DNA of 64,000 nt from an uncultured Treponema sp. (GTDB taxonomy: Bacteria; Spirochaetota; Spirochaetia; Treponematales; Treponemataceae): NCBI GenBank assembly GCA_946186185.1, contig CAMHMJ010000015.1:1-64000 (forward strand), written 5' to 3'. Below the pieces are notes generated by a model. That model was not told the origin of the DNA. It saw only the letters and a list, made by a program, of their open reading frames with translations, and ran no database searches. The translations under genes were made by a program, and so were the position numbers. Each line of letters starts with the position of its first letter. Within the stretch, counting starts at the first letter, position 1. Below, in pieces: positions 1-64,000 of this stretch.

Positions 1-1007
1 TTCTTACTGAAGAATACATATGCCGACAAATCCTGCTTCCATGGATTTTTCATTAACTGCTGTATTATCATATTGCGCAGTTGCTGAGGAATTAAAATCT
101 CTCTTTCATCTCCGTTTTTTGGAGACTTAAGGCCGTCATATTTTCCCCATGAATGGCGGATATAGATTCTGTCGTCTCCGATGTCCTGGGCTCTCAGTGC
201 CGCAATTTCTCCCTGACGCATTCCTGTGTAGCTTGCAATAAGGCATGCAAGTTTTGCCGCATCATTTTTCCATTTTGCACCAAAAAGGGCTCTTGTCTCT
301 TCCATTGTGAGGATTGCCCTTTCTTTAGATTTTTCACAAGGTTTGATGATTCCGTCATAGCAGTTGATTTCAGTAAGCCCATGAAGAAAAGCCCATTTCA
401 TTGAAACAGTCATTGCATGAATAATTGATTTCACGGATTTAGGTGCAAGTTTCTGAGTTGATTCAACTTCGTAGATTTTGTTGATGTCGTTACGGGTTAT
501 TTCTCCGAGAAGTTTTCCTTCAATGATTGGTTTCCAATAATTGATTATGATACGGGTCATTTTATTGGAATGTTTCTTGTGGAATGATTTGCCTCTAAGA
601 TGCAGTTCCCGAATATATGGCGATTTGTCATAATCCCAGAACTCAAGAAGGTACTCCATTGCATCACGCGCAGCTTTAGTCTCAGTACGGATTGCGGACT
701 TGATGTAGTTGCGTTCTTTGAGAATGTTTATAATTTGATTGATTTCTGAATCAGAAAAATCATGTGTTTTAAGCTGATTCAAAATAGAAAGGGTATCAAG
801 AGAAGTTTTGATTTCAGATTTTTCTTTTCTTGAAACTCGTTTAGGGATAGCACCTGCTACAACCCATTCCATAACGACTTTTTCAGCCTCGGATTTGGAT
901 TCTTTTCCAGTGCTTTTGTTGTTAGAAAGACTTCCGTCTGAAAGTCTGATCTGCGCATACCAGTATGGCGAATTACGCATTTTGAACAACAAATAAGGTT
1001 TGTTCAT
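1..1007 (-). CDS. Tyrosine recombinase/phage-type integrase, C-terminus cut by window edge
   Basis: The open frame starts at the ATG at 1005-1007 and runs off the left edge, giving about 335 visible residues. The N-terminus (PYWYAQIRLSDG) looks like the short beta-rich arm-DNA-binding region of integrases. A core-binding helical region follows at about residues 100-220, with EITRNDINKIYE and KSIIHAMTVSMKWA. The catalytic domain begins with TGMRQGEIAALRAQDI, and Arg264 is the expected first catalytic residue. The later His-x-x-Arg and Tyr motifs would lie beyond the edge. It should perform site-specific DNA recombination for an integrated element, and it marks the 1-5 kb stretch as acquired DNA. 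The family is clear; which element it mobilises is not visible. Confidence 0.85.
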   Translation of the reverse strand, partial: MNKPYLLFKMRNSPYWYAQIRLSDGSLSNNKSTGKESKSEAEKVVMEWVVAGAIPKRVSRKEKSEIKTSLDTLSILNQLKTHDFSDSEINQIINILKERNYIKSAIRTETKAARDAMEYLLEFWDYDKSPYIRELHLRGKSFHKKHSNKMTRIIINYWKPIIEGKLLGEITRNDINKIYEVESTQKLAPKSVKSIIHAMTVSMKWAFLHGLTEINCYDGIIKPCEKSKERAILTMEETRALFGAKWKNDAAKLACLIASYTGMRQGEIAALRAQDIGDDRIYIRHSWGKYDGLKSPKNGDEREILIPQQLRNMIIQQLMKNPWKQDLSAYVFFSK

Positions 1008-1395
1008 ATAGGTCCTTATCTGGGCAGACAGGAACGCATAAATAATTTACAATATTATTAGGATTTTGTAAATGTTTTTCCCAAAGTCACTATTTTTTAC
1101 TTAAACTGCTTACTTAATATGCCATTTTCTTTTTTTTATGGTATAATTTAGTAAGCAATCTGACACTGTAATTCTTTATATATTAAGGAGTTACAGTATT
1201 CTTAGTCAAAACGAATATTTTTTTTACGAGGGGGCTTTTCGCACTTCCGCGCCTTCGCGCTCCATTCCTCACTCCGTTCGGAACGCCCAAGGGCGGTGCT
1301 ACAATCCCTCACGCGGAGGGGGAAAATTATAAACTAAAAAATCTTTTATCTATAACACATAAAAAAATATCTTTTATAAATTATTTTGCTTTTCA
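1008..1395. other. Intergenic stretch between integrase and ankyrin gene, with GC-rich repeat block
   Basis: No gene is seen. The part up to about 1225 is A/T-rich. From about 1228 to 1322 a GC-rich block appears abruptly (CCGTTCGGAACGCCCAAGGG is typical). It resembles other GC-rich intergenic blocks in the window, near 15640, 32880 and 38500. After it the sequence turns A/T-rich again towards the ankyrin gene. Confidence 0.5.
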
Positions 1396-3462
1396 TTAAA
1401 AATTCCAGCAATCACAATTGATATGTTGAACTATAATGTGATAACTAACCTCTCTCAATCTTAATATCTCATTACAATGATGACAATAAAAATCTCCATT
1501 TTCTTTTTCTGTTAGAATTGAACAATTTTCTTTATCCGTAGTATGTAAATCTAAAATATGCTGTTTAATTGAATTTAAAGAAATTGGTTTTCCACATATG
1601 ACACATATTTGTTTATCATCAGAAATAATAGCATCATCTATTACAGTCTTAAAATCTGATCTTAAATATTCATTATCACATTTAATAATCCTAATATCTA
1701 TCAAATCATTATTTGCAATGTCAATTGATTTTGTTAAAATATCATCCGTTATTATCAAATCATATTTTTCTTCAAAATTATTTTTTAACTCTTTTATAGA
1801 AATTAGCAATCCAATTTTTTTTCTCAAAAAAGAAATTCTCAAATATTTCGCAACTTCCTCATTTAATCTATCTGTTTTTTCTTTATTAATAGTCAAAATA
1901 TAGCAATCTTTATCCTTATTTTTCTCTCTAAAGTCTAAACCTCTTTCATCTAAGTATTCTTTCAGACATCCATAATAAGCAATATATTTCTGTTCCTGAG
2001 GAGATTGAAAACAAACAGGTAAATTCAACATTTTATTTTCAATATCGTCATAAATATAAGTGTTTGAATATATAACAAGAGAACCATCATCTAAAAGTTT
2101 TATTATTAAATCACTATACTCCATTCTTTTATTTATAACATCTACTAAAATAGTTTTATAACAGTTTACAAAATCATCAAATCGGTATTCGGTTCTAAAT
2201 TTTTGACTAATTTTTTCTCTTATTTCCGAATATGAAATATACTTAAGCTCTGTTGTCGAAGATAATAATCTATAATAAAAATCTTCTAATTGTTTTTGTG
2301 AGATCCCAATAAAAAAACAATCATCAAATACATAAATTGAAATGTCTTGAAAATTATTAGTTAACCAGACATTTTTTATATAATCAAAATCTAAATTTAT
2401 ATTAAATTTTTTATAAAATTCGTCTCTGAATGATAGTTTTTTTATATACCTTTCTTTATGTGCTGCTAAAAAATCTTTTAAAAAAGAATTAACTTCATCT
2501 ACTGTAGGAATTTTAACGATAGTTTTAGTTAAATAATCAATTCTTTTATTCTGTTTTATCTTGTAATACAATGCATCAAAACTCAGTTTAAAATGAAATT
2601 TTCCTTCAAATAATTCATTTAATTTAGATATCGACATTATAGGACCTGTACCCGTTTCCGAGAACAATTCTTCAAAAAAAATAAATACTTCATCATCACT
2701 TGGAATTCGCCTATATATTTTAGTGTTTTTATCATAACGCAATAATTGAGAATCACTTAATATATTAATTATTTTATCATTTTCTAACTCATATTTGTAT
2801 TTCTGCTTTAGTAACAAATTAAATTCTCGAACCGTTTTTTCTTCGCAAAAATTCATATTATAAATAATGTCTTCAAAAAATACTTTTTCCTCATAAGGAT
2901 TTAAGTGTTTTATATGATTTAAAAATTTTGAGAAGTATGTTTTTTTTTGCAAAAAATGATCTAACTCAATATCTTCATAACCTTTGTTATTAAGAAACTT
3001 ACGAATATTATCCGTACTTATAATATTTCCTGGTAATATGCTATTAATACTATTCTCTATAGCAATGAATATATTTATATATAATCGATTAGGACTAAAA
3101 AAATCGCCTTTCTTTGCACCAAACATTTCACAGGCAATATCATTCGCAGTACGTCCAAAAATATCACGCTTTTCTAAATTTGCGCCTTTTAATACGAGCA
3201 ATTTGCCTACATTTTTTGAATTATTATATGCAGCCTGCATCAAGGCTGTTTCTCCATCATCATTTCTTATATCTAAATACGCACCTAATTCCAAAAGCTT
3301 TTTAGCAATTTTTTTGTCATCATTTTCTGTTGCATACATTAATGGTGTCCAACCAACAGAATCTTTTATATTTACATCTGCACCAGATTCAACAAGCCGT
3401 TGTATTTCACTTAAATTTGAAGTTTTTACTGCATGAAACAAATCCTCTTCTGACTTAGTCAT
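1396..3462 (-). CDS. Ankyrin-repeat protein with internal winged-helix-like repeats and C-terminal zinc fingers
   Basis: This 688-residue protein has three recognisable ankyrin repeats at about residues 1-112 (SGADVNIKDSVGWTPLMYA, GETALMQAAYNN). The middle holds about five copies of a 30-residue motif of the form S-[IF]-x-x-[LF]-x4-[FK]-x-x-K-[FY]-x4-L-x-x-D, for example SISKLNELFEGKFHFKLSFD and SIKELKNNFEEKYDL. Each copy is spaced by strand-like segments such as RRIPSDDEVFIFF and VKIPTVDEVNSFL, which suggests tandem helix-turn-helix or winged-helix units. The C-terminus has two Cys2-His2-like fingers at about residues 620-640 and 658-680. GAGGTGAGAT precedes the ATG. The gene is strikingly A/T-rich compared with its neighbours and sits near the integrase, so recent transfer is likely. 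Its function is unknown; binding nucleic acid and protein is plausible. Confidence 0.7.
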   Translation of the reverse strand: MTKSEEDLFHAVKTSNLSEIQRLVESGADVNIKDSVGWTPLMYATENDDKKIAKKLLELGAYLDIRNDDGETALMQAAYNNSKNVGKLLVLKGANLEKRDIFGRTANDIACEMFGAKKGDFFSPNRLYINIFIAIENSINSILPGNIISTDNIRKFLNNKGYEDIELDHFLQKKTYFSKFLNHIKHLNPYEEKVFFEDIIYNMNFCEEKTVREFNLLLKQKYKYELENDKIINILSDSQLLRYDKNTKIYRRIPSDDEVFIFFEELFSETGTGPIMSISKLNELFEGKFHFKLSFDALYYKIKQNKRIDYLTKTIVKIPTVDEVNSFLKDFLAAHKERYIKKLSFRDEFYKKFNINLDFDYIKNVWLTNNFQDISIYVFDDCFFIGISQKQLEDFYYRLLSSTTELKYISYSEIREKISQKFRTEYRFDDFVNCYKTILVDVINKRMEYSDLIIKLLDDGSLVIYSNTYIYDDIENKMLNLPVCFQSPQEQKYIAYYGCLKEYLDERGLDFREKNKDKDCYILTINKEKTDRLNEEVAKYLRISFLRKKIGLLISIKELKNNFEEKYDLIITDDILTKSIDIANNDLIDIRIIKCDNEYLRSDFKTVIDDAIISDDKQICVICGKPISLNSIKQHILDLHTTDKENCSILTEKENGDFYCHHCNEILRLREVSYHIIVQHINCDCWNF

Positions 3463-3528
3463 ATCTCACCTCTGATTTTGAAATTGTCCTACATATATTT
3501 TGATATGATACACTCTAGTTTAAAAAAC

Positions 3529-3819
3529 TCAATTCTTATTTAACCAGCAAAACCCTTTATCCCAAATTACTTTTGTTTCAGAAACATTCTTACCAATCTC
3601 TTTATTCCAATCCCAACCAGGATTTGCTTTTTTGTAGTAACCAAACTGGTTACCTGGCATATTATCTATAAATTCACCTTTATCTGTTGTAATAACCTGC
3701 ATTGGAGTATGCCATCCAGGATTTAACGATTCCCCTTTTACAACCTTTACATACAATATCTTAAATGTTGTTTCATTCTGATTTACAAAATAATTTACCT
3801 GATCATTCTTTCTAAGCAT
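3529..3819 (-). CDS. Hypothetical protein, 96 residues
   Basis: I do not recognise the family. The start at 3819 (MLRKNDQVNYF) is chosen because AAAAGGAGAGAGGT directly precedes it; an upstream in-frame Met has no such site. The protein is rich in Trp, Asn and Lys (NPGWHTPMQV, KKANPGWDWNKEIG) with two similar NPGW motifs, so a small beta-rich fold is likely. It has no signal peptide or membrane helix and follows the ankyrin gene's upstream side on the same strand. It probably belongs to the same accessory block. Confidence 0.55.
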   Translation of the reverse strand: MLRKNDQVNYFVNQNETTFKILYVKVVKGESLNPGWHTPMQVITTDKGEFIDNMPGNQFGYYKKANPGWDWNKEIGKNVSETKVIWDKGFCWLNKN

Positions 3820-3971
3820 ACCTCTCTCCTTTTTGTAATTTTTATATTTCAATTATATGCCATAACCCAGCCCGTCACAAATAATTTTCCATAGTTTTTA
3901 AAATTTTATGGAAATAAATATTTCAGTTATAAAAATAATCCCTACATTTAGGTTTCATAAAAAAAATAAAA

Positions 3972-4349
3972 TTACACCCATTTCTCCCCCCTAGCAATAA
4001 ACGCACCATCCTCTTTCGTATAATAATTCACAATTATCTCACCATGATACCTCGTCACCGACCATTTTGCTCCCAGTTCCAGCATCTTTAATCTCGTTGC
4101 GTGGTTCAAAGCCGGGTTTGGGCTATACTGGTCTGCAGCAGGCGGCAAAAGTCCGTATTTCTTCAGTTCCGTTTTCAAAGCCTCCGCTTCATCCGTCATA
4201 AAATAAAGAATGTTCTCGCAATACACGGAAATAAGCTTATTCCCAACAGCGTATATCGGCGTTTCATATTTCCAAGGCTCTGCACCGATTTCAATAAGAT
4301 TAATATCCTTTATTCCAGGCACTAAAACCTCAACTTCTTTCTTAACCAT
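3972..4349 (-). CDS. Hypothetical protein, 125 residues
   Basis: The family is not recognised. GAGGTGAGTT lies just before the ATG and supports the start. The sequence (IEIGAEPWKYETPIYAVGNK, then an Ala/Glu/Leu helix, then LGAKWSVTRYHGEIIVNYY) looks like a soluble mixed alpha/beta protein with no signal peptide or membrane helix. It stands alone, with about 150 bases on each side before the next gene. It is probably a real but narrowly distributed gene of the accessory region. Confidence 0.5.
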   Translation of the reverse strand: MVKKEVEVLVPGIKDINLIEIGAEPWKYETPIYAVGNKLISVYCENILYFMTDEAEALKTELKKYGLLPPAADQYSPNPALNHATRLKMLELGAKWSVTRYHGEIIVNYYTKEDGAFIARGEKWV

Positions 4350-4503
4350 AACTCACCTCATAAAAAAATATTTCGACTCTGAGGAACGAATGTTCATCCG
4401 CCCACCTTCATCTGCCCTAACCACGCACAGTTCCCGCCATAACTCAATCCATATCAACCTCTCGCCGACTCCGCCTCCACATTCGGAAACCACACATCTC
4501 CCC

Positions 4504-4890
4504 CTACAAAATCCAGAACACCTCTTCCAGCAGAAAATGCACAAGAGACCCCACGGCTATCAGCCCCAGAATCCACATCGTAACCACATAACCTTTTGCC
4601 AGATCGCTCATTTCATGCCATTTCTGCTTGCTGATTGGCTTTTTGGGCGGCCGGGGATGGTAAGGGGACCTGTCAATCATATACTGAGTCTGATTATCCA
4701 CCATCAGCTGCACCGCCGGCGGGAGGGTCATATAGCAGGCAAGATACTGCTCCCGAACCGGGCAATTTTCGCAATCCGCCTGGGAGCAATGCTCCGACTC
4801 CATTTTCCGCCAGCAGTTAAAATTCGTCGTCGCAAGATTGTAAATGTACTTATCAAAGTTTTCCTCAAGAAACTGTTCCGAATATTCCAT
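4504..4890 (-). CDS. Hypothetical Cys-rich protein with one C-terminal membrane helix
   Basis: The start at 4890 (MEYSEQF) is chosen because AGGAGGTTTT precedes it. The 128-residue product has a soluble N-terminal part with a cysteine cluster (C-x8-C-x4-C-x2-C in the stretch CWRKMESEHCSQADCENC). A proline/arginine-rich linker (HPRPPKKP) follows, then a single hydrophobic helix close to the C-terminus (VTMWILGLIAVGSLVHFLL). This is the layout of a tail-anchored protein with a possible metal or iron-sulfur site facing the cytoplasm. It lies 57 bases downstream of a 25-residue membrane peptide on the same strand, so the two may be co-expressed. The function is unknown. Confidence 0.6.
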   Translation of the reverse strand: MEYSEQFLEENFDKYIYNLATTNFNCWRKMESEHCSQADCENCPVREQYLACYMTLPPAVQLMVDNQTQYMIDRSPYHPRPPKKPISKQKWHEMSDLAKGYVVTMWILGLIAVGSLVHFLLEEVFWIL

Positions 4891-4947
4891 AAAACCTCCT
4901 GTGCAAGCCCCCCCTTTGAGGGACTCAATTTTCCTTATCACCAGCCA

Positions 4948-5025
4948 TCACAACTCCAGAGCACATTTTATAAGCCACAAAAAAAACATTGCAAAAAGAC
5001 ACCCAAACATAATTGCCAAATCCAT
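4948..5025 (-). CDS. Small membrane peptide, 25 residues
   Basis: AGGAGGTTAGAT is followed by ATG at 5023-5025 and an open frame ending in TGA at 4948-4950. The product (MDLAIMFGCLFAMFFLWLIK plus CALEL) is almost entirely one hydrophobic helix with two cysteines. The strong ribosome binding site at correct spacing is the main evidence that it is translated. The next gene downstream encodes a Cys-rich tail-anchored protein, so a small two-component membrane complex is possible. No family is recognised. Confidence 0.5.
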   Translation of the reverse strand: MDLAIMFGCLFAMFFLWLIKCALEL

Positions 5026-5344
5026 ATCTAACCTCCTGAACTTCTCATCCCCCCTTCACCCCTGAACAAAATACCGCATCACCATTCCCAACGCACGGGA
5101 ACCGTTTTACAGCAAAACACCCCATTCACCCATCAAAGCTCATTTTTTTTTCTGGGGGCGATCTCTCTTCCCACTGGTGTTCCAGGGCTCGCTCATTCCG
5201 CTCGGTACAAAAAAAAATCCTGATGGCCACGATTCCTTAAAATCGAAACCATCAGGATTTTTTTTGCACTGCCGGCTTAGGGCCGGCACCCTTCCATACC
5301 AGCGCCCGGGCAATTCTTTCAGGCTCAGACGCTTTCACCCTCAC
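5026..5344. other. Intergenic stretch with GC-rich repeat block and terminator
   Basis: No gene is seen. The stretch contains C-rich sequence at 5040-5140, then a block at about 5155-5210 (GTGTTCCAGGGCTCGCTCATT) that resembles the block near 15660. A bidirectional terminator hairpin at 5211-5265 follows, and then another GC-rich palindrome (GCCGGCTTAGGGCCGGC) near 5273-5289. Confidence 0.55.
5211..5265. terminator. Bidirectional intrinsic terminator
   Basis: The arms ATCCTGATGG (5217-5226) and CCATCAGGAT (5249-5258) pair perfectly. The hairpin is flanked by an A run on the left and a T run on the right, so it can terminate on both strands. On the minus strand it would end transcripts from the split-barrel gene at 5345-5749. 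Confidence 0.75.
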
Positions 5345-5749
5345 TTAAAACTTCACCACTTTCGGAGCCGCAGTGAAACTTGCAATGGTTGCAGTTGCGT
5401 CCTTAAAATACAAAACTTCCGTATTATCGTCATCCGCAGAATACATTCTCTTCAAATCCGGATAATGCTCCAGCATGTCCGCCTTTGCTTCCCGGCGGTC
5501 GTCCCGCACAAGCTCTCCGCTCAGCCGGAGCCATCGTCCCGTTCCCCCGTCAAAACAACAGAGCTCCACCTTCGGATTTTTCTGGATCTGCTTAGAAACC
5601 GGTTTTACCTTTCCCGTCTGAATATAAAGCTTCCCCTCAAAAATATTAATCGTCCCAAAAGGCCGCACCCTAGGCTGCCCCTCTTCCACCGTAGCAAGAT
5701 AATAAGTCCCGCATTTTTTTATGAAATCGTATACTTCATTCAATTTCAT
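5345..5749 (-). CDS. Pyridoxamine 5'-phosphate oxidase-like FMN-binding split-barrel protein
   Basis: This small cytoplasmic flavoprotein of about 134 residues matches the split-barrel family: GTYYLATVEEGQPRVRPFG at the N-terminus, then KLYIQTGKVKPVSKQIQKNP and VELCCFDGG. Members reduce or bind diverse small molecules, and the substrate here cannot be read from sequence. The start is ambiguous. The ATG at 5749 sits only one base after AGGAGG, while an in-frame TTG two codons later has the ideal seven-base spacing. The gene is monocistronic and is followed by a bidirectional terminator. Confidence 0.75.
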   Translation of the reverse strand: MKLNEVYDFIKKCGTYYLATVEEGQPRVRPFGTINIFEGKLYIQTGKVKPVSKQIQKNPKVELCCFDGGTGRWLRLSGELVRDDRREAKADMLEHYPDLKRMYSADDDNTEVLYFKDATATIASFTAAPKVVKF

Positions 5750-5824
5750 GCCTCCTGTGTAATTCAAAATTTCAATTAATTAAATTTTCGACATTGATAT
5801 ATTACGGCTATAAACTCTTTTTTT

Positions 5825-7153
5825 CTACCACCAGTTAGCATTAAGTCTGAAAACATCGACAACAAGATTACAGAGATTTGGATTTTGAATAAGATGGATT
5901 GCAATATATCCGCTGATTGTAAAAATCAAAAGCAGCAAACTCTTTAGTTTTATAACCTTAGAATCAAAGCCCATAGAATATTGTATTGCCAGCAAAATCA
6001 AAGGAGTAAGAATAACAAACATCAGGAATTTATCAGGAATCAAAAATGTAGTTGCACCAAGAATGACTAACAGGAGAAATGATACAATTTTTCTGCTCGT
6101 CTTACAGGAAAGAATTATTATAATTTTAGTAAAAAGAGCAAACGCTCCTATAATAATTGCATATAAACCAGCCAGATATAAAACTTCCGGATCAACATCT
6201 GCAAAATCAGCTTTTATCAAAAGTGAAATTTTTAGATTTTCTGAAATATCTTTAAATGCTGTAAAAACATACTCTTGCGAAAGAATCTGCGGTTTCACGC
6301 AAAGCAAAACAAACAGCATAAAACTCAAATCCGCACACAAATCAAATAGGTGCCTGAAAAAATGCCCGATTTTTACAAAACCACCCTTAACTTTTGACGG
6401 CTTGTTTTCCTCTTTCTGAACCGTCTGTACACGCTCTGGCTCTTCCGCTTCAGCCTTCGCTTTTTCTTTTTCAACCTTCTGTTCTTTTGAAACTCTCACC
6501 CCTTTCTTAAGTTCAGATTTCTTCCCGCTTACCTTAGTTTTAACAGTTCCAATAAATCTGGAAAATTTGCCCTTCAACTGTAAAAAGGTTTCCGCTGCTA
6601 AATCTTTAGTTGCAAATATGGTAAACAGTGCAGAATAACTTTCGTCATCCTCATCAAAAGATTCCGTCTGGAGTGTCCCTGAAAAATAAAGCTTAAACGC
6701 ATTTTCAAGAAATGAAGCATTTTTCTGCCATAATTCCGGAGAAATGTTAGATACATTGGAACAAAGCTCAAAAGTGTAAGTCCGTAAATGTACTTCTGCA
6801 GTCTCCGTCTTTCCGTCAACACACAGAATTTCCTTTACTTTCAATACAACAGAATATTTATTTTCATCTGTAATCACAGAACATTCTTCAATCTTTGTAT
6901 TTCTAAGTGAAAGAAAACCACATTTTTTGTGCGAAACTTCATTTCCGTCCGCTTCAAACATTTTTACCGGATACTGATAGTACAAAGCCTTATCCGTAAA
7001 AACAAAACCGCACTTTCTTAAAGGAAGGGAAAACTGATTTCCGGCAAAAAAACAAATCCATAAAATTTCCTTTTCGGGAATACCGTAAATCTTTTTTATA
7101 CTAATGTGATTGGTTTTTGTAAATTTATTCTGAACGTGAAATCTCTGATTCAT
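5825..7153 (-). CDS. Hypothetical membrane protein with N-terminal soluble domain and C-terminal helices
   Basis: The family is not recognised. The 442-residue protein has a soluble N-terminal part (about residues 1-200, with LPLRKCGFVFTDKALYYQYP suggesting a beta-rich sensor or PH-like fold). A strongly charged Lys/Glu linker follows at about 210-255 (KEKAKAEAEEPERVQ). About five hydrophobic segments follow in the last 170 residues (for example YLAGLYAIIIGAFALF and KSLLLLIFTISGYIAIHLI). A TAGGAGCGGTT site precedes the ATG. The layout suggests a cytoplasmic domain tethered to a membrane module. It is divergent from the radical SAM gene. Confidence 0.6.
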   Translation of the reverse strand: MNQRFHVQNKFTKTNHISIKKIYGIPEKEILWICFFAGNQFSLPLRKCGFVFTDKALYYQYPVKMFEADGNEVSHKKCGFLSLRNTKIEECSVITDENKYSVVLKVKEILCVDGKTETAEVHLRTYTFELCSNVSNISPELWQKNASFLENAFKLYFSGTLQTESFDEDDESYSALFTIFATKDLAAETFLQLKGKFSRFIGTVKTKVSGKKSELKKGVRVSKEQKVEKEKAKAEAEEPERVQTVQKEENKPSKVKGGFVKIGHFFRHLFDLCADLSFMLFVLLCVKPQILSQEYVFTAFKDISENLKISLLIKADFADVDPEVLYLAGLYAIIIGAFALFTKIIIILSCKTSRKIVSFLLLVILGATTFLIPDKFLMFVILTPLILLAIQYSMGFDSKVIKLKSLLLLIFTISGYIAIHLIQNPNLCNLVVDVFRLNANWW

Positions 7154-7315
7154 AACCGCTCCTATGAGTTCAAATTATAAATCATAATATGGGATTGTAA
7201 AGAAAATCTCAGACGATTTAGAATTACCAACTACAGTTTTTCCTTCATTTGTGCTACTCTTTTAGAACACTCGCAGAGCCTTTTGTTCAACCTTAAACCT
7301 GACCGGAGAACCATA

Positions 7316-9247
7316 ATGCCTGAAATTCTTCTTGCCGCTGTAAATGCCCGCTTCAATCATACGAATATTGCCGTACGCACCATTGCGCTTTACTGCGGTT
7401 CCCGGGAAGAACCGGGACTGATTAATTTCAGCGAATGGACCATAAACCAGAACCTCAGCGATATTTTGCGGGGAATTGCAGAGCAGACCCCCAAGCTTCT
7501 CCTTTTTTCCACCTACATCTGGAACTCGGAAATCATTCAGAAGCTGATTCCGGAAATCAAGAAGGTTCTTCCGGACTGCGTAATCGGCTGCGGAGGACCG
7601 GAAGCGGGCTTTAATCCCAAGGGCTGGCTTTCAGAGCTCACGGCACTGGACTTTGTAATCAGCGGCGAAGGTGAAGAAAAAGTAAAAGAGATTGCGGAAC
7701 TGTACAGGAAAATTACGAAAGACGCCCACTCCCATAGTAAATCCGCCGGCACCCTGCAAAATGCCCTCCTTGCTTCCCCTGACTTCAGAAAAATCCCGGG
7801 ACTCTGGCTCAGAAATGAAACTTCCGCCGTCTCTTCAACGGAAAACCGGAAAAATAACTGCGCCGCAAACTTCAGCAATAGTCAGTCAGTTGAAGGAGGC
7901 TTCAAAAGCACACCAGATGACACCGCTCTCCCCCAGCCTTTTTTCTTCACCGGCGAGCGGCCCCTCATCTGCGACCTTTCCTCACTTCCTTTTCCTTACC
8001 CTGTAATTCAGGAGCCGGATAATAAAATTCACTACTACGAATCCAGCCGGGGCTGCCCCTTTTCCTGCGCCTACTGCATGTCCTCCCTGGACAAGCGGGT
8101 GCGGTTTATGCCCCTGGAACGGGTCTTTTCCGACCTGCAGCGGTTTTTAGACGCCAAAACTAAGCTTGTAAAATTCGTTGACCGCACCTACAACCTGCAG
8201 GAAGAGCGCTACCTTAAAATCTGGGAATACATCCTTCAGCACCACAACGGAATTACCATGTTCCATTTTGAAATTGAAGCGGAATTTTTAAGTCAGAAGG
8301 CGCTGGATTTTCTTCAGAAAGTACCGGCCGGAATCATGCAGTTTGAAATCGGAGTTCAGAGCGCAAACCCAAAAACCCTGGCTGCCGTAAACCGCTCCAC
8401 TGATACTCAAAAATTAAAGGCCAACATTCAGCGCATTCCCCGGACAATCCATACTCACCTGGATCTGATTGCCGGCCTTCCATTTGAAGGCCTGAAGTCC
8501 TTCGGCTCTTCCTTTGACTTTGTGATGAGTATGCATCCGGATGCCCTGCAGCTGGGATTTTTAAAAGTTCTCCACGGAACCCAGATGGAAGAATATTCAA
8601 AGGAAAACGGCTGGCAGTGGATGGAAAACCCGCCCTACGAAACCTTAAGCACGCCTTACCTTTCCTACGCTGACATTCTGTTCTTAAAAGACCTGGAAAA
8701 ACTCACCGACATTTACTGGAATTCCGGCCGCTTTTTCTTTTCCATGAAGCTGATTGAAAACCGGCTGGGCTTCTGGAACTTTTTCTGCCGGATGACACAG
8801 CTTACCCGCAAAAACTGCGCCCTTTTGAACGAGCACAAAATTGATTTCTGGTTTGAATTTCTGGCAGAACACCGGGAAGAATTATTTGAAGAAGTAGAAC
8901 TGTGGGCTGATTGCACAACTGAATCCCGTGCAGAACAACAACGCACTCAGCCACAAAACCTGCTTTCAGACCCAGAGCTTCTCTTTGAACTTCTGCGCTA
9001 CGACCTGATAAAATCTCAGAAAATCAACCGCTTTCCGGAATGGTATAAACGAAACTACAATGCAGAAGCCCACACCCAAAGCCTGAAAAACGCCTTCCCG
9101 GAAAGAAATATAAAAATGCTCTACGCTGCTTCCGATTTTGAAGAATTCCAGACGGATGTGCGGATGTGGGCCTGCAACATACCGCCTGAGCCAGTCCGCC
9201 AGCCCACAGGTCTTCTTATTTTATACCCGGATAAGATGCCGGAATAA
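7316..9247 (+). CDS. B12-binding radical SAM protein, DUF4080 type
   Basis: This 643-residue protein has an N-terminal cobalamin-binding-like domain (EILLAAVNARFNHTNIAVRT, later VIGCGGPEAGF). A radical SAM core follows with the cluster motif C247-x3-C251-x2-C254 in GCPFSCAYC. Further conserved core elements are FEIEAEFLS, QFEIGVQSANP and HLDLIAGLPFEG. The C-terminal third resembles DUF4080. Such enzymes use S-adenosylmethionine and often cobalamin for methyl transfer or radical chemistry; the substrate is unknown. The ATG at 7316 is preferred (GGAG upstream, and the product begins directly with the conserved domain). Residues of about 140-215 form a Ser/Ala-rich low-complexity insertion between domains. 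Confidence 0.85.
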   Translation: MPEILLAAVNARFNHTNIAVRTIALYCGSREEPGLINFSEWTINQNLSDILRGIAEQTPKLLLFSTYIWNSEIIQKLIPEIKKVLPDCVIGCGGPEAGFNPKGWLSELTALDFVISGEGEEKVKEIAELYRKITKDAHSHSKSAGTLQNALLASPDFRKIPGLWLRNETSAVSSTENRKNNCAANFSNSQSVEGGFKSTPDDTALPQPFFFTGERPLICDLSSLPFPYPVIQEPDNKIHYYESSRGCPFSCAYCMSSLDKRVRFMPLERVFSDLQRFLDAKTKLVKFVDRTYNLQEERYLKIWEYILQHHNGITMFHFEIEAEFLSQKALDFLQKVPAGIMQFEIGVQSANPKTLAAVNRSTDTQKLKANIQRIPRTIHTHLDLIAGLPFEGLKSFGSSFDFVMSMHPDALQLGFLKVLHGTQMEEYSKENGWQWMENPPYETLSTPYLSYADILFLKDLEKLTDIYWNSGRFFFSMKLIENRLGFWNFFCRMTQLTRKNCALLNEHKIDFWFEFLAEHREELFEEVELWADCTTESRAEQQRTQPQNLLSDPELLFELLRYDLIKSQKINRFPEWYKRNYNAEAHTQSLKNAFPERNIKMLYAASDFEEFQTDVRMWACNIPPEPVRQPTGLLILYPDKMPE

Positions 9248-9248
9248 C

Positions 9249-9320
9249 CCCGGGCTTCAGCCATCCCAAAGCGGTACTGCCATTTGTCAAACTGGGTTCC
9301 CGCTGCGAACCAGTTTTTTT
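9249..9320 (-). repeat. Degenerate copy (E) of the palindromic repeat family R1, acting as terminator
   Basis: On the minus strand this carries the family core GGCAGTACCGCTT and the left-end motif CAGCGGGAACCCAGTTTG, but the right arm is missing. On the plus strand the segment at 9290-9320 forms a hairpin (AACTGGGTTC with GAACCAGTT, one bulge) followed by seven T. It therefore probably terminates the radical SAM gene. Confidence 0.65.
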
Positions 9321-9331
9321 GTTGATGATTG

Positions 9332-10021
9332 TTAATTTTTAGGCTTACCTAAAACCGTAAAATCCGCTGCCGGACTTGCAAAGGCAACACCGCTTCCCGG
9401 CTTTGAAAGGCACGGAAGATTTTTTATGGCATCCATAATTCCTTTCACCTTGGAATTTTCCGCAACAATCAGAATCATGTCTTTTTCCGGAACGATTTCC
9501 ATTCCAAAGAAGGTTGCGTCTCCTTCCCGGGCAGTTCCCCGGGCATTGATAATGGTTCCGCCGCCCGCACCGGCCTTCCGTGCCGCATCCATGGCGTCAT
9601 CCGCATAACCACGGTTCACGATTACAGTAAGAAGTTTATGTGTATTGTTTCCATTCATATTTTCCTCCTTTGAGCCGTCTGCTTCAGCCCCATCCTCAGC
9701 ATTCCCTGCCTGCTCCGAGTTTCCGGACTTATAAAACGAGCAGGTTTCCAGCCGGAACAGAACGCCGAAAGGCCGCTTTTTATCCTTCGAAGCAAAAACG
9801 ATTGCGTCCCTGATTGCATCCGACTTTTCTTTTTCAGAAACTATCAGAACGATATCCTTTGCGCTGTCTCCAAATCCCAGAATCTGAAGAATTGAATTGC
9901 TGGCAGTTCCACGCCCCATCAGGATTGTTCCGCCGAATGCCCCGGCTTCCTTTGCCGCGCCGGTTACAAGTTCACCGCTTCCCCGGGGCACAATACTTAC
10001 AATTTCATCGTACGCCTGCAC
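9332..10021 (-). CDS. Tandem P-II-like protein (two P-II-type domains in one chain)
   Basis: Two P-II-like signalling domains are joined in one 229-residue frame. Domain 1 is about residues 1-95 (SIVPRGSGELVTGAAKEAGA, GGTILMGRGTAS). Domain 2 is about residues 122-229 (TVIVNRGYADDAMDAARKAG, GGTIINARGTAR). The Ser/Glu/Gly-rich linker between them contains AAAGGAGGAAAAT right before ATG at 9656-9658. The second domain (108 residues, normal P-II length) could therefore also be made from an internal start. P-II-like proteins next to DUF1538 transporters are expected to regulate them, as GlnK does for AmtB. The start overlaps the transporter stop by 17 bases, indicating coupled translation. Confidence 0.85.
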   Translation of the reverse strand: MQAYDEIVSIVPRGSGELVTGAAKEAGAFGGTILMGRGTASNSILQILGFGDSAKDIVLIVSEKEKSDAIRDAIVFASKDKKRPFGVLFRLETCSFYKSGNSEQAGNAEDGAEADGSKEENMNGNNTHKLLTVIVNRGYADDAMDAARKAGAGGGTIINARGTAREGDATFFGMEIVPEKDMILIVAENSKVKGIMDAIKNLPCLSKPGSGVAFASPAADFTVLGKPKN

Positions 10022-11546
10022 TGCTTTCCTCCCTCATTTTTCTGTTCTTTCTGTTTTTCATTTCAAAGATAATTCCCAAAATTTGAACCGCAATAAGCGG
10101 CGTCATGGCAACAAGAGCGATTACCCCAAAGGAGCCCCCCTGTCCGCCGCAGGCCTCGCTTGCCCCAAGGGTAAAGCTCAGCACAAAGGTTGAAGTAATT
10201 GGCCCGGAAGCAACACCGCCTGAGTCAAAGGCAATGGCCGTAAAAAGCCGTGGACTAAAAATCATCAAAAGGAGTGAAAGAGCATATCCCGGCACAAGAA
10301 TTTTCATCAGGCTGAAGCCGGAAAAAGAGCGCCACATGGTAAGGGCAATTGCCACCGCAGAACCCGCGCTCAGGAACACAAGCAGAAATTTTCTTCGGAT
10401 TGTACCGCCGGAAAGATTTTCCACCTGCTCCGTCAAAACCCAGACAGCAGGCTCCGCACAGACGACAACGGCGCCAAGCACAAAGCCCGTAAAAATAATC
10501 AGGAACTTCCAGAAGGCGTTTCCCTCCGCCGCTTTTTGTCCAAGAATAAAACCAAGCTCACGGCCGGCAGACATAAAACCGCCGTTTACGCCCACCAGAA
10601 AAATCAAAAGTCCAAGATAACTCCACACAAGACCCACCGCCATTCGTGCCAGCTGCCGAGGCGGCAAATGAAGAAGTGTAAACTGAAACACAACCAGCAT
10701 AATTGCAAGAGGCAGAATTGAAAGAAAGGCCTCTTTTGCCACATGGGGAATCAGTTCAAAAAAAATCAGGAGTGAACGGGCGCCTGCATCATAAACCGCA
10801 GATTCAGAAACGGCATCAGAAGTAGCAATCTGAACCATATCTATCCCGGAGTGAGCAAGAATGATTCCGTAAATCAGAACCGCCGCAACAGGACCAATGG
10901 AAGTAATTCCCGTAAGACCAAAATCGTCACTGTTGTCGGTGGATTTTTTGGAACCGGAACGAACGGCGCTTACACCCACACCAAGTGCCAGAATAAAAGG
11001 AACCGTCATGGGGCCGGTGGTGGCGCCCCCTGAATCAAAGGCAACTCCACGGAATTCATCTGGAGTAAAAAAGGCAAGAAAAAAAACAAGGGCGTAGCAG
11101 ATTAACAGAACAATTTTCATGTTCAGCTGGAGCATAGTCTTTACAAGTCCAAGAACAATAAAGAGGCCTACACCAAAAGCAATCATGTAGACCATTTTTG
11201 CTTTCTGCACCCCAAGAAAAACTGAATGAATCTGATCGCCAAAGACCTGAATATCCGGCTCGGCAACGGTAACCAGAAAGCCGATTACAAAGGAAACTCC
11301 AAGAAGCAGGAAGAGATTTCGCTTGCTGACCAGAGCGGCACCGGTTCGTTCTCCAATAGGCTGAATTCCGATATCAACGCCCATCAAAAAAGCGGTCAGA
11401 CCGATTATCAAAAGAATTCCGCCGATTATAAATTTTACAAGCAGCAAACCGCCCAGAGGAGCCACGGTTAAGCCTAAAACTACCACGATGGCCATTACCG
11501 GCAGAACGGAAATAATCGTTTCTTTAAATTTATTAAGAATATTCAT
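10005..11546 (-). CDS. DUF1538 family integral membrane transporter (UmpAB-like, both halves fused)
   Basis: This 513-residue polytopic protein contains the DUF1538 signature twice: AFDSGGATTGPMTVPF at about residue 170 and AFDSGGVASGPITSTF at about residue 435. It is thus an inverted or tandem duplication with roughly twelve membrane helices. A DUF1538 pair from Halomonas (UmpAB) has been reported to act as a sodium/proton-type antiporter; the true substrate here is inference. Conserved stretches include GVDIGIQPIGERTGAALV and VAEPDIQVFGDQI. It is the upstream gene of the double P-II protein, with which it overlaps, and it lies 87 bases after luxS on the same strand. Confidence 0.85.
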   Translation of the reverse strand: MNILNKFKETIISVLPVMAIVVVLGLTVAPLGGLLLVKFIIGGILLIIGLTAFLMGVDIGIQPIGERTGAALVSKRNLFLLLGVSFVIGFLVTVAEPDIQVFGDQIHSVFLGVQKAKMVYMIAFGVGLFIVLGLVKTMLQLNMKIVLLICYALVFFLAFFTPDEFRGVAFDSGGATTGPMTVPFILALGVGVSAVRSGSKKSTDNSDDFGLTGITSIGPVAAVLIYGIILAHSGIDMVQIATSDAVSESAVYDAGARSLLIFFELIPHVAKEAFLSILPLAIMLVVFQFTLLHLPPRQLARMAVGLVWSYLGLLIFLVGVNGGFMSAGRELGFILGQKAAEGNAFWKFLIIFTGFVLGAVVVCAEPAVWVLTEQVENLSGGTIRRKFLLVFLSAGSAVAIALTMWRSFSGFSLMKILVPGYALSLLLMIFSPRLFTAIAFDSGGVASGPITSTFVLSFTLGASEACGGQGGSFGVIALVAMTPLIAVQILGIIFEMKNRKNRKMREESSAGVR

Positions 11547-11633
11547 CTAACCCTTTACTGCCCTCAGACCACCATCGTTACTCAACTGAAAAATTGAACT
11601 TTCCTGTTTTTAGAAACTTCAAGCTGCTTAAAG

Positions 11634-12128
11634 TTATGCGTCTGCAAAAACCTTTCCGTCATCAAGCTTTACCTGAAGCTTTGTGTATTCGCAATGGAAA
11701 TCGTTTTTAAGTCTGTCCAGATAGCGTTCACTTTCCCACTTGCACATCGGTAAATCGTGAAGAAGGTAGTTACCGCAGGTTTCCGGAGTTGTTGCAGGCA
11801 CTTCATTCTGCGTTAAAATCCATTCAAGACATTCAATTGTCAGACGGCGCATATCTTCAACAGAATATTTTCCTGTCATGATAATATACATTCCGGTAAG
11901 ACAGCCCATTGGTCCTACATAAACAACGTCTTCCTTTGCCTTTGAATTGCGGAACCAGGTTGCCATAAGGTGCTCCAGGCTGTGCATTGCGCCAGGAGCA
12001 ACGGCCGGCTCCTTGTTCGGTTCCGTGATTCTTAGATCATAGGTGGTAAAACCTTTATCCAGGCGGGAAACATAAATTCCCGGCTTTAAATGTGTATGAT
12101 CAATTGTAAAACTCTGAATAACTTCCAT
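11634..12128 (-). CDS. luxS: S-ribosylhomocysteine lyase
   Basis: LuxS converts S-ribosylhomocysteine to homocysteine and 4,5-dihydroxy-2,3-pentanedione, the precursor of autoinducer-2. The 164-residue length is normal. The family signatures are intact: HTHLKPGIYVSR near the N-terminus, the metal ligands His49 and His53 with catalytic Glu52 in HSLEH, catalytic Cys76 in GPMGCLTG, and the third metal ligand Cys118 in ETCGNYLLHD. It lies 42 bases downstream of mtnN, which makes its substrate, and the pair forms the classic two-step route from S-adenosylhomocysteine. Confidence 0.96.
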   Translation of the reverse strand: MEVIQSFTIDHTHLKPGIYVSRLDKGFTTYDLRITEPNKEPAVAPGAMHSLEHLMATWFRNSKAKEDVVYVGPMGCLTGMYIIMTGKYSVEDMRRLTIECLEWILTQNEVPATTPETCGNYLLHDLPMCKWESERYLDRLKNDFHCEYTKLQVKLDDGKVFADA

Positions 12129-12170
12129 ATTAACCTCTTTATTCGGCCCCGCGGGCTATTGTAACTCAAC

Positions 12171-12887
12171 TTAAATATTTCCAAGAAGCTCGAGCATCAC
12201 TTTTGCGCTTTCCTCTGCAGCTTCATCCTCATTGAATGAATATGCTGATTCAGCAACCTCGTCCGCCATATCGCTCATGCAGCGCAGAATTAAAAACGGA
12301 ACCTTGTTCAGGTAGCAGGCGTGAGCAATTGCGGCCCCTTCCATTTCTACGCAGGCAGGAGCACAAACTTCTTTAATATGCTCTTTTAATTTTTTGTCCC
12401 CAACAAACTGGTCTCCGGAAGCAACCCGGCCGGCAATAATTTTTTTACCTGTTCCGGCGTTTACTTTTTCGAAGGCCTTAAGGGCAGCCTGTACCAGTTT
12501 TTCGTCAGCCTTAAAACAACTGCTCTGCATCTGCGGAATCTCAGTCGGCTTGTAGCCCCAGGTGGTTGCATCCACATCGTGATATACGGCATCCGTAGAA
12601 ACCACCATATCGAAAATTTTAAGGCCGCTTCCCATGGCGCCTGCAATCCCGGTATTAATAACGGCGTCAACCCCAAACTGAAGGGCAAGGCGCTGTGCAC
12701 ACAAGGCCGCATTTACCTTTCCAACACCGCTTCTTACAACTACAACATCTTTTCCTTTAAGTTTGCCTTCATAAAAAGTAAGGCTTCCGGCCGCAGTTTC
12801 CTTTACATTACCGCCGGCATTTTTCATATTTTCAAGGAGCAGCTTGATTTCCGTTTCCATTGCTCCGATGATTCCTATTTTTTCCAT
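12171..12887 (-). CDS. mtnN: 5'-methylthioadenosine/S-adenosylhomocysteine nucleosidase
   Basis: This 238-residue cytoplasmic enzyme removes adenine from S-adenosylhomocysteine and methylthioadenosine. Signatures are GIIGAMETEIKLLLENM at the N-terminus, GVGKVNAALCAQ and TGIAGAMGSGLKIFD for purine and ribose binding, and MEGAAIAHACYLNKVPF with the catalytic glutamate and aspartate region CMSDMAD. The start is supported by AAGGAGACAAAACT. It is followed after 42 bases by luxS and preceded after 53 bases by lspA, so it probably sits in one long transcription unit. Confidence 0.95.
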   Translation of the reverse strand: MEKIGIIGAMETEIKLLLENMKNAGGNVKETAAGSLTFYEGKLKGKDVVVVRSGVGKVNAALCAQRLALQFGVDAVINTGIAGAMGSGLKIFDMVVSTDAVYHDVDATTWGYKPTEIPQMQSSCFKADEKLVQAALKAFEKVNAGTGKKIIAGRVASGDQFVGDKKLKEHIKEVCAPACVEMEGAAIAHACYLNKVPFLILRCMSDMADEVAESAYSFNEDEAAEESAKVMLELLGNI

Positions 12888-12940
12888 AGTTTTGTCTCCT
12901 TATCTGATAGAATGCCGAGTTTTCGGTAGCACACTGTCAG

Positions 12941-13498
12941 CTATTCGCCCTGCTTATTTCCGTCGGCTTCAGGCTGCTTTCTTCCTTTAATAACCGCAAC
13001 GATAAATGAAATTACCAGCATGATTCCGCAGACAACAACCGCACTGTCGGCAACATTGAAGGTCGGCCAGCGCTTTAATCCGAAGATACCGTAAAACTTC
13101 ACGTCGATAAAATCGATTACGCCTTCTGCACGGAAAAAGCGGTCGATGATATTTCCGATTCCGCCGCCGATTATTCCACAGATTGCCCAGCGCTGAACAC
13201 CGGTAAAATCCTTATTTCTGAAGTAAACCACGATTACCAGGGCAATTACTGCCAGGGGAACAATTCCGAACAAAATTCTTCTGAGAACCAGGGGCATGGA
13301 ATCACCCATGCTGAAGGCAACGCCCGTATTTGAAACATGAACAATGCGCAAAAAATCACCCATATACTGGTACCCGATTGTAAAAGGCGGAATATTCTTT
13401 ACAATCAGCGCCTTTGTCACCTGATCAAGCACAATAACAAGAACGGAAAGCGCAAAAGGCAAAAGCATTTTTACACTCAATTTTGAATTATCTTTCAT
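12941..13498 (-). CDS. lspA: Lipoprotein signal peptidase (signal peptidase II)
   Basis: LspA cleaves prolipoprotein signal peptides in the inner membrane. The 185-residue protein has four hydrophobic segments. Conserved motifs are VIVLDQVTKALIV, VHVSNTGVAFSMG, GNIIDRFFRAEGVIDFIDV with the first catalytic aspartate, and FNVADSAVVVCG with the second. The start at 13498 is chosen for the AGGAGA site eight bases upstream. It is consistent with the lipoproteins encoded elsewhere in the window. It lies 41 bases after the Nif3 gene and 53 before mtnN. Confidence 0.95.
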   Translation of the reverse strand: MKDNSKLSVKMLLPFALSVLVIVLDQVTKALIVKNIPPFTIGYQYMGDFLRIVHVSNTGVAFSMGDSMPLVLRRILFGIVPLAVIALVIVVYFRNKDFTGVQRWAICGIIGGGIGNIIDRFFRAEGVIDFIDVKFYGIFGLKRWPTFNVADSAVVVCGIMLVISFIVAVIKGRKQPEADGNKQGE

Positions 13499-13539
13499 TT
13501 TTTTCAGTCTCCTGTATAAGGCCACTGGTGGCCTGAATT

Positions 13540-14307
13540 CTATAAATAAGTCGGAAAATCAATGAACACCGTCTGGATGCCCAGTTCTTCCTGTACTTTT
13601 TTTGCTACCAAATTAACCCCAACAGTTTCCGTCTGGTAGTGCCCGGCAGAAATCATGTTGATTTTACTTTCCTTTACATAATGATAAAGCTGGTGGGAAA
13701 TCTCCCCGGTAATATAGGCGTCCAGCCCCTGTTCCACCGCCTGACCCACATCTTCGTCAGCGCCGCCGCTTATAATTCCAACGGTTTTAATCTTTTCCTT
13801 TCCAAAGGGAAGCACGCAAAGTGGCTTTTCCCCGGAATTCAGTGTTTTTTCGGCAAGCTCCTCCACCGTAAGGGGCGTTTCAAGCTCGCCTTTCACTCCG
13901 ATAATCATTCCCCTCCATTCTCCAAAGCCTTCCAGTTTCTTAAGACCGATTCGGGATGCAAGGCCGTAATTGTTTCCACAGGGATTATTTGCATCCAGAG
14001 GAAGGTGCATTGCATAAAGCGCAATATCGTTCTTCAAAAAGGCGCTTACACGGGAGTAAAAACTGCCCGTCAAAAGCTCACAGCCGCCCCAGAACAGTCC
14101 GTGGTGAACAAAAAGCATGTCTGCACCTTCTTTAGCAGCCCTTTCCACAGTTTCAAGACAGGCATCCACCGCAAAAGCAATCTTTTTAATTTCCTTTTTT
14201 TCCGGCTCGCTGTTCTGAATCTGTATTCCGTTTCTGGAAGGGTCTCCCGGAAAATTTTCAGGCTGCAGGAATCCTCTAAAATATTCATTCAGTTCTTTAA
14301 GCGTCAT
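13540..14307 (-). CDS. Nif3-like dinuclear metal centre hexameric protein
   Basis: The 255-residue protein belongs to the Nif3/YbgI family, toroidal hexamers with a two-metal site and a proposed GTP cyclohydrolase-like or hydrolase role. Motifs seen are NGIQIQNSEP at the N-terminus, DMLFVHHGLFWGG with metal-binding histidines, YAMHLPLDANNPCGNN, and near the C-terminus GHYQTETVGVNLVAKKV with the last metal-binding residues. The ATG overlaps the stop of the upstream membrane protein by four bases (ATGA), so the two are translationally coupled. The physiological substrate is unknown for the family. Confidence 0.9.
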   Translation of the reverse strand: MTLKELNEYFRGFLQPENFPGDPSRNGIQIQNSEPEKKEIKKIAFAVDACLETVERAAKEGADMLFVHHGLFWGGCELLTGSFYSRVSAFLKNDIALYAMHLPLDANNPCGNNYGLASRIGLKKLEGFGEWRGMIIGVKGELETPLTVEELAEKTLNSGEKPLCVLPFGKEKIKTVGIISGGADEDVGQAVEQGLDAYITGEISHQLYHYVKESKINMISAGHYQTETVGVNLVAKKVQEELGIQTVFIDFPTYL

Positions 14308-15608
14308 TTTTTTTCTCCCTTCGAAAGTCTGGTATTCTGCGATTGAGCTGACTGTCCGGAAGCCTCAGTTTTTTCTTCACTGGCCGAAGAATCCCCGGAG
14401 GCCTGTTGCTTCTGCACCTGTTCACCTTCCTTTTCCGCCAAATCCGAACCGTCCATCTCAGACTCACTTTCTTCCGGTTCGTCCTGTTCTTCCAGCTCAG
14501 GATGCTCCGGCAGCATTTCTACTGTTTTTTCAGTGACAGCCTGGATTTCTTCCAGTCCCGGAGCCCGGTTTCGTTCAAAACCTAAAAGCCAGGCATCCAG
14601 GGGGAAGATGTGCTTTATAAAACCAAAGCCCGGTGTAGAATATTCAGGTATTTCAGAAAGCTTAAGAATTCCAAGGACATTTTCCGGCTGGGACTTTATA
14701 AAATCGTCCAGAGCAACATCCGCCATCCAGTCCCCGATAACAAAAATCGGTGAAGTCTCAAAACCTGAAACCTGAGTTTCATCCGCCTGCTGCCCGACAT
14801 TCAGTTGCCCGCCGGCTACCAGCTTCTCAGCCAAATCTTCCTGAACATATTTTAAAAGAACATCCAGTTCCTTCCGCATATTCCAGGCATAGAATTCCTT
14901 CTGAGCCATGAACTGAACCGGATTTTTCTGATATTCAAAAAGCATGGCAACCCGTCTGAAAAATCTCAAATCCAGAGCCGAATGAAGCCACTTCAAATCC
15001 CGGGAATAAAAATCTCCCGTATATACCCGATACCCAGACTTAGCCAGCATCTGCATATACGGAACATAAGAGCGGGAATCGGCACGCTTGTCAGAAAGCA
15101 GAATAATGGTCTCCGGTTTTAACTTCTTTTGATTCTTCGGTTCATATCTGTAAATCGTTCCAGAACCCCTGGAAAATAAGCCGGATTCTTCAAAACCACC
15201 CGTAAAATTTCCGCTGACGCGTATCTTTTCAACAGAAACATCGTACCGCTCGCTCTGAATTTCCTTTGGATAGAACCAGATTAAAAGCGCTGTTTCCGCA
15301 AGACTCAAAACAAGAATCAAAAAAGCACCGGTTTTAAAAGCAACGCTGTAATGGTCAACATAAAGCCCGGAACAGAAACGCAGAAGAGCCCTGAAATTGG
15401 CAAAAAAACAAAAAATTGAAATTACAAGCAGCGTCACGGAGAAAAAATCCGCATTCCACGAAAAAATCTGAAGAAGTGAAAGAATCACGCACACAGGCGC
15501 AAGAATCGTAAGAGAATCAACTTTACCGTATTTTAAGAAAAACATTCTGCTGCAATTCAAAACAAGAAGAAAAAGAATCAGCAGCTCCCCAAGCACCGCA
15601 CTACCCAT
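14304..15608 (-). CDS. Hypothetical membrane protein with acidic C-terminal tail
   Basis: The family is not recognised. The 434-residue protein has about four N-terminal membrane helices (LGELLILFLLVLNCSRMFFL, SVTLLVISIFCFFANF, FKTGAFLILVLSLAETALLI). A soluble alpha/beta-like domain follows (TIILLSDKRADSRSYVPY, SPIFVIGDWMADVALDDFI). It ends in a disordered Glu/Ser/Gln tail of about 80 residues. The soluble domain has the rhythm of an alpha/beta hydrolase but no clear nucleophile motif. No Shine-Dalgarno sequence is seen; TTGCGC-17-TAAAAT ends seven bases before the ATG. It heads a run of seven same-strand genes. Confidence 0.65.
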   Translation of the reverse strand: MGSAVLGELLILFLLVLNCSRMFFLKYGKVDSLTILAPVCVILSLLQIFSWNADFFSVTLLVISIFCFFANFRALLRFCSGLYVDHYSVAFKTGAFLILVLSLAETALLIWFYPKEIQSERYDVSVEKIRVSGNFTGGFEESGLFSRGSGTIYRYEPKNQKKLKPETIILLSDKRADSRSYVPYMQMLAKSGYRVYTGDFYSRDLKWLHSALDLRFFRRVAMLFEYQKNPVQFMAQKEFYAWNMRKELDVLLKYVQEDLAEKLVAGGQLNVGQQADETQVSGFETSPIFVIGDWMADVALDDFIKSQPENVLGILKLSEIPEYSTPGFGFIKHIFPLDAWLLGFERNRAPGLEEIQAVTEKTVEMLPEHPELEEQDEPEESESEMDGSDLAEKEGEQVQKQQASGDSSASEEKTEASGQSAQSQNTRLSKGEKK

Positions 15609-15615
15609 AGAATCA

Positions 15616-15644
15616 ATTTTATATCAAATTCACACGGGGCGCAA
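15616..15644 (-). promoter_or_regulatory. Promoter for the membrane protein/nif3/lspA/mtnN/luxS run, probably leaderless
   Basis: TTGCGC (15639-15644), a 17-base spacer and TAAAAT (15616-15621) lie on the minus strand. Only seven bases separate the -10 box from the ATG at 15608, and there is no Shine-Dalgarno sequence. Confidence 0.45.
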
Positions 15645-15851
15645 GGCATCCACCTACGGGTGTTCCAGGGCCCGCTGACGCTCGGTCTTCGCCTTGCTTC
15701 GCGCCCGCGCTCGCAACCCTTCCATACCCGCCGCTTTAAACTGCCCCATCCCATTAAATTTGTTAGCCAACATTATTTATGTTGACTATCTTATCTGCAC
15801 ATGCTAAACTTTATCTTAGTAGACCTAACTTCAAGTTTGCAAATGTAATGC

Positions 15852-16002
15852 AAAATTGGCGGGAGGGTAGCGAAATGCGGGCAAAAAAACTCTGATTGTG
15901 GCAGCCGCGCAAGCGGCAACTAATGAGTTCCTTTGCCACAATCAGCGTTTAGCGCGCTAGCGTGCGGTTTTGACCCGCAGGACGCGACCGGTAGCCAATT
16001 TT
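15852..16002. repeat. Nested palindromic repeat, family R2 (full copy)
   Basis: The ends are AAAATTGGC and GCCAATTTT. Just inside them, TGCGGGCAAAA and TTTTGACCCGCA pair in part. A central perfect 12-base stem (CTGATTGTGGCA at 15892-15903 with TGCCACAATCAG at 15934-15945) encloses a GCGC-rich loop. Fragments of the same element occur at 46261-46300 (left end) and 62191-62224 (right end), so it is a dispersed family. Confidence 0.7.
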
Positions 16003-16023
16003 GAAGTAGAATTTATAAAACTC

Positions 16024-16045
16024 GGAATTATGGGGTACTAATTCC
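16024..16045. promoter_or_regulatory. Inverted repeat, candidate operator of the Phd/PIN operon
   Basis: GGAATTA (16024-16030) and TAATTCC (16039-16045) form a perfect 7-base inverted repeat with an 8-base spacer. It lies immediately before the AAAGGAGG of the antitoxin gene, where Phd-type antitoxins usually bind for autorepression. Confidence 0.45.
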
Positions 16046-16058
16046 AAAGGAGGTTTCT

Positions 16059-16325
16059 ATGTGCAGAACATCAATTTATGAAGCGCGAAACAATTTTTCC
16101 GCCCTTGTCAAAATGGCGGAAGAAGGCGAAGTTGTTGAACTCACCCGCTACGACAAACCGGTGGCAGTAATTGTGAGCTACGATGACTTTGAAAAAGCTT
16201 CTTCATCAGAAAAAGACTGGCTCACCGAATGGAGAGAAAAACACAAAGACGAGCTTGACGACACAGGATTTGACGTTACGCCATCCCGTGAATGCCCTGA
16301 TTATTCAAAAGATCCATGGGCATAA
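16059..16325 (+). CDS. Phd/YefM-family antitoxin
   Basis: This 88-residue protein has the typical Phd/YefM N-terminal DNA-binding fold (SIYEARNNFSALVKMAEEGE, then VVELTRYDKPVAVIVSYDDF) and a charged, probably disordered C-terminus that would wrap the toxin. AAAGGAGGTTTCT precedes the ATG. It lies 24 bases before a PIN-domain toxin gene, forming a type II toxin-antitoxin operon of the VapBC style. An inverted repeat directly upstream suggests autoregulation. Confidence 0.9.
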   Translation: MCRTSIYEARNNFSALVKMAEEGEVVELTRYDKPVAVIVSYDDFEKASSSEKDWLTEWREKHKDELDDTGFDVTPSRECPDYSKDPWA

Positions 16326-16349
16326 CCAGATTTTAACTTAAGGAGAAAC

Positions 16350-16781
16350 ATGATGAAAAAAATCTATTTGCTCGATACCAATATCGTATCGGAATTTTCA
16401 AAAGAAAATCCAAATCCAAAGGTTCTTGAATTTTATAAAGCAAGAAATAATTTATGTGCAATTTCTGCAATTACATGGCAGGAATTAAACAGAGGCGTAA
16501 AACGAATGCCTGAAGGAAAAAAGAAAAACAATATAATGAACTTTATTAATAATCTGAAAAAAAATATGGAAATCATCCCATACGATGAATTTTCTGCTCA
16601 AATTTGTGGAGAACTGCAGGCAAGTGCGGAAACCGCCGGAAGTAAGCTTTCTTACTACGATTCACAGATTGGGGCTGCGGCAATTTCCAACGGAATGGTT
16701 CTTGTTACACATAACACGGCAGATTTTGAATTCATGAAAAAAAAAGCATTCTTACACGTGGAAGACTGGTTCACGGCATAA
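16350..16781 (+). CDS. PIN-domain toxin (VapC/FitB-like ribonuclease)
   Basis: The 143-residue protein has the PIN-domain acidic residues: YLLDTNIVSEFSK with the first Asp, ITWQELNRGVKRM with the conserved Glu, SYYDSQIGAAAISNG with the third acidic residue, and VTHNTADFEFM with the fourth. It is a magnesium-dependent RNase expected to inhibit translation when free of its antitoxin. AGGAGAAAC precedes two consecutive ATG codons, so the exact start may be 16350 or 16353. It ends 13 bases from the convergent YdcF-like gene. Confidence 0.9.
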   Translation: MMKKIYLLDTNIVSEFSKENPNPKVLEFYKARNNLCAISAITWQELNRGVKRMPEGKKKNNIMNFINNLKKNMEIIPYDEFSAQICGELQASAETAGSKLSYYDSQIGAAAISNGMVLVTHNTADFEFMKKKAFLHVEDWFTA

Positions 16782-16794
16782 AACTCACAAAACT

Positions 16795-17607
16795 CTATTC
16801 AACCATTTTTGAAGGCTGGCGCGTAAACACAATTCTTAGATTTAATTTTATATAACACAAAATTTCACGACCGTAACCACTCAAAATAAAAAGCGGTGGC
16901 GTACGGGAAGCAACACCATACACTTCCTTATATCCCAGCCTTCTGGCAAGCCGTTCTGCCCGGGCAAGATGAAAATCACTGGTAACAACCGTAACGGGAC
17001 TTTCTAAAATTTCTTCAAGAGTCTTATTCTGGGTTTCTGCCAGAAGTCGTGCCGAAAACTGGAAATTCTGAATCGTATCCTTTGCCTTGTTTTCCGCCAG
17101 AACCCGTTCCCCTTCAATTCCCAGAGATTCAAGATAGGGCTTTAGCACATCCGCTTCCGGGCATGGAGAAAAAGGTCCTTTTCCGCCGGTTACAACTGCA
17201 ATTGCATCCGGATTCTTTTTAAGATACTCCGCCGCAACCGAAAGCCGGTTCTTTATGGAATCCGTAAGCTCAGCGTCCTTTGTAATTCCGCCCCCCAGAA
17301 CAATTACGTAATCCACCTGTTCCTCTTTCTGAGCAAGATTCGGATGAACAATAAAAATCAAATTAATAGAAGAAATAATTATCAGAAAAAGGGAAATACC
17401 GAAAAAGGCGTTCTTCAGATTATCAGAAACCTTGCTCCACACCTTGTATCTGTCCATAAAATACAGGGCAATCAGGGCGATGGAAAGTAAAAACCAGATG
17501 ATATTGTATCCAAAAACCGTTCCCCAGAAGGTCCCCGGACTTGCAACCTGAAGCGCAACAAAATAGATATTTGAAAGAGCCGCTAAAATTAAATAAAGTT
17601 TCCTCAT
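16795..17607 (-). CDS. YdcF-like DUF218 membrane-anchored protein
   Basis: The start at 17607 (MRKLYLILAAL) overlaps the HAD gene stop by four bases (ATGA). The 270-residue protein has about four N-terminal hydrophobic segments. The DUF218 domain follows, with VIVLGGGITKDAELTDSI, AVVTGGKGPFSPCPEADVLK, VLAENKAKDTIQNF and TVVTSDFHLARAERLARRLG. DUF218 proteins such as SanA/YdcF are linked to envelope integrity or vancomycin tolerance, but the reaction is unknown. Its position in a group with a WecA-like glycosyl-phosphotransferase fits an envelope role. Confidence 0.85.
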   Translation of the reverse strand: MRKLYLILAALSNIYFVALQVASPGTFWGTVFGYNIIWFLLSIALIALYFMDRYKVWSKVSDNLKNAFFGISLFLIIISSINLIFIVHPNLAQKEEQVDYVIVLGGGITKDAELTDSIKNRLSVAAEYLKKNPDAIAVVTGGKGPFSPCPEADVLKPYLESLGIEGERVLAENKAKDTIQNFQFSARLLAETQNKTLEEILESPVTVVTSDFHLARAERLARRLGYKEVYGVASRTPPLFILSGYGREILCYIKLNLRIVFTRQPSKMVE

Positions 17608-18314
17608 ATCAAAAAATCTCCAAGCGCATTTACGCTGTCTACAATATAATCCGCTCCGCATTCTTCGGCTTCCGCTTTATTTCCGTAGCCGTACAGAACA
17701 TAACAGGTCTTTATTCCAAACTCCCGGGCACCAAGAACATCCGTGAACCTGTCACCAACCATAAGCACCTGAGAGCGAATGTCTTCATCACTGGTAAATC
17801 CGCATTTTTTCAGGGCGTATGCAAGCACCTCTGATTTTGCAGTTCTTTTTTCATCCATTGTACTTCCGCAGATAAAATCAAAATATTCTGCAATTTCAAA
17901 ATGCTCCAGAATTCGAATGGCAAAAACCTCAGGTTTACTGGTTGCAATAACCAGATGCCTGCCGTTTTCACGAAGCTTTTTCAGCAAATCCCCTATGCCG
18001 TCGTACAGGCGGTTTTCAAAAATACCCTTAGAAGAAAAATGCGCCCTGAAGGCTTTGACCGCAGTTTCGGTCTGTTCGTCATTAAGCCTAAAAGAATACT
18101 TGAAGATTGAATAAAGAGGAGGACCTATAAAAGCCCTTAATTCAGCATCGGTTTTATGAATACCAACCGCCTCAAGACCAAGACGCAGAGAATTAACGAT
18201 TCCTTCCTGGCTGTCGGTTAGAGTTCCGTCTAAATCAAAAAAAATGTATTCAAAAGAATTGTTCAATTTTACTGTTTTACTGTCCGTCAGACTTCTTAGA
18301 TCTTTTTGTTTCAT
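17604..18314 (-). CDS. HAD-superfamily hydrolase, phosphoglycolate phosphatase-like
   Basis: The 236-residue protein carries the HAD motifs: I, FFDLDGTLTDSQEGIVNSL with the nucleophile Asp; II, LVIATSKPE; III, Lys in MDEKRTAKSEVLAYALKKCG; IV, VLMVGDRFTDVLGARE. The cap region after motif I fits the phosphoglycolate phosphatase/PpaX group. The substrate is likely a small phosphate ester. The start at 18314 overlaps the upstream gene by 38 bases and lacks a clear ribosome binding site. A start a few codons downstream, such as the TTG before NNSFEYIFFDLDG, is possible. Confidence 0.85.
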   Translation of the reverse strand: MKQKDLRSLTDSKTVKLNNSFEYIFFDLDGTLTDSQEGIVNSLRLGLEAVGIHKTDAELRAFIGPPLYSIFKYSFRLNDEQTETAVKAFRAHFSSKGIFENRLYDGIGDLLKKLRENGRHLVIATSKPEVFAIRILEHFEIAEYFDFICGSTMDEKRTAKSEVLAYALKKCGFTSDEDIRSQVLMVGDRFTDVLGAREFGIKTCYVLYGYGNKAEAEECGADYIVDSVNALGDFLI

Positions 18315-19410
18315 CGCCGTTCAATTCAGATTCAGTTTTGATAGCCTGCTCAACCGGCATAAATTCAGTGTTTTCACGAATCTTCTTTAATACTGCCCGG
18401 TTTGTAAAATGAATTACGCTGAAAAATCCAATCATAAATACATAGGCAACCGCAAGAAGAACTGAAGCCTTAATCTTATCAAGGAAAGTAGAAAGAACAA
18501 CTGTCATACAGATAAGGGTCTGAATTCCGATTACCATTGAAAGGGCCTGAACCTTTGTAAAACCAAGATTCAAAAGCTTGTGATGAAGGTGACTCTTATC
18601 CGGGCTCATAATCGGTCTGTGGTCACGGATGCGCCGCCAGATTGCCGCAATAGTATCCATCATCGGGAATGAAACAATTACAAGCATCATTAAAAGCTTA
18701 TTGAATTCAAGATGGTCGTTCAGACTGTAAAGTGGAATTACCGAAATCAAAAATCCCAGACACTGGCTTCCGCCGTCACCCATAAAAATCTTAGCATTGG
18801 GAGCCGGCCAGTTAAAAATCAAAAATCCTACAATTGCGGCCGCCAGAATAAAGCAGACTGCCGCACCCTCAAGGAATGTCTGACGAAGAACAAAGCCCAT
18901 GGTCAGAAGAGCCGTAAGACTCAGGGTTCCGCAAAGACCGTCCATTCCGTCAATCAGGTTATAGGCATTGATAATTCCCAGAATCCAGCCAAAAGTCAGC
19001 ATAAGGGAAATCGGGTACGGCATTATCCAGCCGAAAATCTGCCGGAATCGGAAGTCGTTCATAACAACAATACCACAGGCAATAAGCTGTACGGCAAGCT
19101 TAAAAATCGCCCGCATTTCAACGATGTCATCGATAACGCCAAAAACAAAAATCAAAACTGCTGCAATCAAAAGCGGCAAGGCGCTCATCAGTGAAAAATT
19201 GCTGTCAATAAAAAAACCGACAGTTACACAGATAAAGAAGGAAAGAAGAATTCCAATTCCCCCCAGACGAGGAATATTACCGGAATGGATTTTTCTGGCA
19301 TTCACTGAATCATACAAACTGAAGGTCTTACAGAATTTTATAATCAACGGCATTGAAAGAGCTGATAAAAGTAATGCCCCTGCCGACAAAATGCTAAAAG
19401 AAAAAATCAT
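18277..19410 (-). CDS. WecA/TagO-type undecaprenyl-phosphate sugar-1-phosphate transferase
   Basis: This polytopic enzyme (377 residues from the chosen start) transfers a HexNAc-1-phosphate from a UDP-sugar to undecaprenyl phosphate, starting envelope polysaccharide synthesis. Family motifs are KIHSGNIPRLGGIGI, VFGVIDDIVEMRAIFKL with the Asp pair, NAYNLIDGMDGLCG, AKIFMGDGGSQCLGF and the His-rich loop PDKSHLHHKLL. About eleven hydrophobic segments are visible. I chose the ATG at 19410 because TATAAT ends six bases before it. Upstream in-frame ATGs at 19416 and 19446 are possible. The HAD and YdcF-like genes follow with overlaps. Confidence 0.9.
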   Translation of the reverse strand: MIFSFSILSAGALLLSALSMPLIIKFCKTFSLYDSVNARKIHSGNIPRLGGIGILLSFFICVTVGFFIDSNFSLMSALPLLIAAVLIFVFGVIDDIVEMRAIFKLAVQLIACGIVVMNDFRFRQIFGWIMPYPISLMLTFGWILGIINAYNLIDGMDGLCGTLSLTALLTMGFVLRQTFLEGAAVCFILAAAIVGFLIFNWPAPNAKIFMGDGGSQCLGFLISVIPLYSLNDHLEFNKLLMMLVIVSFPMMDTIAAIWRRIRDHRPIMSPDKSHLHHKLLNLGFTKVQALSMVIGIQTLICMTVVLSTFLDKIKASVLLAVAYVFMIGFFSVIHFTNRAVLKKIRENTEFMPVEQAIKTESELNGDETKRSKKSDGQ

Positions 19411-19416
19411 GTTCAT

Positions 19417-19446
19417 ATTATATATTTTTTTCTCCAAAATATGCAA
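19417..19446 (-). promoter_or_regulatory. Promoter of the WecA-like gene, probably leaderless
   Basis: TTGCAT (19441-19446), an 18-base spacer and a perfect TATAAT (19417-19422) lie on the minus strand. Six bases separate the -10 box from the ATG at 19410. A TTGGAG sequence exists but is 15 or more bases from any ATG. Confidence 0.5.
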
Positions 19447-19471
19447 TATTATTTAGTTTGCGCATAATTTT

Positions 19472-20551
19472 TTAGCCCCCGATAATCTGATTTTTTCCAT
19501 TCTGTTTGGCTTTATACAGATTATTGTCAGCCTGATTTATAAGGCGCTGAAAATCCTCCTGAATGCGCGGATAACCATATACATATCCTCCGCTGAAATG
19601 ATAGGCATCGCCCACATTCTGCCGGCACTCTTCAAACTTGTTGATAAACATTTCAAGATTGTCGCCGTTCATCATCACAAGGAATTCGTCCCCGCCATAA
19701 CGGTAGCAGTATTCTGTTCCAAAAACCTTTACCAGATTTCGGGCAAAGCTTTCAAGAACATCGTCACCGTGCTCATGACCAAAGGTGTCATTATGAATTT
19801 TAAAATCGTCGATATCACAAATCATAAGAACAACAGAAGAATCAAGACGCTTTTCACAATCCTCCTTGAAGGCAAGGCGGTTCTTCAATTTTGTAAGGGG
19901 ATCATACAGACTCATAATCTTCATCTGTTCCGCCATAATATGACTCTGTACATTGTGCCGCGCAATTCTAAGGAAGCGCCAGTACTGGATTTCGCCGATC
20001 ATCAGAACAAAAACATACAGAGCCGGATAACCAAGATTTGTTGCAACAGATACTTCGGCATATTTCTGCATCAGAAAATACAGGGAACCAAATGACAATG
20101 TAACAAGGATAAAAGCAATATAGGGTTTCAGAATAAAAAGACCTACGATGAACATCTGGAATGTAACAAATACAAAAATCTGTTCATGGTCAATGAAGTC
20201 CAGAACTGAAACAAAAACTCCCAGTACACAAAGACAGATATGAAAAACCAGCATGCTGACACCAAGGGCAAATCTTGAAAAATCTGCCGGATTATTTTTT
20301 TGAACCAGTGAAAAAATGAAAAACTGAAGGGCGGAAATAAAAGTGATTACATAACCGATTCTGCGCCATAAAAGAAGCTTTCCTCCGTCCTGAACATTGA
20401 AAAAAAACGAAATGACGAAAGAAATAATCTGTACAAGCATTACAATAGAGGTACCAACTCTTGCAGCCCTGATATTTGAAGAATCGATTATTGCCTGAAC
20501 ATCTGAACGAAGCGGTGAAATTCCGATTAAATCTCTGGCACGAATGGGCAT
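19472..20551 (-). CDS. Membrane diguanylate cyclase (GGDEF domain)
   Basis: The start at 20551 (MPIRARDLIG) follows a strong AGGAGGAGTTT. The 359-residue protein has six hydrophobic segments (about residues 25-190), then a GGDEF domain: MSLYDPLTKLKNRLAFKEDC, MICDIDDFKIHNDTFGHEHG and the intact active site RYGGDEFLVMM. It should make cyclic di-GMP from two GTP. The RxxD inhibitory site that normally precedes GGDEF by a few residues is absent (FGTEYCYRYGGDEF), so product feedback inhibition is probably lost. An HD-GYP protein at 50342-52033 could degrade the product. Confidence 0.92.
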   Translation of the reverse strand: MPIRARDLIGISPLRSDVQAIIDSSNIRAARVGTSIVMLVQIISFVISFFFNVQDGGKLLLWRRIGYVITFISALQFFIFSLVQKNNPADFSRFALGVSMLVFHICLCVLGVFVSVLDFIDHEQIFVFVTFQMFIVGLFILKPYIAFILVTLSFGSLYFLMQKYAEVSVATNLGYPALYVFVLMIGEIQYWRFLRIARHNVQSHIMAEQMKIMSLYDPLTKLKNRLAFKEDCEKRLDSSVVLMICDIDDFKIHNDTFGHEHGDDVLESFARNLVKVFGTEYCYRYGGDEFLVMMNGDNLEMFINKFEECRQNVGDAYHFSGGYVYGYPRIQEDFQRLINQADNNLYKAKQNGKNQIIGG

Positions 20552-20662
20552 AAACTCCTCCTGACGACTGAAACGAAAAACGCTGATTAATACCACCCAA
20601 AACCAATCCGCGTAAACCAATACTGTTCCAATTATACCACAGTTTGGGAGAATGTAAATTTT

Positions 20663-20703
20663 TAAAAAAAAAGCTTCCCCAGAGGTGACACCTCCAGGGA
20701 AGC
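20663..20703 (-). terminator. Intrinsic terminator of glnN
   Basis: On the minus strand GCTTCCC and GGGAAGC (outer ends 20703 and 20673) enclose a second inner stem AGGTGTCACCT. A T run (20663-20672) follows. It lies downstream of glnN and of repeat copy D. Confidence 0.75.
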
Positions 20704-20738
20704 AAGGATGTATAAAATTATACAAAACGCCTGATTTA

Positions 20739-20820
20739 TTGGCTCCCGGCGGGAACCCCGTTTAAAAAATGGCAGTACCGTTTCGCGGTGGCCGAGTATT
20801 CTTCAAACGGGAACCCTAAC
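20739..20820. repeat. Palindromic repeat R1, copy D, abutting the glnN stop codon
   Basis: It shows the family's TTGGCTC left end, the CCCGTTT and AAACGGG stem arms, and a core with one change (GGCAGTACCGTTTCGCGGTG). The right end runs directly into the glnN stop codon at 20821, so the element sits immediately at the gene's 3' end. Confidence 0.65.
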
Positions 20821-22926
20821 CTATCTTACGCTGTAAAGCAAATCGCCGTAGCTTGGGAATGGCCACAACTCTTTTGGAGTTACAACTTCAAGCTCGTCTG
20901 CAACTGCACGAAGTTCGCCCATTGCAGCAAATACTTTTTCGCGGAAGAACATTGCGGTTTTTCCAGAATCGCCTGCAGCTTCAACCTTTTTAGCTTCAGT
21001 TACTGCGCTTTCAAGAGCACTTGTCTTAGCGTAAATTGCACCGGTAAGGCTTGAAACCTTCTTGAGCATTTCGCTTTCGTAAGTTGTGTCAGCTTCTGCG
21101 CATGCAGCTTTTTTAAGGCCGATTGTTTCTGCAAGTTTTGTTGCGTACTTGCTTGCTGCAGGAAGAATGTCTTTCTTTGACATTTCAAGCATTGTTTCAG
21201 CTTCAATATTGATGATTTTTGAATAGTTTTCGTTGTGAATTTCGTAGCGGCTTTCAAGCTCAACCTTTGAATATACACCGAACTTTTCGAATACTTTTAC
21301 GTTCTTTTCATCAAGGATGTGTGGAAGAGCTTCAGGAGTAGACTTCAGGTTATAAAGTCCGCGCTTTTCAGCTTCTTTTACCCATGAATCATCGTATCCG
21401 TTTCCGTTGAAAATGATTCGTTTGTGCTCTTTGATTGTCTTCAAGATAAGGTCATGGAGAGCTCCCTTGAAGTCACTTGCTTTTTCAAGCTGGTCTGCAA
21501 ACTGACTGAGTTCTTCTGCAACAACAGTATTGAGGAATACGTTTGCGCAGGCAATTGATTCGTTTGAACCAAGCATACGGAACTCGAACTTGTTTCCTGT
21601 AAAGGCAAACGGACTTGTTCGGTTTCGGTCAGTTGTATCCTTGTTGAATTCTGGAAGAACGGTTACACCAATCTTCATCTTTTCTTTTTCATGCTTTCCG
21701 TATGGAACGCCTTTTTCGATAGAATCAAGAATTGCAGAAAGTTCATCTCCCAGGAAGATTGAGATGATTGCCGGCGGCGCCTCGTTAGCTCCAAGACGGT
21801 GATCGTTTCCTGCAGATGCAACTGAAATGCGGAGCAAATCCTGATATTCGTCTACTGCTTTGATAATTGCGCAGAGGAACAAAAGGAACTGAGCGTTCTG
21901 GTCTGGAGTTGCTCCTGGATCCAAAAGGTTCTTTCCTGTATTTGTAGAAATTGACCAGTTGTTGTGTTTACCGCTTCCGTTTACGCCGGCAAATGGTTTT
22001 TCGTGGAGAAGACAAACCATTCCGTGTTTAGCAGCAGTTTTTCTCATCAATTCCATTGTAAGCTGGTTGTGGTCGCAGGCAATGTTTGTTGTGCTGAAGA
22101 TTGGAGCAAGCTCGTGCTGAGCAGGAGCAACTTCGTTGTGTTCAGTTTTAGCAAGGATTCCAAGTTTCCAGAGTTCCTTGTTCAAATCTTTCATAAATGC
22201 CTGAACGCGAGGTTTAATCATACCAAAGTAGTGATCTTCAAGTTCCTGACCTTTTGGAGCTTTTGCACCGAACAATGTGCGTCCTGTGTAAATAAGGTCT
22301 TCGCGCTTGTCGTAAACTGATTTGTCAACAAGGAAGTATTCCTGTTCCGGTCCTACAGTTGTTTTTACGCTTGTAACAGCTTCGTTTCCTTCAAAAAGCT
22401 TCAAAACCCGGACAGCCTGTTTTGAAATTGCCTGCATTGAGCGGAGCAATGGAGTTTTTTTATCAAGAGCTTCACCTGTATAAGAACAGAAAGCAGTTGG
22501 AATGCAGAGTGTTCCGTCCTTGATAAATGCATAAGATGTCGGATCCCATGCTGTGTAACCGCGGGCTTCGAAAGTTGCACGGATTCCGCCGCTTGGGAAG
22601 GAAGAAGCATCCGGTTCACCCTGAACAAGTTCTTTTCCGCTGAATTCCATGATAACTTTTCCACCGTCTACCGGAGTGATAAAGCTGTCGTGTTTTTCTG
22701 CTGTAATTCCTGTCAAAGGCTGGAACCAGTGAGTGTAGTGGGTAGCACCCTTTTCTACGGCCCAGTCCTTCATTGCGTTTGCTACAACAGTTGCAACTGA
22801 AGGATCAAGTTTTTCGCCGCCTTCGATTGTTTTCATCAGCTGTTTGTAAGTTTCCTTAGGCAGCCGAGCTTTCATAACCGTTTCATTAAAAACGTTTTCA
22901 CCAAAAATTGATGTAACTTCGTCCAT
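20821..22926 (-). CDS. glnN: Glutamine synthetase type III
   Basis: GlnN makes glutamine from glutamate, ammonia and ATP in the cytoplasm. The 701-residue length is typical of type III, far longer than GlnA. Motifs are [19 protein letters not shown], the metal-binding [50 protein letters not shown] and [20 protein letters not shown]. The C-terminal extension of about 150 helical residues is also typical. GAGAGGAAACT supports the ATG. A long terminator-like hairpin sits just upstream in the leader and may regulate the gene in response to nitrogen. It is monocistronic. Confidence 0.96.
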
Positions 22927-22943
22927 AGTTTCCTCTCAAAAAC

Positions 22944-22997
22944 AAAAAGCGCTGCCTTCCCCTACACAGAGCGTCCTCCGGTAAGTAAATGCAGCGC
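22944..22997 (-). promoter_or_regulatory. Terminator-like hairpin in the glnN leader (possible attenuator)
   Basis: On the minus strand GCGCTGC (22991-22997) pairs with GCAGCGC (22949-22955), followed directly by TTTTT. Inside, CTTAC and CGGAG pair with GTAGG and CTCTG, making one long interrupted hairpin. The T run ends 18 bases before the glnN ATG, so it sits within the 5' leader rather than after a gene. Confidence 0.5.
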
Positions 22998-23080
22998 CTT
23001 TGCTGATTTATAGTTTACTTGTCACCGACAACCGCTTTCTCCGAGCCTGAACAGCCCCGATTCCGCAAAAACTGCCGGTT

Positions 23081-23117
23081 AAAACAAAAAGGTCGCAAAA
23101 GTACTACTTCTGCGACC
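23081..23117 (-). terminator. Intrinsic terminator downstream of the FliG-like gene
   Basis: On the minus strand GGTCGCA and TGCGACC (23111-23117 and 23091-23097) form a perfect stem with TTTTTGTTTT after it. It ends the transcript of the gene at 23200-23886 and separates it from glnN. Confidence 0.7.
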
Positions 23118-23199
23118 TCGTTGTCGTTTGATGTTTCCGTTATATCACTTTGAAAAAAAAATGTCAATGAAAAGAGGGAAAAAAAAAGCAGCGTTTTTT

Positions 23200-23886
23200 T
23201 TAATACGGAATCACCAGTTCACCGCAGTCTTCAAGACGCTTAATCTTTGCAATAATTTTCTTCCGGTATTCATCCACATCTTTTTCCTTCAGGGAGCCTG
23301 TCAGTTCTAGATTTTCCTTCAGATATTTTGCGGCGTTCTTAGACATATTTTTGATGATTTTTTCCTTCAATTCATCTGAGGAATTCTTTAGCGCAAAGGC
23401 CAGGTCTTTTGCATCCACATTGTAAATTATTTTCTGAACCGCCCGGTCATCAAACTTCACAAGGTCTTCAATACCCAGCATGTAGCGGTTTACTCTTGTA
23501 TAGATTTCCGTGTTGTTCTTTTCAAAATATTCAAGGAGCTGTTCCCCGTCCTTTCTGTCCATCAGGTTTATGATTTCCGCCATTCTTGCAGCCCCGCCCA
23601 GAGCCACGGACGAAGCAAAAATCTCCTGCTTTTCTTCGTATTCCAAAAGTTTCTTTTGGATATCCTCAGAAATTGCCTTAATTACGGAATCTGGAAGATG
23701 TTCACCCCGGGAAATCAGAACTGCAACCTCCCGGAAGCGTTCTTGAGGCAGATTCTGCAAAAGCACTGCCGCCTTCCCCGGCTCAAGGCAGGAAAGAACA
23801 ACAAAAATCGTATGAGAACTTTCCTTTTCAAGAACCTTCAGCAAATCTGCAGGATTATGAGACCGCACAAAATCGAAATAGTTCAT
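23200..23886 (-). CDS. Short FliG paralogue (middle and C-terminal domains only)
   Basis: FliG is the flagellar rotor protein that contacts MotA and FliM. This 228-residue protein matches only the middle and C-terminal parts: FVVLSCLEPGKAAVLLQNLP, MAEIINLMDRKDGEQLLEYF, LVKFDDRAVQKIIYNVDAKD and NMSKNAAKYLKENLEL. The N-terminal FliF-binding domain of about 100 residues is missing, and the EHPQ motif is replaced by ESSH. Spirochetes commonly carry two fliG genes, so this is probably the accessory one, with a regulatory or polar role. GAGAGGTGCTCT supports the start. No other flagellar gene is adjacent, and a terminator follows. Confidence 0.8.
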   Translation of the reverse strand: MNYFDFVRSHNPADLLKVLEKESSHTIFVVLSCLEPGKAAVLLQNLPQERFREVAVLISRGEHLPDSVIKAISEDIQKKLLEYEEKQEIFASSVALGGAARMAEIINLMDRKDGEQLLEYFEKNNTEIYTRVNRYMLGIEDLVKFDDRAVQKIIYNVDAKDLAFALKNSSDELKEKIIKNMSKNAAKYLKENLELTGSLKEKDVDEYRKKIIAKIKRLEDCGELVIPY

Positions 23887-23980
23887 AGAGCACCTCTCAA
23901 AAATTTCTGGTTAATATAATAGCGCACGCCGCGTATTTGTAAAATTTTTACGGCGTGCTATATTTTAATCGGAGAATAAT

Positions 23981-24205
23981 ATGAAAAACAATTTTAAGTG
24001 GCATAAAGAACAGATTGACGGAAAGTGGTACAGCGTCTGCGACCATGAGCATGTTCCGATGATTGAGCATACAAAGGACGGAAAGTACAAGCTTCGGAAT
24101 GCCAACGGAAAGGCCGTGCTCCACGAAGATTACGGAGATGCAGTAAAGCTGGCACTTGAAGTGTGGGAAAAGTTCAAAAAACTGAACAAGGATTTTGAGG
24201 GATAG
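23981..24205 (+). CDS. Small hypothetical protein, 74 residues
   Basis: The family is not recognised. CGGAGAATAAT lies just before the ATG. The protein is charged and soluble, with WHKEQIDGKWYSVCDHEHVP followed by a short repeat-like pattern (DGKYKLRNANGKAVLHE) and a C-terminal Lys-rich helix. The beginning resembles short beta-hairpin modules. It lies between the FliG paralogue and htpG and is transcribed opposite to both. Confidence 0.6.
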   Translation: MKNNFKWHKEQIDGKWYSVCDHEHVPMIEHTKDGKYKLRNANGKAVLHEDYGDAVKLALEVWEKFKKLNKDFEG

Positions 24206-24258
24206 AAAAAGCGGTAATTTTGCCATGCACTTCAAACAGCGCACAACAAAATCACCGC
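24206..24258 (-). terminator. Intrinsic terminator of htpG
   Basis: On the minus strand GCGGTGATTTTG (24247-24258) pairs with CAAAATTACCGC (24211-24222) with one mismatch, followed by TTTTTC. It also lies directly after the stop of the convergent small gene. Confidence 0.65.
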
Positions 24259-24275
24259 CTTAATAATTCAATTTG

Positions 24276-26252
24276 CTATTTTGAAAGCAAATTATTCAAA
24301 CTAGCCACAAACTTGCTCGGTTCCTTAAGCTCAACACCGGCAATCAAAAGTGCCTGGTCAAGCAAAACTTCTGCAACATCTGCAATCACAGCGTCGTCGC
24401 TTGTATCCTTTACACGGGCAATAATCGGGTGGTCGCCGTTTACTTCAAGGATTGGCTTCAAATCCGGTCCAGGCTGTCCCATTGCCTTCATCATCTGAAT
24501 CATCTGGTAGCTCGGGTCGTTTTCGTCAACCACAATACAAGACGGGTTTTCACCGCTCAAAGTCTTGCTCAGGCGAACTTCCTTAACTTTTTCGCCCAGA
24601 GCCTTCTGGAGCTTTTCTGTAACCGGCTTGAATTCCGCTTCCTTCTTCTTAGCCTCTTCCTTGTCTACTCCAAGATCTTCGTCGCTTCCGCTGCGGTTTA
24701 CAGCCTTCAGCTCCCAGTCCTTGTATTTTCCGTAGCCGCCGATTACAATTTCATCGATGTCGTCGTCAAGAATGAGAACTTCAAAGCCCTTGTTTACATA
24801 AGCCTTAAGAAGCGGGTTTGCCCTCATGTTCTTTTCATCGCTTCCGGTAATGTAGTAGATTGCCTTCTGCTCTGGCTTCATGCGGCTTGCATAATCAGCA
24901 AAACTTGTGTAATTTCCCTCACCAGTTCCACTTGCATCAGTAGACTTAAAGCGAACGATTTCTGCAATTTCGTCGCGGTTTGCATAATCTGAATACAGGC
25001 CTTCCTTCATCGGGCGGTTGTAGTTCTTTACAAAGTCGTTCCACTTCTCAATTGCCTTTTTGTCGTCTTCAGAACGGGCACTTTCTTCAACCTTTTTAGC
25101 CTTGTCTGCTGCTTCGCCCATTTTCTTGAACTCGCTGAGGAGTTTTTTAACGCTGGCAGATTTAATGTTTTCAAGGATTCTGTTCTGCTGCAAGATTTCA
25201 CGGCTTACATTCAACGGCAAATCTTCTGAATCGATTACACCGCGAACAAAGCGGAGGTATGCAGGCAAAAGTTCACGGTCGTCATCTGTGATGAAAACGC
25301 GTTTTACATAAAGCTTTACACCGCTCTTGTAGTCAGCCTGATACATGTCGAAAGGAGCTGTCTGTGGAACATAGAACAAAGTTGTGTATTCCTGAGTTCC
25401 TTCTGCGTGAGTATGAACATAGTGAAGCGGATCCTGTCCGTCGTGGCCGATTGTCTTGTAGAATTCGTTGTAGTCAGCTTCCTTAAGCTCACTCTTAGAT
25501 TTTTTCCAGAGTGCAGAAGCGCTGTTTACCTGATCTACCTTGTTTTCTGTAGATTTTACATTTCCCTTGTCGTCATAGTCCTTCTTTTCATAGTGAAGGT
25601 AAATCGGGAAAGCGATGTGGTCGCTGTACTTTTTGATGAGCTCTTCAATCTTCCATCTTGAAGCGTATTCTTTACTTTCATCGTTCAATGTCATTACGAT
25701 TGCAGAACCGCTCTTTGAAGCGTCGTCAAAACCGTATTTTTTAGCCTCTTCTGAATCTGCGGCAACTTCGTCCAAATCGTATGAGTTTGTGCCGTCGCTT
25801 GCCCAGTGCCAGATTTTTCCGTCAGCAGCTGCTTTTCGTGTGTAAACATCGATTTTTTTTGCAGCCATGAATGCAGAGTAGAAACCAACACCGAACTGAC
25901 CGATTAAATTGCTGTCTTTTGTTGCTTCAGCAGTGAGTTTTGAAAGGAAAGCTTTTGTTCCGGAGCGGGCGATTATACCAAGGTTGTTCTGCAAATCTTC
26001 GTCAGTCATACCGATACCAGTATCCTGAACTACAAGAACGCCGGCTTTGTCATCAAAAGAAATGTCCAGGCGTGGTTCAAACTTGATATTTTTGTAAGCC
26101 TCGTCGGAAACTGTAAGATATTTTAATTTGTCCAGCGCATCCGAACCGTTACTAACGATTTCCCGAAGGAAAATGTCCTTGTTAGAGTACAAAGAATGAA
26201 TTAAAAGTTGCAAAAGCTGGTTTACTTCAGTCTGAAATTCGTGTTTTGCCAT
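24276..26252 (-). CDS. htpG: Molecular chaperone HtpG (Hsp90)
   Basis: HtpG is the bacterial Hsp90, an ATP-driven cytoplasmic chaperone. The 658-residue protein has the three Hsp90 regions: an ATPase domain (LREIVSNGSDALDKL, DTGIGMTDEDLQNNLG, GQFGVGFYSAFMAAKK), a middle domain (YVKRVFITDDDRELLPAYLR, GVIDSEDLPLNVSREILQQN) and a C-terminal dimerisation domain (RLSKTLSGENPSCIVVDEND). GAGAGG lies nine bases before the ATG. It appears monocistronic with its own terminator. No CIRCE element is visible upstream, so heat control, if any, uses another mechanism. Confidence 0.96.
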   Translation of the reverse strand: MAKHEFQTEVNQLLQLLIHSLYSNKDIFLREIVSNGSDALDKLKYLTVSDEAYKNIKFEPRLDISFDDKAGVLVVQDTGIGMTDEDLQNNLGIIARSGTKAFLSKLTAEATKDSNLIGQFGVGFYSAFMAAKKIDVYTRKAAADGKIWHWASDGTNSYDLDEVAADSEEAKKYGFDDASKSGSAIVMTLNDESKEYASRWKIEELIKKYSDHIAFPIYLHYEKKDYDDKGNVKSTENKVDQVNSASALWKKSKSELKEADYNEFYKTIGHDGQDPLHYVHTHAEGTQEYTTLFYVPQTAPFDMYQADYKSGVKLYVKRVFITDDDRELLPAYLRFVRGVIDSEDLPLNVSREILQQNRILENIKSASVKKLLSEFKKMGEAADKAKKVEESARSEDDKKAIEKWNDFVKNYNRPMKEGLYSDYANRDEIAEIVRFKSTDASGTGEGNYTSFADYASRMKPEQKAIYYITGSDEKNMRANPLLKAYVNKGFEVLILDDDIDEIVIGGYGKYKDWELKAVNRSGSDEDLGVDKEEAKKKEAEFKPVTEKLQKALGEKVKEVRLSKTLSGENPSCIVVDENDPSYQMIQMMKAMGQPGPDLKPILEVNGDHPIIARVKDTSDDAVIADVAEVLLDQALLIAGVELKEPSKFVASLNNLLSK

Positions 26253-26350
26253 TTATTAATGCCTCTCAATCAGCGAAAATTTTATTTTAGTTAAATATAC
26301 TAATTTTTTGAGGCAATCGGCAAATTTTTTTTCAAAAAAAATGAGCCCAC

Positions 26351-26410
26351 AAAAAAATGGGGCTGCAAAAAATTCAATGACCGCAGCCAGTGAATTTATT
26401 GAACAGCCCC
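26351..26410 (-). terminator. Intrinsic terminator of the YD-repeat lipoprotein gene
   Basis: On the minus strand GGGGCTG (26404-26410) pairs with CAGCCCC (26359-26365) around a long loop that itself contains a GGCTGCGG arm. ATTTTTTT follows. Confidence 0.65.
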
Positions 26411-26433
26411 TTTTATGATTTTTCGGGTTTATT

Positions 26434-27546
26434 TTAAATTGATGTATTTCTTGTAAATGTTTTTTTAGATTTCACTTTTCCATCCGGAAGATATTCATAT
26501 TCAATCAGAGTTTCTATTATTCCATCACCATTGTACACTGTCTTTGAATGAATAAGATTTCCGCGGTCATCATATTCATTCCAGCTTTCGCCGTTCATGT
26601 AAATTGCATGAATTATATTTCCGTTTTCATCATAATGAATGATTGATGTTCCCGAGCCATAATCAGAAATTTTTGCAGAAGTATATTCCGTTTTTATTTT
26701 TCCGTCAGGATAATATTCATATGATTTCAACTGCTCACTGTTATAATCTTTACTATTAATTATATTTCCATGTGAATCATATTCATATTCGTTTCTTGTT
26801 TCTTCACCATCAGCAGATTTTTCGTAAATTGTATTTCCATGGGAATCATACCGCACTTCATAACCAGAATCGTACTTTTCACGGGCTATTTGTCCTGCGT
26901 TATACCATTTTTCATAACCATTATCATAAGAACCTTTTGTTGTCAGGTACGAGTCCCCTTCATAATTCATGCCAGGCAATTTTGAAAACTTTTCGTAAGT
27001 CAAATTTCCAGATGCATCATATTTTTTTCTGGTTTCCGTTATCCAGCACATATTTACAGCTATCTGTACATCCCGCTCGTAGATGTTATTTCCCTGGGAA
27101 TCGTATAAATAATTCTGTTCACTGACATAAGTTCCCTCAGAATAAATTTCTGTTCTGGTTACATTAAGCAAATTTGATTTTTCATCGTAAAGATATGTTT
27201 TTTCAACCTTTACTTTTTTCGACTTTTTATCCGTCGTTACTTCCCGAATAACATTTCCATTTTCGTCATACTTATAGCGCGTTATATCACCTGTATACAA
27301 ATCCGTGTGCTTTACGATTTTATCCTCCAGACCGTATTGGTTGATTTCTCCCGCAGTCTGTTCACGGATTAAATCTCCGTATTGGTTATAATCGTACAGT
27401 TCAAAATCCCTGTACACGAATTTAACTGTTTCGGTTTTGCCCTGAAAGGTAACTTCCTTTTTTACTGTACTTCCAACTTTCTGTTTGCATCCAAAGGAAG
27501 TCAGCATAAGAAGTGCACAGGAACTGATTACTAATATTTTTTTCAT
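26434..27546 (-). CDS. YD/RHS-repeat lipoprotein
   Basis: The 370-residue protein begins with a lipoprotein signal (MKKILVISSCALLMLTSFGC, lipobox cysteine 20), so it is probably anchored to the inner or outer membrane. The rest is made of about twelve YD-type repeats of the form YDxxGNxIxE (YDENGNVIREVTT, YDSQGNNIYE, YDSHGNTIYEKS, YDENGNIIHA). Such repeats form a long beta-structured spiral seen in RHS proteins and many spirochete surface proteins. Its function may be adhesion or carbohydrate binding. AGAGAGGTTTTT supports the start. It stands alone and has a terminator downstream. Confidence 0.85.
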   Translation of the reverse strand: MKKILVISSCALLMLTSFGCKQKVGSTVKKEVTFQGKTETVKFVYRDFELYDYNQYGDLIREQTAGEINQYGLEDKIVKHTDLYTGDITRYKYDENGNVIREVTTDKKSKKVKVEKTYLYDEKSNLLNVTRTEIYSEGTYVSEQNYLYDSQGNNIYERDVQIAVNMCWITETRKKYDASGNLTYEKFSKLPGMNYEGDSYLTTKGSYDNGYEKWYNAGQIAREKYDSGYEVRYDSHGNTIYEKSADGEETRNEYEYDSHGNIINSKDYNSEQLKSYEYYPDGKIKTEYTSAKISDYGSGTSIIHYDENGNIIHAIYMNGESWNEYDDRGNLIHSKTVYNGDGIIETLIEYEYLPDGKVKSKKTFTRNTSI

Positions 27547-27618
27547 AAAAACCTCTCTTTTTTTATTTTCGATACGGCGGCACCGGCTGACGCCGTCGGG
27601 CTATTCAGGGTTCCTTGC

Positions 27619-28134
27619 CTACAGCGAGTTCAGAGCATTTTCAATAATTTTCTTCCATTCCTGATAGCTTTTTGCGCCGAGATACGGAAGACCCACGAAA
27701 TTTCCCTGAGAATCCACAAAATAGGTGGTTGGAACGGCCTGCACGTTCTTCAAAAAGCCGCTGTTCATCTCTTTTGAAGGGATAATGTGAGTGTAATATG
27801 CGCTGGTCTTTTCGATGATTTTGATGGCGTCATTTTTGATTTTCGGAATTACATTACCGCTTCTGTCCACAACATCCACCGGAATTCCGATTATCTGAAC
27901 ATCCTTTCCGTTGAATTCTTCACTGAGCTTTGCCAGATCAGGCATTTCCCGAATACAAGGCGGACAGAAGGTTCCCCAAACATTCACCATTGTAAGCTTA
28001 TTATTTGAAAAAATTGAATCCGTAATTGCTGCACCAGAAATATCAGTTGAGGAAAAAGTAAGCCGGTTCTTTCCCTGAGCAAAAGATACGCTCATGGAAA
28101 CCAAGAAAAACGCCAAAGCAAAAAATTTCTTCAT
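27619..28134 (-). CDS. Secreted thioredoxin-family (TlpA/ResA-like) protein
   Basis: The start at 28134 follows AGGAGGAACCGCT; upstream in-frame starts have none. The 171-residue protein has a cleavable signal peptide (MKKFFALAFFLVSMSVSFAQ) and a TlpA-like thioredoxin fold with the redox centre WGTFCPPCIREMPDL. The cis-Pro loop lies in NVQAVPTTYFVDSQGN. It should act as a periplasmic thiol-disulfide reductase or peroxidase partner. No cytochrome maturation gene lies nearby, so a specific client is not evident. Confidence 0.9.
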   Translation of the reverse strand: MKKFFALAFFLVSMSVSFAQGKNRLTFSSTDISGAAITDSIFSNNKLTMVNVWGTFCPPCIREMPDLAKLSEEFNGKDVQIIGIPVDVVDRSGNVIPKIKNDAIKIIEKTSAYYTHIIPSKEMNSGFLKNVQAVPTTYFVDSQGNFVGLPYLGAKSYQEWKKIIENALNSL

Positions 28135-28220
28135 AGCGGTTCCTCCTAGGCGCGTATTATATATGAAGAACTGTGAGTGCTCAAGTATAAAATCCACATA
28201 TCTACAAACCGCCAAAATTG

Positions 28221-28229
28221 TGGTATACT
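28221..28229 (+). promoter_or_regulatory. Extended -10 promoter of the large lipoprotein gene
   Basis: TGG followed by TATACT (28224-28229) forms an extended -10 element, with no good -35 box at the correct distance. The transcript would have a leader of about 75 bases before the ATG at 28312. Confidence 0.35.
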
Positions 28230-28311
28230 ACTCGTTGGCAAAAAAATGTGCTCATCTGATTTTTCCATTTTGTCTTTATTAATCTTTAATCGGGATATTC
28301 CGGAGGATTGT

Positions 28312-31300
28312 ATGAAATTATTAAAAAAAATTACAAAAGCTTTTTCAGTCTTATTTTTATCTTCATTACTATTTAATGTAACCGGCTGTCAGGTTGATGC
28401 CGGAAGTTCCGACACAACAGAACCGAACAAAGAGCAGCCTGAAAATCCGGACAATCCCAATAATCCTGATAACCCCGGCACAAACGACCCGGGCTCAGGA
28501 AAGACACCCCCCGCTGAACCGACCCTGATTGCCGACAGCTTTTTCTGGGGTACCTGGGTTCGAATGGATAACGGAAGAACCTATAAAATCGGTGAAAAAT
28601 ATTTAACATACGACTACGACAGCTATCCTCTGAAGGCAGAAAGCAGCGACTCTGTCACCTATGAAACCCTGGGAACCTTTACAAAGGCAAGTGACAGCGT
28701 AATCATAAACGGAAACATTCCCTATTTCCGAAACGGCGGCTCCGATCTTGACTACAGCCTGAAAATCGTAGGTTTTACAAACAGCCGCGCAGTTTCTTCC
28801 GGCGTAAAAGGACTTAAAGGAGTCGGAAAATCAAAGAATTATGAAAGCTTTAAGAGCGAAGGCGAAAGTGACGCGGAAGGTCTTTTGAAGCTGAAGGCGC
28901 CGACAATCAACGACGTACAGACCGTAACCCTTGACCTGAACGACGGAACCGGAAGCCTTATCACGATTCCTGATATTATCGTTTCCAACAAAGGCGATTA
29001 CATGGGAACCGTAGCCCTTGTTGATAAAGACCAGTACAACTTAAAAATCAGCGGATATGTATCGAATAAAGATAATGGTTACCTATACGGAAACAATGCG
29101 ACCCGATATGAGATGGAGCTGACAATCACAAACATAAGCAATGTTGAATGTAAATCTTCCTCAATAGAAATTATTCCTGCAGATCCACGTTTAAAAATAT
29201 ATTCGGAGGACAATCTTGAATACGGACTTGACCTTCAGACTATTGCCCCGAAAGCCTATCAGAAAATTAACCTTGAAATTGAATTCGGCGATATGCCGCA
29301 GAACGAGCCTTTTATAAACACCGGATTAAACATCAGAATCACAAATATTACCGACGAAGTCTGGGAAGACTATGTTCCTCTCAGATTTTACAGGGGACTT
29401 ATTCCAATTACGGTTGCAACTAAAAGTCCTTCAAAAAATTCTACTTCAAAATTAAACGGATTTGTCATCTACCCGGACGGAAACAACCAGTATTTTTCTA
29501 TAGACAATAACTCAAGTATGATTCTTCTTGTTCCAACCTTCGGAAAAGATGAAAAGTACAAAATGGTGTTCAGCGGCGCAGAAACTGCACAAAACGCAGA
29601 CGAGGGAACGGAAATGTACTACTCAGTAGTTCCTGGTAAGAGCACCGAAAAAGAAATAAACCTTAACACAGAAGTTTCAGTTCGGAATGAATGGAAAAAA
29701 CACGGAGAACCAAATGACTCCGAACAAGACGAATTTTACGCAGAAAACGAATTCATCGCCTATCTTGCCTCCGGCGACATCGACTACTACACCATCAGCG
29801 CCGACAGCGACGAAATCTACCCTCCTGATCCATACAATCACGGCTTTATCCGGGTAAACTTTGAAAGCGAATACGGAACGGTGCCGGAAAGTATTCTGGT
29901 TTACTGGGGAACTGCAATTCCTTCTTCAAAAATGCCGGTACCAGAAGCTGAAGGAATGGAATTTCTGGGCTGGTACGACGGGTACAGCCTTGTTACTGCC
30001 GATACCACCAATATTTACAGCAGTAATGAGGAGAAAACCCTCACTGCAAAATGGAAAGTCGCCGATTACAGCGTAGAATATGTTTTAAACGGCGGAGCAG
30101 CCGGAAGCGTGGATGAAGCAAAAAATGATTCTTCAAACCCGGCTTCATACACAATCAATTCTTCAGAAATTACATTGAAAGCACCAAGCCGCACTGGCTA
30201 TGATTTTAAAAACTGGTATCTTTCATCTGACTTCAGCGGAGACCCGGTTACAAAAATCGCAGGCGGAAAAACAGGAAACTTAAAGCTTTACGCAAAGTGG
30301 AATGCAAAATCCTACAAAATTAATTATGTTCTAAACGGCGGAGAAGCTGGCAGCGAAGATGAAGCAAAGAACTCTTCTGAAAACCCGGAAACTTACACAA
30401 TTGAAGAGACTTTTTCCCTAAAGCCTGCAACCCGCCAGGGCTATGCTTTTATGGGCTGGTATAAAAACAGCAGTCTTAGCGGAGATGCAGTTTCTTCTAT
30501 TGATAAAGGAACTACTGGGGAAATCATCCTTTACGCAAAATGGCTTAAAGAGTGCAAAGTTACTTATACAAGCGAGCATGGAACTCTGCCTTCCACCCTG
30601 ACAGCAGGCATTATAAAAGGCAAAACTTCCACCTTTAATGAAGAAGAGCTTCCTTCCCTTTCCGAAGAAGGCTGGCTTTTCAAGGGCTGGTATGAAACTT
30701 CATCTGGAACCGGCGATGGCCAAAAAGCAGAAGCCGGCGTTTATGTAATTCAGGGAGACATTACCCTTACTGCAAAATGGGCAGTGGCTTGTAAAATTAC
30801 ATACAGTTCAGACAAGGCATTAAGCGATATTCCTGAAACAAAAATTCTTGAAGCAGGAACTATTCTTACCGCAAACGACTTACCAGATTTGAAGGAAAAA
30901 GGCTTTACCTTCAAGGGCTGGTTCATTGATGACACAAAGATTATTGCAGGAACAGTCATCAACAAAACAATTACTCTTACCGCTAAATGGGAAGAAGGCA
31001 TTGATGACGGGTTTGTTTTTGTCGAGAGGGGCTCATTCTTAATGGGATATAGCTCTGACGGAAAATATACAATGCCTACACATGGCGTAAACTTAAGCGA
31101 TTTTTATATAAGTCCATACGAAGTTACTCAGGGTGAATATGAAAAATTATGCTGCTATACTTCCAGTTCTCCAGCTCCAAAGGCTTACGGTGACGGCAAT
31201 AATTACGCCGCTTATTATGTAAGCTGGTACGACGCTTTAGTTTACTGTAACTTAAAAAGTATGGCCAACGATCTTACACCTTGCTATACGATTTCTGGTT

Positions 31301-32874
31301 CAACAGATCCAAATGACTGGCCGGGAATTAGTAAAGGCTGGAATGGAATTTCCACGTCAGGCGATGGAAAATACTATTGCAGTTACACAACCTCGAACAG
31401 CATTTGGGACTCTGTAACCTGCGACTTCAGCGCAAACGGCTACCGATTACCAACAGAGGCAGAATGGGAATATGCTGCAAAGGGCGGATTCAAAACTCAG
31501 AACTACATCTACAGCGGAAGCAACGATGCTGGTAAAGCAGGCTGGTACGCAGATAACATAGAAAACACCGCCCATCCAGTAGGTAAAAAATCCAGAAACG
31601 AACTTGATTTGTATGATATGAGCGGAAACTTATATGAATGGTGCTGGGACTGGTACGCTGATTACAGCTCAAAAGCAGTCACAGATCCAACAGGAGCAAC
31701 CTCGGGCTCCTACCACGTCGTACGCGGCGGTTGCTGGGAAAATGAGGCGTCTTACCTGCGTGTTGCTCTTAGAAGCAGCCGCCTGCCGTATGATCGCAAC
31801 CGTAACGTCGGTTTCCGACTGGTTCGTTCCAGCAAAGAACGAATACTTCAATATTCCGTAACTTATTCAACTTCACACGGAACAGCACCGAATTCTACCA
31901 GATTTCCAAAAGGCTGCACACTTACCGCAGAGGATTTACCGGAGCTAACTTACGAAAACTATGATTTTGAAGGCTGGTATGATGGAAATACCAAGATTGA
32001 AGCAGGCTATGTGGTTGAATCAAATCTGGAGCTTACTGCAAAGTGGACTTTTAATGACAATTTTGTTCTTGTAAAAGGCGGTACCTTCCAGATGGGAGTG
32101 AATACTGACAATGACGATGCTGCTCCTGCTCACAGCGTAACATTAAGCGATTTCTATATAAGTCCCTATGAACTTACACAAGGACGATATGAGGAATTAT
32201 GCTGTTACGAGTCCTCATCACCGAATGCTTCATATGGACTGGGCAGAGACTACCCTGCTTATAATGTAAGCTGGTACGATGCTTTAGTTTACTGCAACTT
32301 AAAAAGCATGAAAGAAGGACTTACTCCTTGCTATACAATGAATGGAGAAACAGATCCAAAAAACTGGCCAGGAATAAAAGAAAGTAATGGAAAATACTGC
32401 TGCAGTTACACAACGGCAGACACTGTTTGGGATTCTGCTACCTGCGACTTTAGCGCAGACGGCTATCGCTTACCAACAGAAGCCGAATGGGAATACGCCG
32501 CAAGAGGTGGTAAAAAATCTAATGGATACACCTATAGTGGAAGTAACTCTGTTGGAGAGGTCGCCTGGTATTCAACTAACAGTGGAAACACAACTCACGA
32601 AGTGGGAACAAAGAATAAGAATGAGCTGGATTTATACGATATGACTGGAAACGTTCATGAATGGTGCTGGGATTGGAAGACTAGCTACAGCTCTGAAAGT
32701 ACATCAAATCCAACAGGCCCATCATCAGGTGCAGAACGCGTCTTTCGCGGAGGAGACAGGTTAGGCATAGAGTATAATTTACCAGTTACCTTCAGAAATT
32801 GCTGGAATCAGTATGGTCGTTCAAATAGCATCGGCTTCCGTCTGGTTCGCTCTGCTGTGAGTAGCGGCAACTAG
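28312..32874 (+). CDS. Large surface lipoprotein with InlB-type repeats and two FGE-sulfatase-type (C-lectin fold) domains
   Basis: The start at 28312 follows CGGAGGATTGT and gives 1520 residues with a lipoprotein signal (lipobox LFNVTGC). A Pro/Asn/Asp linker (PDNPNNPDNPGT) follows. The middle has about five InlB/Flg_new-type repeats at about residues 510-900 (YVLNGGAAGSVDEA, FKNWYLSSDFSGDPV, LYAKW). Two FGE-sulfatase domains follow, at about 903-1175 and 1251-1513, separated by a sixth repeat. Each has the signatures YISPYE, YRLPTEAEWEYAA, YEWCWDW or HEWCWDW, and the ending GFRLVRS. The fold matches that of Treponema TvpA-type variable proteins. No catalytic role is implied; surface binding is likely. 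Confidence 0.9.
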   Translation: MKLLKKITKAFSVLFLSSLLFNVTGCQVDAGSSDTTEPNKEQPENPDNPNNPDNPGTNDPGSGKTPPAEPTLIADSFFWGTWVRMDNGRTYKIGEKYLTYDYDSYPLKAESSDSVTYETLGTFTKASDSVIINGNIPYFRNGGSDLDYSLKIVGFTNSRAVSSGVKGLKGVGKSKNYESFKSEGESDAEGLLKLKAPTINDVQTVTLDLNDGTGSLITIPDIIVSNKGDYMGTVALVDKDQYNLKISGYVSNKDNGYLYGNNATRYEMELTITNISNVECKSSSIEIIPADPRLKIYSEDNLEYGLDLQTIAPKAYQKINLEIEFGDMPQNEPFINTGLNIRITNITDEVWEDYVPLRFYRGLIPITVATKSPSKNSTSKLNGFVIYPDGNNQYFSIDNNSSMILLVPTFGKDEKYKMVFSGAETAQNADEGTEMYYSVVPGKSTEKEINLNTEVSVRNEWKKHGEPNDSEQDEFYAENEFIAYLASGDIDYYTISADSDEIYPPDPYNHGFIRVNFESEYGTVPESILVYWGTAIPSSKMPVPEAEGMEFLGWYDGYSLVTADTTNIYSSNEEKTLTAKWKVADYSVEYVLNGGAAGSVDEAKNDSSNPASYTINSSEITLKAPSRTGYDFKNWYLSSDFSGDPVTKIAGGKTGNLKLYAKWNAKSYKINYVLNGGEAGSEDEAKNSSENPETYTIEETFSLKPATRQGYAFMGWYKNSSLSGDAVSSIDKGTTGEIILYAKWLKECKVTYTSEHGTLPSTLTAGIIKGKTSTFNEEELPSLSEEGWLFKGWYETSSGTGDGQKAEAGVYVIQGDITLTAKWAVACKITYSSDKALSDIPETKILEAGTILTANDLPDLKEKGFTFKGWFIDDTKIIAGTVINKTITLTAKWEEGIDDGFVFVERGSFLMGYSSDGKYTMPTHGVNLSDFYISPYEVTQGEYEKLCCYTSSSPAPKAYGDGNNYAAYYVSWYDALVYCNLKSMANDLTPCYTISGSTDPNDWPGISKGWNGISTSGDGKYYCSYTTSNSIWDSVTCDFSANGYRLPTEAEWEYAAKGGFKTQNYIYSGSNDAGKAGWYADNIENTAHPVGKKSRNELDLYDMSGNLYEWCWDWYADYSSKAVTDPTGATSGSYHVVRGGCWENEASYLRVALRSSRLPYDRNRNVGFRLVRSSKERILQYSVTYSTSHGTAPNSTRFPKGCTLTAEDLPELTYENYDFEGWYDGNTKIEAGYVVESNLELTAKWTFNDNFVLVKGGTFQMGVNTDNDDAAPAHSVTLSDFYISPYELTQGRYEELCCYESSSPNASYGLGRDYPAYNVSWYDALVYCNLKSMKEGLTPCYTMNGETDPKNWPGIKESNGKYCCSYTTADTVWDSATCDFSADGYRLPTEAEWEYAARGGKKSNGYTYSGSNSVGEVAWYSTNSGNTTHEVGTKNKNELDLYDMTGNVHEWCWDWKTSYSSESTSNPTGPSSGAERVFRGGDRLGIEYNLPVTFRNCWNQYGRSNSIGFRLVRSAVSSGN
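31723..31830 (+). other. VR-like segment of FGE domain 1 (possible diversified region)
   Basis: This 108-base segment encodes RGGCWENEASYLRVALRSSR and then LPYDRNRNVGFRLVRS. It corresponds to the position diversified by retroelements in other FGE-type lectin proteins. The exposed codons TAC, CTT, AGC, AGC, CGC, TAT, GAT, AAC, CGT and AAC all end in C or T, as expected if derived from AAY template codons. GAA, GAG and CTG do not fit. Confidence 0.35.
32746..32853 (+). other. VR-like segment of FGE domain 2
   Basis: This segment has exactly the same length (108 bases) and position as the one in domain 1. It encodes RGGDRLGIEYNLPVTFRNCW and then NQYGRSNSIGFRLVRS, at the gene's 3' end. The normally fixed Trp after RGG is Arg here, a change not explained by adenine-specific mutagenesis of a standard template. 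Confidence 0.35.
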
Positions 32875-33147
32875 AGCTTTCACACACCTTTCCCCTGCGT
32901 TAGCGCTGTGAAAGGCGCGAAGCGGCCACCGCAAGGTAAGGAGCGGAGCGACTGAACTGAGGAGGCTGGAGCGAAAGCGGAACCTGGAACATAGCGACCG
33001 CCGCAGCTGAAGGCTGTGGCGGGAACGCCCTGTAAAAAATATTCTGAGCGTGAAAACTGATTTATCACTGCTACCGTTCCCGCACTGTCGGTACATACTG
33101 ACGGTCGCCCACTTTCTTACCACTGCAAAAACCGCTATACTACTCCC
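32875..33147. other. Intergenic GC-rich repeat block and leaderless promoter
   Basis: From 32880 to about 33035 the sequence is a GC-rich patchwork (GCGAAGCGGCCACCGCAAGG, GCAGCTGAAGGCTGTGGCGG) that resembles the blocks near 1230, 15660 and 38520. The last part holds GTTCCCGCACTGTCGG and then the TATACT box of the CYTH gene. No gene is seen. Confidence 0.5.
33136..33141 (+). promoter_or_regulatory. -10 box of the CYTH gene, six bases before its ATG
   Basis: TATACT at 33136-33141 is followed by ACTCCC and then ATG at 33148. No Shine-Dalgarno sequence is present, so transcription probably starts at or beside the ATG. No good -35 box is visible. Confidence 0.4.
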
Positions 33148-34131
33148 ATGGGATGCGAAATTGAACTTAAAATTCCGGTAACTGAAAACGAATTTCTTAG
33201 GATTTTTAATACTATCTGTGATGGTTCGAAGAATGTGGGGGAAGGCAAGGCTTGCGATGATTCTGGCGTTGCGGATGGTGCATGTACTGGAGCGAAAGCG
33301 GGAACTTCGGGAACCGACCTTCACTTCACTTTTCCGGAACTGCTTTTTAAGAGCGACGAATACTACTCGCAGTACAAAACTCATGAAGAACGCTTGAAAA
33401 AAGAGCCCCGGGTAATCCGGATTCGCACGGAAGAGAACAGGGGGCTTTTTGGGGAAAATTGTACCCCCTCTGAAAAAACTGGTCTGGGCGAAAAAAATAA
33501 CAGCGCGCTCGAAAGCTTCCCGGATTTTTCAAGTTATCAGGAGATTAAAAAATGGATTTTCGAACAGAAAGACGTCCTTCCCTCTCAGAAGACGGCCGCT
33601 GGCACTGAACGCAAACAATCAGGTAATCTGGAAGAGCGTTCTAACGACAGCCCGAACTCCCACCAGGCCTCCGCATTTTTTACAATAAAAACAAAAGATA
33701 TCAGAAACGGCGTGGAATTCAACAATGAGGAAGAAACAGCGGTTGAGGACGCTGAGGTTCTCCGCTCGTTTTTTGCAAAAACCGGATTTGAGTGCTGGTT
33801 CAGAAAAGAGAAAATCGCCTTCAGCAGTCACTGCACGGTCTTTCAAGGTACGCCGCTTTCAGATAACGATTGTTCTGCAAGGGACGCCGCCCCGTCAGAA
33901 GTTGGCCTAGACAAATCGGAGTGCAACCAGGAAGTCGAGCAGCTTTCCTTCCATCTGGAACTGGAAATCATCAATTCGGAACTCACCTATCTTGAAATCG
34001 AATACACCGAAAACGATGCCCAGCCGGAGTTCATCCGCGCACAGCTTGAAAACCTTGTACGCCGTCTGGGACTGAATCCGGCAAAAAAAGACAGCCGCTC
34101 CTGGGTTCAGATTATCAATGGTGACAAATAA
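33148..34131 (+). CDS. CYTH-domain protein (class IV adenylate cyclase/triphosphatase family) with a large insertion
   Basis: CYTH proteins form a tunnel fold that binds triphosphates. This 327-residue chain has the N-terminal EIELK signature (GCEIELKIPVTENEF), then RVIRIRTEE, FFTIKTKD, GFECWFRKEK and the C-terminal LELEIINSELTYLEIEYTEN with its paired glutamates. Typical members have about 180-200 residues; the excess lies in low-complexity segments at about residues 29-55, 96-180 and 230-265. The reaction (adenylate cyclase, thiamine or polyphosphate hydrolysis) cannot be assigned. The start has no Shine-Dalgarno sequence. The stop overlaps the earP start (TAATG), so the two are co-translated. 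Confidence 0.8.
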   Translation: MGCEIELKIPVTENEFLRIFNTICDGSKNVGEGKACDDSGVADGACTGAKAGTSGTDLHFTFPELLFKSDEYYSQYKTHEERLKKEPRVIRIRTEENRGLFGENCTPSEKTGLGEKNNSALESFPDFSSYQEIKKWIFEQKDVLPSQKTAAGTERKQSGNLEERSNDSPNSHQASAFFTIKTKDIRNGVEFNNEEETAVEDAEVLRSFFAKTGFECWFRKEKIAFSSHCTVFQGTPLSDNDCSARDAAPSEVGLDKSECNQEVEQLSFHLELEIINSELTYLEIEYTENDAQPEFIRAQLENLVRRLGLNPAKKDSRSWVQIINGDK

Positions 34132-35447
34132 TGACCGACGCAAACAAAACCGACATCACGCTGCTTTGTAAAGTTGTAGACAATTTTGGCGACATCGGGG
34201 TGGTTTACCGCCTTGCCCGCTCGCTGACGGACTATTTTAAGAGAATCGGGGGACCAAAGGCACTGCCCCTCAAGCTCAGAATTATCGCTGACAATCTGGA
34301 ATCCTTCCATCTTCTGTGTCCCACCGTTGACCCCACAAAAGATTTCCAGGTTGAGCCTGAAAACGGCTGGGAAATCTACAACTGGAATGCCGACGACACC
34401 TGTCTTAAAGCCTTCAGAAAAAATCAACCTCATATAATAGTAGAATGTTTTCAGTGCGGCCGACCGGAGTGGCTTGAAACCCTGCTTTTCACGGAAAAAG
34501 TTCCGGAAATTGTGCACATCATCATGCTGGACTACCTGACCGCCGAAGACTACGCCGAAACCTTCCACAAGCTCCAAAGCCTCACCCGAAGCGCCCGGGT
34601 CCAGAAAGTGAATTTTATGCCAGGCTTTACAGATAAAACCGGAGGCCTGATTCTGGACGAACCGTTTATAAGGGCGCTGGAGGAAAGTTCCTCCGAGTCG
34701 CGACCTGCTTACACCGCAGCCACGAACTCTAGATCGACAGCAATCACATCCTCACAGAAAAGTCCCTTCACCGCCATATTTTTCAGCTATCCCCGGGACT
34801 GGACTCCTGCCGTCCGCGCGCTTCAAAAATTCAACCTTGAGCGATGTGACGGAAAATTAAAGGTGCTCCTTGCAAAAGGCGCAGGATTTGAATCTTTTAA
34901 AACAGCGTGGGAGAAGGAAGAAAGTTCGCAGAATATTGTCTCATCAAAAGTGAGCACGGCAGCGCCTGTTAAAAATATCGACTTGCAGTCGGAAAAAGCG
35001 TCAGCCCCTCAGGAAAATGTTTCTCAAGGGGTGTTCCACCTCTCGCCCCTGCCCTTCCTTCCGCAAACCGAATGGGACGCACTTTTGACAAAAACGCCCC
35101 TGCTTTTTATCCGCGGGGAAGACAGCCTTAGCCGCGCCTGCCTGTGTGGCGTCCCCTTCATCTGGCACGCCTACCCCCAAACCGAGGAATACCAGCTGGT
35201 TAAGGTAAACGCCCTGCTTGAAAAACTCCGCCCTTATTTCACCCCAGAAAGTTTCCAGATAATTCAAAATTGCTGGGTTACCTACAATACAACTGACAGC
35301 GCCGCTGATGAATTGGAGCGCTATTTAACGGATTTTCTTATGGCATACGATGCGCTTTGTTCGGGGTTTACAGCGTTTTCAAGGGATTTGTTGAAAAACG
35401 GCGACCTTACGGAACATCTGGTGGAGTTTATTGGGGAGAGGGGGTAG
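34131..35447 (+). CDS. earP: EF-P arginine rhamnosyltransferase EarP
   Basis: EarP transfers rhamnose from dTDP-rhamnose to the tip arginine of elongation factor P, enabling proline-stretch translation. The 438-residue protein matches the family (DUF2331): LLCKVVDNFGDIGVVYRLAR, a GT-B-like region ending LDYLTAEDYAETFHKL, VNFMPGFTDKTGGLILD and the nucleotide-sugar region FIRGEDSLSRACLCGVPFIW. It is longer than usual (about 370-390) because of two Ser/Ala-rich insertions (about residues 185-210 and 265-300). The efp gene is not in the window. Its first base overlaps the CYTH stop codon. Confidence 0.92.
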   Translation: MTDANKTDITLLCKVVDNFGDIGVVYRLARSLTDYFKRIGGPKALPLKLRIIADNLESFHLLCPTVDPTKDFQVEPENGWEIYNWNADDTCLKAFRKNQPHIIVECFQCGRPEWLETLLFTEKVPEIVHIIMLDYLTAEDYAETFHKLQSLTRSARVQKVNFMPGFTDKTGGLILDEPFIRALEESSSESRPAYTAATNSRSTAITSSQKSPFTAIFFSYPRDWTPAVRALQKFNLERCDGKLKVLLAKGAGFESFKTAWEKEESSQNIVSSKVSTAAPVKNIDLQSEKASAPQENVSQGVFHLSPLPFLPQTEWDALLTKTPLLFIRGEDSLSRACLCGVPFIWHAYPQTEEYQLVKVNALLEKLRPYFTPESFQIIQNCWVTYNTTDSAADELERYLTDFLMAYDALCSGFTAFSRDLLKNGDLTEHLVEFIGERG

Positions 35448-35692
35448 GAGTCGTTAAAAAAATCTCAGTACCCCATTATTTCAGAATCCTTTGAAAAAAT
35501 ATAATTCCTACAGTTTTACAGTCCAAATTTAAATTCGGTAATTCCGATTACCGATTTCTTAAAACTATTAAATTCGTCAGTTGCGTCTGACGAATTACTA
35601 CATTTTGTAATTTCGACCGTCGTAACTGTCTTTTTCCACTGCCATTAAGACCGACAAAGACAATCATAAAAAACTACAAAAAATTTTCTTCA
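35448..35692. other. Intergenic decay zone with P-loop remnant and hairpins
   Basis: The stretch holds two short palindromes (GGTAATTCCGATTACC near 35537 and AATTCGTCAG with CTGACGAATT near 35571-35596). It also holds a 39-codon remnant on the minus strand described separately. No intact gene is seen. Confidence 0.45.
35548..35667 (-). pseudogene. Remnant of a P-loop ATPase gene, 39 codons
   Basis: The minus-strand frame from ATG at 35665-35667 reads MIVFVGLNGSGKRQL, which matches the Walker A strand-loop of AAA-type ATPases (usually GxNGSGKS/T). The residue after the Lys is Arg instead of Ser or Thr. The frame loses similarity after about 15 codons and stops at 35548. It directly follows the damaged antitoxin gene, so both look like debris of a lost accessory locus. 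Confidence 0.4.
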
Positions 35693-35887
35693 TTACGTCC
35701 GGATGGATGAATTCTTCGAACTTCCATTACTTATCCTATTCTCAAACTGCTCTCTGACAGATGAGAATACTTCTTCATAAGTATAACGAATCGAATCTGT
35801 CTTTGCCTGCAAATCTGCTTCATCAAGTTTAGATTCAATTTCTGAGAACATATTTCTTAAGTCTGAAACAGGTCTGATTTCAGTCAT
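35693..35887 (-). pseudogene. Phd/YefM antitoxin gene with internal deletion
   Basis: The 64-residue frame begins like Phd/YefM antitoxins (MTEIRPVSDLRNMFSEIE) and ends like their C-terminal toxin-binding tail (KLDEADLQAKTDSIRYTYEE). The central segment that normally carries the FITKNGRGDLVVMS-type strand is missing. The two halves are joined in frame. It may have lost DNA binding while keeping toxin neutralisation. A GTG upstream at 35941, overlapping the VapC stop, extends the frame but shows no homology. No partner toxin follows it, only remnants. Confidence 0.55.
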
Positions 35888-35934
35888 AGTTGTACTTAAT
35901 CCTTTATAACTACATTTTTTTATTGCAAAAATGT

Positions 35935-36336
35935 CTACCACATCAACTGCAACCCATTCTCCTCATATTGCCGGAATTTTTCGTCCTTACTTATTAAAAC
36001 GAGGTCGTTTCGGATTGCCTGCTGAATCAGCATTCTGTCAAATGGGTCGTGATGATTTTCCTTCATAGGAATCTGAGAAATGCTTACATAATCATAAGGT
36101 GTGGGTGTTAGGATTGAGAAATCATATTGTTCAGCTATATTTGGTAAGTGCAAAACGTGTATTCTTCCCAAATCAAGTTTTTTAGACTGATTTTTTATAG
36201 CAATTTCCCAAAAACTGATTGGACTTATATAAATATTATTTTCCCCATCTTCTATAATATCCAAAGCTTTTTTCGACATTTTTTCCGGTTCCATTATAAA
36301 CCAAATAAATACATGAGTATCTATTAAACAATTCAT
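35935..36336 (-). CDS. PIN-domain toxin (VapC-like)
   Basis: The 133-residue PIN-domain RNase has the first acidic residue in CLIDTHVFIWFI, the conserved Glu in ISPISFWEIAIKNQSKK, and the later aspartates in NHHDPFDRMLIQQAI and LISKDEKF. Its PFDRMLIQQA motif is typical of the VapC group paired with Phd-like antitoxins. AGGAGACCGAA supports the ATG. It follows its antitoxin gene after nine bases, forming a complete toxin-antitoxin operon. Confidence 0.9.
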   Translation of the reverse strand: MNCLIDTHVFIWFIMEPEKMSKKALDIIEDGENNIYISPISFWEIAIKNQSKKLDLGRIHVLHLPNIAEQYDFSILTPTPYDYVSISQIPMKENHHDPFDRMLIQQAIRNDLVLISKDEKFRQYEENGLQLMW

Positions 36337-36345
36337 TTCGGTCTC

Positions 36346-36597
36346 CTAAAGTAAATCATCCATATCATCAAAAAGCCATTCAGGAGTTAAGCGAAAACTT
36401 TCATCTTCCCAATAAGGACCAAAATCTTTATACAAACCCGGAATACGTCTTTTCTTCTTTTTCTCCTCAATCTGAGTAAGTGTTGCCACAGGCTTTTTTG
36501 CACGTCCGTACAAAATCTGTACTTCTTCACCGTCCATAACCTGTTCCAAAACTGAGGAAAACTGCGCTTTAAATTCACCAACTGTCATTTGCTTCAT
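36346..36597 (-). CDS. Phd/YefM-type antitoxin of the PIN toxin
   Basis: The 83-residue protein starts MKQMTVGEFKAQFSSVLEQV and continues with VQILYGRAKKPVATLTQIEE, the N-terminal fold of Phd antitoxins. A basic stretch (KKKKRRIPG) and an acidic tail likely to cover the toxin (PEWLFDDMDDLL) follow. It precedes the toxin by nine bases. There is no ribosome binding site; a consensus TTGACA-17-TATTTT promoter ends six bases before the ATG, so the mRNA is probably leaderless. A tandem 8-base repeat overlaps the -35 box. Confidence 0.85.
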   Translation of the reverse strand: MKQMTVGEFKAQFSSVLEQVMDGEEVQILYGRAKKPVATLTQIEEKKKKRRIPGLYKDFGPYWEDESFRLTPEWLFDDMDDLL

Positions 36598-36603
36598 AAA
36601 TAT

Positions 36604-36633
36604 AAAATAAGCGTAACTTGTCAAGTTGTCAAG
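36604..36633 (-). promoter_or_regulatory. Promoter and tandem operator of the antitoxin/toxin operon
   Basis: On the minus strand TTGACA (36627-36632), a 17-base spacer and TATTTT (36604-36609) lie six bases before the ATG. The plus strand shows the perfect tandem repeat TTGTCAAG at 36618-36625 and 36626-36633, which covers the -35 box. It is a natural binding site for antitoxin autorepression. Confidence 0.6.
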
Positions 36634-36669
36634 TTAATTTTATAATCAACTCATTCATCGGGGGTTTTT

Positions 36670-36696
36670 AAGGGGGGCCGCTGAGCGGCCCCCCTT
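36670..36696. terminator. Perfect 12-base GC hairpin
   Basis: AAGGGGGGCCGC and GCGGCCCCCCTT enclose a three-base loop. A short T run lies on the left side (36665-36669), so it could terminate minus-strand transcription. It is one of several hairpins in a row here. Confidence 0.5.
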
Positions 36697-36713
36697 AGGA
36701 GAAAGGGTAGCGG

Positions 36714-36755
36714 AAAAAGAAATAGCGCCGTGGAAACCACGGCGCTATTTCTTTT
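36714..36755. terminator. Perfect 19-base hairpin, bidirectional terminator
   Basis: AAAAGAAATAGCGCCGTGG pairs with CCACGGCGCTATTTCTTTT around AAA. The arms themselves end in A and T runs, so it works on both strands. It probably ends ilvC transcription on the minus strand. Confidence 0.65.
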
Positions 36756-36906
36756 GAAGCGAGGGAAAGGCTTTTCCCTCCTAAATATACATCTACTTAA
36801 TTTTCGACCGCGAGTTTTTACGCTTTTTGCGAAGCAAAAATCGGCGCGCGCTTATGCGCCGAAGTAAAAACTCGTAAGTTAATTTAATTTTGCGTAAGCA
36901 AAATTA

Positions 36907-36930
36907 AATTAACGGTTTCATAGCTGTCAT
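36907..36930 (-). pseudogene. Second copy of the ilvC 3' end (codons TAMKPLI and stop)
   Basis: On the minus strand this reads ACAGCTATG AAACCG TTAATT TAA, encoding TAMKPLI and a stop, exactly the last residues of IlvC. The true gene end uses AAG CCA CTT ATC TAA for the same residues. All five base differences are synonymous. The copy lies about 70 bases beyond the ilvC stop and overlaps an A/T hairpin. Confidence 0.55.
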
Positions 36931-37000
36931 AGCCGGTTGCCTGACGGCAACCTAACGAGTTTCGTCCGTTTCACGGCCAAAACTCGACGCATTATCCACC

Positions 37001-38479
37001 TTAGATAAGTGGCTTCATAGCTGTCATATACGCACGCAATTTTCTTCCAACAACCTCGATTGGGTGTTCGCGAATCTCAGCGTTTACGGCAACAAGTTCT
37101 GCGTTGTTTACGCTGTTGTCCTTAACGTTCAAGCCCTTTCCGATAACTTCTGTTGTTACCTTTGGCATAAGGTCTTTTTCCATCATTGGAGCTGCAACGT
37201 TAGCGAACAGGTAGCATCCGTATTCAGCAGTATCAGAAATAACGCGGTTCATTTCGTAGAGGCGCTTTCTGTCGATGAGGTTTGCGATGAGTGGAACTTC
37301 ATGGAGTGATTCGTAGTAAGCTGATTCAGGTTTGATTCCTGCATCAACCATTGTTTCGAATGCAAGTTCGCAGCCAGCTTTTACCATAGCAACCATCAAG
37401 ATACCCTTATCGAAGTATTCCTGTTCGCTGATTTCAGCTGAAGATTCTTTCTGGCTTTCAAATGGAAGTTTTCCAGTTGCTTCACGCCATGCAAGAAGAT
37501 TAGCGTCTTTGTTAGCCCAGTCTTTCATCATTGTGCTTGAGAATTCACCGCTGATGATGTCATCCATGTGCTTCTGATAAAGTGGAGCAAGCAAAGTCTT
37601 GATTTCTTTAGAAAGAGCGTTTGCCTTAATCTTAGCTGGGTTAGAAAGGCGGTCCATCATACCTGTGATTCCACCAAACTTAAGAGCTTCACAAATTACG
37701 TTCCAGCCGTGCATAAGGAACTTAGTTACCCATTCAGGATCCATTCCGTCAGCAACCATCTTGTTGTAACAACAGATTGTACCAGCCTGGAGCATACCGC
37801 AGAGGATTGTCTGTTCACCCATAAGGTCAGACTTAACTTCTGCAACGAAAGAAGATTCAAGAACACCAGCTTTGCTTCCGCCCATACCAACAGCAAGAGC
37901 CTTAGCCATAGCCCATCCCTTTCCTTCAGGATCGTTTTCAGGGTGAACGGCGATAAGATCAGGTACACCAAATCCGCGGGCAAATTCGTGATAAACTTCT
38001 GTACCAGGTCCTTTTGGAGCACACATGATAACTGTGATGTCCTTGCGGATCTGCATTCCTTCTTCGATCATATTGAATCCGTGGCTGTACCAGAGAGCTG
38101 CGCCTTTCTTCATCAATTTCTGAACTTCGTTAATAACAGGAGTGTGCTGCTTATCCGGAGTAAGGTTACCAACAAGGTCAGCAGTTGGAATCATTTCTGC
38201 ATAAGTACCTACTTTGAATCCGTTTTCTGTAGCGTTTTTCCAAGACTGTCTTTTTTCTGTGATAGCAGATTCGCGGAGTGCGTAAGATACATCAAGACCA
38301 CTGTCGCGAAGACACATACCCTGGTTCAAACCCTGAGCACCACAACCAACGATAACAATTTTCAATCCTTTAAGAGCCTTTACGCCGTCTGCAAACTCGT
38401 CCTTGCTCATAGAGCGGCAATGACCCAACTGAAGGCGTGCTTCACGCCATGGAATTGAATTAAAATAGTTGTTTCCCAT
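37001..38479 (-). CDS. ilvC: Ketol-acid reductoisomerase, class II (long form)
   Basis: IlvC converts acetolactate and acetohydroxybutyrate to dihydroxy acids in isoleucine/valine synthesis, using NADPH and magnesium. The 492-residue length matches the long class II form with a duplicated helical domain. The nucleotide-binding site is [20 protein letters not shown] with the following [14 protein letters not shown]. Metal and substrate residues lie in [16 protein letters not shown] and [31 protein letters not shown] precedes the ATG. No other ilv gene is nearby. A synonymously diverged duplicate of its last codons lies just downstream, hinting at allele replacement. Confidence 0.96.
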
Positions 38480-38785
38480 TTTATAAAACCTCTTTTTTGG
38501 GGGCTACCTTCGCTTCGCTCAGGTCGGGTGTTCCGCGGTTCCGCTACGCTCATTCCTCCGTTCTGGTGGTTTCGACACGGTCGTCCGTTCGCACTGCGAA
38601 CTACCTCCCTGCTCAACCACCGCCACTTCGGAACGCCTCTGGCGCCGCTCCATACCCTAGCCCTCTTTTATTTTCATGGTTTATTTTACCGTTAAATCAT
38701 TGTTGCGTAAACTGAAATAATCGCAAGTTATTGTTGAATATTTGGAAACTTTGCAATTTTAACAAAAAGGTGCGATAATAACAGA
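38480..38785. other. Intergenic stretch with GC-rich repeat R3 and a leaderless promoter
   Basis: No gene is seen. At 38497-38665 lies a GC-rich block. Inside it, GGTGGTTTCGACACGG (38565-38580) and CTCAACCACC (38612-38621) are the ends of the R3 element, which also occurs at 39609-39648. An A/T-rich stretch follows, with the promoter of the hydrolase gene. Confidence 0.6.
38751..38779 (+). promoter_or_regulatory. Promoter of the alpha/beta hydrolase gene, leaderless
   Basis: TTGCAA (38751-38756), exactly 17 bases, and GATAAT (38774-38779) are followed by six bases and then ATG at 38786. No Shine-Dalgarno sequence is present. Confidence 0.6.
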
Positions 38786-39598
38786 ATGAACGACGAAATT
38801 TTCACTTCAACCATAAAAACTTCCACATCAGTTATACCTTACGCGAAATTCGGGAACGGGGAAAAGCCGCTCGTTCTGCTTCCGGGCTTGTACACCAAAA
38901 GCCTGATTCCTCTTGCGCCAGCCGTAAAAAATCAGTACGCGCGATTTCTAAATGATTACACGATTTATTTTATAGATAGAACTCTTTCGCCACAAAAAGG
39001 CTACGATTTTCAAAACCTTGCCGACGACACAATTTTCGCCATCAAGGAACTAGGACTTAAAGACTGCTACACAATTGGGATTTCGGCAGGCGGATTTTTA
39101 GCTCAGCTTATCGCAGTAAAATCGCCTGAGTCGGTAAAAAAACTTGTTCTCGGCTCGACTTCGTGCATGGCAAACGGAAACTCAAAAGAACTTTTTACAA
39201 AATGGACGGAACTTTCGCGCCAAAACAAATTGCAGGAATTAGGCGAAAGTTTTGCCTCAAACGTTTACAGCCCTTCGTTCTACCAGAAATACAAAGAGCC
39301 GATTTTGAACGCCATGAGCGACACAACCAAAGCCGACCTCGAAACCTTTTCGATTTTCACAGAAGCGGCGATCAACTTTGACATTTCTTCGCTCATCGGA
39401 AAAATTACCTGCCCAGTATTAGCGCTCGGTGCGGACAACGACAAAGTCTTTGGAAAAGAAGGAAGCCTATTAATTGAAGAAAAGATAAACCTGGAAAAGT
39501 CGAACTGTTCCACCTTCATTTTTGAAAACGCAAGCCACGCCGTCTACGACGAAAACCCGAACTATCTTGAACACGTGGAAAAGTTCTTCAACTTGTAA
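38786..39598 (+). CDS. Alpha/beta hydrolase
   Basis: The 270-residue cytoplasmic protein has the alpha/beta hydrolase core: an oxyanion region (PLVLLPGLYTKS), the nucleophile elbow GISAGGFLAQL with the catalytic Ser, the acid in LALGADNDKVFG and the catalytic His in FENASHAVYDENPNYL. It is likely an esterase or a lyase-like member such as those for peroxides or small esters; the substrate is unknown. The ATG is preceded by a strong promoter six bases away and no ribosome binding site. It is convergent with the amylase gene, and a hairpin terminator lies between. Confidence 0.88.
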   Translation: MNDEIFTSTIKTSTSVIPYAKFGNGEKPLVLLPGLYTKSLIPLAPAVKNQYARFLNDYTIYFIDRTLSPQKGYDFQNLADDTIFAIKELGLKDCYTIGISAGGFLAQLIAVKSPESVKKLVLGSTSCMANGNSKELFTKWTELSRQNKLQELGESFASNVYSPSFYQKYKEPILNAMSDTTKADLETFSIFTEAAINFDISSLIGKITCPVLALGADNDKVFGKEGSLLIEEKINLEKSNCSTFIFENASHAVYDENPNYLEHVEKFFNL

Positions 39599-39608
39599 AA
39601 AGCCGTCC

Positions 39609-39657
39609 GCGGTGGTTGAGTAGGGCAAGCCCGTATCGAAACCACCGCGTCGATTTT
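39609..39657. terminator. Hairpin terminator made of a short R3 repeat copy
   Basis: GCGGTGGTT (39609-39617) pairs with AACCACCGC (39640-39648), followed by GTCGATTTTT on the plus strand. The loop sequence (GAGTAGGGCAAGCCCGTATCG) is related to the R3 copy at 38565-38621. It ends the hydrolase gene and lies at the 3' end of the convergent amylase gene. Confidence 0.6.
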
Positions 39658-39658
39658 T

Positions 39659-41830
39659 CTATTCTACCGAATAAGTTTTTGTATTTTCGTTGAAGCTGAA
39701 GGTGTATGAGCCGTCAGCTGTGGCTTTGAAGGTAATGTTGCCGCCTTCAGATACGAGGGCGATTCCTTCACCACTGGTTGAACCTGCGCCCCAGTTAGTG
39801 TTCCAGTTTGTTGCGCTGGTTGCAAACTTGAAGTTGTAGGTTCCCGCGCTCAAAGTTAAGGTTACAGACCAAACGTAGCCGTCCTCTGTCCCGTGACCGG
39901 TCATTTCTGTGCCGCCCCAGCTGTTCATTGAACCTCGAATGTACATTGAACTGTACAAAGGCTGGTATTCGCTAACCGAATATGTCAAAGAAGTTTCGTT
40001 GAACGAAATCACGTAAAGTCCTGATTCGCTTACGGTAAAACTGATGTTAGCGTCAGTGCCAGTTTTCACTTTGTTTCCTGAATCCAGGCCCCAGTTTGTT
40101 TTTGTCCAGTCAGAGCCGTCTACCGCAAACTTGAACTCAGCAGTTCCTTCTTCAAGATAGGCCGTTGTGCTCCAGATGTAAGAGCCTGTTGAAATCTCGC
40201 CGGTCATCTGTGTTGAGCCCCAAGAGTTCATCGAGCCGCGGATGTACATTGTATCAGAATGTGTAAGGCCTGCGTAAGTTTCGCCTTCAGAATATGTTTC
40301 CGTGTCGTAGAGGTTTTCTTCGGAACTTGTTCCAAGCTTGTAAACTCGGAATGTGCATGGCGCGATATTTTTTACAGTAACAGAGTTTGAAGAGAACGCA
40401 AGTGAAGGAGCGTCCGTGTCGCCGATAATACAAGAACTTTCAGACACGCCAGAAACTGCATTTCCAGTGAAAGTTGCGCTTGCAATCGATGATGAAGAAA
40501 GGTTGTAAACGCAGAGGAAGTCTCCGTCCGTTCCCGAAATCACGTAGCCGATAGTTCCAGTTGTTCCTGCGGTCAGTTTTGTTACGCTTCCGTTTGCAAA
40601 AGTTTTTGCATGACTTTTTCTAAGTGAAAGCAAAAGTTTGTTCACTGAAAGCGGAGAAGTTTCGTCCGCCTCTTCAGCGGCCTCGAGCGACCAGTCGTAG
40701 TTTCCGCGGAGTCGAATATCGCCGCTCAATGAAAGCTCAGGCATACCGAGTTCGTTTCCATAATAGATGAAAGGAACTGTCGGGCGCAAAAGTGAAAGAG
40801 CGGTGGAAAGATTGATTTTCTTCCAATCCTGACCGAACGTTGTTCCAAAGCGACCAGCATATTCGTCGTGGTTTCCAAGGAAAACGCCGTAAGTACAAGA
40901 ATCGTTATAGTTCGCTCTCAAAGTGCTACCCAAGGAATCCGTTCCATTTTCTGCCGAAGTGATACAAGGTCTACCTGCATCAAAATCGAAAACCATATTG
41001 AATTCGGCACCGTCTCCAAAATATTTGTTCAACGTGTTTCGGTTTCCTTCAACCCAAGCTTCACAAACCATGAACTTTGGACTTTCGTAAGTGTCCAAAA
41101 CGTCCGCGCGAAGCTCTTTGAACCATTCGTGAGTTCCGCTTACATCTGTCTGGGCGCTTTCAGTTTCCATAAGATATCGAACCGCGTCGATTCTGAGTCC
41201 GTCGAAACCTTTATCAAGCCAGTATTTTACAACGTTCTTCATTTCTGCGCGAACTTCGGAATTGTTGTAGTTCAAATCTGGCATTCCGCTGTCGAACGCG
41301 CCGTAATAATACTGATTTCGTGTTGTATTTTTTACCCAGCGGGATTTTCCCGAATACATTGGATCCCAGCCCTTGTCGGTGTCGCTCCAAAGATACCAGT
41401 CGGTCTTTCCGTTTACCTTGTTAACTGAATCCTTGAACCACTGATGATTTTTTGAAGTATGATTCGGAACAAAATCGAAGATGATTTTGATTCCGCGGTC
41501 GTGACACGCTTCGATGAGGGAAGTCAAATCTGCTTCCGTTCCGAAATAACTGTTCACGGTGTAATAATCGGTGGTGTCGTAGCCGTGCATATTGTAAGTT
41601 TCGCTCTTTCCCTTTCCAGAACAATCGAAAATCGGACTGAGCCAGATTGCGTCGCAGCCCAAAGTGTCCTGAATATAAGAAAGCTTATTTTCAATTCCTT
41701 TAAAGTCGCCGCAGCCATCGCCGTCGGAATCTGCAAACGCTTTTACCCAAATATGATAGAAGGAACTTTCGCGCCACCAGGCATCGCTTATAGAATCGCT
41801 CTGGTTTTCTGTGCCGCTTTTCGTATACAT
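39659..41830 (-). CDS. GH13 alpha-amylase with two C-terminal starch-binding-like modules
   Basis: The catalytic part (to about residue 430) begins WWRESSFYHIWVKAFADSDG. The GH13 motifs are intact: DFVPNHTS, DGLRIDAVRYL with the nucleophile Asp, CEAWVEG with the acid Glu and LGNHDEYAG. After a beta domain come two copies of a roughly 95-residue module starting MYIRGSMNSWG, which resembles starch-binding beta-sandwiches of pullulanase type. It should hydrolyse starch or maltodextrins. The start is unclear. The ATG at 41830 is used; a TTG at 41887 has a TATAAT inside its first codons. No signal peptide is visible, so the enzyme looks cytoplasmic, or its export signal has been lost. Confidence 0.88.
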   Translation of the reverse strand: MYTKSGTENQSDSISDAWWRESSFYHIWVKAFADSDGDGCGDFKGIENKLSYIQDTLGCDAIWLSPIFDCSGKGKSETYNMHGYDTTDYYTVNSYFGTEADLTSLIEACHDRGIKIIFDFVPNHTSKNHQWFKDSVNKVNGKTDWYLWSDTDKGWDPMYSGKSRWVKNTTRNQYYYGAFDSGMPDLNYNNSEVRAEMKNVVKYWLDKGFDGLRIDAVRYLMETESAQTDVSGTHEWFKELRADVLDTYESPKFMVCEAWVEGNRNTLNKYFGDGAEFNMVFDFDAGRPCITSAENGTDSLGSTLRANYNDSCTYGVFLGNHDEYAGRFGTTFGQDWKKINLSTALSLLRPTVPFIYYGNELGMPELSLSGDIRLRGNYDWSLEAAEEADETSPLSVNKLLLSLRKSHAKTFANGSVTKLTAGTTGTIGYVISGTDGDFLCVYNLSSSSIASATFTGNAVSGVSESSCIIGDTDAPSLAFSSNSVTVKNIAPCTFRVYKLGTSSEENLYDTETYSEGETYAGLTHSDTMYIRGSMNSWGSTQMTGEISTGSYIWSTTAYLEEGTAEFKFAVDGSDWTKTNWGLDSGNKVKTGTDANISFTVSESGLYVISFNETSLTYSVSEYQPLYSSMYIRGSMNSWGGTEMTGHGTEDGYVWSVTLTLSAGTYNFKFATSATNWNTNWGAGSTSGEGIALVSEGGNITFKATADGSYTFSFNENTKTYSVE

Positions 41831-41941
41831 CGTTTCATAGAAATCTCCATTCTTTAAGTTTTCGGGTAAATTATAGGATTTTTTCAAGAGGAAATTTCGA
41901 AAAATTAAAAAAATTGTTATAAAAAATCACTCCACAACTCG

Positions 41942-44617
41942 TTAACTTTCGAGCTTCGACTGAATCTCCTTACAAATCGAAACAATCGTTTCAAACTCGA
42001 TGTCGTTGATTGCAACTTCAAGTTTCTGAACCAAAGGAAGCACCTCTTTTGGAGCGGACATAGACCGCAACGCTTCAAACTCATCTTCAACAAGAGGAAG
42101 GTCGCTTTTTTCAGAAGCGTAAATTATGTTTTCAATGTGAATTCCAAAGAGCTTTGCATTATCAACGCCCTTCTCCCCAGACTCGTCAAATTCAACCATG
42201 GCACGCAAATCCTTCATATAAGAAGTGTACAGCGCAATCATTGAAGTCGACCGTTCGTGAATATCTCTGCTGGTTCTCTTCATTTCGTCAGCGTCGCCTG
42301 CTTCAACGGCTTGTTGATACTTCTTTCCGAGGTCTTCAAGATTTTCAGCCTTCTTCGAAAGCTCCAGAGCACCGATAATTCGCGCCGCACTTTTAAGCGC
42401 ATGAACGTGAATCGTAAAATTCTTTATATCTTCCTTTATCAAGCAATCGCCGAGCATGTTCGAATTTCGTTCGATAGATAAATAGAAAGTTTTTGCGGTT
42501 TTCAGATAATTTTCTATACCGCCAGAATTTTTGACCGCGTCGACGAGAGCGAGCCTGTTTTCATCCCAAGAAGGAAAGCCGCTCGGAATAAGACCGTCAA
42601 AGTCATCTTCAACACCGAATTTTTCAAGAAGGTTGAGAGGAAGCCACTCCGCCAAACAAGAAGCAAAATCCTTTCCCTGAACCGGCTTTGCAATAAAATC
42701 GTCAAATCCTTTTGAAAGGAACATTTCCCGGGCTCCGTTTATGGCATTGGCACTGAGGGCAACCACAATCCTGTGCTTCTTTGCTTTTGAAGCAGGTCCC
42801 GGCGCCCCGGCAGGGTCATTCCGGTCACTAATTCTCTCGCCGTTATCATTGCATTCACTGGCTTCCGTTTCCATCACCCGGATTTTTTCCAGAGTTTCAA
42901 CCCCGTCCATTCCCGGCATCTGGTGATCCATAAAAATGATGTGGTAGTCGTTTTTCTGAATTAATTCCAGGGCTTCATAACCGCTTGTGGCAAGCTCCGG
43001 AACGACACCAAACTTTTTCAGAAGTCCCTGAGCAACCTGAAGGTTTACATCGCTGTCATCAACAACAAGAATTTTTGCCCTAGGCGCCTTGAACATTACG
43101 GTCTCAGATTTTTCCACAAACAGACTTGCAAACTCAGGGCGGTTCAAAAGTGAAACAACCGGAATTTCTGCAAGCTTTTGATTTTCCGGGCTGCGCTCCG
43201 CCGCGTCAAACAGCGCCTTGTATTTTTTTGAACAGCTTGTGGAATCCACAATTTTCTGCGGTAAATCGATATAGAAGCAGGAGCCTTTTCCGTATTCCGA
43301 GGTAACATATATGGAGCCGCCCATCAGCTTCATCAGGTTTTTAGAAATTGAAAGTCCCAGTCCCGTTCCGCCTTTGGTACGGTTCATTTTCATATCAACC
43401 TGCTGGAAAGCACCAAAAAGCCGGTTCAAATCCTCCTGGCGGATTCCAACCCCGGAATCAATCACGCTGATTCTAAGCCAGTCCAGTTCAGGTTCAGAAT
43501 TTTCAGGCAAAAGCCGGTCATCCATTTCCTTCAGTTTTTCCACCCTGATTTTTACAAAGCCCTTTTCCGTAAATTTTGCTGAATTTCCCGCAAGATTTAT
43601 CAAAATCTGCCTGATTCTCATATCGTCGCCGTGAAAAATGCAGGGCAGGTCTTCTTCAATTTCCAGAATCAGGTCAACGGGCTTATTTTTTAGCCGGACC
43701 AGGCACACATTGGAAATTTCGTTCAGCATTTTAACAAGGTCGTAATCCACAGGAATAATTTCCATTTTTCCGGACTCAATTTTTGAAAAATCCAGAATGT
43801 CGTTTATGATTCCAACCAGATTGATTCCGGAGGAACGTATCTGCTGAATCACGTTTTTTTCGCTGTCATTCAGGTTAAAGTCCAGGGCAAGCTCGCTCAT
43901 TCCCACAATGGCATTCATCGGCGTACGGATTTCGTGGCTCATATTCGCCAGAAACTGGGATTTCAGCTGGTTTTCATGCTCCGCCTGCTCATGCAGCTTT
44001 ATAATTTCAAGGGTTTTGTGAATGGAATCCTTCATCTGACTTGCCCGGACAAAGGAAACCGTATTGGTAATAAAAATAATAAAAATCGGGTACGGCGCGT
44101 AGGTATGATGTCCGGAAAAATGGGTCAAATGAGTAAAAAGCTCAAAGCCGATAAAAAGTGAAAGGGAAACCATAAGAACCAGCAGGGATTTCACGTAAAA
44201 AACACTGGAAACCAGCATCAGACAGATAAAGAACATTGTCAGGTTTTCACGGCCGCTGGAAATAGTTCCGGTAACCGCATCAAGGGTTCCGCAGATAAGA
44301 ATAATCACGGAGTACAACGCCAGATTAAACTGGAAAATCCTGTACCGCTCCTCAATTTTTTTGTTTGCCCAGGCAGTAATTCCCACCAGAAGGACTGAAA
44401 AAAAAGCCATAACGCTGTTCAAAATCACGTAGGCCCACTGAACATTGGAATAGGTTGAATCCTTGTGAAGCGCATCGTAGATCAGAAGAAAAAGCTCGAA
44501 TGCCGCAATTATGGTTACATAGCTGAACACACGGCGGCAGTCAACGGCCGTACATTCAAGCTTGTATTTTTTTTCTTCATCCTTGTTTTCAAAATGAAGG
44601 CAGAAGGGATTTTTCAT
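41942..44617 (-). CDS. Hybrid sensor histidine kinase with receiver and Hpt domains
   Basis: The 891-residue protein is a complete phosphorelay in one chain. Six hydrophobic segments at about residues 28-190 form the sensor. HisKA follows with [20 protein letters not shown] (phospho-accepting His), then the ATPase with [20 protein letters not shown]. The receiver is [18 protein letters not shown] with the phospho-Asp in [13 protein letters not shown]. The Hpt domain has [14 protein letters not shown]. The output regulator is not nearby and the signal is unknown. A low-complexity insert ([20 protein letters not shown]) lies within the receiver. It is transcribed divergently from the ABC importer genes. 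Confidence 0.93.
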
Positions 44618-44710
44618 AGTAACCTCGAATTTTCCATGTGAATTCTTCTTCCATTATACTACCAGAAAATTCTGCCGTCAAAAAAAGCAATTCTCAAAAA
44701 CATTTAAATA

Positions 44711-44719
44711 TGGTATGAT
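44711..44719 (+). promoter_or_regulatory. Extended -10 promoter of the binding-protein gene
   Basis: TGG followed by TATGAT (44714-44719) forms an extended -10 element 21 bases before the ATG at 44741. AGGAGTTGAAA is the ribosome binding site. Confidence 0.4.
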
Positions 44720-44740
44720 GAACTTTCATAGGAGTTGAAA

Positions 44741-45511
44741 ATGAAGAAAAGCATTGGAATTTTTATTGCCGCTCTGGCACTTGTATCTGCCGGCTGTTCA
44801 AAAAAAGCACAGGTAGAAATCAATTCAGCAGCAGATCTTGCTGGTAAAGTTGTAGGCTGCCAGGCTGGAACTACCGGAGAAATGTACGTTCAGGACGAAT
44901 CCGGCGCAAAATCAATCAAATCTTTTAAGACTGGAATCGACGCTGCCCTCGCCCTCAAAAATGGTGCAATCGACGCAGTTGTTCTTGATGAACTTCCTGC
45001 AAAAGAAATCGTAAAAAGAAACCCAGACCTTACAATCGTAAACGACCAGTTTGCCGCTGAAGAATATGCAATCGCCGTAAAGAAGGGAAACTCAGAACTT
45101 CTTGACTCAGTAAACAAGACAATTGCAAAAATCAAGGCTGAAGGAACCTACGAAAAGCTCATCGAAGCATTCATGCCTGTTGACGGAAAAATCAACATTC
45201 CTGAAGTTGAACTCATCGACTCAAAGGAAGTTGTAAAAATGGGAACAAACGCAGCTTTCCCTCCATTTGAATATGTTGAAGGTTCAGAAGTTGTTGGTTT
45301 CGATGCAACAATGAGCCGCATGATTGCCCGCGACTATGGAAAGAAGCTTCAGATCATCGACATGAGCTTTGACGGTCTTATCGCTGCATTGCAGGCTGGT
45401 TCAATCGACTTCATCGCTGCCGGCATGACTGCAACAGACGAAAGAAGACAGAATGTTGATTTCTCTGAACCATATTACAAGACAAATCAGGTAATCGTAA
45501 TCAGAAAATAA
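44741..45511 (+). CDS. Amino-acid ABC transporter binding lipoprotein with circularly permuted lobes
   Basis: The 256-residue lipoprotein (lipobox cysteine 19 in LVSAGCS) belongs to solute-binding family 3, but its order is reversed. Residues of about 30-155 are the segment normally in the second half (ADLAGKVVGCQAGTTGEMYV, DAVVLDELPAKEIV, EEYAIAVKKGNSELLDSVNK). Residues of about 165-256 are the segment normally at the N-terminus (MGTNAAFPPFEYVEG, FDGLIAALQAGSIDFIAAGM, VDFSEPYYKTNQVIVIRK). All family motifs are present, so it is a circular permutation rather than a fragment. It should capture a polar amino acid for the permease 79 bases downstream. The ATG at 44741 follows AGGAGTTGAAA. Confidence 0.9.
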   Translation: MKKSIGIFIAALALVSAGCSKKAQVEINSAADLAGKVVGCQAGTTGEMYVQDESGAKSIKSFKTGIDAALALKNGAIDAVVLDELPAKEIVKRNPDLTIVNDQFAAEEYAIAVKKGNSELLDSVNKTIAKIKAEGTYEKLIEAFMPVDGKINIPEVELIDSKEVVKMGTNAAFPPFEYVEGSEVVGFDATMSRMIARDYGKKLQIIDMSFDGLIAALQAGSIDFIAAGMTATDERRQNVDFSEPYYKTNQVIVIRK

Positions 45512-45590
45512 ATGTTTTATCCGCGCCAAAACGCTGAAAAAAACAGACTGCAGATGCAGCTGGTGGCGCGGAAATTAAAAAGGTGTGAAT
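45512..45590 (+). promoter_or_regulatory. Intercistronic hairpin between binding protein and permease
   Basis: CCGCGCCA (about 45520-45527) pairs with TGGCGCGG (about 45563-45571) around a loop containing CTGCAGATGCAG. There is no T run, so it is more likely an mRNA stabiliser or processing site than a terminator. It would help make more binding protein than permease. Confidence 0.5.
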
Positions 45591-46259
45591 ATGTGGAACA
45601 GTTTTTACAACACAATGATTGCAAAAGGAAGATGGCTTCTTATTCCTCAGGGACTTGGAACTACACTTCTTATCGCCGTGTGCGCTGTACTCATTGGTTC
45701 AATTCTGGGCTGCATTTTCGCACTTTTTAAGATTTCAAAAAGCCGGGTTCTCAAGACAATTGCCGAAATTTACACAACTGTAATCCGCGGTGTTCCAATG
45801 GCAACCCAGCTTATGATTTTCTACTTTGTAGTTTTTTCCCCGATGGGAATGACAAACGCCGTTCTTGTTGCTATCATCGCCTTCGGAATTAACTCCGGTG
45901 CCTACTGTACGGAGATTTTCCGCGCCGGCATTCAGGGCGTAGACAAGGGTCAGAACGAAGCCGGCCGCTCACTGGGACTTTCCTGGTCACAGACCTTAAT
46001 CAAAATCATTCTTCCCCAGGCCATAAGAACATCTCTACCTACCTACACCAGCGAATTCATCACACTTATCAAGGAAACCTCAGTTGCAAGTTTTATCGCC
46101 GTTGTTGATTTGCAGAAAGCCTGCGACAACATCCGCAACGCAACCTACAACGCCTGGATTCCGCTTTTATCCTGCGCAGTAATCTACCTGTGCCTTACAC
46201 TGGGACTTACAAAGCTTTTTGCAAGACTGGAAAAACGCTTTATAAAGGCCGATAGATAG
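45591..46259 (+). CDS. Amino-acid ABC transporter permease (HisM/GlnP type)
   Basis: The 222-residue inner-membrane protein has about five membrane helices and the conserved EAA loop EAGRSLGLSWSQTLIKIILPQA, then SEFITLIKETSVASFIAVVDL. Substrate-gate features typical of the HisMQ group are present (TVIRGVPMATQLMIFYF). AAAGGTGTGAAT precedes the ATG at 45591. It forms the importer with the preceding binding lipoprotein. No ATP-binding subunit gene follows: the operon ends at the terminator, and argS is on the other strand. The ATPase must be encoded elsewhere. Confidence 0.93.
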   Translation: MWNSFYNTMIAKGRWLLIPQGLGTTLLIAVCAVLIGSILGCIFALFKISKSRVLKTIAEIYTTVIRGVPMATQLMIFYFVVFSPMGMTNAVLVAIIAFGINSGAYCTEIFRAGIQGVDKGQNEAGRSLGLSWSQTLIKIILPQAIRTSLPTYTSEFITLIKETSVASFIAVVDLQKACDNIRNATYNAWIPLLSCAVIYLCLTLGLTKLFARLEKRFIKADR

Positions 46260-46260
46260 T

Positions 46261-46300
46261 TTTTTTGCCCGCATTTCGCTACCCTACCGCCAATTTTTTT
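46261..46300. repeat. Left-end fragment of repeat R2 (inverted)
   Basis: The reverse complement, AAAAAAATTGGCGGTAGGGT followed by AGCGAAATGCGGGC and an A run, matches the left end of the R2 element at 15852 with a single mismatch. It begins directly after the permease stop codon. Confidence 0.65.
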
Positions 46301-46356
46301 ACTCCTTCTGCTAATGCGGAAAGAGTGCTTGCAAGAATGTTTCGGCTTCAGAAAAA

Positions 46357-46384
46357 AAACTGGCTCCCGCTGAGAGCCAGTTTT
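46357..46384. terminator. Bidirectional terminator derived from repeat R1
   Basis: AAAACTGGCTC pairs with GAG(A)GCCAGTTTT around CCGCT, with flanking A and T runs. The segment CCCGCTGAGAGCCAGTTTT is identical to the complement of the R1 left end, so this looks like an R1 element reduced to one end. It separates the convergent permease and argS genes. Confidence 0.7.
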
Positions 46385-46414
46385 GAATGAACTAATAAAA
46401 CTTGAAATTTAAAC

Positions 46415-48175
46415 TTACATCTTTTCTATAACGCTTACGCCGAGCACGTACATTCCCTTTGCGAGAACCTTTGCAACCAGGGCGGAAAGTGCAAGGCGGG
46501 ATTCAAGAATGTTCTGGTCCGGTTCAGAAAGAACTGGATTTCTTTCGTAGAAGGCGTGATAGCTGGAAGCCAGATCGTACAGATATGTACAGATTCTGTG
46601 TGGCTCATATGCTTTGGCCGCCTGAAGAATCACCTGAGACAATGCCATACATTTTTTTGCAAGACGCATTTCATCATCGTTGGAAAGAAGGTGGAATACC
46701 GGCTTCTTTCCCTGTCCTTCACCCTTTGCAACCAGGGCGCGGCAGCGAACATAAGCATTCTGAATGTATGGAGCAGTATTTCCGTCAAAGGCAAGCATTC
46801 GTTCCCAGTTAAAAACGTAATCCTTGATTCGGTCGCAGGAAAGGTCTGCATACTTGATTGCACTGATACCGATATCGTGGCTGAGCTGCTTTAAACTTTC
46901 GCCGCTTGCTTCAGGATTTTTTGCAAGAATAATTTCCTTTGCACGCTCTTCTGCTTCATCCAGAAGGCTTGAAAGGGTAACGGTTTCACCGCTTCGTGTT
47001 TTAAAAGGCTTTCCGTCCTGTCCAAGAACCGAACCGAAGGAAACGTGTGTAAGCTCTACGCTGTCATCACAAAGCTGAACATCCCGGGCAGCCTGGAAAA
47101 GCATGGAAAAGTGCATTTTCTGGCGTGTATCCGTAACATACACGATTTTCTTTGCATTCAGAGTGTGAGCACGATACTCAAGGGCTGTAACATCGGTTGC
47201 GTCGTAGCCAAAACCACCGTCACTCTTCTTCAGGATAAGAGGTACCGGTTCCCCGTCCCGTCCCTGGAAGCCCGTCGGAAAAAGACAAACGGCACCGTTA
47301 CTTATCTTTGCCTTTCCTTCCTCAAGAAGCTTGTCTGCAACTGCATTCAATTTGTCGTTGTAAAAGCTTTCGCCGCAGTAGTCGCCGTCATTCAAAAGAA
47401 CGCCCATGCGCTGGTACATCCAGCCAAAATGCTTTTTAGATTCATCTGTCAGGGCCTTCCACAAATCGATGGATTCCTGGTCGCCGCTCTGGATTTTTAC
47501 AACCCGCTGGTGGCTTCTTTCCGCAAAATCCGGGTCAGAATCGAATTTCACCTTTGATTCCTTGTAAAGCGCATTCAGGTCGCTGATTGTGTGTTCAGTC
47601 GAATCCTTCCAGCCGGTGTCGATAAGGTGTTCAATCAGCATTCCAAACTGAGTTCCCCAGTCACCGATATGGTTCTGGCGCAGAACATCGTAACCCAAAA
47701 GGTCGTACATTCGGACAATTGAGTCACCGATAATGGTTGAACGAAGGTGACCAACGTGCATTTCCTTTGCGATATTAGGTGAAGAATAGTCTACGATGAT
47801 TTTTTCCCCTGCACCAACATTCGGAATGCCGAGTTTTTCATCGGAATCAGCTTCCTTGATTTTTGAACAGAGATAATCCTTTGAAATAAAAAAGTTAATG
47901 AAGCCCGGCTTTAAAACTTCCATTTTAGTAAGAAGGTTGCCCTCATTCCGTGAATCAAGAGCCGCCTGAATTGAAGCCTGAACAGCTCCGGCAATCTCCA
48001 TAGGAGCCTTGTGAAGCAATTTTGAAAGTGAAAACGAAACATTCGACTGATAGTCGCCAAAATTTTCATTGTTCGTTTCAGTTACATATTCTTTTGAAGA
48101 GTCCAAATCCGTGCCGAAAGCAGCCTTTACTCCGGCAATTACGATTTCGTTTAAATCCTGAATAATTGTTTTCAT
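46415..48175 (-). CDS. argS: Arginyl-tRNA synthetase
   Basis: This class I synthetase charges tRNA-Arg. With the start at 48175 it has 586 residues, a normal length. The N-terminal Add-1-like domain is followed by SSPNIAKEMHVGHLRSTIIG (the HIGH motif is HVGH), RQNHIGDWGTQFGMLIEHL and the KMSK-region equivalent FGSVLGQDGKPFKTRSGETV. The C-terminal anticodon domain ends with ALSALVAKVLAKGMYVLGV. No clear Shine-Dalgarno sequence exists. An extended -10 (TGC TACAAT) ends six bases before the ATG, suggesting a leaderless mRNA. It is divergent from ybaK. Confidence 0.96.
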   Translation of the reverse strand: MKTIIQDLNEIVIAGVKAAFGTDLDSSKEYVTETNNENFGDYQSNVSFSLSKLLHKAPMEIAGAVQASIQAALDSRNEGNLLTKMEVLKPGFINFFISKDYLCSKIKEADSDEKLGIPNVGAGEKIIVDYSSPNIAKEMHVGHLRSTIIGDSIVRMYDLLGYDVLRQNHIGDWGTQFGMLIEHLIDTGWKDSTEHTISDLNALYKESKVKFDSDPDFAERSHQRVVKIQSGDQESIDLWKALTDESKKHFGWMYQRMGVLLNDGDYCGESFYNDKLNAVADKLLEEGKAKISNGAVCLFPTGFQGRDGEPVPLILKKSDGGFGYDATDVTALEYRAHTLNAKKIVYVTDTRQKMHFSMLFQAARDVQLCDDSVELTHVSFGSVLGQDGKPFKTRSGETVTLSSLLDEAEERAKEIILAKNPEASGESLKQLSHDIGISAIKYADLSCDRIKDYVFNWERMLAFDGNTAPYIQNAYVRCRALVAKGEGQGKKPVFHLLSNDDEMRLAKKCMALSQVILQAAKAYEPHRICTYLYDLASSYHAFYERNPVLSEPDQNILESRLALSALVAKVLAKGMYVLGVSVIEKM

Positions 48176-48181
48176 AGCCTC

Positions 48182-48190
48182 ATTGTAGCA
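48182..48190 (-). promoter_or_regulatory. Extended -10 promoter of argS, six bases before the ATG
   Basis: On the minus strand TGC and TACAAT (48182-48187) are followed by GAGGCT and ATG. The GAGG could also serve as a weak ribosome binding site at unusually short spacing. Confidence 0.4.
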
Positions 48191-48277
48191 AAAAATTACA
48201 AATTGGTACACACAGGGCCGGTCTTACAGAACTGATTGTCCTGGCGGAACGCAACTCTTGATTTTTCTTGCAAAATA

Positions 48278-48305
48278 TTGAAAATGTCTTGAGCGGAGGC
48301 AAAAT
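48278..48305 (+). promoter_or_regulatory. Possible promoter of the YbaK gene
   Basis: TTGAAA (48278-48283), 16 bases, and CAAAAT (48300-48305) are followed by six bases and ATG at 48312. The GGAGG inside the spacer is 12 bases from the ATG, so the mode of initiation is uncertain. Confidence 0.3.
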
Positions 48306-48311
48306 CATAGT

Positions 48312-48797
48312 ATGAAAAAAACAAATGCAATGCGCATTCTTGACGCAAAAAAAATCAGCTACGAAGCAAAAGAATATGATGACGACGGCGAACACACACT
48401 GGAACTGGGAGCCGCAGCACGAACTGCAGAAAAACTGGGAGTTGACCCGAAAACGGTCTTTAAAACCATCGTTATGCGAACCGACACAAAGGAAATCTGC
48501 GTATTTTTGCAGAACGCCACCGGGGAAATCAATCCCAAAAAAGCAAGAAACGCCTGCGGTGCAAAGGAAGTTGCTTCCGTAAAGCCGGATGAACTTCTGG
48601 GGCTTACCGGCTATGTTCGCGGCGGCTGCTCTCCCCTGGGAATGAAGAAACAGTACCGCACCTTCATCGACCAGAGCGCCCTTGAAAACGAAAAAATCTG
48701 TATTTCCGCAGGAGTGCGTGGCCAGCAGCTGATTTTAGCCCCGGAAGACCTGGTAAAGGCAACCTCTGCAACAGTCTGCGATTTGAGTCTGGAATAA
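48312..48797 (+). CDS. ybaK: YbaK/EbsC-type Cys-tRNA(Pro) deacylase
   Basis: YbaK hydrolyses Cys-tRNA(Pro) made in error by prolyl-tRNA synthetase. The 161-residue protein shows the family features: TNAMRILDAKKISYEAKEYD, a conserved Lys in DPKTVFKTIVMRTD, GEINPKKARNACGAKEV and GYVRGGCSPLGMKKQYRTFID with the catalytic region. The C-terminal AGVRGQQLILAPEDLV completes the fold. It lies divergent from argS, so two translation-quality genes share a control region. Repeat R1 copy A follows. Confidence 0.92.
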   Translation: MKKTNAMRILDAKKISYEAKEYDDDGEHTLELGAAARTAEKLGVDPKTVFKTIVMRTDTKEICVFLQNATGEINPKKARNACGAKEVASVKPDELLGLTGYVRGGCSPLGMKKQYRTFIDQSALENEKICISAGVRGQQLILAPEDLVKATSATVCDLSLE

Positions 48798-48830
48798 AGA
48801 CAAATGACGGGTTTTATAAATTCAAATACA

Positions 48831-48927
48831 AAATTGGCTCTCAGCGGGAACCCTGTTTTGAAAAACGGCAGTACCGCTTCGCGGTGGCTGAATGTTTTTC
48901 AAAACAGGAACCCCGCTTACGCCAATT
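48831..48927. repeat. Palindromic repeat R1, copy A (best-preserved)
   Basis: The outer arms are AAATTGGC and GCCAATTT. The inner arms are CTGTTTTGAAAAAC (48853-48866) and GTTTTTCAAAACAG (48894-48907), a perfect 14-base stem. The apex holds ACCGCTTCGCGGT within the core GGCAGTACCGCTTCGCGGTG. It lies between two convergent genes (ybaK and the methyltransferase), 33 and 39 bases from their stops. Confidence 0.8.
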
Positions 48928-48966
48928 TGTGTTATTATTTGCAAACCCGGCATTCGCTCTTTAAGC

Positions 48967-50256
48967 TTACTCGGAGGGGAGAACCAGCTGGAACTCAGTC
49001 AGCTGGGATTCCGGGAGGCCGGCGCGTTTGCAGCGTTCAAGGCAGAGCTGGCTTAAATCTGTAAAAGGGTGCCCTTCAATTTCAATTTTTTCCGGCTTCT
49101 GAACCAGAATGCACCTTCGCTTTCCGCCGTCCCGCTGATTCAGCCTGTACACCGCTTCCATGGTGGTTCCACTTCCGGCAAAAAAATCTAAAACCGTAAT
49201 ATCGTCTTTCATTGCGGTAATACTTATCAGATGCTCGATGAGGCCCACCGGCTTTGGATTGTCAAAGGCGTTTTTTATTCCCAAAAGCTTATCCACGTAA
49301 TTCTGGGCATCCCGAGTAGTACCGATGCGAAAACTGCCCGTAAGAGAGGAGCCGGTGCTGATTGTACCAGCGATTGCTGCTTCAGCGCCCGTTGTGCCAT
49401 TACAATTTGCACCGTCGATAATATTTTTTGGAATTATCTTTGTTTTCTGGCCGTTAAAAACCTTGCTGCGGGGCACATTCGAGAATTCCGGAGCCGGCCC
49501 CCAGTAAATCTTGTTTTCCCGCAAAAGCTCGTCCATTTTTTCACGGCTGATAAGCCACTGTCTTTTCCAGTGCACGCCCGATGGAGAAACGATTTCAAAA
49601 TAGTTCGGATGAGAAGGATTTGACCGTTTTTCAGAAAAACTGATGCTTCCGGAAAACCAGGGTCCCCGTTCATCATTATCAGGATTGACTGTAGCCCACT
49701 CTGTCTCCTGAAATTCGGCAAATTCCCCAAGCCGGCGTTTATTTTTTGCATAACAGAGGGTTGACTGTTCAAGGGTGCGGGAATGAGAATCCTTTTTTCC
49801 CTTTCCGCAGAGCCACATAAAATCGTTTACAAAATTTTCTTCTCCAAAAATCATATCGCACAGAAGCTTCAGATGATAAAGTTCATCGTTTCCGATTGCG
49901 ATAAAAATGCAGCCCGTTTCCGAAAGCAGTTCTCTGGCAATGACAAGACGCCGCTTCATAAAACTGAGCCAGACTGAATGCCTGTCCTGGGCTGAATCTC
50001 CAGAAAAGGAATCATTGTAAACAAACTTTTTTCCCGTATTGTAGGGCGGATCAATGTAGATAAAATCAATTTTTTCAGAAAAATCCCGTTCCAGAAGGCG
50101 AAGAACCGGGTAATTGTCCCCGGAAATAAAATTGTAAAGAGAGGAAAACTCGCCGGTTTCCCCGTCCTTCTGCACCCGCTGAAGGAAACAGTCCTTCATA
50201 TATTCATCACTGTCTGCCGGTTCAGGATAATCTGTCCATGAAATTGAAAACGCCAT
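48967..50256 (-). CDS. Site-specific DNA methyltransferase (beta class, type III Mod-like), orphan
   Basis: The 429-residue enzyme methylates adenine N6 (or cytosine N4). Motif IV comes first (FIYIDPPYNTGKKFVYND) and the AdoMet-binding motif I lies near the C-terminus (ITVLDFFAGSGTTMEAVYRL), the beta-class order typical of type III Mod subunits. Conserved ARELLSETGCIFIAIGNDE is also present. No restriction or Res helicase gene is adjacent, so it is probably a solitary or phase-type regulator methyltransferase. The central region (about residues 265-310) is Gly/Thr/Ala-rich and may be the target-recognition part. The ATG lacks a ribosome binding site. Confidence 0.9.
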   Translation of the reverse strand: MAFSISWTDYPEPADSDEYMKDCFLQRVQKDGETGEFSSLYNFISGDNYPVLRLLERDFSEKIDFIYIDPPYNTGKKFVYNDSFSGDSAQDRHSVWLSFMKRRLVIARELLSETGCIFIAIGNDELYHLKLLCDMIFGEENFVNDFMWLCGKGKKDSHSRTLEQSTLCYAKNKRRLGEFAEFQETEWATVNPDNDERGPWFSGSISFSEKRSNPSHPNYFEIVSPSGVHWKRQWLISREKMDELLRENKIYWGPAPEFSNVPRSKVFNGQKTKIIPKNIIDGANCNGTTGAEAAIAGTISTGSSLTGSFRIGTTRDAQNYVDKLLGIKNAFDNPKPVGLIEHLISITAMKDDITVLDFFAGSGTTMEAVYRLNQRDGGKRRCILVQKPEKIEIEGHPFTDLSQLCLERCKRAGLPESQLTEFQLVLPSE

Positions 50257-50261
50257 AGTTC

Positions 50262-50290
50262 ATTTTACAATTTACTCAAAATCAAGGCAA
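50262..50290 (-). promoter_or_regulatory. Promoter of the methyltransferase gene, leaderless
   Basis: On the minus strand TTGCCT (50285-50290), 17 bases, and TAAAAT (50262-50267) are followed by five bases and ATG. It is back to back with the HD-GYP promoter. Confidence 0.5.
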
Positions 50291-50303
50291 TTCAAAATAA
50301 AAA

Positions 50304-50332
50304 TGTACAACTGAAGTTTTTGAGAGTATAAT
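50304..50332 (+). promoter_or_regulatory. Promoter of the HD-GYP gene, very short leader
   Basis: TGTACA (50304-50309), 17 bases, and a perfect TATAAT (50327-50332) lie nine bases before the ATG at 50342. No ribosome binding site is present. Confidence 0.5.
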
Positions 50333-50341
50333 TGTACAAAG

Positions 50342-52033
50342 ATGTTGCTTTATTATCAGATTGCGCTCGTTTCATCACTACTTCTCACCTGCCACTTTAT
50401 TGCTAAATGGGGAAAAAATATTTCCGTCTACATTTCTCAGATTTTTCTTCTGATTCCATTTATCAATCTGTGCTACTTAAAATTTGCAGAGGCCTCTTCC
50501 ATCAGGGAAGCGCTTCTGGCAAACGGCTTTCTGTACCTTCTGAATTTCTTCATTCAGTTTGTTTTCTTTCTATATATATTTTCTTTCTGCAAAATCAGGT
50601 TTAACCGTGTATTAGTATTTTCGTTTTTTTTCATTCTGATAGTTGCCCTGTATGTGATTGCATTTTCACCTCTAACTATCGGGCTTCTATACGAGTCCGT
50701 TGAACTGAAAATATTCCACGAAATTTCCTATCTGGAAAAGGTTTATGGCCCAGCCCACAAAGCATACTATCTGATGCTTTTTACATTTTTCTTGCTGGGA
50801 CTTACAATCCTTCTTTTCAATCTGCGGAACAAGACCAATTCCCGAAAAAACACAACCATTCTTCTGCTTCTCTACATGATTGTAATTCTTTCCTTCCTGA
50901 TTGGCCGCTTTTTGAACAAGGCCATTGATGTTCTGCCGATTACCTATAATCTTCTGCAGATTTGTCTTTTGCTGCTTGTGCGCCGCCTGTATCTGTACGA
51001 TCTGGATTTAATCGTCAGCAGTTCGATTTCATACGGAAACGTAATCGGAATTGCCTGGTTTGATTTTTCCCACCATTTTCTGGGCTGTAACCAGCAGGCA
51101 ATCAATTTTATTCCGGAGCTTTCCACCCTCTATGTTGATGAAAAGGTAAAAAATAGCTGCGAGCTTTTTGAAAAAATCAATGTGCTTTTAAGTGAATTTG
51201 AAACCACCGCAAAGCCAACTAAGCTTCTTCTGAAGGGCGAAAAACAGACCTTAAAAATCACCGCGGACTTTCTGATTTCAAATAAAGCTCCCCGGGGCTT
51301 CCAGCTCAGAATTGAAGACAACACCAAGGAACAGGAATACATTCACCTGATAAACAACTACAATCTGGACCTCGAAAAAGAAGTTAATCTGAAAACAGCC
51401 AGAATTCAGGATTTGCTTTCCGACTTTGTAATGGGAATGGCGGAAATGGTTCAGAACCGGGACAACAACACCGGCGGACACATTAAACGGACAAGTGAAG
51501 TTGTAAAGATCTTGACCTGCGAAATGCGTAAGGACAGCAAACTGGGACTTTCACCGAAATTTTACGACGACCTGATAAAAGCGGCTCCAATGCACGATCT
51601 TGGAAAAATTGCGGTTGATGATGCGATTCTAAGAAAACCTGGCAAGTTTACGGAAGAAGAGTTTTCCGTGATGAAAACCCATGCTGAAAAAGGTGCAGAA
51701 ATCATCAGAAATATTCTGGGAGCCACTGACGACAAGGATTTTCTTAAGCTCACGGAAAATGTTGCCTTTTATCACCACGAACGCTTTGACGGTTCCGGCT
51801 ACCCGAAGGGAATTTCCGGAGAACAGATTCCGCTGGAAGCGCGCATTATGGCCATCGCCGATGTTTACGACGCCCTTGTAAGCCGGCGCTGCTACAAGGA
51901 AGCTTTCAGCTTTGAAAAAGCCTGGTTCATCATTGAAGAGGGAATGGGAAGCCAGTTCGATCCAAAGCTGAATCCCTACTTTACCGCCTGCCGCCAGCAG
52001 ATTGAAGACTACTACCGGTCATTACCGGAGTAA
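50342..52033 (+). CDS. Membrane HD-GYP domain protein, cyclic di-GMP phosphodiesterase
   Basis: The 563-residue protein has about seven N-terminal hydrophobic segments (residues 1-225), resembling the histidine-kinase 7TM sensor. A PAS-like region (about 230-340) follows, then an HD-GYP domain: NTGGHIKRTSEVVK, the HD pair in APMHDLGKIAVDDAILRKPG, HHERFDGSGYPKGISGEQIP (GYP loop) and IADVYDALVSRRCYK. It should hydrolyse cyclic di-GMP in response to a membrane or ligand signal. The ATG follows a perfect TATAAT by nine bases without a ribosome binding site. It is divergent from the methyltransferase gene. Confidence 0.92.
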   Translation: MLLYYQIALVSSLLLTCHFIAKWGKNISVYISQIFLLIPFINLCYLKFAEASSIREALLANGFLYLLNFFIQFVFFLYIFSFCKIRFNRVLVFSFFFILIVALYVIAFSPLTIGLLYESVELKIFHEISYLEKVYGPAHKAYYLMLFTFFLLGLTILLFNLRNKTNSRKNTTILLLLYMIVILSFLIGRFLNKAIDVLPITYNLLQICLLLLVRRLYLYDLDLIVSSSISYGNVIGIAWFDFSHHFLGCNQQAINFIPELSTLYVDEKVKNSCELFEKINVLLSEFETTAKPTKLLLKGEKQTLKITADFLISNKAPRGFQLRIEDNTKEQEYIHLINNYNLDLEKEVNLKTARIQDLLSDFVMGMAEMVQNRDNNTGGHIKRTSEVVKILTCEMRKDSKLGLSPKFYDDLIKAAPMHDLGKIAVDDAILRKPGKFTEEEFSVMKTHAEKGAEIIRNILGATDDKDFLKLTENVAFYHHERFDGSGYPKGISGEQIPLEARIMAIADVYDALVSRRCYKEAFSFEKAWFIIEEGMGSQFDPKLNPYFTACRQQIEDYYRSLPE

Positions 52034-52063
52034 ATGAATCCCAGGGGGCACCTGGCCATTATG

Positions 52064-54391
52064 CTACTTTTTCCTGTACTTCAAGGCGCGAAGTGCGTTC
52101 AGAACCGCAATCAGGGCTACTCCCGTGTCACCAAAAACGGCAAGCCACATATTTGCAATTCCGGCAGCGCCAAGCACCATAATCAGAATCTTTACCCCAA
52201 GACTGACAGCAATATTCTGCTTTACGATTGAAATCGTCTTTTTTGCGTTCAGAATAGCGCCGGCAATCAGGGCAGGTGAGTCGTTCATAATAACAACATC
52301 GGCGCTTTCAATTGCGGCATCCGTTCCGATGGCGCCCATGGCAATTCCCACATCAACCCGGGCAAGAACCGGAGCATCGTTAATTCCGTCACCGGCAAAG
52401 GCAACCGTTTCTCCGCCCATTATTTCTTCTACAATCCGAACCTTATCTTCCGGCAGAAGCTCTGCAAAATAGTCTGTAATTCCAAGCTCTTCTGCGGTCT
52501 TTTTTGCGGCCTCTTCTTTGTCGCCGGTAAGCATCGTGATTCTTTTTACGCCGCAGTTTTTAAGCTTCTGAACAGCCAGAGCAGAATCCTCTTTTGTAAC
52601 ATCGCTGATTACGATATGACCGCAATATTCTCCGTCGATTGCAACATGAACAACCGTTCCGCCGCCATCCTTTGTGCATTTTTCAAAGCCGGAAACGCCG
52701 TTATTCTGCATGAGCCGTTCATTGCCCGCAAGAACGGTTTTTCCGTCCAGATTTACCCTGATTCCCTGCCCGCTGATTTCCTGAGCATCGGAAATGTTTA
52801 CAAGGGAACAGCATTCCTTCTTTCCCGGCGTTCCTTCCGAAGAAATACCTTCTGCGTGTGCTTTTTTGAGGGACTTTGAAACCGGATGATTTGAATAGGT
52901 TTCCGCATGAGCAGCCAGAGCTACAAGTTCATCCGCCTGAATTTTTCCCGGAACCGGATGAACGGACGTAACTTCAAAAACGCCTTTTGTAAGGGTGCCG
53001 GTTTTGTCAAAAACAACGGTGCGTACCTTTGAAAGTGAATCCAGGGCGGCACTTCCCTTTACCAGAATTCCCTGTTTTCCGCTTGCACCAATTCCTGCAA
53101 AAAATGTAAGGGGAACCGAAATCACGATTGCACAAGGACAGGAAACTACAAGGAAAATTAGGGCACGATTAATCCAGGTGGACCAGCCATAAATCAGGAA
53201 CGTTTCAGGAAAGAAAAACTTCAATACCAGCGGAGGAAGAAGGGCCACCGCTACGGCAAGGGAACAGACAATAGGCGTGTAAACCTTTGCAAAACGGGTG
53301 ATAAAGCGTTCAGCCTTTGTCTTTTTTGACGAAGACTCTTCCACCAGCTCAAGAATACGGGAAGCCGCTGAGTCTTCACTTTTCTTTTCGGCACGAAGCT
53401 GAATCACGGCATCCTTATTTACCGCCCCGCTGTATACCTGATTTCCTTCAAAAACCTCAAGAGGAACCGATTCACCGGTCAGAGCGGAATTATCCACAAA
53501 GGATTTTCCGGAAATTACGATGCCGTCCACAGGAATGCGTTCTCCCGGACGAACCACAAGAATATCACCGATTTGAACTTCTTCAGCCTTTACGGAAATC
53601 TCTTTTCCGTCCTTCAGAATAACCGCCTTATCCGGCCGGATTTCCATAAGGGATTTTATGGATTTTCGGGATTTATCAACGGCATAATCCTGGAACCATT
53701 CCCCAACCTGATAGAAAAGCATTACCGCAACAGCTTCAGGCATTTCACCGATAAAAATTGCTCCAAGAGAAGCAACAGTCATCAGAAACTGTTCATCAAA
53801 AACAGCGCCTTTTACAAGATTTTTGAGAGCCCCGATAACGACGCCCTTTCCAACAAGCAAAAAGGAAACAAAAAAGAAGACAATGCTCACAAGATGCAGA
53901 GTCTGATTAAGGCCCCCAAGCGAAGCAAGAACACCGTCCAGATTCTGAAGAGCCGGTGCTGAAGCCGGAAGCCAGCCCTGAAGAAGGGAAGAATTTACAT
54001 GTTCAAAAACAAGGCCCAGTACAAAGAAGCAGAAGGCAACAAGGATTTTTTTGAGGGACATTTCCTCTTCTTCTTCGTCATCATGGCCGTGAGAGTGAGA
54101 TTGCCCGTGGTCATGATCAGCATCGTGCTCATCGTGCCCGTGATGGTGGCAGTGACCGCAGCCGCAGTCAAGATCATCGCCAAAGTGGGAAGCAGTCTCG
54201 TGGTGGTCGTGCTCACAGCAGCAATCGTCATCATCGTGCCCGTGCCTGCCATGCTCATGGTGTTCGTGGTGGCAATGTTCGTGCTCAGTATTATGGGAGT
54301 GCCCGTGGTGCTCATCGTGCCCGTGCCTGCCAGTATGTTCGTGCTCACAGCAGCACTCTTCAAGTTTTTCTTCTATATCTTTATCACTCAT
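52064..54391 (-). CDS. Zinc/cadmium-exporting P-type ATPase with His-rich N-terminus
   Basis: The 775-residue ATPase exports divalent metal across the inner membrane. The first 110 residues are a His/Asp/Glu/Cys-rich metal sponge (EHEHTGRHGHDEHHGHSH, DDDDCCCEHDHH) in place of the usual GMTCxxC domain. The pump follows: GESVPLEVFEGNQVYSGA, the membrane metal site SCPCAIVISVP, the phosphorylation site VFDKTGTLTKG, GDGINDAPVLARVDVGIAMG, and Lys and DTG in the last helices. The last features mark the Zn/Cd/Pb class (PIB-2). It overlaps its ArsR-type repressor gene by eight bases and ends 30 bases from the HD-GYP stop. Confidence 0.95.
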   Translation of the reverse strand: MSDKDIEEKLEECCCEHEHTGRHGHDEHHGHSHNTEHEHCHHEHHEHGRHGHDDDDCCCEHDHHETASHFGDDLDCGCGHCHHHGHDEHDADHDHGQSHSHGHDDEEEEEMSLKKILVAFCFFVLGLVFEHVNSSLLQGWLPASAPALQNLDGVLASLGGLNQTLHLVSIVFFFVSFLLVGKGVVIGALKNLVKGAVFDEQFLMTVASLGAIFIGEMPEAVAVMLFYQVGEWFQDYAVDKSRKSIKSLMEIRPDKAVILKDGKEISVKAEEVQIGDILVVRPGERIPVDGIVISGKSFVDNSALTGESVPLEVFEGNQVYSGAVNKDAVIQLRAEKKSEDSAASRILELVEESSSKKTKAERFITRFAKVYTPIVCSLAVAVALLPPLVLKFFFPETFLIYGWSTWINRALIFLVVSCPCAIVISVPLTFFAGIGASGKQGILVKGSAALDSLSKVRTVVFDKTGTLTKGVFEVTSVHPVPGKIQADELVALAAHAETYSNHPVSKSLKKAHAEGISSEGTPGKKECCSLVNISDAQEISGQGIRVNLDGKTVLAGNERLMQNNGVSGFEKCTKDGGGTVVHVAIDGEYCGHIVISDVTKEDSALAVQKLKNCGVKRITMLTGDKEEAAKKTAEELGITDYFAELLPEDKVRIVEEIMGGETVAFAGDGINDAPVLARVDVGIAMGAIGTDAAIESADVVIMNDSPALIAGAILNAKKTISIVKQNIAVSLGVKILIMVLGAAGIANMWLAVFGDTGVALIAVLNALRALKYRKK

Positions 54392-54698
54392 AGTTCAACT
54401 CCTTGATATGTTCTGCACCAAGCTGCAGAATCTGCGAAACGTGTTCGTCGGCAAGCATGTAAATCAGGGACTTACCTTCCCTGCGATATTTTACAAGCCG
54501 GTTCGCCTTCAGGATTCTCAGCTGATGACTCACCGCAGACTGGGTCATCTGAAGAGCATCCGCAATATCGTTTACGGCCATTTCTTTTGAAAGAAGTGCG
54601 CAGAGAATTTTTACCCGGCTTGAATCACCAAAAATTTTATACAATTCGGCAAGGTCAAAAAGAATATCTTCATTCTGCATTGCTTCCTGAATTTCCAT
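54384..54698 (-). CDS. ArsR/SmtB-family metal-responsive repressor
   Basis: The start at 54698 follows GAGGAGGCATTA. The 104-residue winged-helix protein has KIFGDSSRVKILCALLSKEM, the recognition helix QMTQSAVSHQLRILKANRLV, and YRREGKSLIYMLAD. The last helix carries D-x-H and H-x-x-E (ADEHVSQILQLGAEHIKEL), the alpha-5 zinc site of CzrA/SmtB. It should release DNA on zinc or cadmium binding and derepress the ATPase gene with which it is coupled. A perfect 9-8-9 inverted repeat lies 18 bases upstream. Confidence 0.94.
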   Translation of the reverse strand: MEIQEAMQNEDILFDLAELYKIFGDSSRVKILCALLSKEMAVNDIADALQMTQSAVSHQLRILKANRLVKYRREGKSLIYMLADEHVSQILQLGAEHIKELNYE

Positions 54699-54716
54699 TA
54701 ATGCCTCCTCAAATAC

Positions 54717-54742
54717 AATATATGAGCATCTATTCATATATT
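54717..54742. promoter_or_regulatory. Inverted-repeat operator of the arsR/Zn-Cd ATPase operon
   Basis: AATATATGA (54717-54725) and TCATATATT (54734-54742) are perfect complements separated by eight bases. The core ATATGA...TCATAT resembles SmtB/CzrA-type operators, and it lies just upstream of the repressor gene. Confidence 0.65.
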
Positions 54743-54797
54743 AAGACTAAAGACGGGATTTGTCAATTAAGAGCTGAATTGATTCTGTAAATAAAAA

Positions 54798-54969
54798 AAA
54801 TTGGCTCTCAGCGGAAACCCAGGTTTGAAAAACGGCAGTACCGCTTCGCGGTGGCTGAATGTTTTTCCTAACGGGTAGTCACGAGTCGCTCCACAAGTGC
54901 CAATGCAAGCATTGTCATTTGCTCCGCTTTGTCGTGCCTTCAAACCTGGAACCCCGCTTACGCCAATTT
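54798..54969. repeat. Palindromic repeat R1, copy B, with about 70 bases inserted in the right arm
   Basis: The outer arms AAATTGGC and GCCAATTT and the core GGCAGTACCGCTTCGCGGTG are intact. The stem arms CCAGGTTTGAA (54819-54829) and TTCAAACCTGG (54939-54949) still pair. Their sequence differs from copies A and C. Extra sequence at 54868-54938 (ACGAGTCGCTCCACAAGTGC and more) separates GTTTTTC from the rest of the right arm. Confidence 0.75.
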
Positions 54970-54998
54970 TTTTAATATTTTCAAAATCATAATTAATC

Positions 54999-55424
54999 TT
55001 ATTCTAGCATTGAATACAAAATGCGATACAGTTCCGCTGCGTCTTCAGGAGGAAGGGAAATACAGCTTCCGATTTTTTCTGGAATTTCAACTGCTTTTTC
55101 TTTAAGAGCCTCACCTTCCTGAGTAATGGCGATTTTTACGATTCGTTCATCAGTTTTATCCCGGGTTCGGCACAGAAGCTTTTTCTTTTCCATGGATTTT
55201 AAAAGCGGCGAAAGAGTTCCGGTATCCAGAAAAAGTTTTTTTCCTATATCACCTACGGTAACTTCTTTTTCTTCCCACAGAACCATCAGAACGATGTACT
55301 GGGTATAAGTCAAATCCAGTTCTTTTAAAAAGGGAATATATTTTTTTAGAATTTCTCTGGAAACTGCATAAAGCGGAAAGCAAAGCTGATTTTCAAGCTT
55401 CAGACAATCAAATTTATCTTCCAT
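54999..55424 (-). CDS. MarR-family regulator, OhrR-like peroxide sensor
   Basis: The 141-residue winged-helix protein has the OhrR hallmark near its N-terminus, LENQLCFPLYAVSREI, with the reactive Cys. The DNA-binding part is TVGDIGKKLFLDTGTLSPLL and DKTDERIVKIAITQEGEAL. OhrR repressors are inactivated when organic peroxides oxidise this cysteine. No ohr gene is adjacent. The regulator lies 90 bases after a CDF transporter, thioredoxin reductase and glutathione peroxidase on the same strand, a plausible regulon. GGGGGTTGTT precedes the ATG. Confidence 0.88.
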   Translation of the reverse strand: MEDKFDCLKLENQLCFPLYAVSREILKKYIPFLKELDLTYTQYIVLMVLWEEKEVTVGDIGKKLFLDTGTLSPLLKSMEKKKLLCRTRDKTDERIVKIAITQEGEALKEKAVEIPEKIGSCISLPPEDAAELYRILYSMLE

Positions 55425-55514
55425 AACAACCCCCTGAATATGAACCCGCGACAGAACATAAAATAGCGCCAGAGCATAAACCGGCGACAGATAATTTCAG
55501 GCTGATAACTTAGT

Positions 55515-56636
55515 CTAGTCGCTCATGTCGTTATCAAGCTGAAGGCCAAACTGGTAGTCCGGATAAAGTGCCGAAATATCCTGCTGAAAATTCTGCAGGC
55601 ATTCATGACGGTTTTTACACTCAAAGGCGACTACAACATCCATTCGCACCAGTTTTGCTTCATTGTCTACATAAAAACCGTGAAGCTGCAGAATATCAGG
55701 ATATTTTTTTGAAATCGTCTCAATTTCTTCCCTCATCTTTGCAACCTGGGAATTTTTAGAATTTACGGAATAAACACCAACCGCCGTAAGAACAACATTG
55801 TGGTTATTAAATACTTCGTTCTGAATTTTTCGGGTGATTCCGTCAATTTTTACGGCATCCCAGGAACCCGGAACCTCAATATGCACGGAACCCCAGTAGG
55901 TATTCGGTCCGTAATTATTCAAAATAAGGTCATAAGCCCCGCAAATTTCCGGATCAATCGAAGTGACAGTTTTCTTTATTTCTTTTGAAAGAGAAGATTC
56001 AATCCTCTCCCCAAGAATCTGGCTCACGGTTTCAAGAACGAGTTCAATACCGCTTTTTATAATAAGGCAGGAAATAAGAACACCGATGTAGGCCTCAAAA
56101 GATTTCCCAGTAATTATAAAAATCACAGCCGCTACCAGAGTGGAAGCAGAAACAATTGAATCCATAAGGGCATCCTGACCGGAAGCCACCAGAGAAGTAG
56201 AATTCACTTTTTTTCCGGTTCTTTTGACATAGAGCCCAAGAAAGATTTTTACAAAAACCGCAACAATAATAAGTGCCAGAGATACATAATTGTAATCCGG
56301 CGTTTTAGGTGTAATAATTTTTTTTACAGATTCGATAAATGAAGTTGTACCGGCATACAAAATAATAACGGAAATTATCAGGGCTGAAAGATATTCACTT
56401 CTGCCGTGGCCAAAAGGATGCTTTTTATCCGCCGGCTTTAACGCAAGTTTTGCACCGATTACAGTTATAATGGAAGAAAGCGCATCGCTCAAATTGTTCA
56501 GCGAGTCCAAAATTATGGCAATGGAGTTTGAAAAAAATCCGACAACTGCCTTTGTGACTGAAAGAAAAATATTTGTAATAATCCCGACAACGCTTGTGCG
56601 GACAATTACCTTTTCACGACTTAATTCCTTTGACAT
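55515..56636 (-). CDS. Cation diffusion facilitator family metal exporter
   Basis: The 373-residue protein has six membrane helices and a long cytoplasmic C-terminus. Metal-site helices are IILDSLNNLSDALSS (helix 2) and GQDALMDSIVSAS (helix 5). The loop KKHPFGHGRSEYLSALI is a strong family signature. Helix 2 reads D-S-L-N-N where zinc/iron pumps such as YiiP have D-S-L-V-D, so the preferred metal may differ; manganese is possible. The C-terminal part is about 70 residues longer than in short family members. It lies 25 bases after the thioredoxin reductase stop and probably shares its transcript. Confidence 0.9.
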   Translation of the reverse strand: MSKELSREKVIVRTSVVGIITNIFLSVTKAVVGFFSNSIAIILDSLNNLSDALSSIITVIGAKLALKPADKKHPFGHGRSEYLSALIISVIILYAGTTSFIESVKKIITPKTPDYNYVSLALIIVAVFVKIFLGLYVKRTGKKVNSTSLVASGQDALMDSIVSASTLVAAVIFIITGKSFEAYIGVLISCLIIKSGIELVLETVSQILGERIESSLSKEIKKTVTSIDPEICGAYDLILNNYGPNTYWGSVHIEVPGSWDAVKIDGITRKIQNEVFNNHNVVLTAVGVYSVNSKNSQVAKMREEIETISKKYPDILQLHGFYVDNEAKLVRMDVVVAFECKNRHECLQNFQQDISALYPDYQFGLQLDNDMSD

Positions 56637-56661
56637 ACTGCATACCCCAGAATTTACCCAT

Positions 56662-57897
56662 TTATTTTTTTAGATTTCGTACATATTCTACCGCAGAAAG
56701 TCCTGCTACGCCACCCTCATAAACAGCCTTGCAAACCTGAAGAAGCCCGCCGTTCACATTTCCACAGGCAAAAATCCCCGGTGCACCGGTCTGCATCTTT
56801 TCATCGGTTTTTATGCTGTTTCCTTCAAGCTGAAGCCCCAGTTTTTTTGCAAAATCAGCGCCCCCGGCACTTCCCAGGGCAACAAATACACCGTCAACGG
56901 GAATAATATTGTCGGGCAAGCTTTTCTCGCCGTCAAACAGGACGCCGCCAGATGCAGCACCGGCCGACAACGCTCTGCCAGCCGCGCTTCCACAGGAAGA
57001 ACCTTCACCATCAAACTGCACGCCGCAAACCCGCTCTTCACCGGATTCGTTCTTAGCAGAGCATATTTTTGAAATCTTTCTGGTATCAATCCGGATTTTT
57101 GAGACAGGTGAACCGGACTGCACCTGATTTTCCGAAGTTTCTTCACCGGAATCAGCGGGCTTCGACCCGTTACCGCCTGCCGAACAATAACCGCCTGCAG
57201 AAAGCTTTTCCTCTGACACCTTCGACCAGTTACCGCCTGCCGCCTCATACAAAGGGCGCAGTTCATCAGCATCCTTCCCGTCAGTCAAAATGGTCACACT
57301 GGAAGCCATGTTCGCTAAATGCATCGCTTCTTCCCAGGCGTAACGCTGATTTCCAATCACGCAAACCGCCTTCTTTCTGTAAAAAAATCCGTCACAGACT
57401 GCGCAGTAGGAAACGCCCTTCCCTTCCAGTTCCTTGATTCCAGGAATATCCGGGCTGAGGCGTTTATTTCCGGTGGCAATTATAACAGCGGAAGCCGTAA
57501 ACTCGACAGAAGTAATTCCTTCTGAAGCGCCAGCCGCGTCGATTTCCGCACTGCCAGAGCTGGTTTCTGCTGTGCTAACTTCCACACCTCCTCTCAGGCT
57601 GGTATTCCCACCAGCCGTCACGCTGTAAAAATCTCCTCCATACTGAATGTTCGTAACTTCAGCGTCAATGACCTGAACGCCAAGATTTTTTGCCTGCTGA
57701 ATGCCCGACCGGTAAAGTTCCTGCCCGGTAATACCGTTTTCAAAACCGTAATAATTTTCAATCTGGTGCGCTTTTTCAAGCTGGCTTTCACCGTGGTAAA
57801 GAACCAGCACTTTCAGGTTTGCCCGCTTAGCATAAAGAGAAGCAGAAATCCCCGCAGGACCTGCGCCAATTATAATCACATCAAATTTTGAATCCAT
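56662..57897 (-). CDS. Thioredoxin reductase-like flavoprotein with low-complexity insertions
   Basis: The start at 57897 (MDSKFDVIIIGAGPAGISAS) follows GGAGGCGTTTCG. The enzyme has the FAD site GAGPAGISASLYAKRANL, the NADPH-domain redox pair in SYCAVCDGFFYRKKAV, and the terminal GIFACGNVNGGLLQVCKAVY. With 411 residues it is about 100 longer than normal (about 310). The excess is in three Gly/Ser/Glu-rich insertions near residues 115-140, 235-285 and 300-335. The core motifs are intact, so it may be active. The gene lies 109 bases after glutathione peroxidase and 25 before the CDF transporter. Confidence 0.88.
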   Translation of the reverse strand: MDSKFDVIIIGAGPAGISASLYAKRANLKVLVLYHGESQLEKAHQIENYYGFENGITGQELYRSGIQQAKNLGVQVIDAEVTNIQYGGDFYSVTAGGNTSLRGGVEVSTAETSSGSAEIDAAGASEGITSVEFTASAVIIATGNKRLSPDIPGIKELEGKGVSYCAVCDGFFYRKKAVCVIGNQRYAWEEAMHLANMASSVTILTDGKDADELRPLYEAAGGNWSKVSEEKLSAGGYCSAGGNGSKPADSGEETSENQVQSGSPVSKIRIDTRKISKICSAKNESGEERVCGVQFDGEGSSCGSAAGRALSAGAASGGVLFDGEKSLPDNIIPVDGVFVALGSAGGADFAKKLGLQLEGNSIKTDEKMQTGAPGIFACGNVNGGLLQVCKAVYEGGVAGLSAVEYVRNLKK

Positions 57898-58006
57898 CGA
57901 AACGCCTCCATTACTGTTATACCCGGGCAGAACCACACAGATTATTCTGCAACTGCCGGCATTCATTTTCTTCGAAAATCCGGCCTTCCATTTTTAACAG
58001 ATTATC

Positions 58007-58546
58007 CTACAGCAGTTCCGCAACTTTCTCATCTATTTTAGCAGGCTCAACCGTACTTTCAAAACGTTCTTTTACATTTCCATCCCGGTCAACAAGAAAT
58101 TTCGTAAAATTCCACTTGATATCCGGATTGTTCTTGTAGTCCGGATCCATCTTTGCTGCCACAGCCTTCATCACGGCGCCCTTGAGTCCGGTAAATCCTT
58201 CAAAACCCTTCTGGGCCTTCAAAAACGCAAAAAGCTCCGTCTGATTCTGACCGTTCACTTCAATTTTCTTAAACTGGTCAAAAGTTGTGTGATATTTCAT
58301 CGTGCAAAATTCGTGAATTTCCTCGTCTTCCCCAGGAGCCTGATGCCCGAACTGATCGCAGGGAAAATCCAGAATCTCAAAGCCTTTTTCGTGATACTTC
58401 TGGTACAATTCTTCAAGGCCCTTATACTGCGGTGTAAAACCACAGCCAGTGGCAGTGTTCACAATCAAAAGCACCTTTCCCTTAAATTCCGACATTGAAA
58501 CCTCAGTTCCGTCCCGCTTTGTTACCTTAAAATCATAAATTGACAT
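58007..58546 (-). CDS. Glutathione peroxidase-family thiol peroxidase
   Basis: The 179-residue protein reduces hydroperoxides, probably with thioredoxin rather than glutathione as donor. The peroxidatic site is NTATGCGFTPQYKGLEELYQ with a normal Cys codon, not selenocysteine. The second motif is EILDFPCDQFGHQAPGEDEE, with Gln and a Cys two residues after the conserved Phe. The Trp/Asn pair is in IKWNFTKFLVDRDGN. GGAGGTAATT precedes the ATG. A thioredoxin reductase follows on the same strand, supporting a joint peroxide-detoxification role. Confidence 0.93.
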   Translation of the reverse strand: MSIYDFKVTKRDGTEVSMSEFKGKVLLIVNTATGCGFTPQYKGLEELYQKYHEKGFEILDFPCDQFGHQAPGEDEEIHEFCTMKYHTTFDQFKKIEVNGQNQTELFAFLKAQKGFEGFTGLKGAVMKAVAAKMDPDYKNNPDIKWNFTKFLVDRDGNVKERFESTVEPAKIDEKVAELL

Positions 58547-58741
58547 AATTACCTCCGTCTAACCTTTATTTGACTCAATTGTATTTGATACAATATATTT
58601 TGTCAACTGTTTTCTTTAATTTAAACTGTCAGCATCTTCATTCGTTAAACAAAAACGGCAGCCACCTTTGTTAGCCGTCATCCAGCCAGACTGAAAGCAG
58701 GGAACTCTGCACGGATAACCCCCGAAAAAAATAAGGAAAGG

Positions 58742-59881
58742 CTACAGAACTTCGGTTACCCGGACGCCAAAGGATTCATCGATTACCACAACTTCGCCCC
58801 GGGCAAAAACACGACCGGTCTTTTTGTCCATAAGGTCTACGGGCTCGCCGGCCAGTTTATCCAGCTCAATTATAGTTCCTTCTTCAAGCTTTGCCCCTTC
58901 CGGCATATTGAACTGACCAAGACTGACCTGAGAATTTCCCGGTTCTACATTCAGCGAAAAATCGTTTTCCTTTTTTGCGTTGCTCATGATAATACCTCTC
59001 TTGATTAAAACTCCCCTTACAAACGGATACGGCAGACAGACATTCATCATGCCCTCTTCGTCGCCAATCTTGCATTCAATGGTTATAAGCATAACCATTT
59101 CCCCGGGAGAAACTACCTGCATGAACTGAGGATTGGTTTCAAGATGCAGCTTTTTTGCCTTTCCCAGAGGATTTTTTTTGTTTTTAATCTGAGCGTCATT
59201 TTCCGGCTTTCCGGGAGCAGACATAAAGCCCGGCATATACAGAACATTTTGCTGCTTTCTGTGCACTTCATTGAAGCTTTTTCTGATTTCCTTATAAAGC
59301 GGGCGGAAAACAAATTCCTTCATAAAAAGGAGCTCAGAATCTGTAAAGTCATGAATAATTTTGCTCTTAAAAGCGTAGCGGATTATATTGCAAATTTCAT
59401 TCTGCTGGTCTTCCGGCAAATCAGAAATCTCATCGCATAGAAGTGGCGTCACATAGTCGAGTTTTTCTACATACTGAGCAAACAAAAATTCGTTCGTTAT
59501 GGCAGGGGCTATTTCGATTACTGCCTTTTCACCATGCCAGTCAGTCGAACACATACAGGTTGGAGTTGGAATACTGCGGACAAACTCCTCAAAGGTAAGC
59601 TGGTCCACACTTGCAACATGAAAGTGAATCAGGCTGCGCATTTTTGCGGAAAAATAAGTGGTAAGAACACGGCAAACATCCTCAAAAACATCCGACATCT
59701 GCCGTATCTGCTCTCTTGAAAATCTATCCGGCCGCTTAAAATCATAGATTTTAATTTTCCGTTCGTCTTTTATCGATTTAAATTTTTCGTCATCAGGGGC
59801 ACTGCTGCCACCTGAAATAGCACCCAGAAGCTGGTCAATTTCATCCTGACTAAGTACTTCACTGCTTTTATTCTTAGCCAT
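58742..59881 (-). CDS. FliM-like flagellar switch protein with FliN-like C-terminus
   Basis: The protein starts with the FliM CheY-binding peptide [18 protein letters not shown]. The CheC-like middle domain follows ([55 protein letters not shown]). The last 50 residues ([32 protein letters not shown]) read like the SpoA domain of FliN rather than of FliM. The 379-residue length exceeds normal FliM (about 330-345). It stands alone, not in a fli operon, so it may be a second switch protein that combines both roles. GGAGGTGATTT supports the start. Confidence 0.85.
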
Positions 59882-60073
59882 AAATCACCTCCATATCTGC
59901 AATACTCATCTTTTAATTATAGCGCTGTATTCAGATTTGTAAAAATATTCTTTCTCAAAAATTCTTTCTATAAAAAATATAAAAATTTTGCTTTTTTAGA
60001 AAAACCGTTCCACAATGGTTTCACAATTGTAAGAAAGTTTTAGAGTTATCAGCATATTGTAACCGAGGTTTTT

Positions 60074-62147
60074 ATGAAAATTAAATCGAAACTTGTCTTC
60101 AGCTATAGTGCAATTGCATTGTTTACTACAATTCTGGTCAGTGTGCCTGTTCTTAAGACACAAAGTGCTTCCATGAAAAAGAGCATGGAAGAAAACGCAA
60201 AAACAATTCTTTCTTCAAGCCGAGATTCAATTCTTTCTGTTCTGGATAAACCGGCAACAATCATCAAAAGTACAGTTCCGTATACAAAAACACCGGATTA
60301 TAACATGGATCAGGCAATTGCGGATTTTGACTCAGTAATCAAGGACAATCCGACTTATCTCTGCCTTTACTGGACTGACCCGGTTCCAATGAACAAGGGC
60401 GGAAAATTTTATTCCAGTGACGAGTGGGTTCCGGACGATGACTACGATAAGCCTTCCCGCGACTGGTATGTGGCAGCGGCAAACTCAAATGATGTTGCCG
60501 TTTGTGCTCCGTATACCGATATGACAACGGGCCAGCTGGTTACTTCAATTTCCTATGCGGTTCGTGAAAATGGAGAAATTACCGGCGTTCTTGCAATGGA
60601 CATCACTCTGGACAAGCTGAATGAACTTGTAAAAGCTGTCCGCCTTTCTGAACGGGGACATTCCTTCCTTAATCGACCAGAAGGGAAATTATCTTACCAA
60701 CGACGACTTTAACAAGGTTTTGAACAAAACGATTTTTGAAGACTTTCCGGGGCTTTCAAGTCACAGGGCAAGCATTTTAACCGGTTCTTACATTAATACA
60801 CACGCAAACGGCGGTTACTATGTGGCTTCAACAAAAATCAACGATGAAACCGGCTGGTTCCTGATTACAATCGGTAAGAGTTCCGAGCTCTTTAAGGATA
60901 TCTATAAAAACCTGATTATTTCGATTATCATTGGTTTGATTACTGTTGTAGTTTCTGGTCTGATATCAATTGTGATTGCCCACCGCATGACCACACCGAT
61001 TCACAATGTAGACAAGGCCATAAACAATATTGCATCTGGAAATGCCGACCTTACCCAGCGAATTCAGGCTATTTCCCACGATGAAGTTGGAAGCCTTGTA
61101 AACGGCTTTAATAACTTTATCAAAAAGCTTCAGAACATCATTTCTGAAATTCAGGGCTCTGAGTCTGATTTGAACGAGGTTGAACGGGAGCTTATCGAAA
61201 GCGTTCAGGATGCTTCGGCTTCAATTACTGAAATTCTTTCAAATATCGACAGCGTTGGAAATCAGGTTTCTTCTCAGGTAAATGCGGTTTCCCAGACTTC
61301 TGCTGCCGTTGCCCAGATTGCGGAAAATATCAACAGTCTTGAATCAATGATTGAAAAACAGGCTTCCGGAGTTGCAAGTGCAAGTTCTGCCGTTGAACAG
61401 ATGATTGGAAACATCGATTCCGTTAATTCTTCGGTTGAAAAAATGGCCCGTTCCTTCTCGAACCTGGAAAGCACTTCCCGCACCGGAATTGAACAGCAGC
61501 ATTTTGTTGACCAGCAGATTTCTGAGGTTGCAACCCAGTCCCAGTCACTTCAGGATGCAAACCTGGCAATTGCAAATATCGCTGAACAGACCAACCTTCT
61601 TGCAATGAACGCCGCAATCGAAGCGGCTCACGCTGGTGAAGCAGGAAAGGGCTTTGCCGTAGTAGCAGATGAAATCCGAAAGCTTCCAGAGACCTCTTCT
61701 GAACAGTCCAAGCGAATTGGAACAGAACTTTCCAGCATCGTAGAAACCATTGCACAGGTTGTTGAAGCTTCTGCAAAAAGTTCGGAAAGCTTCAGTCAGG
61801 TTTCAACCCTCATCGAAGACACCGATGAGCTTGTACATCAGATTCGTTCTGCAATGGAAGAACAGAATACCGGTTCAAAACAGATTCTGGATTCCGTTCG
61901 AATTATGAACGACAGTACAACGGAAGTTAGAACTGCTTCCCACGAAATGAAGCAGGGAAATGAAATGATTCTTAAGGAAATACATAACCTTCAGGACACA
62001 ACTCTGGTTATCAAGGAAAGTATGACTGAGATGTCTGCCGGTGCACAAAGCATGAATAAGACCAGCTCGCAGCTTTCTGAAATCTCATCAAAGGTTCACA
62101 TTTCTATTCAGAAAATTGGAGAAGAAATCAACCAGTTTAAGGTTTAA
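60074..62147 (+). pseudogene. Methyl-accepting chemotaxis protein, interrupted by one frameshift
   Basis: Two frames, 60074-60712 and from 60672 on, together encode one receptor of about 690 residues. The first has an N-terminal membrane helix and a dCache-type sensor (YLCLYWTDPVPMNKGGKF, PSRDWYVAAANSNDVAVCAP). The second has the end of the sensor, a membrane helix, HAMP and the signalling tip ([36 protein letters not shown]). An extra A at about 60671 (CTTAATC where CTTATC is expected) shifts the frame. Without it, the sequence reads [18 protein letters not shown]. Both parts are well conserved, so the break is very recent or a sequencing error. GAGGTTTTT precedes the ATG. Confidence 0.85.
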
Positions 62148-62190
62148 AAAAAAATCTTACAAGTTGAATACCATGGTTATATAAATATAA

Positions 62191-62224
62191 ATCAAAATTG
62201 GCTACCGGTCGCGCCAATTTTGAT
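62191..62224 (+). terminator. Terminator of the chemoreceptor gene, derived from repeat R2
   Basis: ATCAAAATTGGC (62191-62202) pairs perfectly with GCCAATTTTGAT (62213-62224), followed by TTTT. The loop and right part (CTACCGGTC, read in complement) match the right end of R2 (GACCGGTAGCCAATTTT). Confidence 0.7.
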
Positions 62225-62250
62225 TTTTATTCTAATATGTTATTCAACTT

Positions 62251-62664
62251 CTAATTTTTTCTACAGTTTTTGCAGGTACCATAAAGAACTGTTCGGAAGG
62301 GGTTTAATTCGAAGCCGTGTTCTTTAAAAAGGTGGGTTGTAATTTCTGATAATTCTTCGCATTCAAGATGAAAAAGGGTGCCGCATGACTCGCACTTAAG
62401 ATGAAAATGCTGCTCGTCGGTCTGGCAGGTGCCGCCTATATATTCAAAACATGCAGCGGAATGTTCGTCCACAAAATATTTAAGGATTTTTCCTTCTGCT
62501 ACGAGTTTTTCAAGCTGGCGATAGATTGTAGCTGTACCAAGAGCGATATTCTGCTCTTCAAAATGTTTTTTAACATCTTCTGCCGTAAAATGTTTTCCGC
62601 AAGTGCCTTCAAGATAACTGATTAGAAGTTCCTGCTGTCTGGTTCGATATGCAGCTTTTATCAT
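62251..62664 (-). CDS. Fur-family metalloregulator (Zur/PerR-like)
   Basis: The 137-residue protein has the Fur winged helix (TAEDVKKHFEEQNIALGTAT, IYRQLEKLVAEGKILKYF) and the metal-binding C-terminal domain with HFHLKCESCGTLFHLEC and the second structural pair CKNC near the end. These four cysteines form a structural zinc site. Whether it senses zinc, iron or peroxide cannot be decided from sequence; the ligand pattern is compatible with Zur or PerR. There is no ribosome binding site. TAAAAT ends six bases before the ATG. It lies between two chemoreceptor genes. Confidence 0.88.
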   Translation of the reverse strand: MIKAAYRTRQQELLISYLEGTCGKHFTAEDVKKHFEEQNIALGTATIYRQLEKLVAEGKILKYFVDEHSAACFEYIGGTCQTDEQHFHLKCESCGTLFHLECEELSEITTHLFKEHGFELNPFRTVLYGTCKNCRKN

Positions 62665-62670
62665 AACGCC

Positions 62671-62676
62671 ATTTTA
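62671..62676 (-). promoter_or_regulatory. -10 box of the Fur-family gene, six bases before its ATG
   Basis: TAAAAT on the minus strand is followed by GGCGTT and ATG at 62664. No Shine-Dalgarno sequence is present; the -35 region is weak. Confidence 0.4.
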
Positions 62677-62735
62677 TCAAACTTAAAGAAAACTTTATAT
62701 AGCCTTGTCTTTTGAGTAAAAAAAATTATATCTCC

Positions 62736-62833
62736 AAAACTGGCTCTCAGCGGGAACTCTGCGTGAAAAACGGCAGTACCGCTTCGCGGTGGCTGAGTGT
62801 TTTTCACGCAGAAACCCCGCTTACGCCAGTTTT
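62736..62833. repeat. Palindromic repeat R1, copy C
   Basis: The outer arms are AAAACTGGC and GCCAGTTTT. The inner stem is CTGCGTGAAAAAC (62759-62771) with GTTTTTCACGCAG (62799-62811), a perfect 13-base pairing. The core GGCAGTACCGCTTCGCGGTG is identical to copies A and B. It lies 67 bases beyond the stop of the chemoreceptor gene on the minus strand. Confidence 0.8.
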
Positions 62834-62899
62834 GAATATGTATCAATCAATTCAAAATTATGGCTATATAAATTTTCTTATAAATAAGAAATATAAGTT

Positions 62900-64000
62900 T
62901 TAGATCTTGAACTGGTCGATCTGGGCGCCGATTTTGTCGATTGAGCCCTGAATCTTTTCTGCAACTCCGTTTAAGGCAACGCCGGTTTCGTTGATTTTTC
63001 TGGCACCTGCTGACATCTGGCTCATGCTGTCCTTCATTACAAGGGCTGAGTTCTGCAGGTTCTTCATTTCAACCAGGATTGCCTTATTTCCTTCTGCCAT
63101 TTCGATGCTGGCATTACGAACTTCAACGGTGCTGTTGTTCATAGACTGAAGGGCTTCGCTGATCTGCTTAGAACCTTCGTTCTGCTCTTCCATTGCAGAC
63201 TTAATCATGATTACAAGTTCGTCGGTAGACTGAAGCTGACCGCTTACTGCTTCAAAGGCGCGGCTGGATTCACTGGAAGCTGTAACTACGCCCATGATTG
63301 ATTCGGAAATATTGCTGAGCTGTTCACCGATTGTCTTTGACTGAATAGTTGATGTTTCTGAAAGCTTACGGATTTCATCTGCAACAACCGCAAAGCCCTT
63401 ACCTGCATCTCCCGCATGAGCAGCCTCAATAGCAGCGTTCATAGCAAGAAGGTTTGTCTGTTCGGCAATGGCAGAAATAGCGGCGTTGGCTTCCTGAAGC
63501 ATAGAAGACTGCTGTTCAATCTGCTGAATTCGTTCGTTAACATCCTGCTGCTTTGAGAATCCGTGCTGAGCATTCTCTTTAAGGGAATTGAAGGAGCTTG
63601 CCATCTTATCAACTGAACTGTTTACGGACTGAATGTTTCCAATCATTTCTTCAACTGCAGCAGATGCCTGAGCAACTCCTGAACTCTGGTTTTCAATCAT
63701 TCGCTCAAGAGATTCGATATTGGAAGCGATTTCGTTTACGGCACCAGCGGTTTCTTCAACTCCGGCTGCCTGAGAATTAATCTGATTTCCAACTTCTTCT
63801 ATATTAGAAATAATCTGTGTGATTGCGCTTGAAGTATCCTGAGTACTTGCACTCATGTCTTCACCGGCTTCGCTCAATTCGGACTTGGAATCTTTTACAT
63901 CCTTGATGATTTCCTGAAGCTTTGCGGCAAACATATTGAAGCCCTGAACAACCTGTCCAATTTCATTGTTTGTCTTTACTTCAATACGCTTTGTTAAGTC
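62900..64000 (-). CDS. Methyl-accepting chemotaxis protein, N-terminus beyond window edge
   Basis: The frame is open to the right edge, so the gene is partial; the visible 366 residues are the C-terminal part. It starts within a HAMP domain (DLTKRIEVKTNNEIGQVV) and continues with the helical signalling domain. The hairpin tip is [20 protein letters not shown], followed by [20 protein letters not shown]. The first Met seen in the window at 63934 is internal and not the start. It closely resembles the frameshifted receptor at 60074-62147 in the signalling part, pointing to a paralogue pair around the Fur gene. It relays signals to CheA for flagellar control. Confidence 0.93.
   Translation of the reverse strand, partial: DLTKRIEVKTNNEIGQVVQGFNMFAAKLQEIIKDVKDSKSELSEAGEDMSASTQDTSSAITQIISNIEEVGNQINSQAAGVEETAGAVNEIASNIESLERMIENQSSGVAQASAAVEEMIGNIQSVNSSVDKMASSFNSLKENAQHGFSKQQDVNERIQQIEQQSSMLQEANAAISAIAEQTNLLAMNAAIEAAHAGDAGKGFAVVADEIRKLSETSTIQSKTIGEQLSNISESIMGVVTASSESSRAFEAVSGQLQSTDELVIMIKSAMEEQNEGSKQISEALQSMNNSTVEVRNASIEMAEGNKAILVEMKNLQNSALVMKDSMSQMSAGARKINETGVALNGVAEKIQGSIDKIGAQIDQFKI

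Follow-up and report, generated by a model that had tools for sequence, protein, structure and literature searches.

The open reading frame (ORF) at 44741–45511 (+) of the window, the whole 64,000-nucleotide stretch of uncultured Treponema DNA that was analyzed, encodes 256 residues plus a stop codon from the ATG at 44741 (an alternative start might be the TTG at 44735). A signal peptide with the lipobox VSAG-C, predicted by eye, occupies 44741–44797 (+) and would place the lipidated cysteine at Cys19. It is followed by lobe 2 (residues 25–105; 44813–45055, +), a lobe that comes second in standard family 3 proteins and here carries AGTTGE and LDEL, by the second hinge strand EEYAIAVKKGN (residues 107–117; 45059–45091, +), and by the C-terminal helices of the standard fold (residues 118–144; 45092–45172, +), which pack on lobe 1. 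A 19-residue linker, MPVDGKINIPEVELIDSKE (residues 145–163; 45173–45229, +), connects the former C-terminus with the former N-terminus. Lobe 1 (residues 164–245; 45230–45475, +), the first lobe in standard proteins, contains MGTNAAFPPFEY and TDERRQNVDFSEPYY, and the first hinge strand YKTNQVIVIRK (residues 246–256; 45476–45508, +) now forms the free C-terminus. The lobes, the helices, and the hinge strands were assigned from sequence matches and the predicted model, and the hinge role of EEYAIAVKKGN is taken from knowledge of the family.

The gene directly downstream, at 45585–46259 (+), is a conserved neighbor and encodes the cognate permease, a member of the polar amino acid family, as judged from profile matches (PF00528, and TIGR01726 of the His/Glu/Gln/Arg family with a score over its cut-off). 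No ATPase gene was found beside the permease gene (46260–46415), and the next gene is argS on the other strand. Directly upstream, a divergent gene at 41942–44617 (–) encodes a hybrid histidine kinase of 891 residues, which is not conserved at this position in the relatives checked.

Residues 21–144 of the binding protein match the second half, and residues 158–256 the first half, of family 3 proteins of known structure. For AncQR (4zv1), window residues 21–144 aligned on chain residues 103–230 (84.4 bits) and residues 164–256 on chain residues 11–104 (86.9 bits). The family profile PF00497 also matched in two stretches (123.8 bits, compared to the curated cut-off of 26.4; protein E-value 5e-36), and its standard order of lobe 1, lobe 2, and C-terminal helices was found reversed. 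With a test profile built from standard-order proteins of other groups only, the native chain gave two swapped matches (142.5 and 120.9 bits), in which the second half of the profile (hmm 98–225) lay at the N-terminal end and the first half (hmm 2–98) at the C-terminal end. When the chain was instead rotated at any cut within residues 147–162, a single full-length alignment (hmm 2–225) of 276.1 bits was restored. The profile and rotation scores thus exclude chance as the source of the swapped halves. These results indicate that the window protein is a permuted, not a standard, member of SBP_bac_3 (PF00497). The initial annotation had proposed, from the motifs, a lipoprotein that begins with the second half of a family 3 protein and ends with the first half; the swapped matches and the rotation that it suggested both agree with this proposal, and the motifs that it quoted are present, with residue numbers right within a position or two.

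The AlphaFold2 model of the native order, computed from an alignment of 42 permuted relatives, had a mean pLDDT of 91.3 and a pTM of 0.83, so that no preference of the fold for the standard order emerged. The model of a standard-order orthologue from the same genus (L046) had a pLDDT of 88.0 and a pTM of 0.78. Using a structural aligner that keeps chain order, residues 25–146 of the permuted model were superimposed on residues 99–222 of glutamine-binding protein (Z 13.6, 122 residues, 1.4 Å), and residues 160–251 matched residues 6–98 of ArgBP domain 1. The L046 model could be aligned over its full length with family 3 proteins of solved structure (Z 32.1, 217 residues, 1.4 Å). Order-keeping alignment of the permuted model to solved structures yielded no full-length match with low rmsd, the best being to OpuAC of Bacillus subtilis (202–207 residues, 4.6–5.0 Å, 12–13% identity). 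The confident models of each order, together with the matches of the individual permuted lobes to solved structures, predict the same fold in both orders. The window gene thus represents a genuine and widespread circular permutation, in which the whole bilobal fold is predicted to be kept.

Family 3 binding proteins have two hinge strands, through which they close on an amino acid in the manner of a trap. In the window protein, EEYAIAVKKGN (residues 107–117) is the only hinge strand joined through the chain to both lobes. The permutation point would correspond to the first hinge crossover of the chain, such that one hinge strand (107–117) would span both lobes and the other (246–256) would end as a free C-terminus. 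Lobe 2 with the C-terminal helices would be synthesized first, followed by the linker of ~19 residues, lobe 1, and the first hinge strand, and the anchored N-terminus would exit at the lobe-2 side of the hinge, not from lobe 1. The product is predicted to be a two-lobed trap as in the standard proteins, which would deliver an amino acid to the permease encoded by the adjacent gene. New termini and a moved lipid anchor had been claimed from the sequence; both were found, with the termini at the hinge. The change in presentation to the permease that had also been proposed stays hypothetical. The weight given to the anchor was too strong, since a cysteine at the lipobox position was present in 102 of the 120 permuted ORFs and ~18 of them had no lipobox-like cysteine near the N-terminus. 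An anchor-driven reason for the permutation is likewise unsupported as a general cause, because some permuted proteins have no lipobox cysteine.

Among 43 aligned permuted proteins, 39 columns were invariant, including R235 (TDER), T45 (GTTG), and D83 (LDEL), which belong to the ligand site as it is known for the family. The ligand-site motifs of PF00497 (Arg of TxER, GTTG, and Asp of LDEL) are all present in the window protein. The permease gene was downstream in most loci, adjoining both permuted and standard-order binding proteins, and an ATPase gene was found in many to most. No permease gene was found alongside the divergent permuted proteins L055, L056, L057, L058, and L119. With no ATPase gene beside the permease gene in the window operon, the importer must obtain its ATPase from another locus, such as a candidate gene of the same genome (C3:106856-107572), whose product is 63% identical to the ATPase in the operon of a relative. 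These results strongly suggest that the gene encodes the circularly permuted, lipid-anchored binding protein of an ABC importer for polar amino acids.

In the search of genomes of the genus, a match was found in 146 of 196 genomes, and most matches spanned the query from end to end without a break, as is possible only for the permuted order. The ORFs of 118 permuted relatives were read, which belong to the window genus, to eight sister genera, and to three additional families (f9, f18, and f31); two remote permuted ORFs (L168 and L169) bring the total to 120. The Treponema genome search proposed with the initial annotation therefore revealed same-order orthologues in many genomes. Two proteins of family f31 (L163 and L164) are permuted and ~75% identical per lobe, in a genome of a distant family, reflecting a recent transfer or a binning error. 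Separately, ORFs of ~1000 residues with several tandem family 3 domains (G023:C43:11-2125 and similar), which probably encode sensor proteins, matched the query across the domain junctions. Neither tandem intermediates nor ORFs with repeated lobes were found among the fetched loci, and the route of duplication and trimming that had been proposed for the swap is thus not borne out by the ORFs read.

Many genomes in the set are fragmented, and the swapped halves might in principle stem from rearrangement of a contig or from a pair of genes that were truncated or fused. In the 118 relatives, however, the signal peptide, the linker, and the stop codon lie in one continuous ORF, several of the permuted ORFs are on contigs of 2–3 Mb (G119, G132, G145, and G077), and some of the contigs are complete. 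In addition, the comparison of the window gene with its nearest relative (dN 0.063, dS 0.986) demonstrates strong purifying selection. With both halves in one intact, selected ORF, an assembly or annotation artefact is extremely improbable, and both an artefact and a pseudogene were rejected. The same selection, the invariant site residues, and the permease gene, directly downstream here and in most loci, also argue against a decayed or repurposed protein that serves as a sensor or scaffold and no longer takes part in transport. Such a role would fit the five divergent proteins without an adjoining permease and the lack of an adjacent ATPase gene in the window operon, and is considered unlikely for the permuted form.

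A standard-order orthologue, overlooked by the initial annotation, was found in 15 genomes of the window genus (L040–L053 and L139). Their identity with the window protein is 72–80% in lobe 1 and 62–69% in lobe 2, and the orthologous permease adjoins nearly all of them. The standard-order form was confined to this one genus, whereas the permuted form occurred in at least eight sister genera. The standard-order clade carries a C-terminal tail of 12–13 residues with the motif [FY]MPxDGxI. The permuted linker, whose length is near-constant across the permuted proteins, has the same motif and a mean length of 13 residues by the same count, whereas most outgroup proteins stop 0–4 residues past the helix. 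The tail of the basal standard-order protein L040 (EIRIPVIEGLE) also resembles the linker of the permuted L065 (EITIPVIEAIG). Judged from these sequences, the linker of the permuted proteins and the tail of the standard-order orthologues are homologous.

The standard-order genomes occupied four places in the RpoB tree, indicating that transfer of the gene from species to species has taken place as well. Three of these genomes (G098, G055, and G135) adjoin the species group of the window itself. In a synteny comparison aimed at allelic replacement, the flanking genes showed no conservation beyond the nearest relative. In one standard-order protein (L045; G172, 2983–3756, –), lobe 2 and the permease group with those of the permuted L062, and lobe 1 groups with the standard-order clade; this protein may be a mosaic or may reflect a second event or reversal.

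For the trees, the lobes were put in a common order and outgroup rooting was used. Two remote outgroups with excessively long branches (L004 and L075) were replaced, and later trees combined closer outgroups with a mixture model. In the outgroup-rooted trees, the standard-order clade was nested inside the permuted proteins of the genus. The binding-protein tree contained a clade of standard-order and permuted proteins with a support of 96/95. In the concatenated tree of the binding protein, permease, and ATPase, a clade of the standard-order proteins with 18 permuted ones had a support of 96/100, with all outgroups outside. The permuted proteins did not form a single clade in any bootstrap tree. 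Least-variance rooting avoided the standard-order branch, and the best root in the non-reversible rooting was on a tip. The trees, the least-variance rooting, and the distribution thus favor the permuted form as the earlier one, with which the seam between tail and linker agrees, although the seam alone fits either direction. These results suggest that the standard-order orthologues of the genus probably descend from the permuted form. The reading that we prefer, and hold to be moderately probable, is that one permutation occurred before the sister genera split and was later undone in a lineage of the window genus, leaving the linker as the C-terminal tail.

Alternatively, the standard order in the 15 genomes might be ancestral, with a single permutation inside the genus that made its linker from a pre-existing tail and then spread by transfer to the sister genera and other families. 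In AU tests, the monophyly of the permuted proteins was not rejected (p = 0.34, 0.36, 0.21, and 0.40), some outgroups share residues such as FDGL and GMT with the standard-order clade, and transfer clearly occurs, as shown by the four RpoB places and by L163 and L164 of the distant family. On the other hand, this history does not fit well with the nesting of the standard-order clade in the permuted clade of the outgroup-rooted trees, with the restriction of the standard order to one genus compared to at least eight sister genera for the permuted order, or with the outgroup proteins, which have no tail. It is therefore regarded as possible but doubtful, and an earlier permuted form remains the favored order of events. 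A tree with the permuted proteins as a single clade is compatible with the AU tests, and the direction given for the second switch is accordingly tentative.

The two remote permuted proteins from another spirochaete family (L168 and L169) are 35–40% identical. Their chains start ~12 residues deeper into lobe 2, and the helix with which this lobe normally opens (TFQSCKTASDVLAALK) lies at their C-terminal end. In the tree they group, on long branches, with a standard-order protein (95/94; AU p = 0.28). Their shifted breakpoint and placement point perhaps to an independent permutation. The chances are about even that both events took place, a permutation undone in one Treponema lineage and a second, independent one with a shifted breakpoint in L168 and L169.

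Circularly permuted binding proteins are already known as a kind. TpMglB-2 (Tp0684) of T. pallidum is a circularly permuted glucose-binding lipoprotein that binds glucose and changes its conformation, and a possible benefit of this kind of topology for membrane anchoring was proposed in the same study (PMC4990184). Like the window protein, it is a natural circular permutant of a treponemal ABC binding lipoprotein in which the bilobal fold is kept, and since it still binds its ligand and changes conformation, a working trap would also be expected in the window protein. TpMglB-2 is, however, a Type I (cluster B) sugar protein, in which strands were moved within the N lobe, a fourth hinge crossover is present, and identity in the permuted part is 13%. 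In contrast, the window protein belongs to family 3 by sequence and structure, not to the TpMglB-2 type (cluster Bc); whole lobes are exchanged, one hinge strand is cut, and near-identical sequence occurs in both orders within a genus. The glycine-betaine-binding proteins OpuAC and ProX are circular permutants by structure (PMC2395249). Both are Type II binding proteins, and OpuAC aligns in order with the window model, but they belong to another substrate family and their permutation is old and visible by structure only, not between close orthologues.

The standard family 3 proteins GlnBP, ArgBP, AncQR, ArtJ, and LAO share both lobes and the site motifs with the window protein, and differ in the order of the halves and in the place of the termini; the extra linker is the window protein's. 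The best sequence match was the SBD1-SBD2 tandem of GlnPQ (6h30), with window residues 26–253 on chain residues 101–327, because the tandem junction reads lobe 2 and then lobe 1. The tandem comprises two complete domains, whereas the window protein has one copy of each half. By analogy, the permutation could have been cut from an intermediate similar to the GlnPQ tandem. A literature search that lay mostly outside the subscription journals found no paper that describes permuted family 3 binding proteins or the reversal of a permutation.

Natural circular permutants usually come to light when distantly related proteins are compared, and the comparison is then confounded by numerous other differences. 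The most valuable aspect of the present case is the occurrence of both layouts between close orthologues, in one genus and beside equivalent permeases. The effects of a cut hinge strand on folding, opening and closing, affinity, and docking would thereby become directly testable, and how a chain order flips, and whether the flip can reverse, could also be addressed. Alongside that of TpMglB-2, the permutation described here would be a second such event among the binding proteins of treponemes, and would affect a different fold class.
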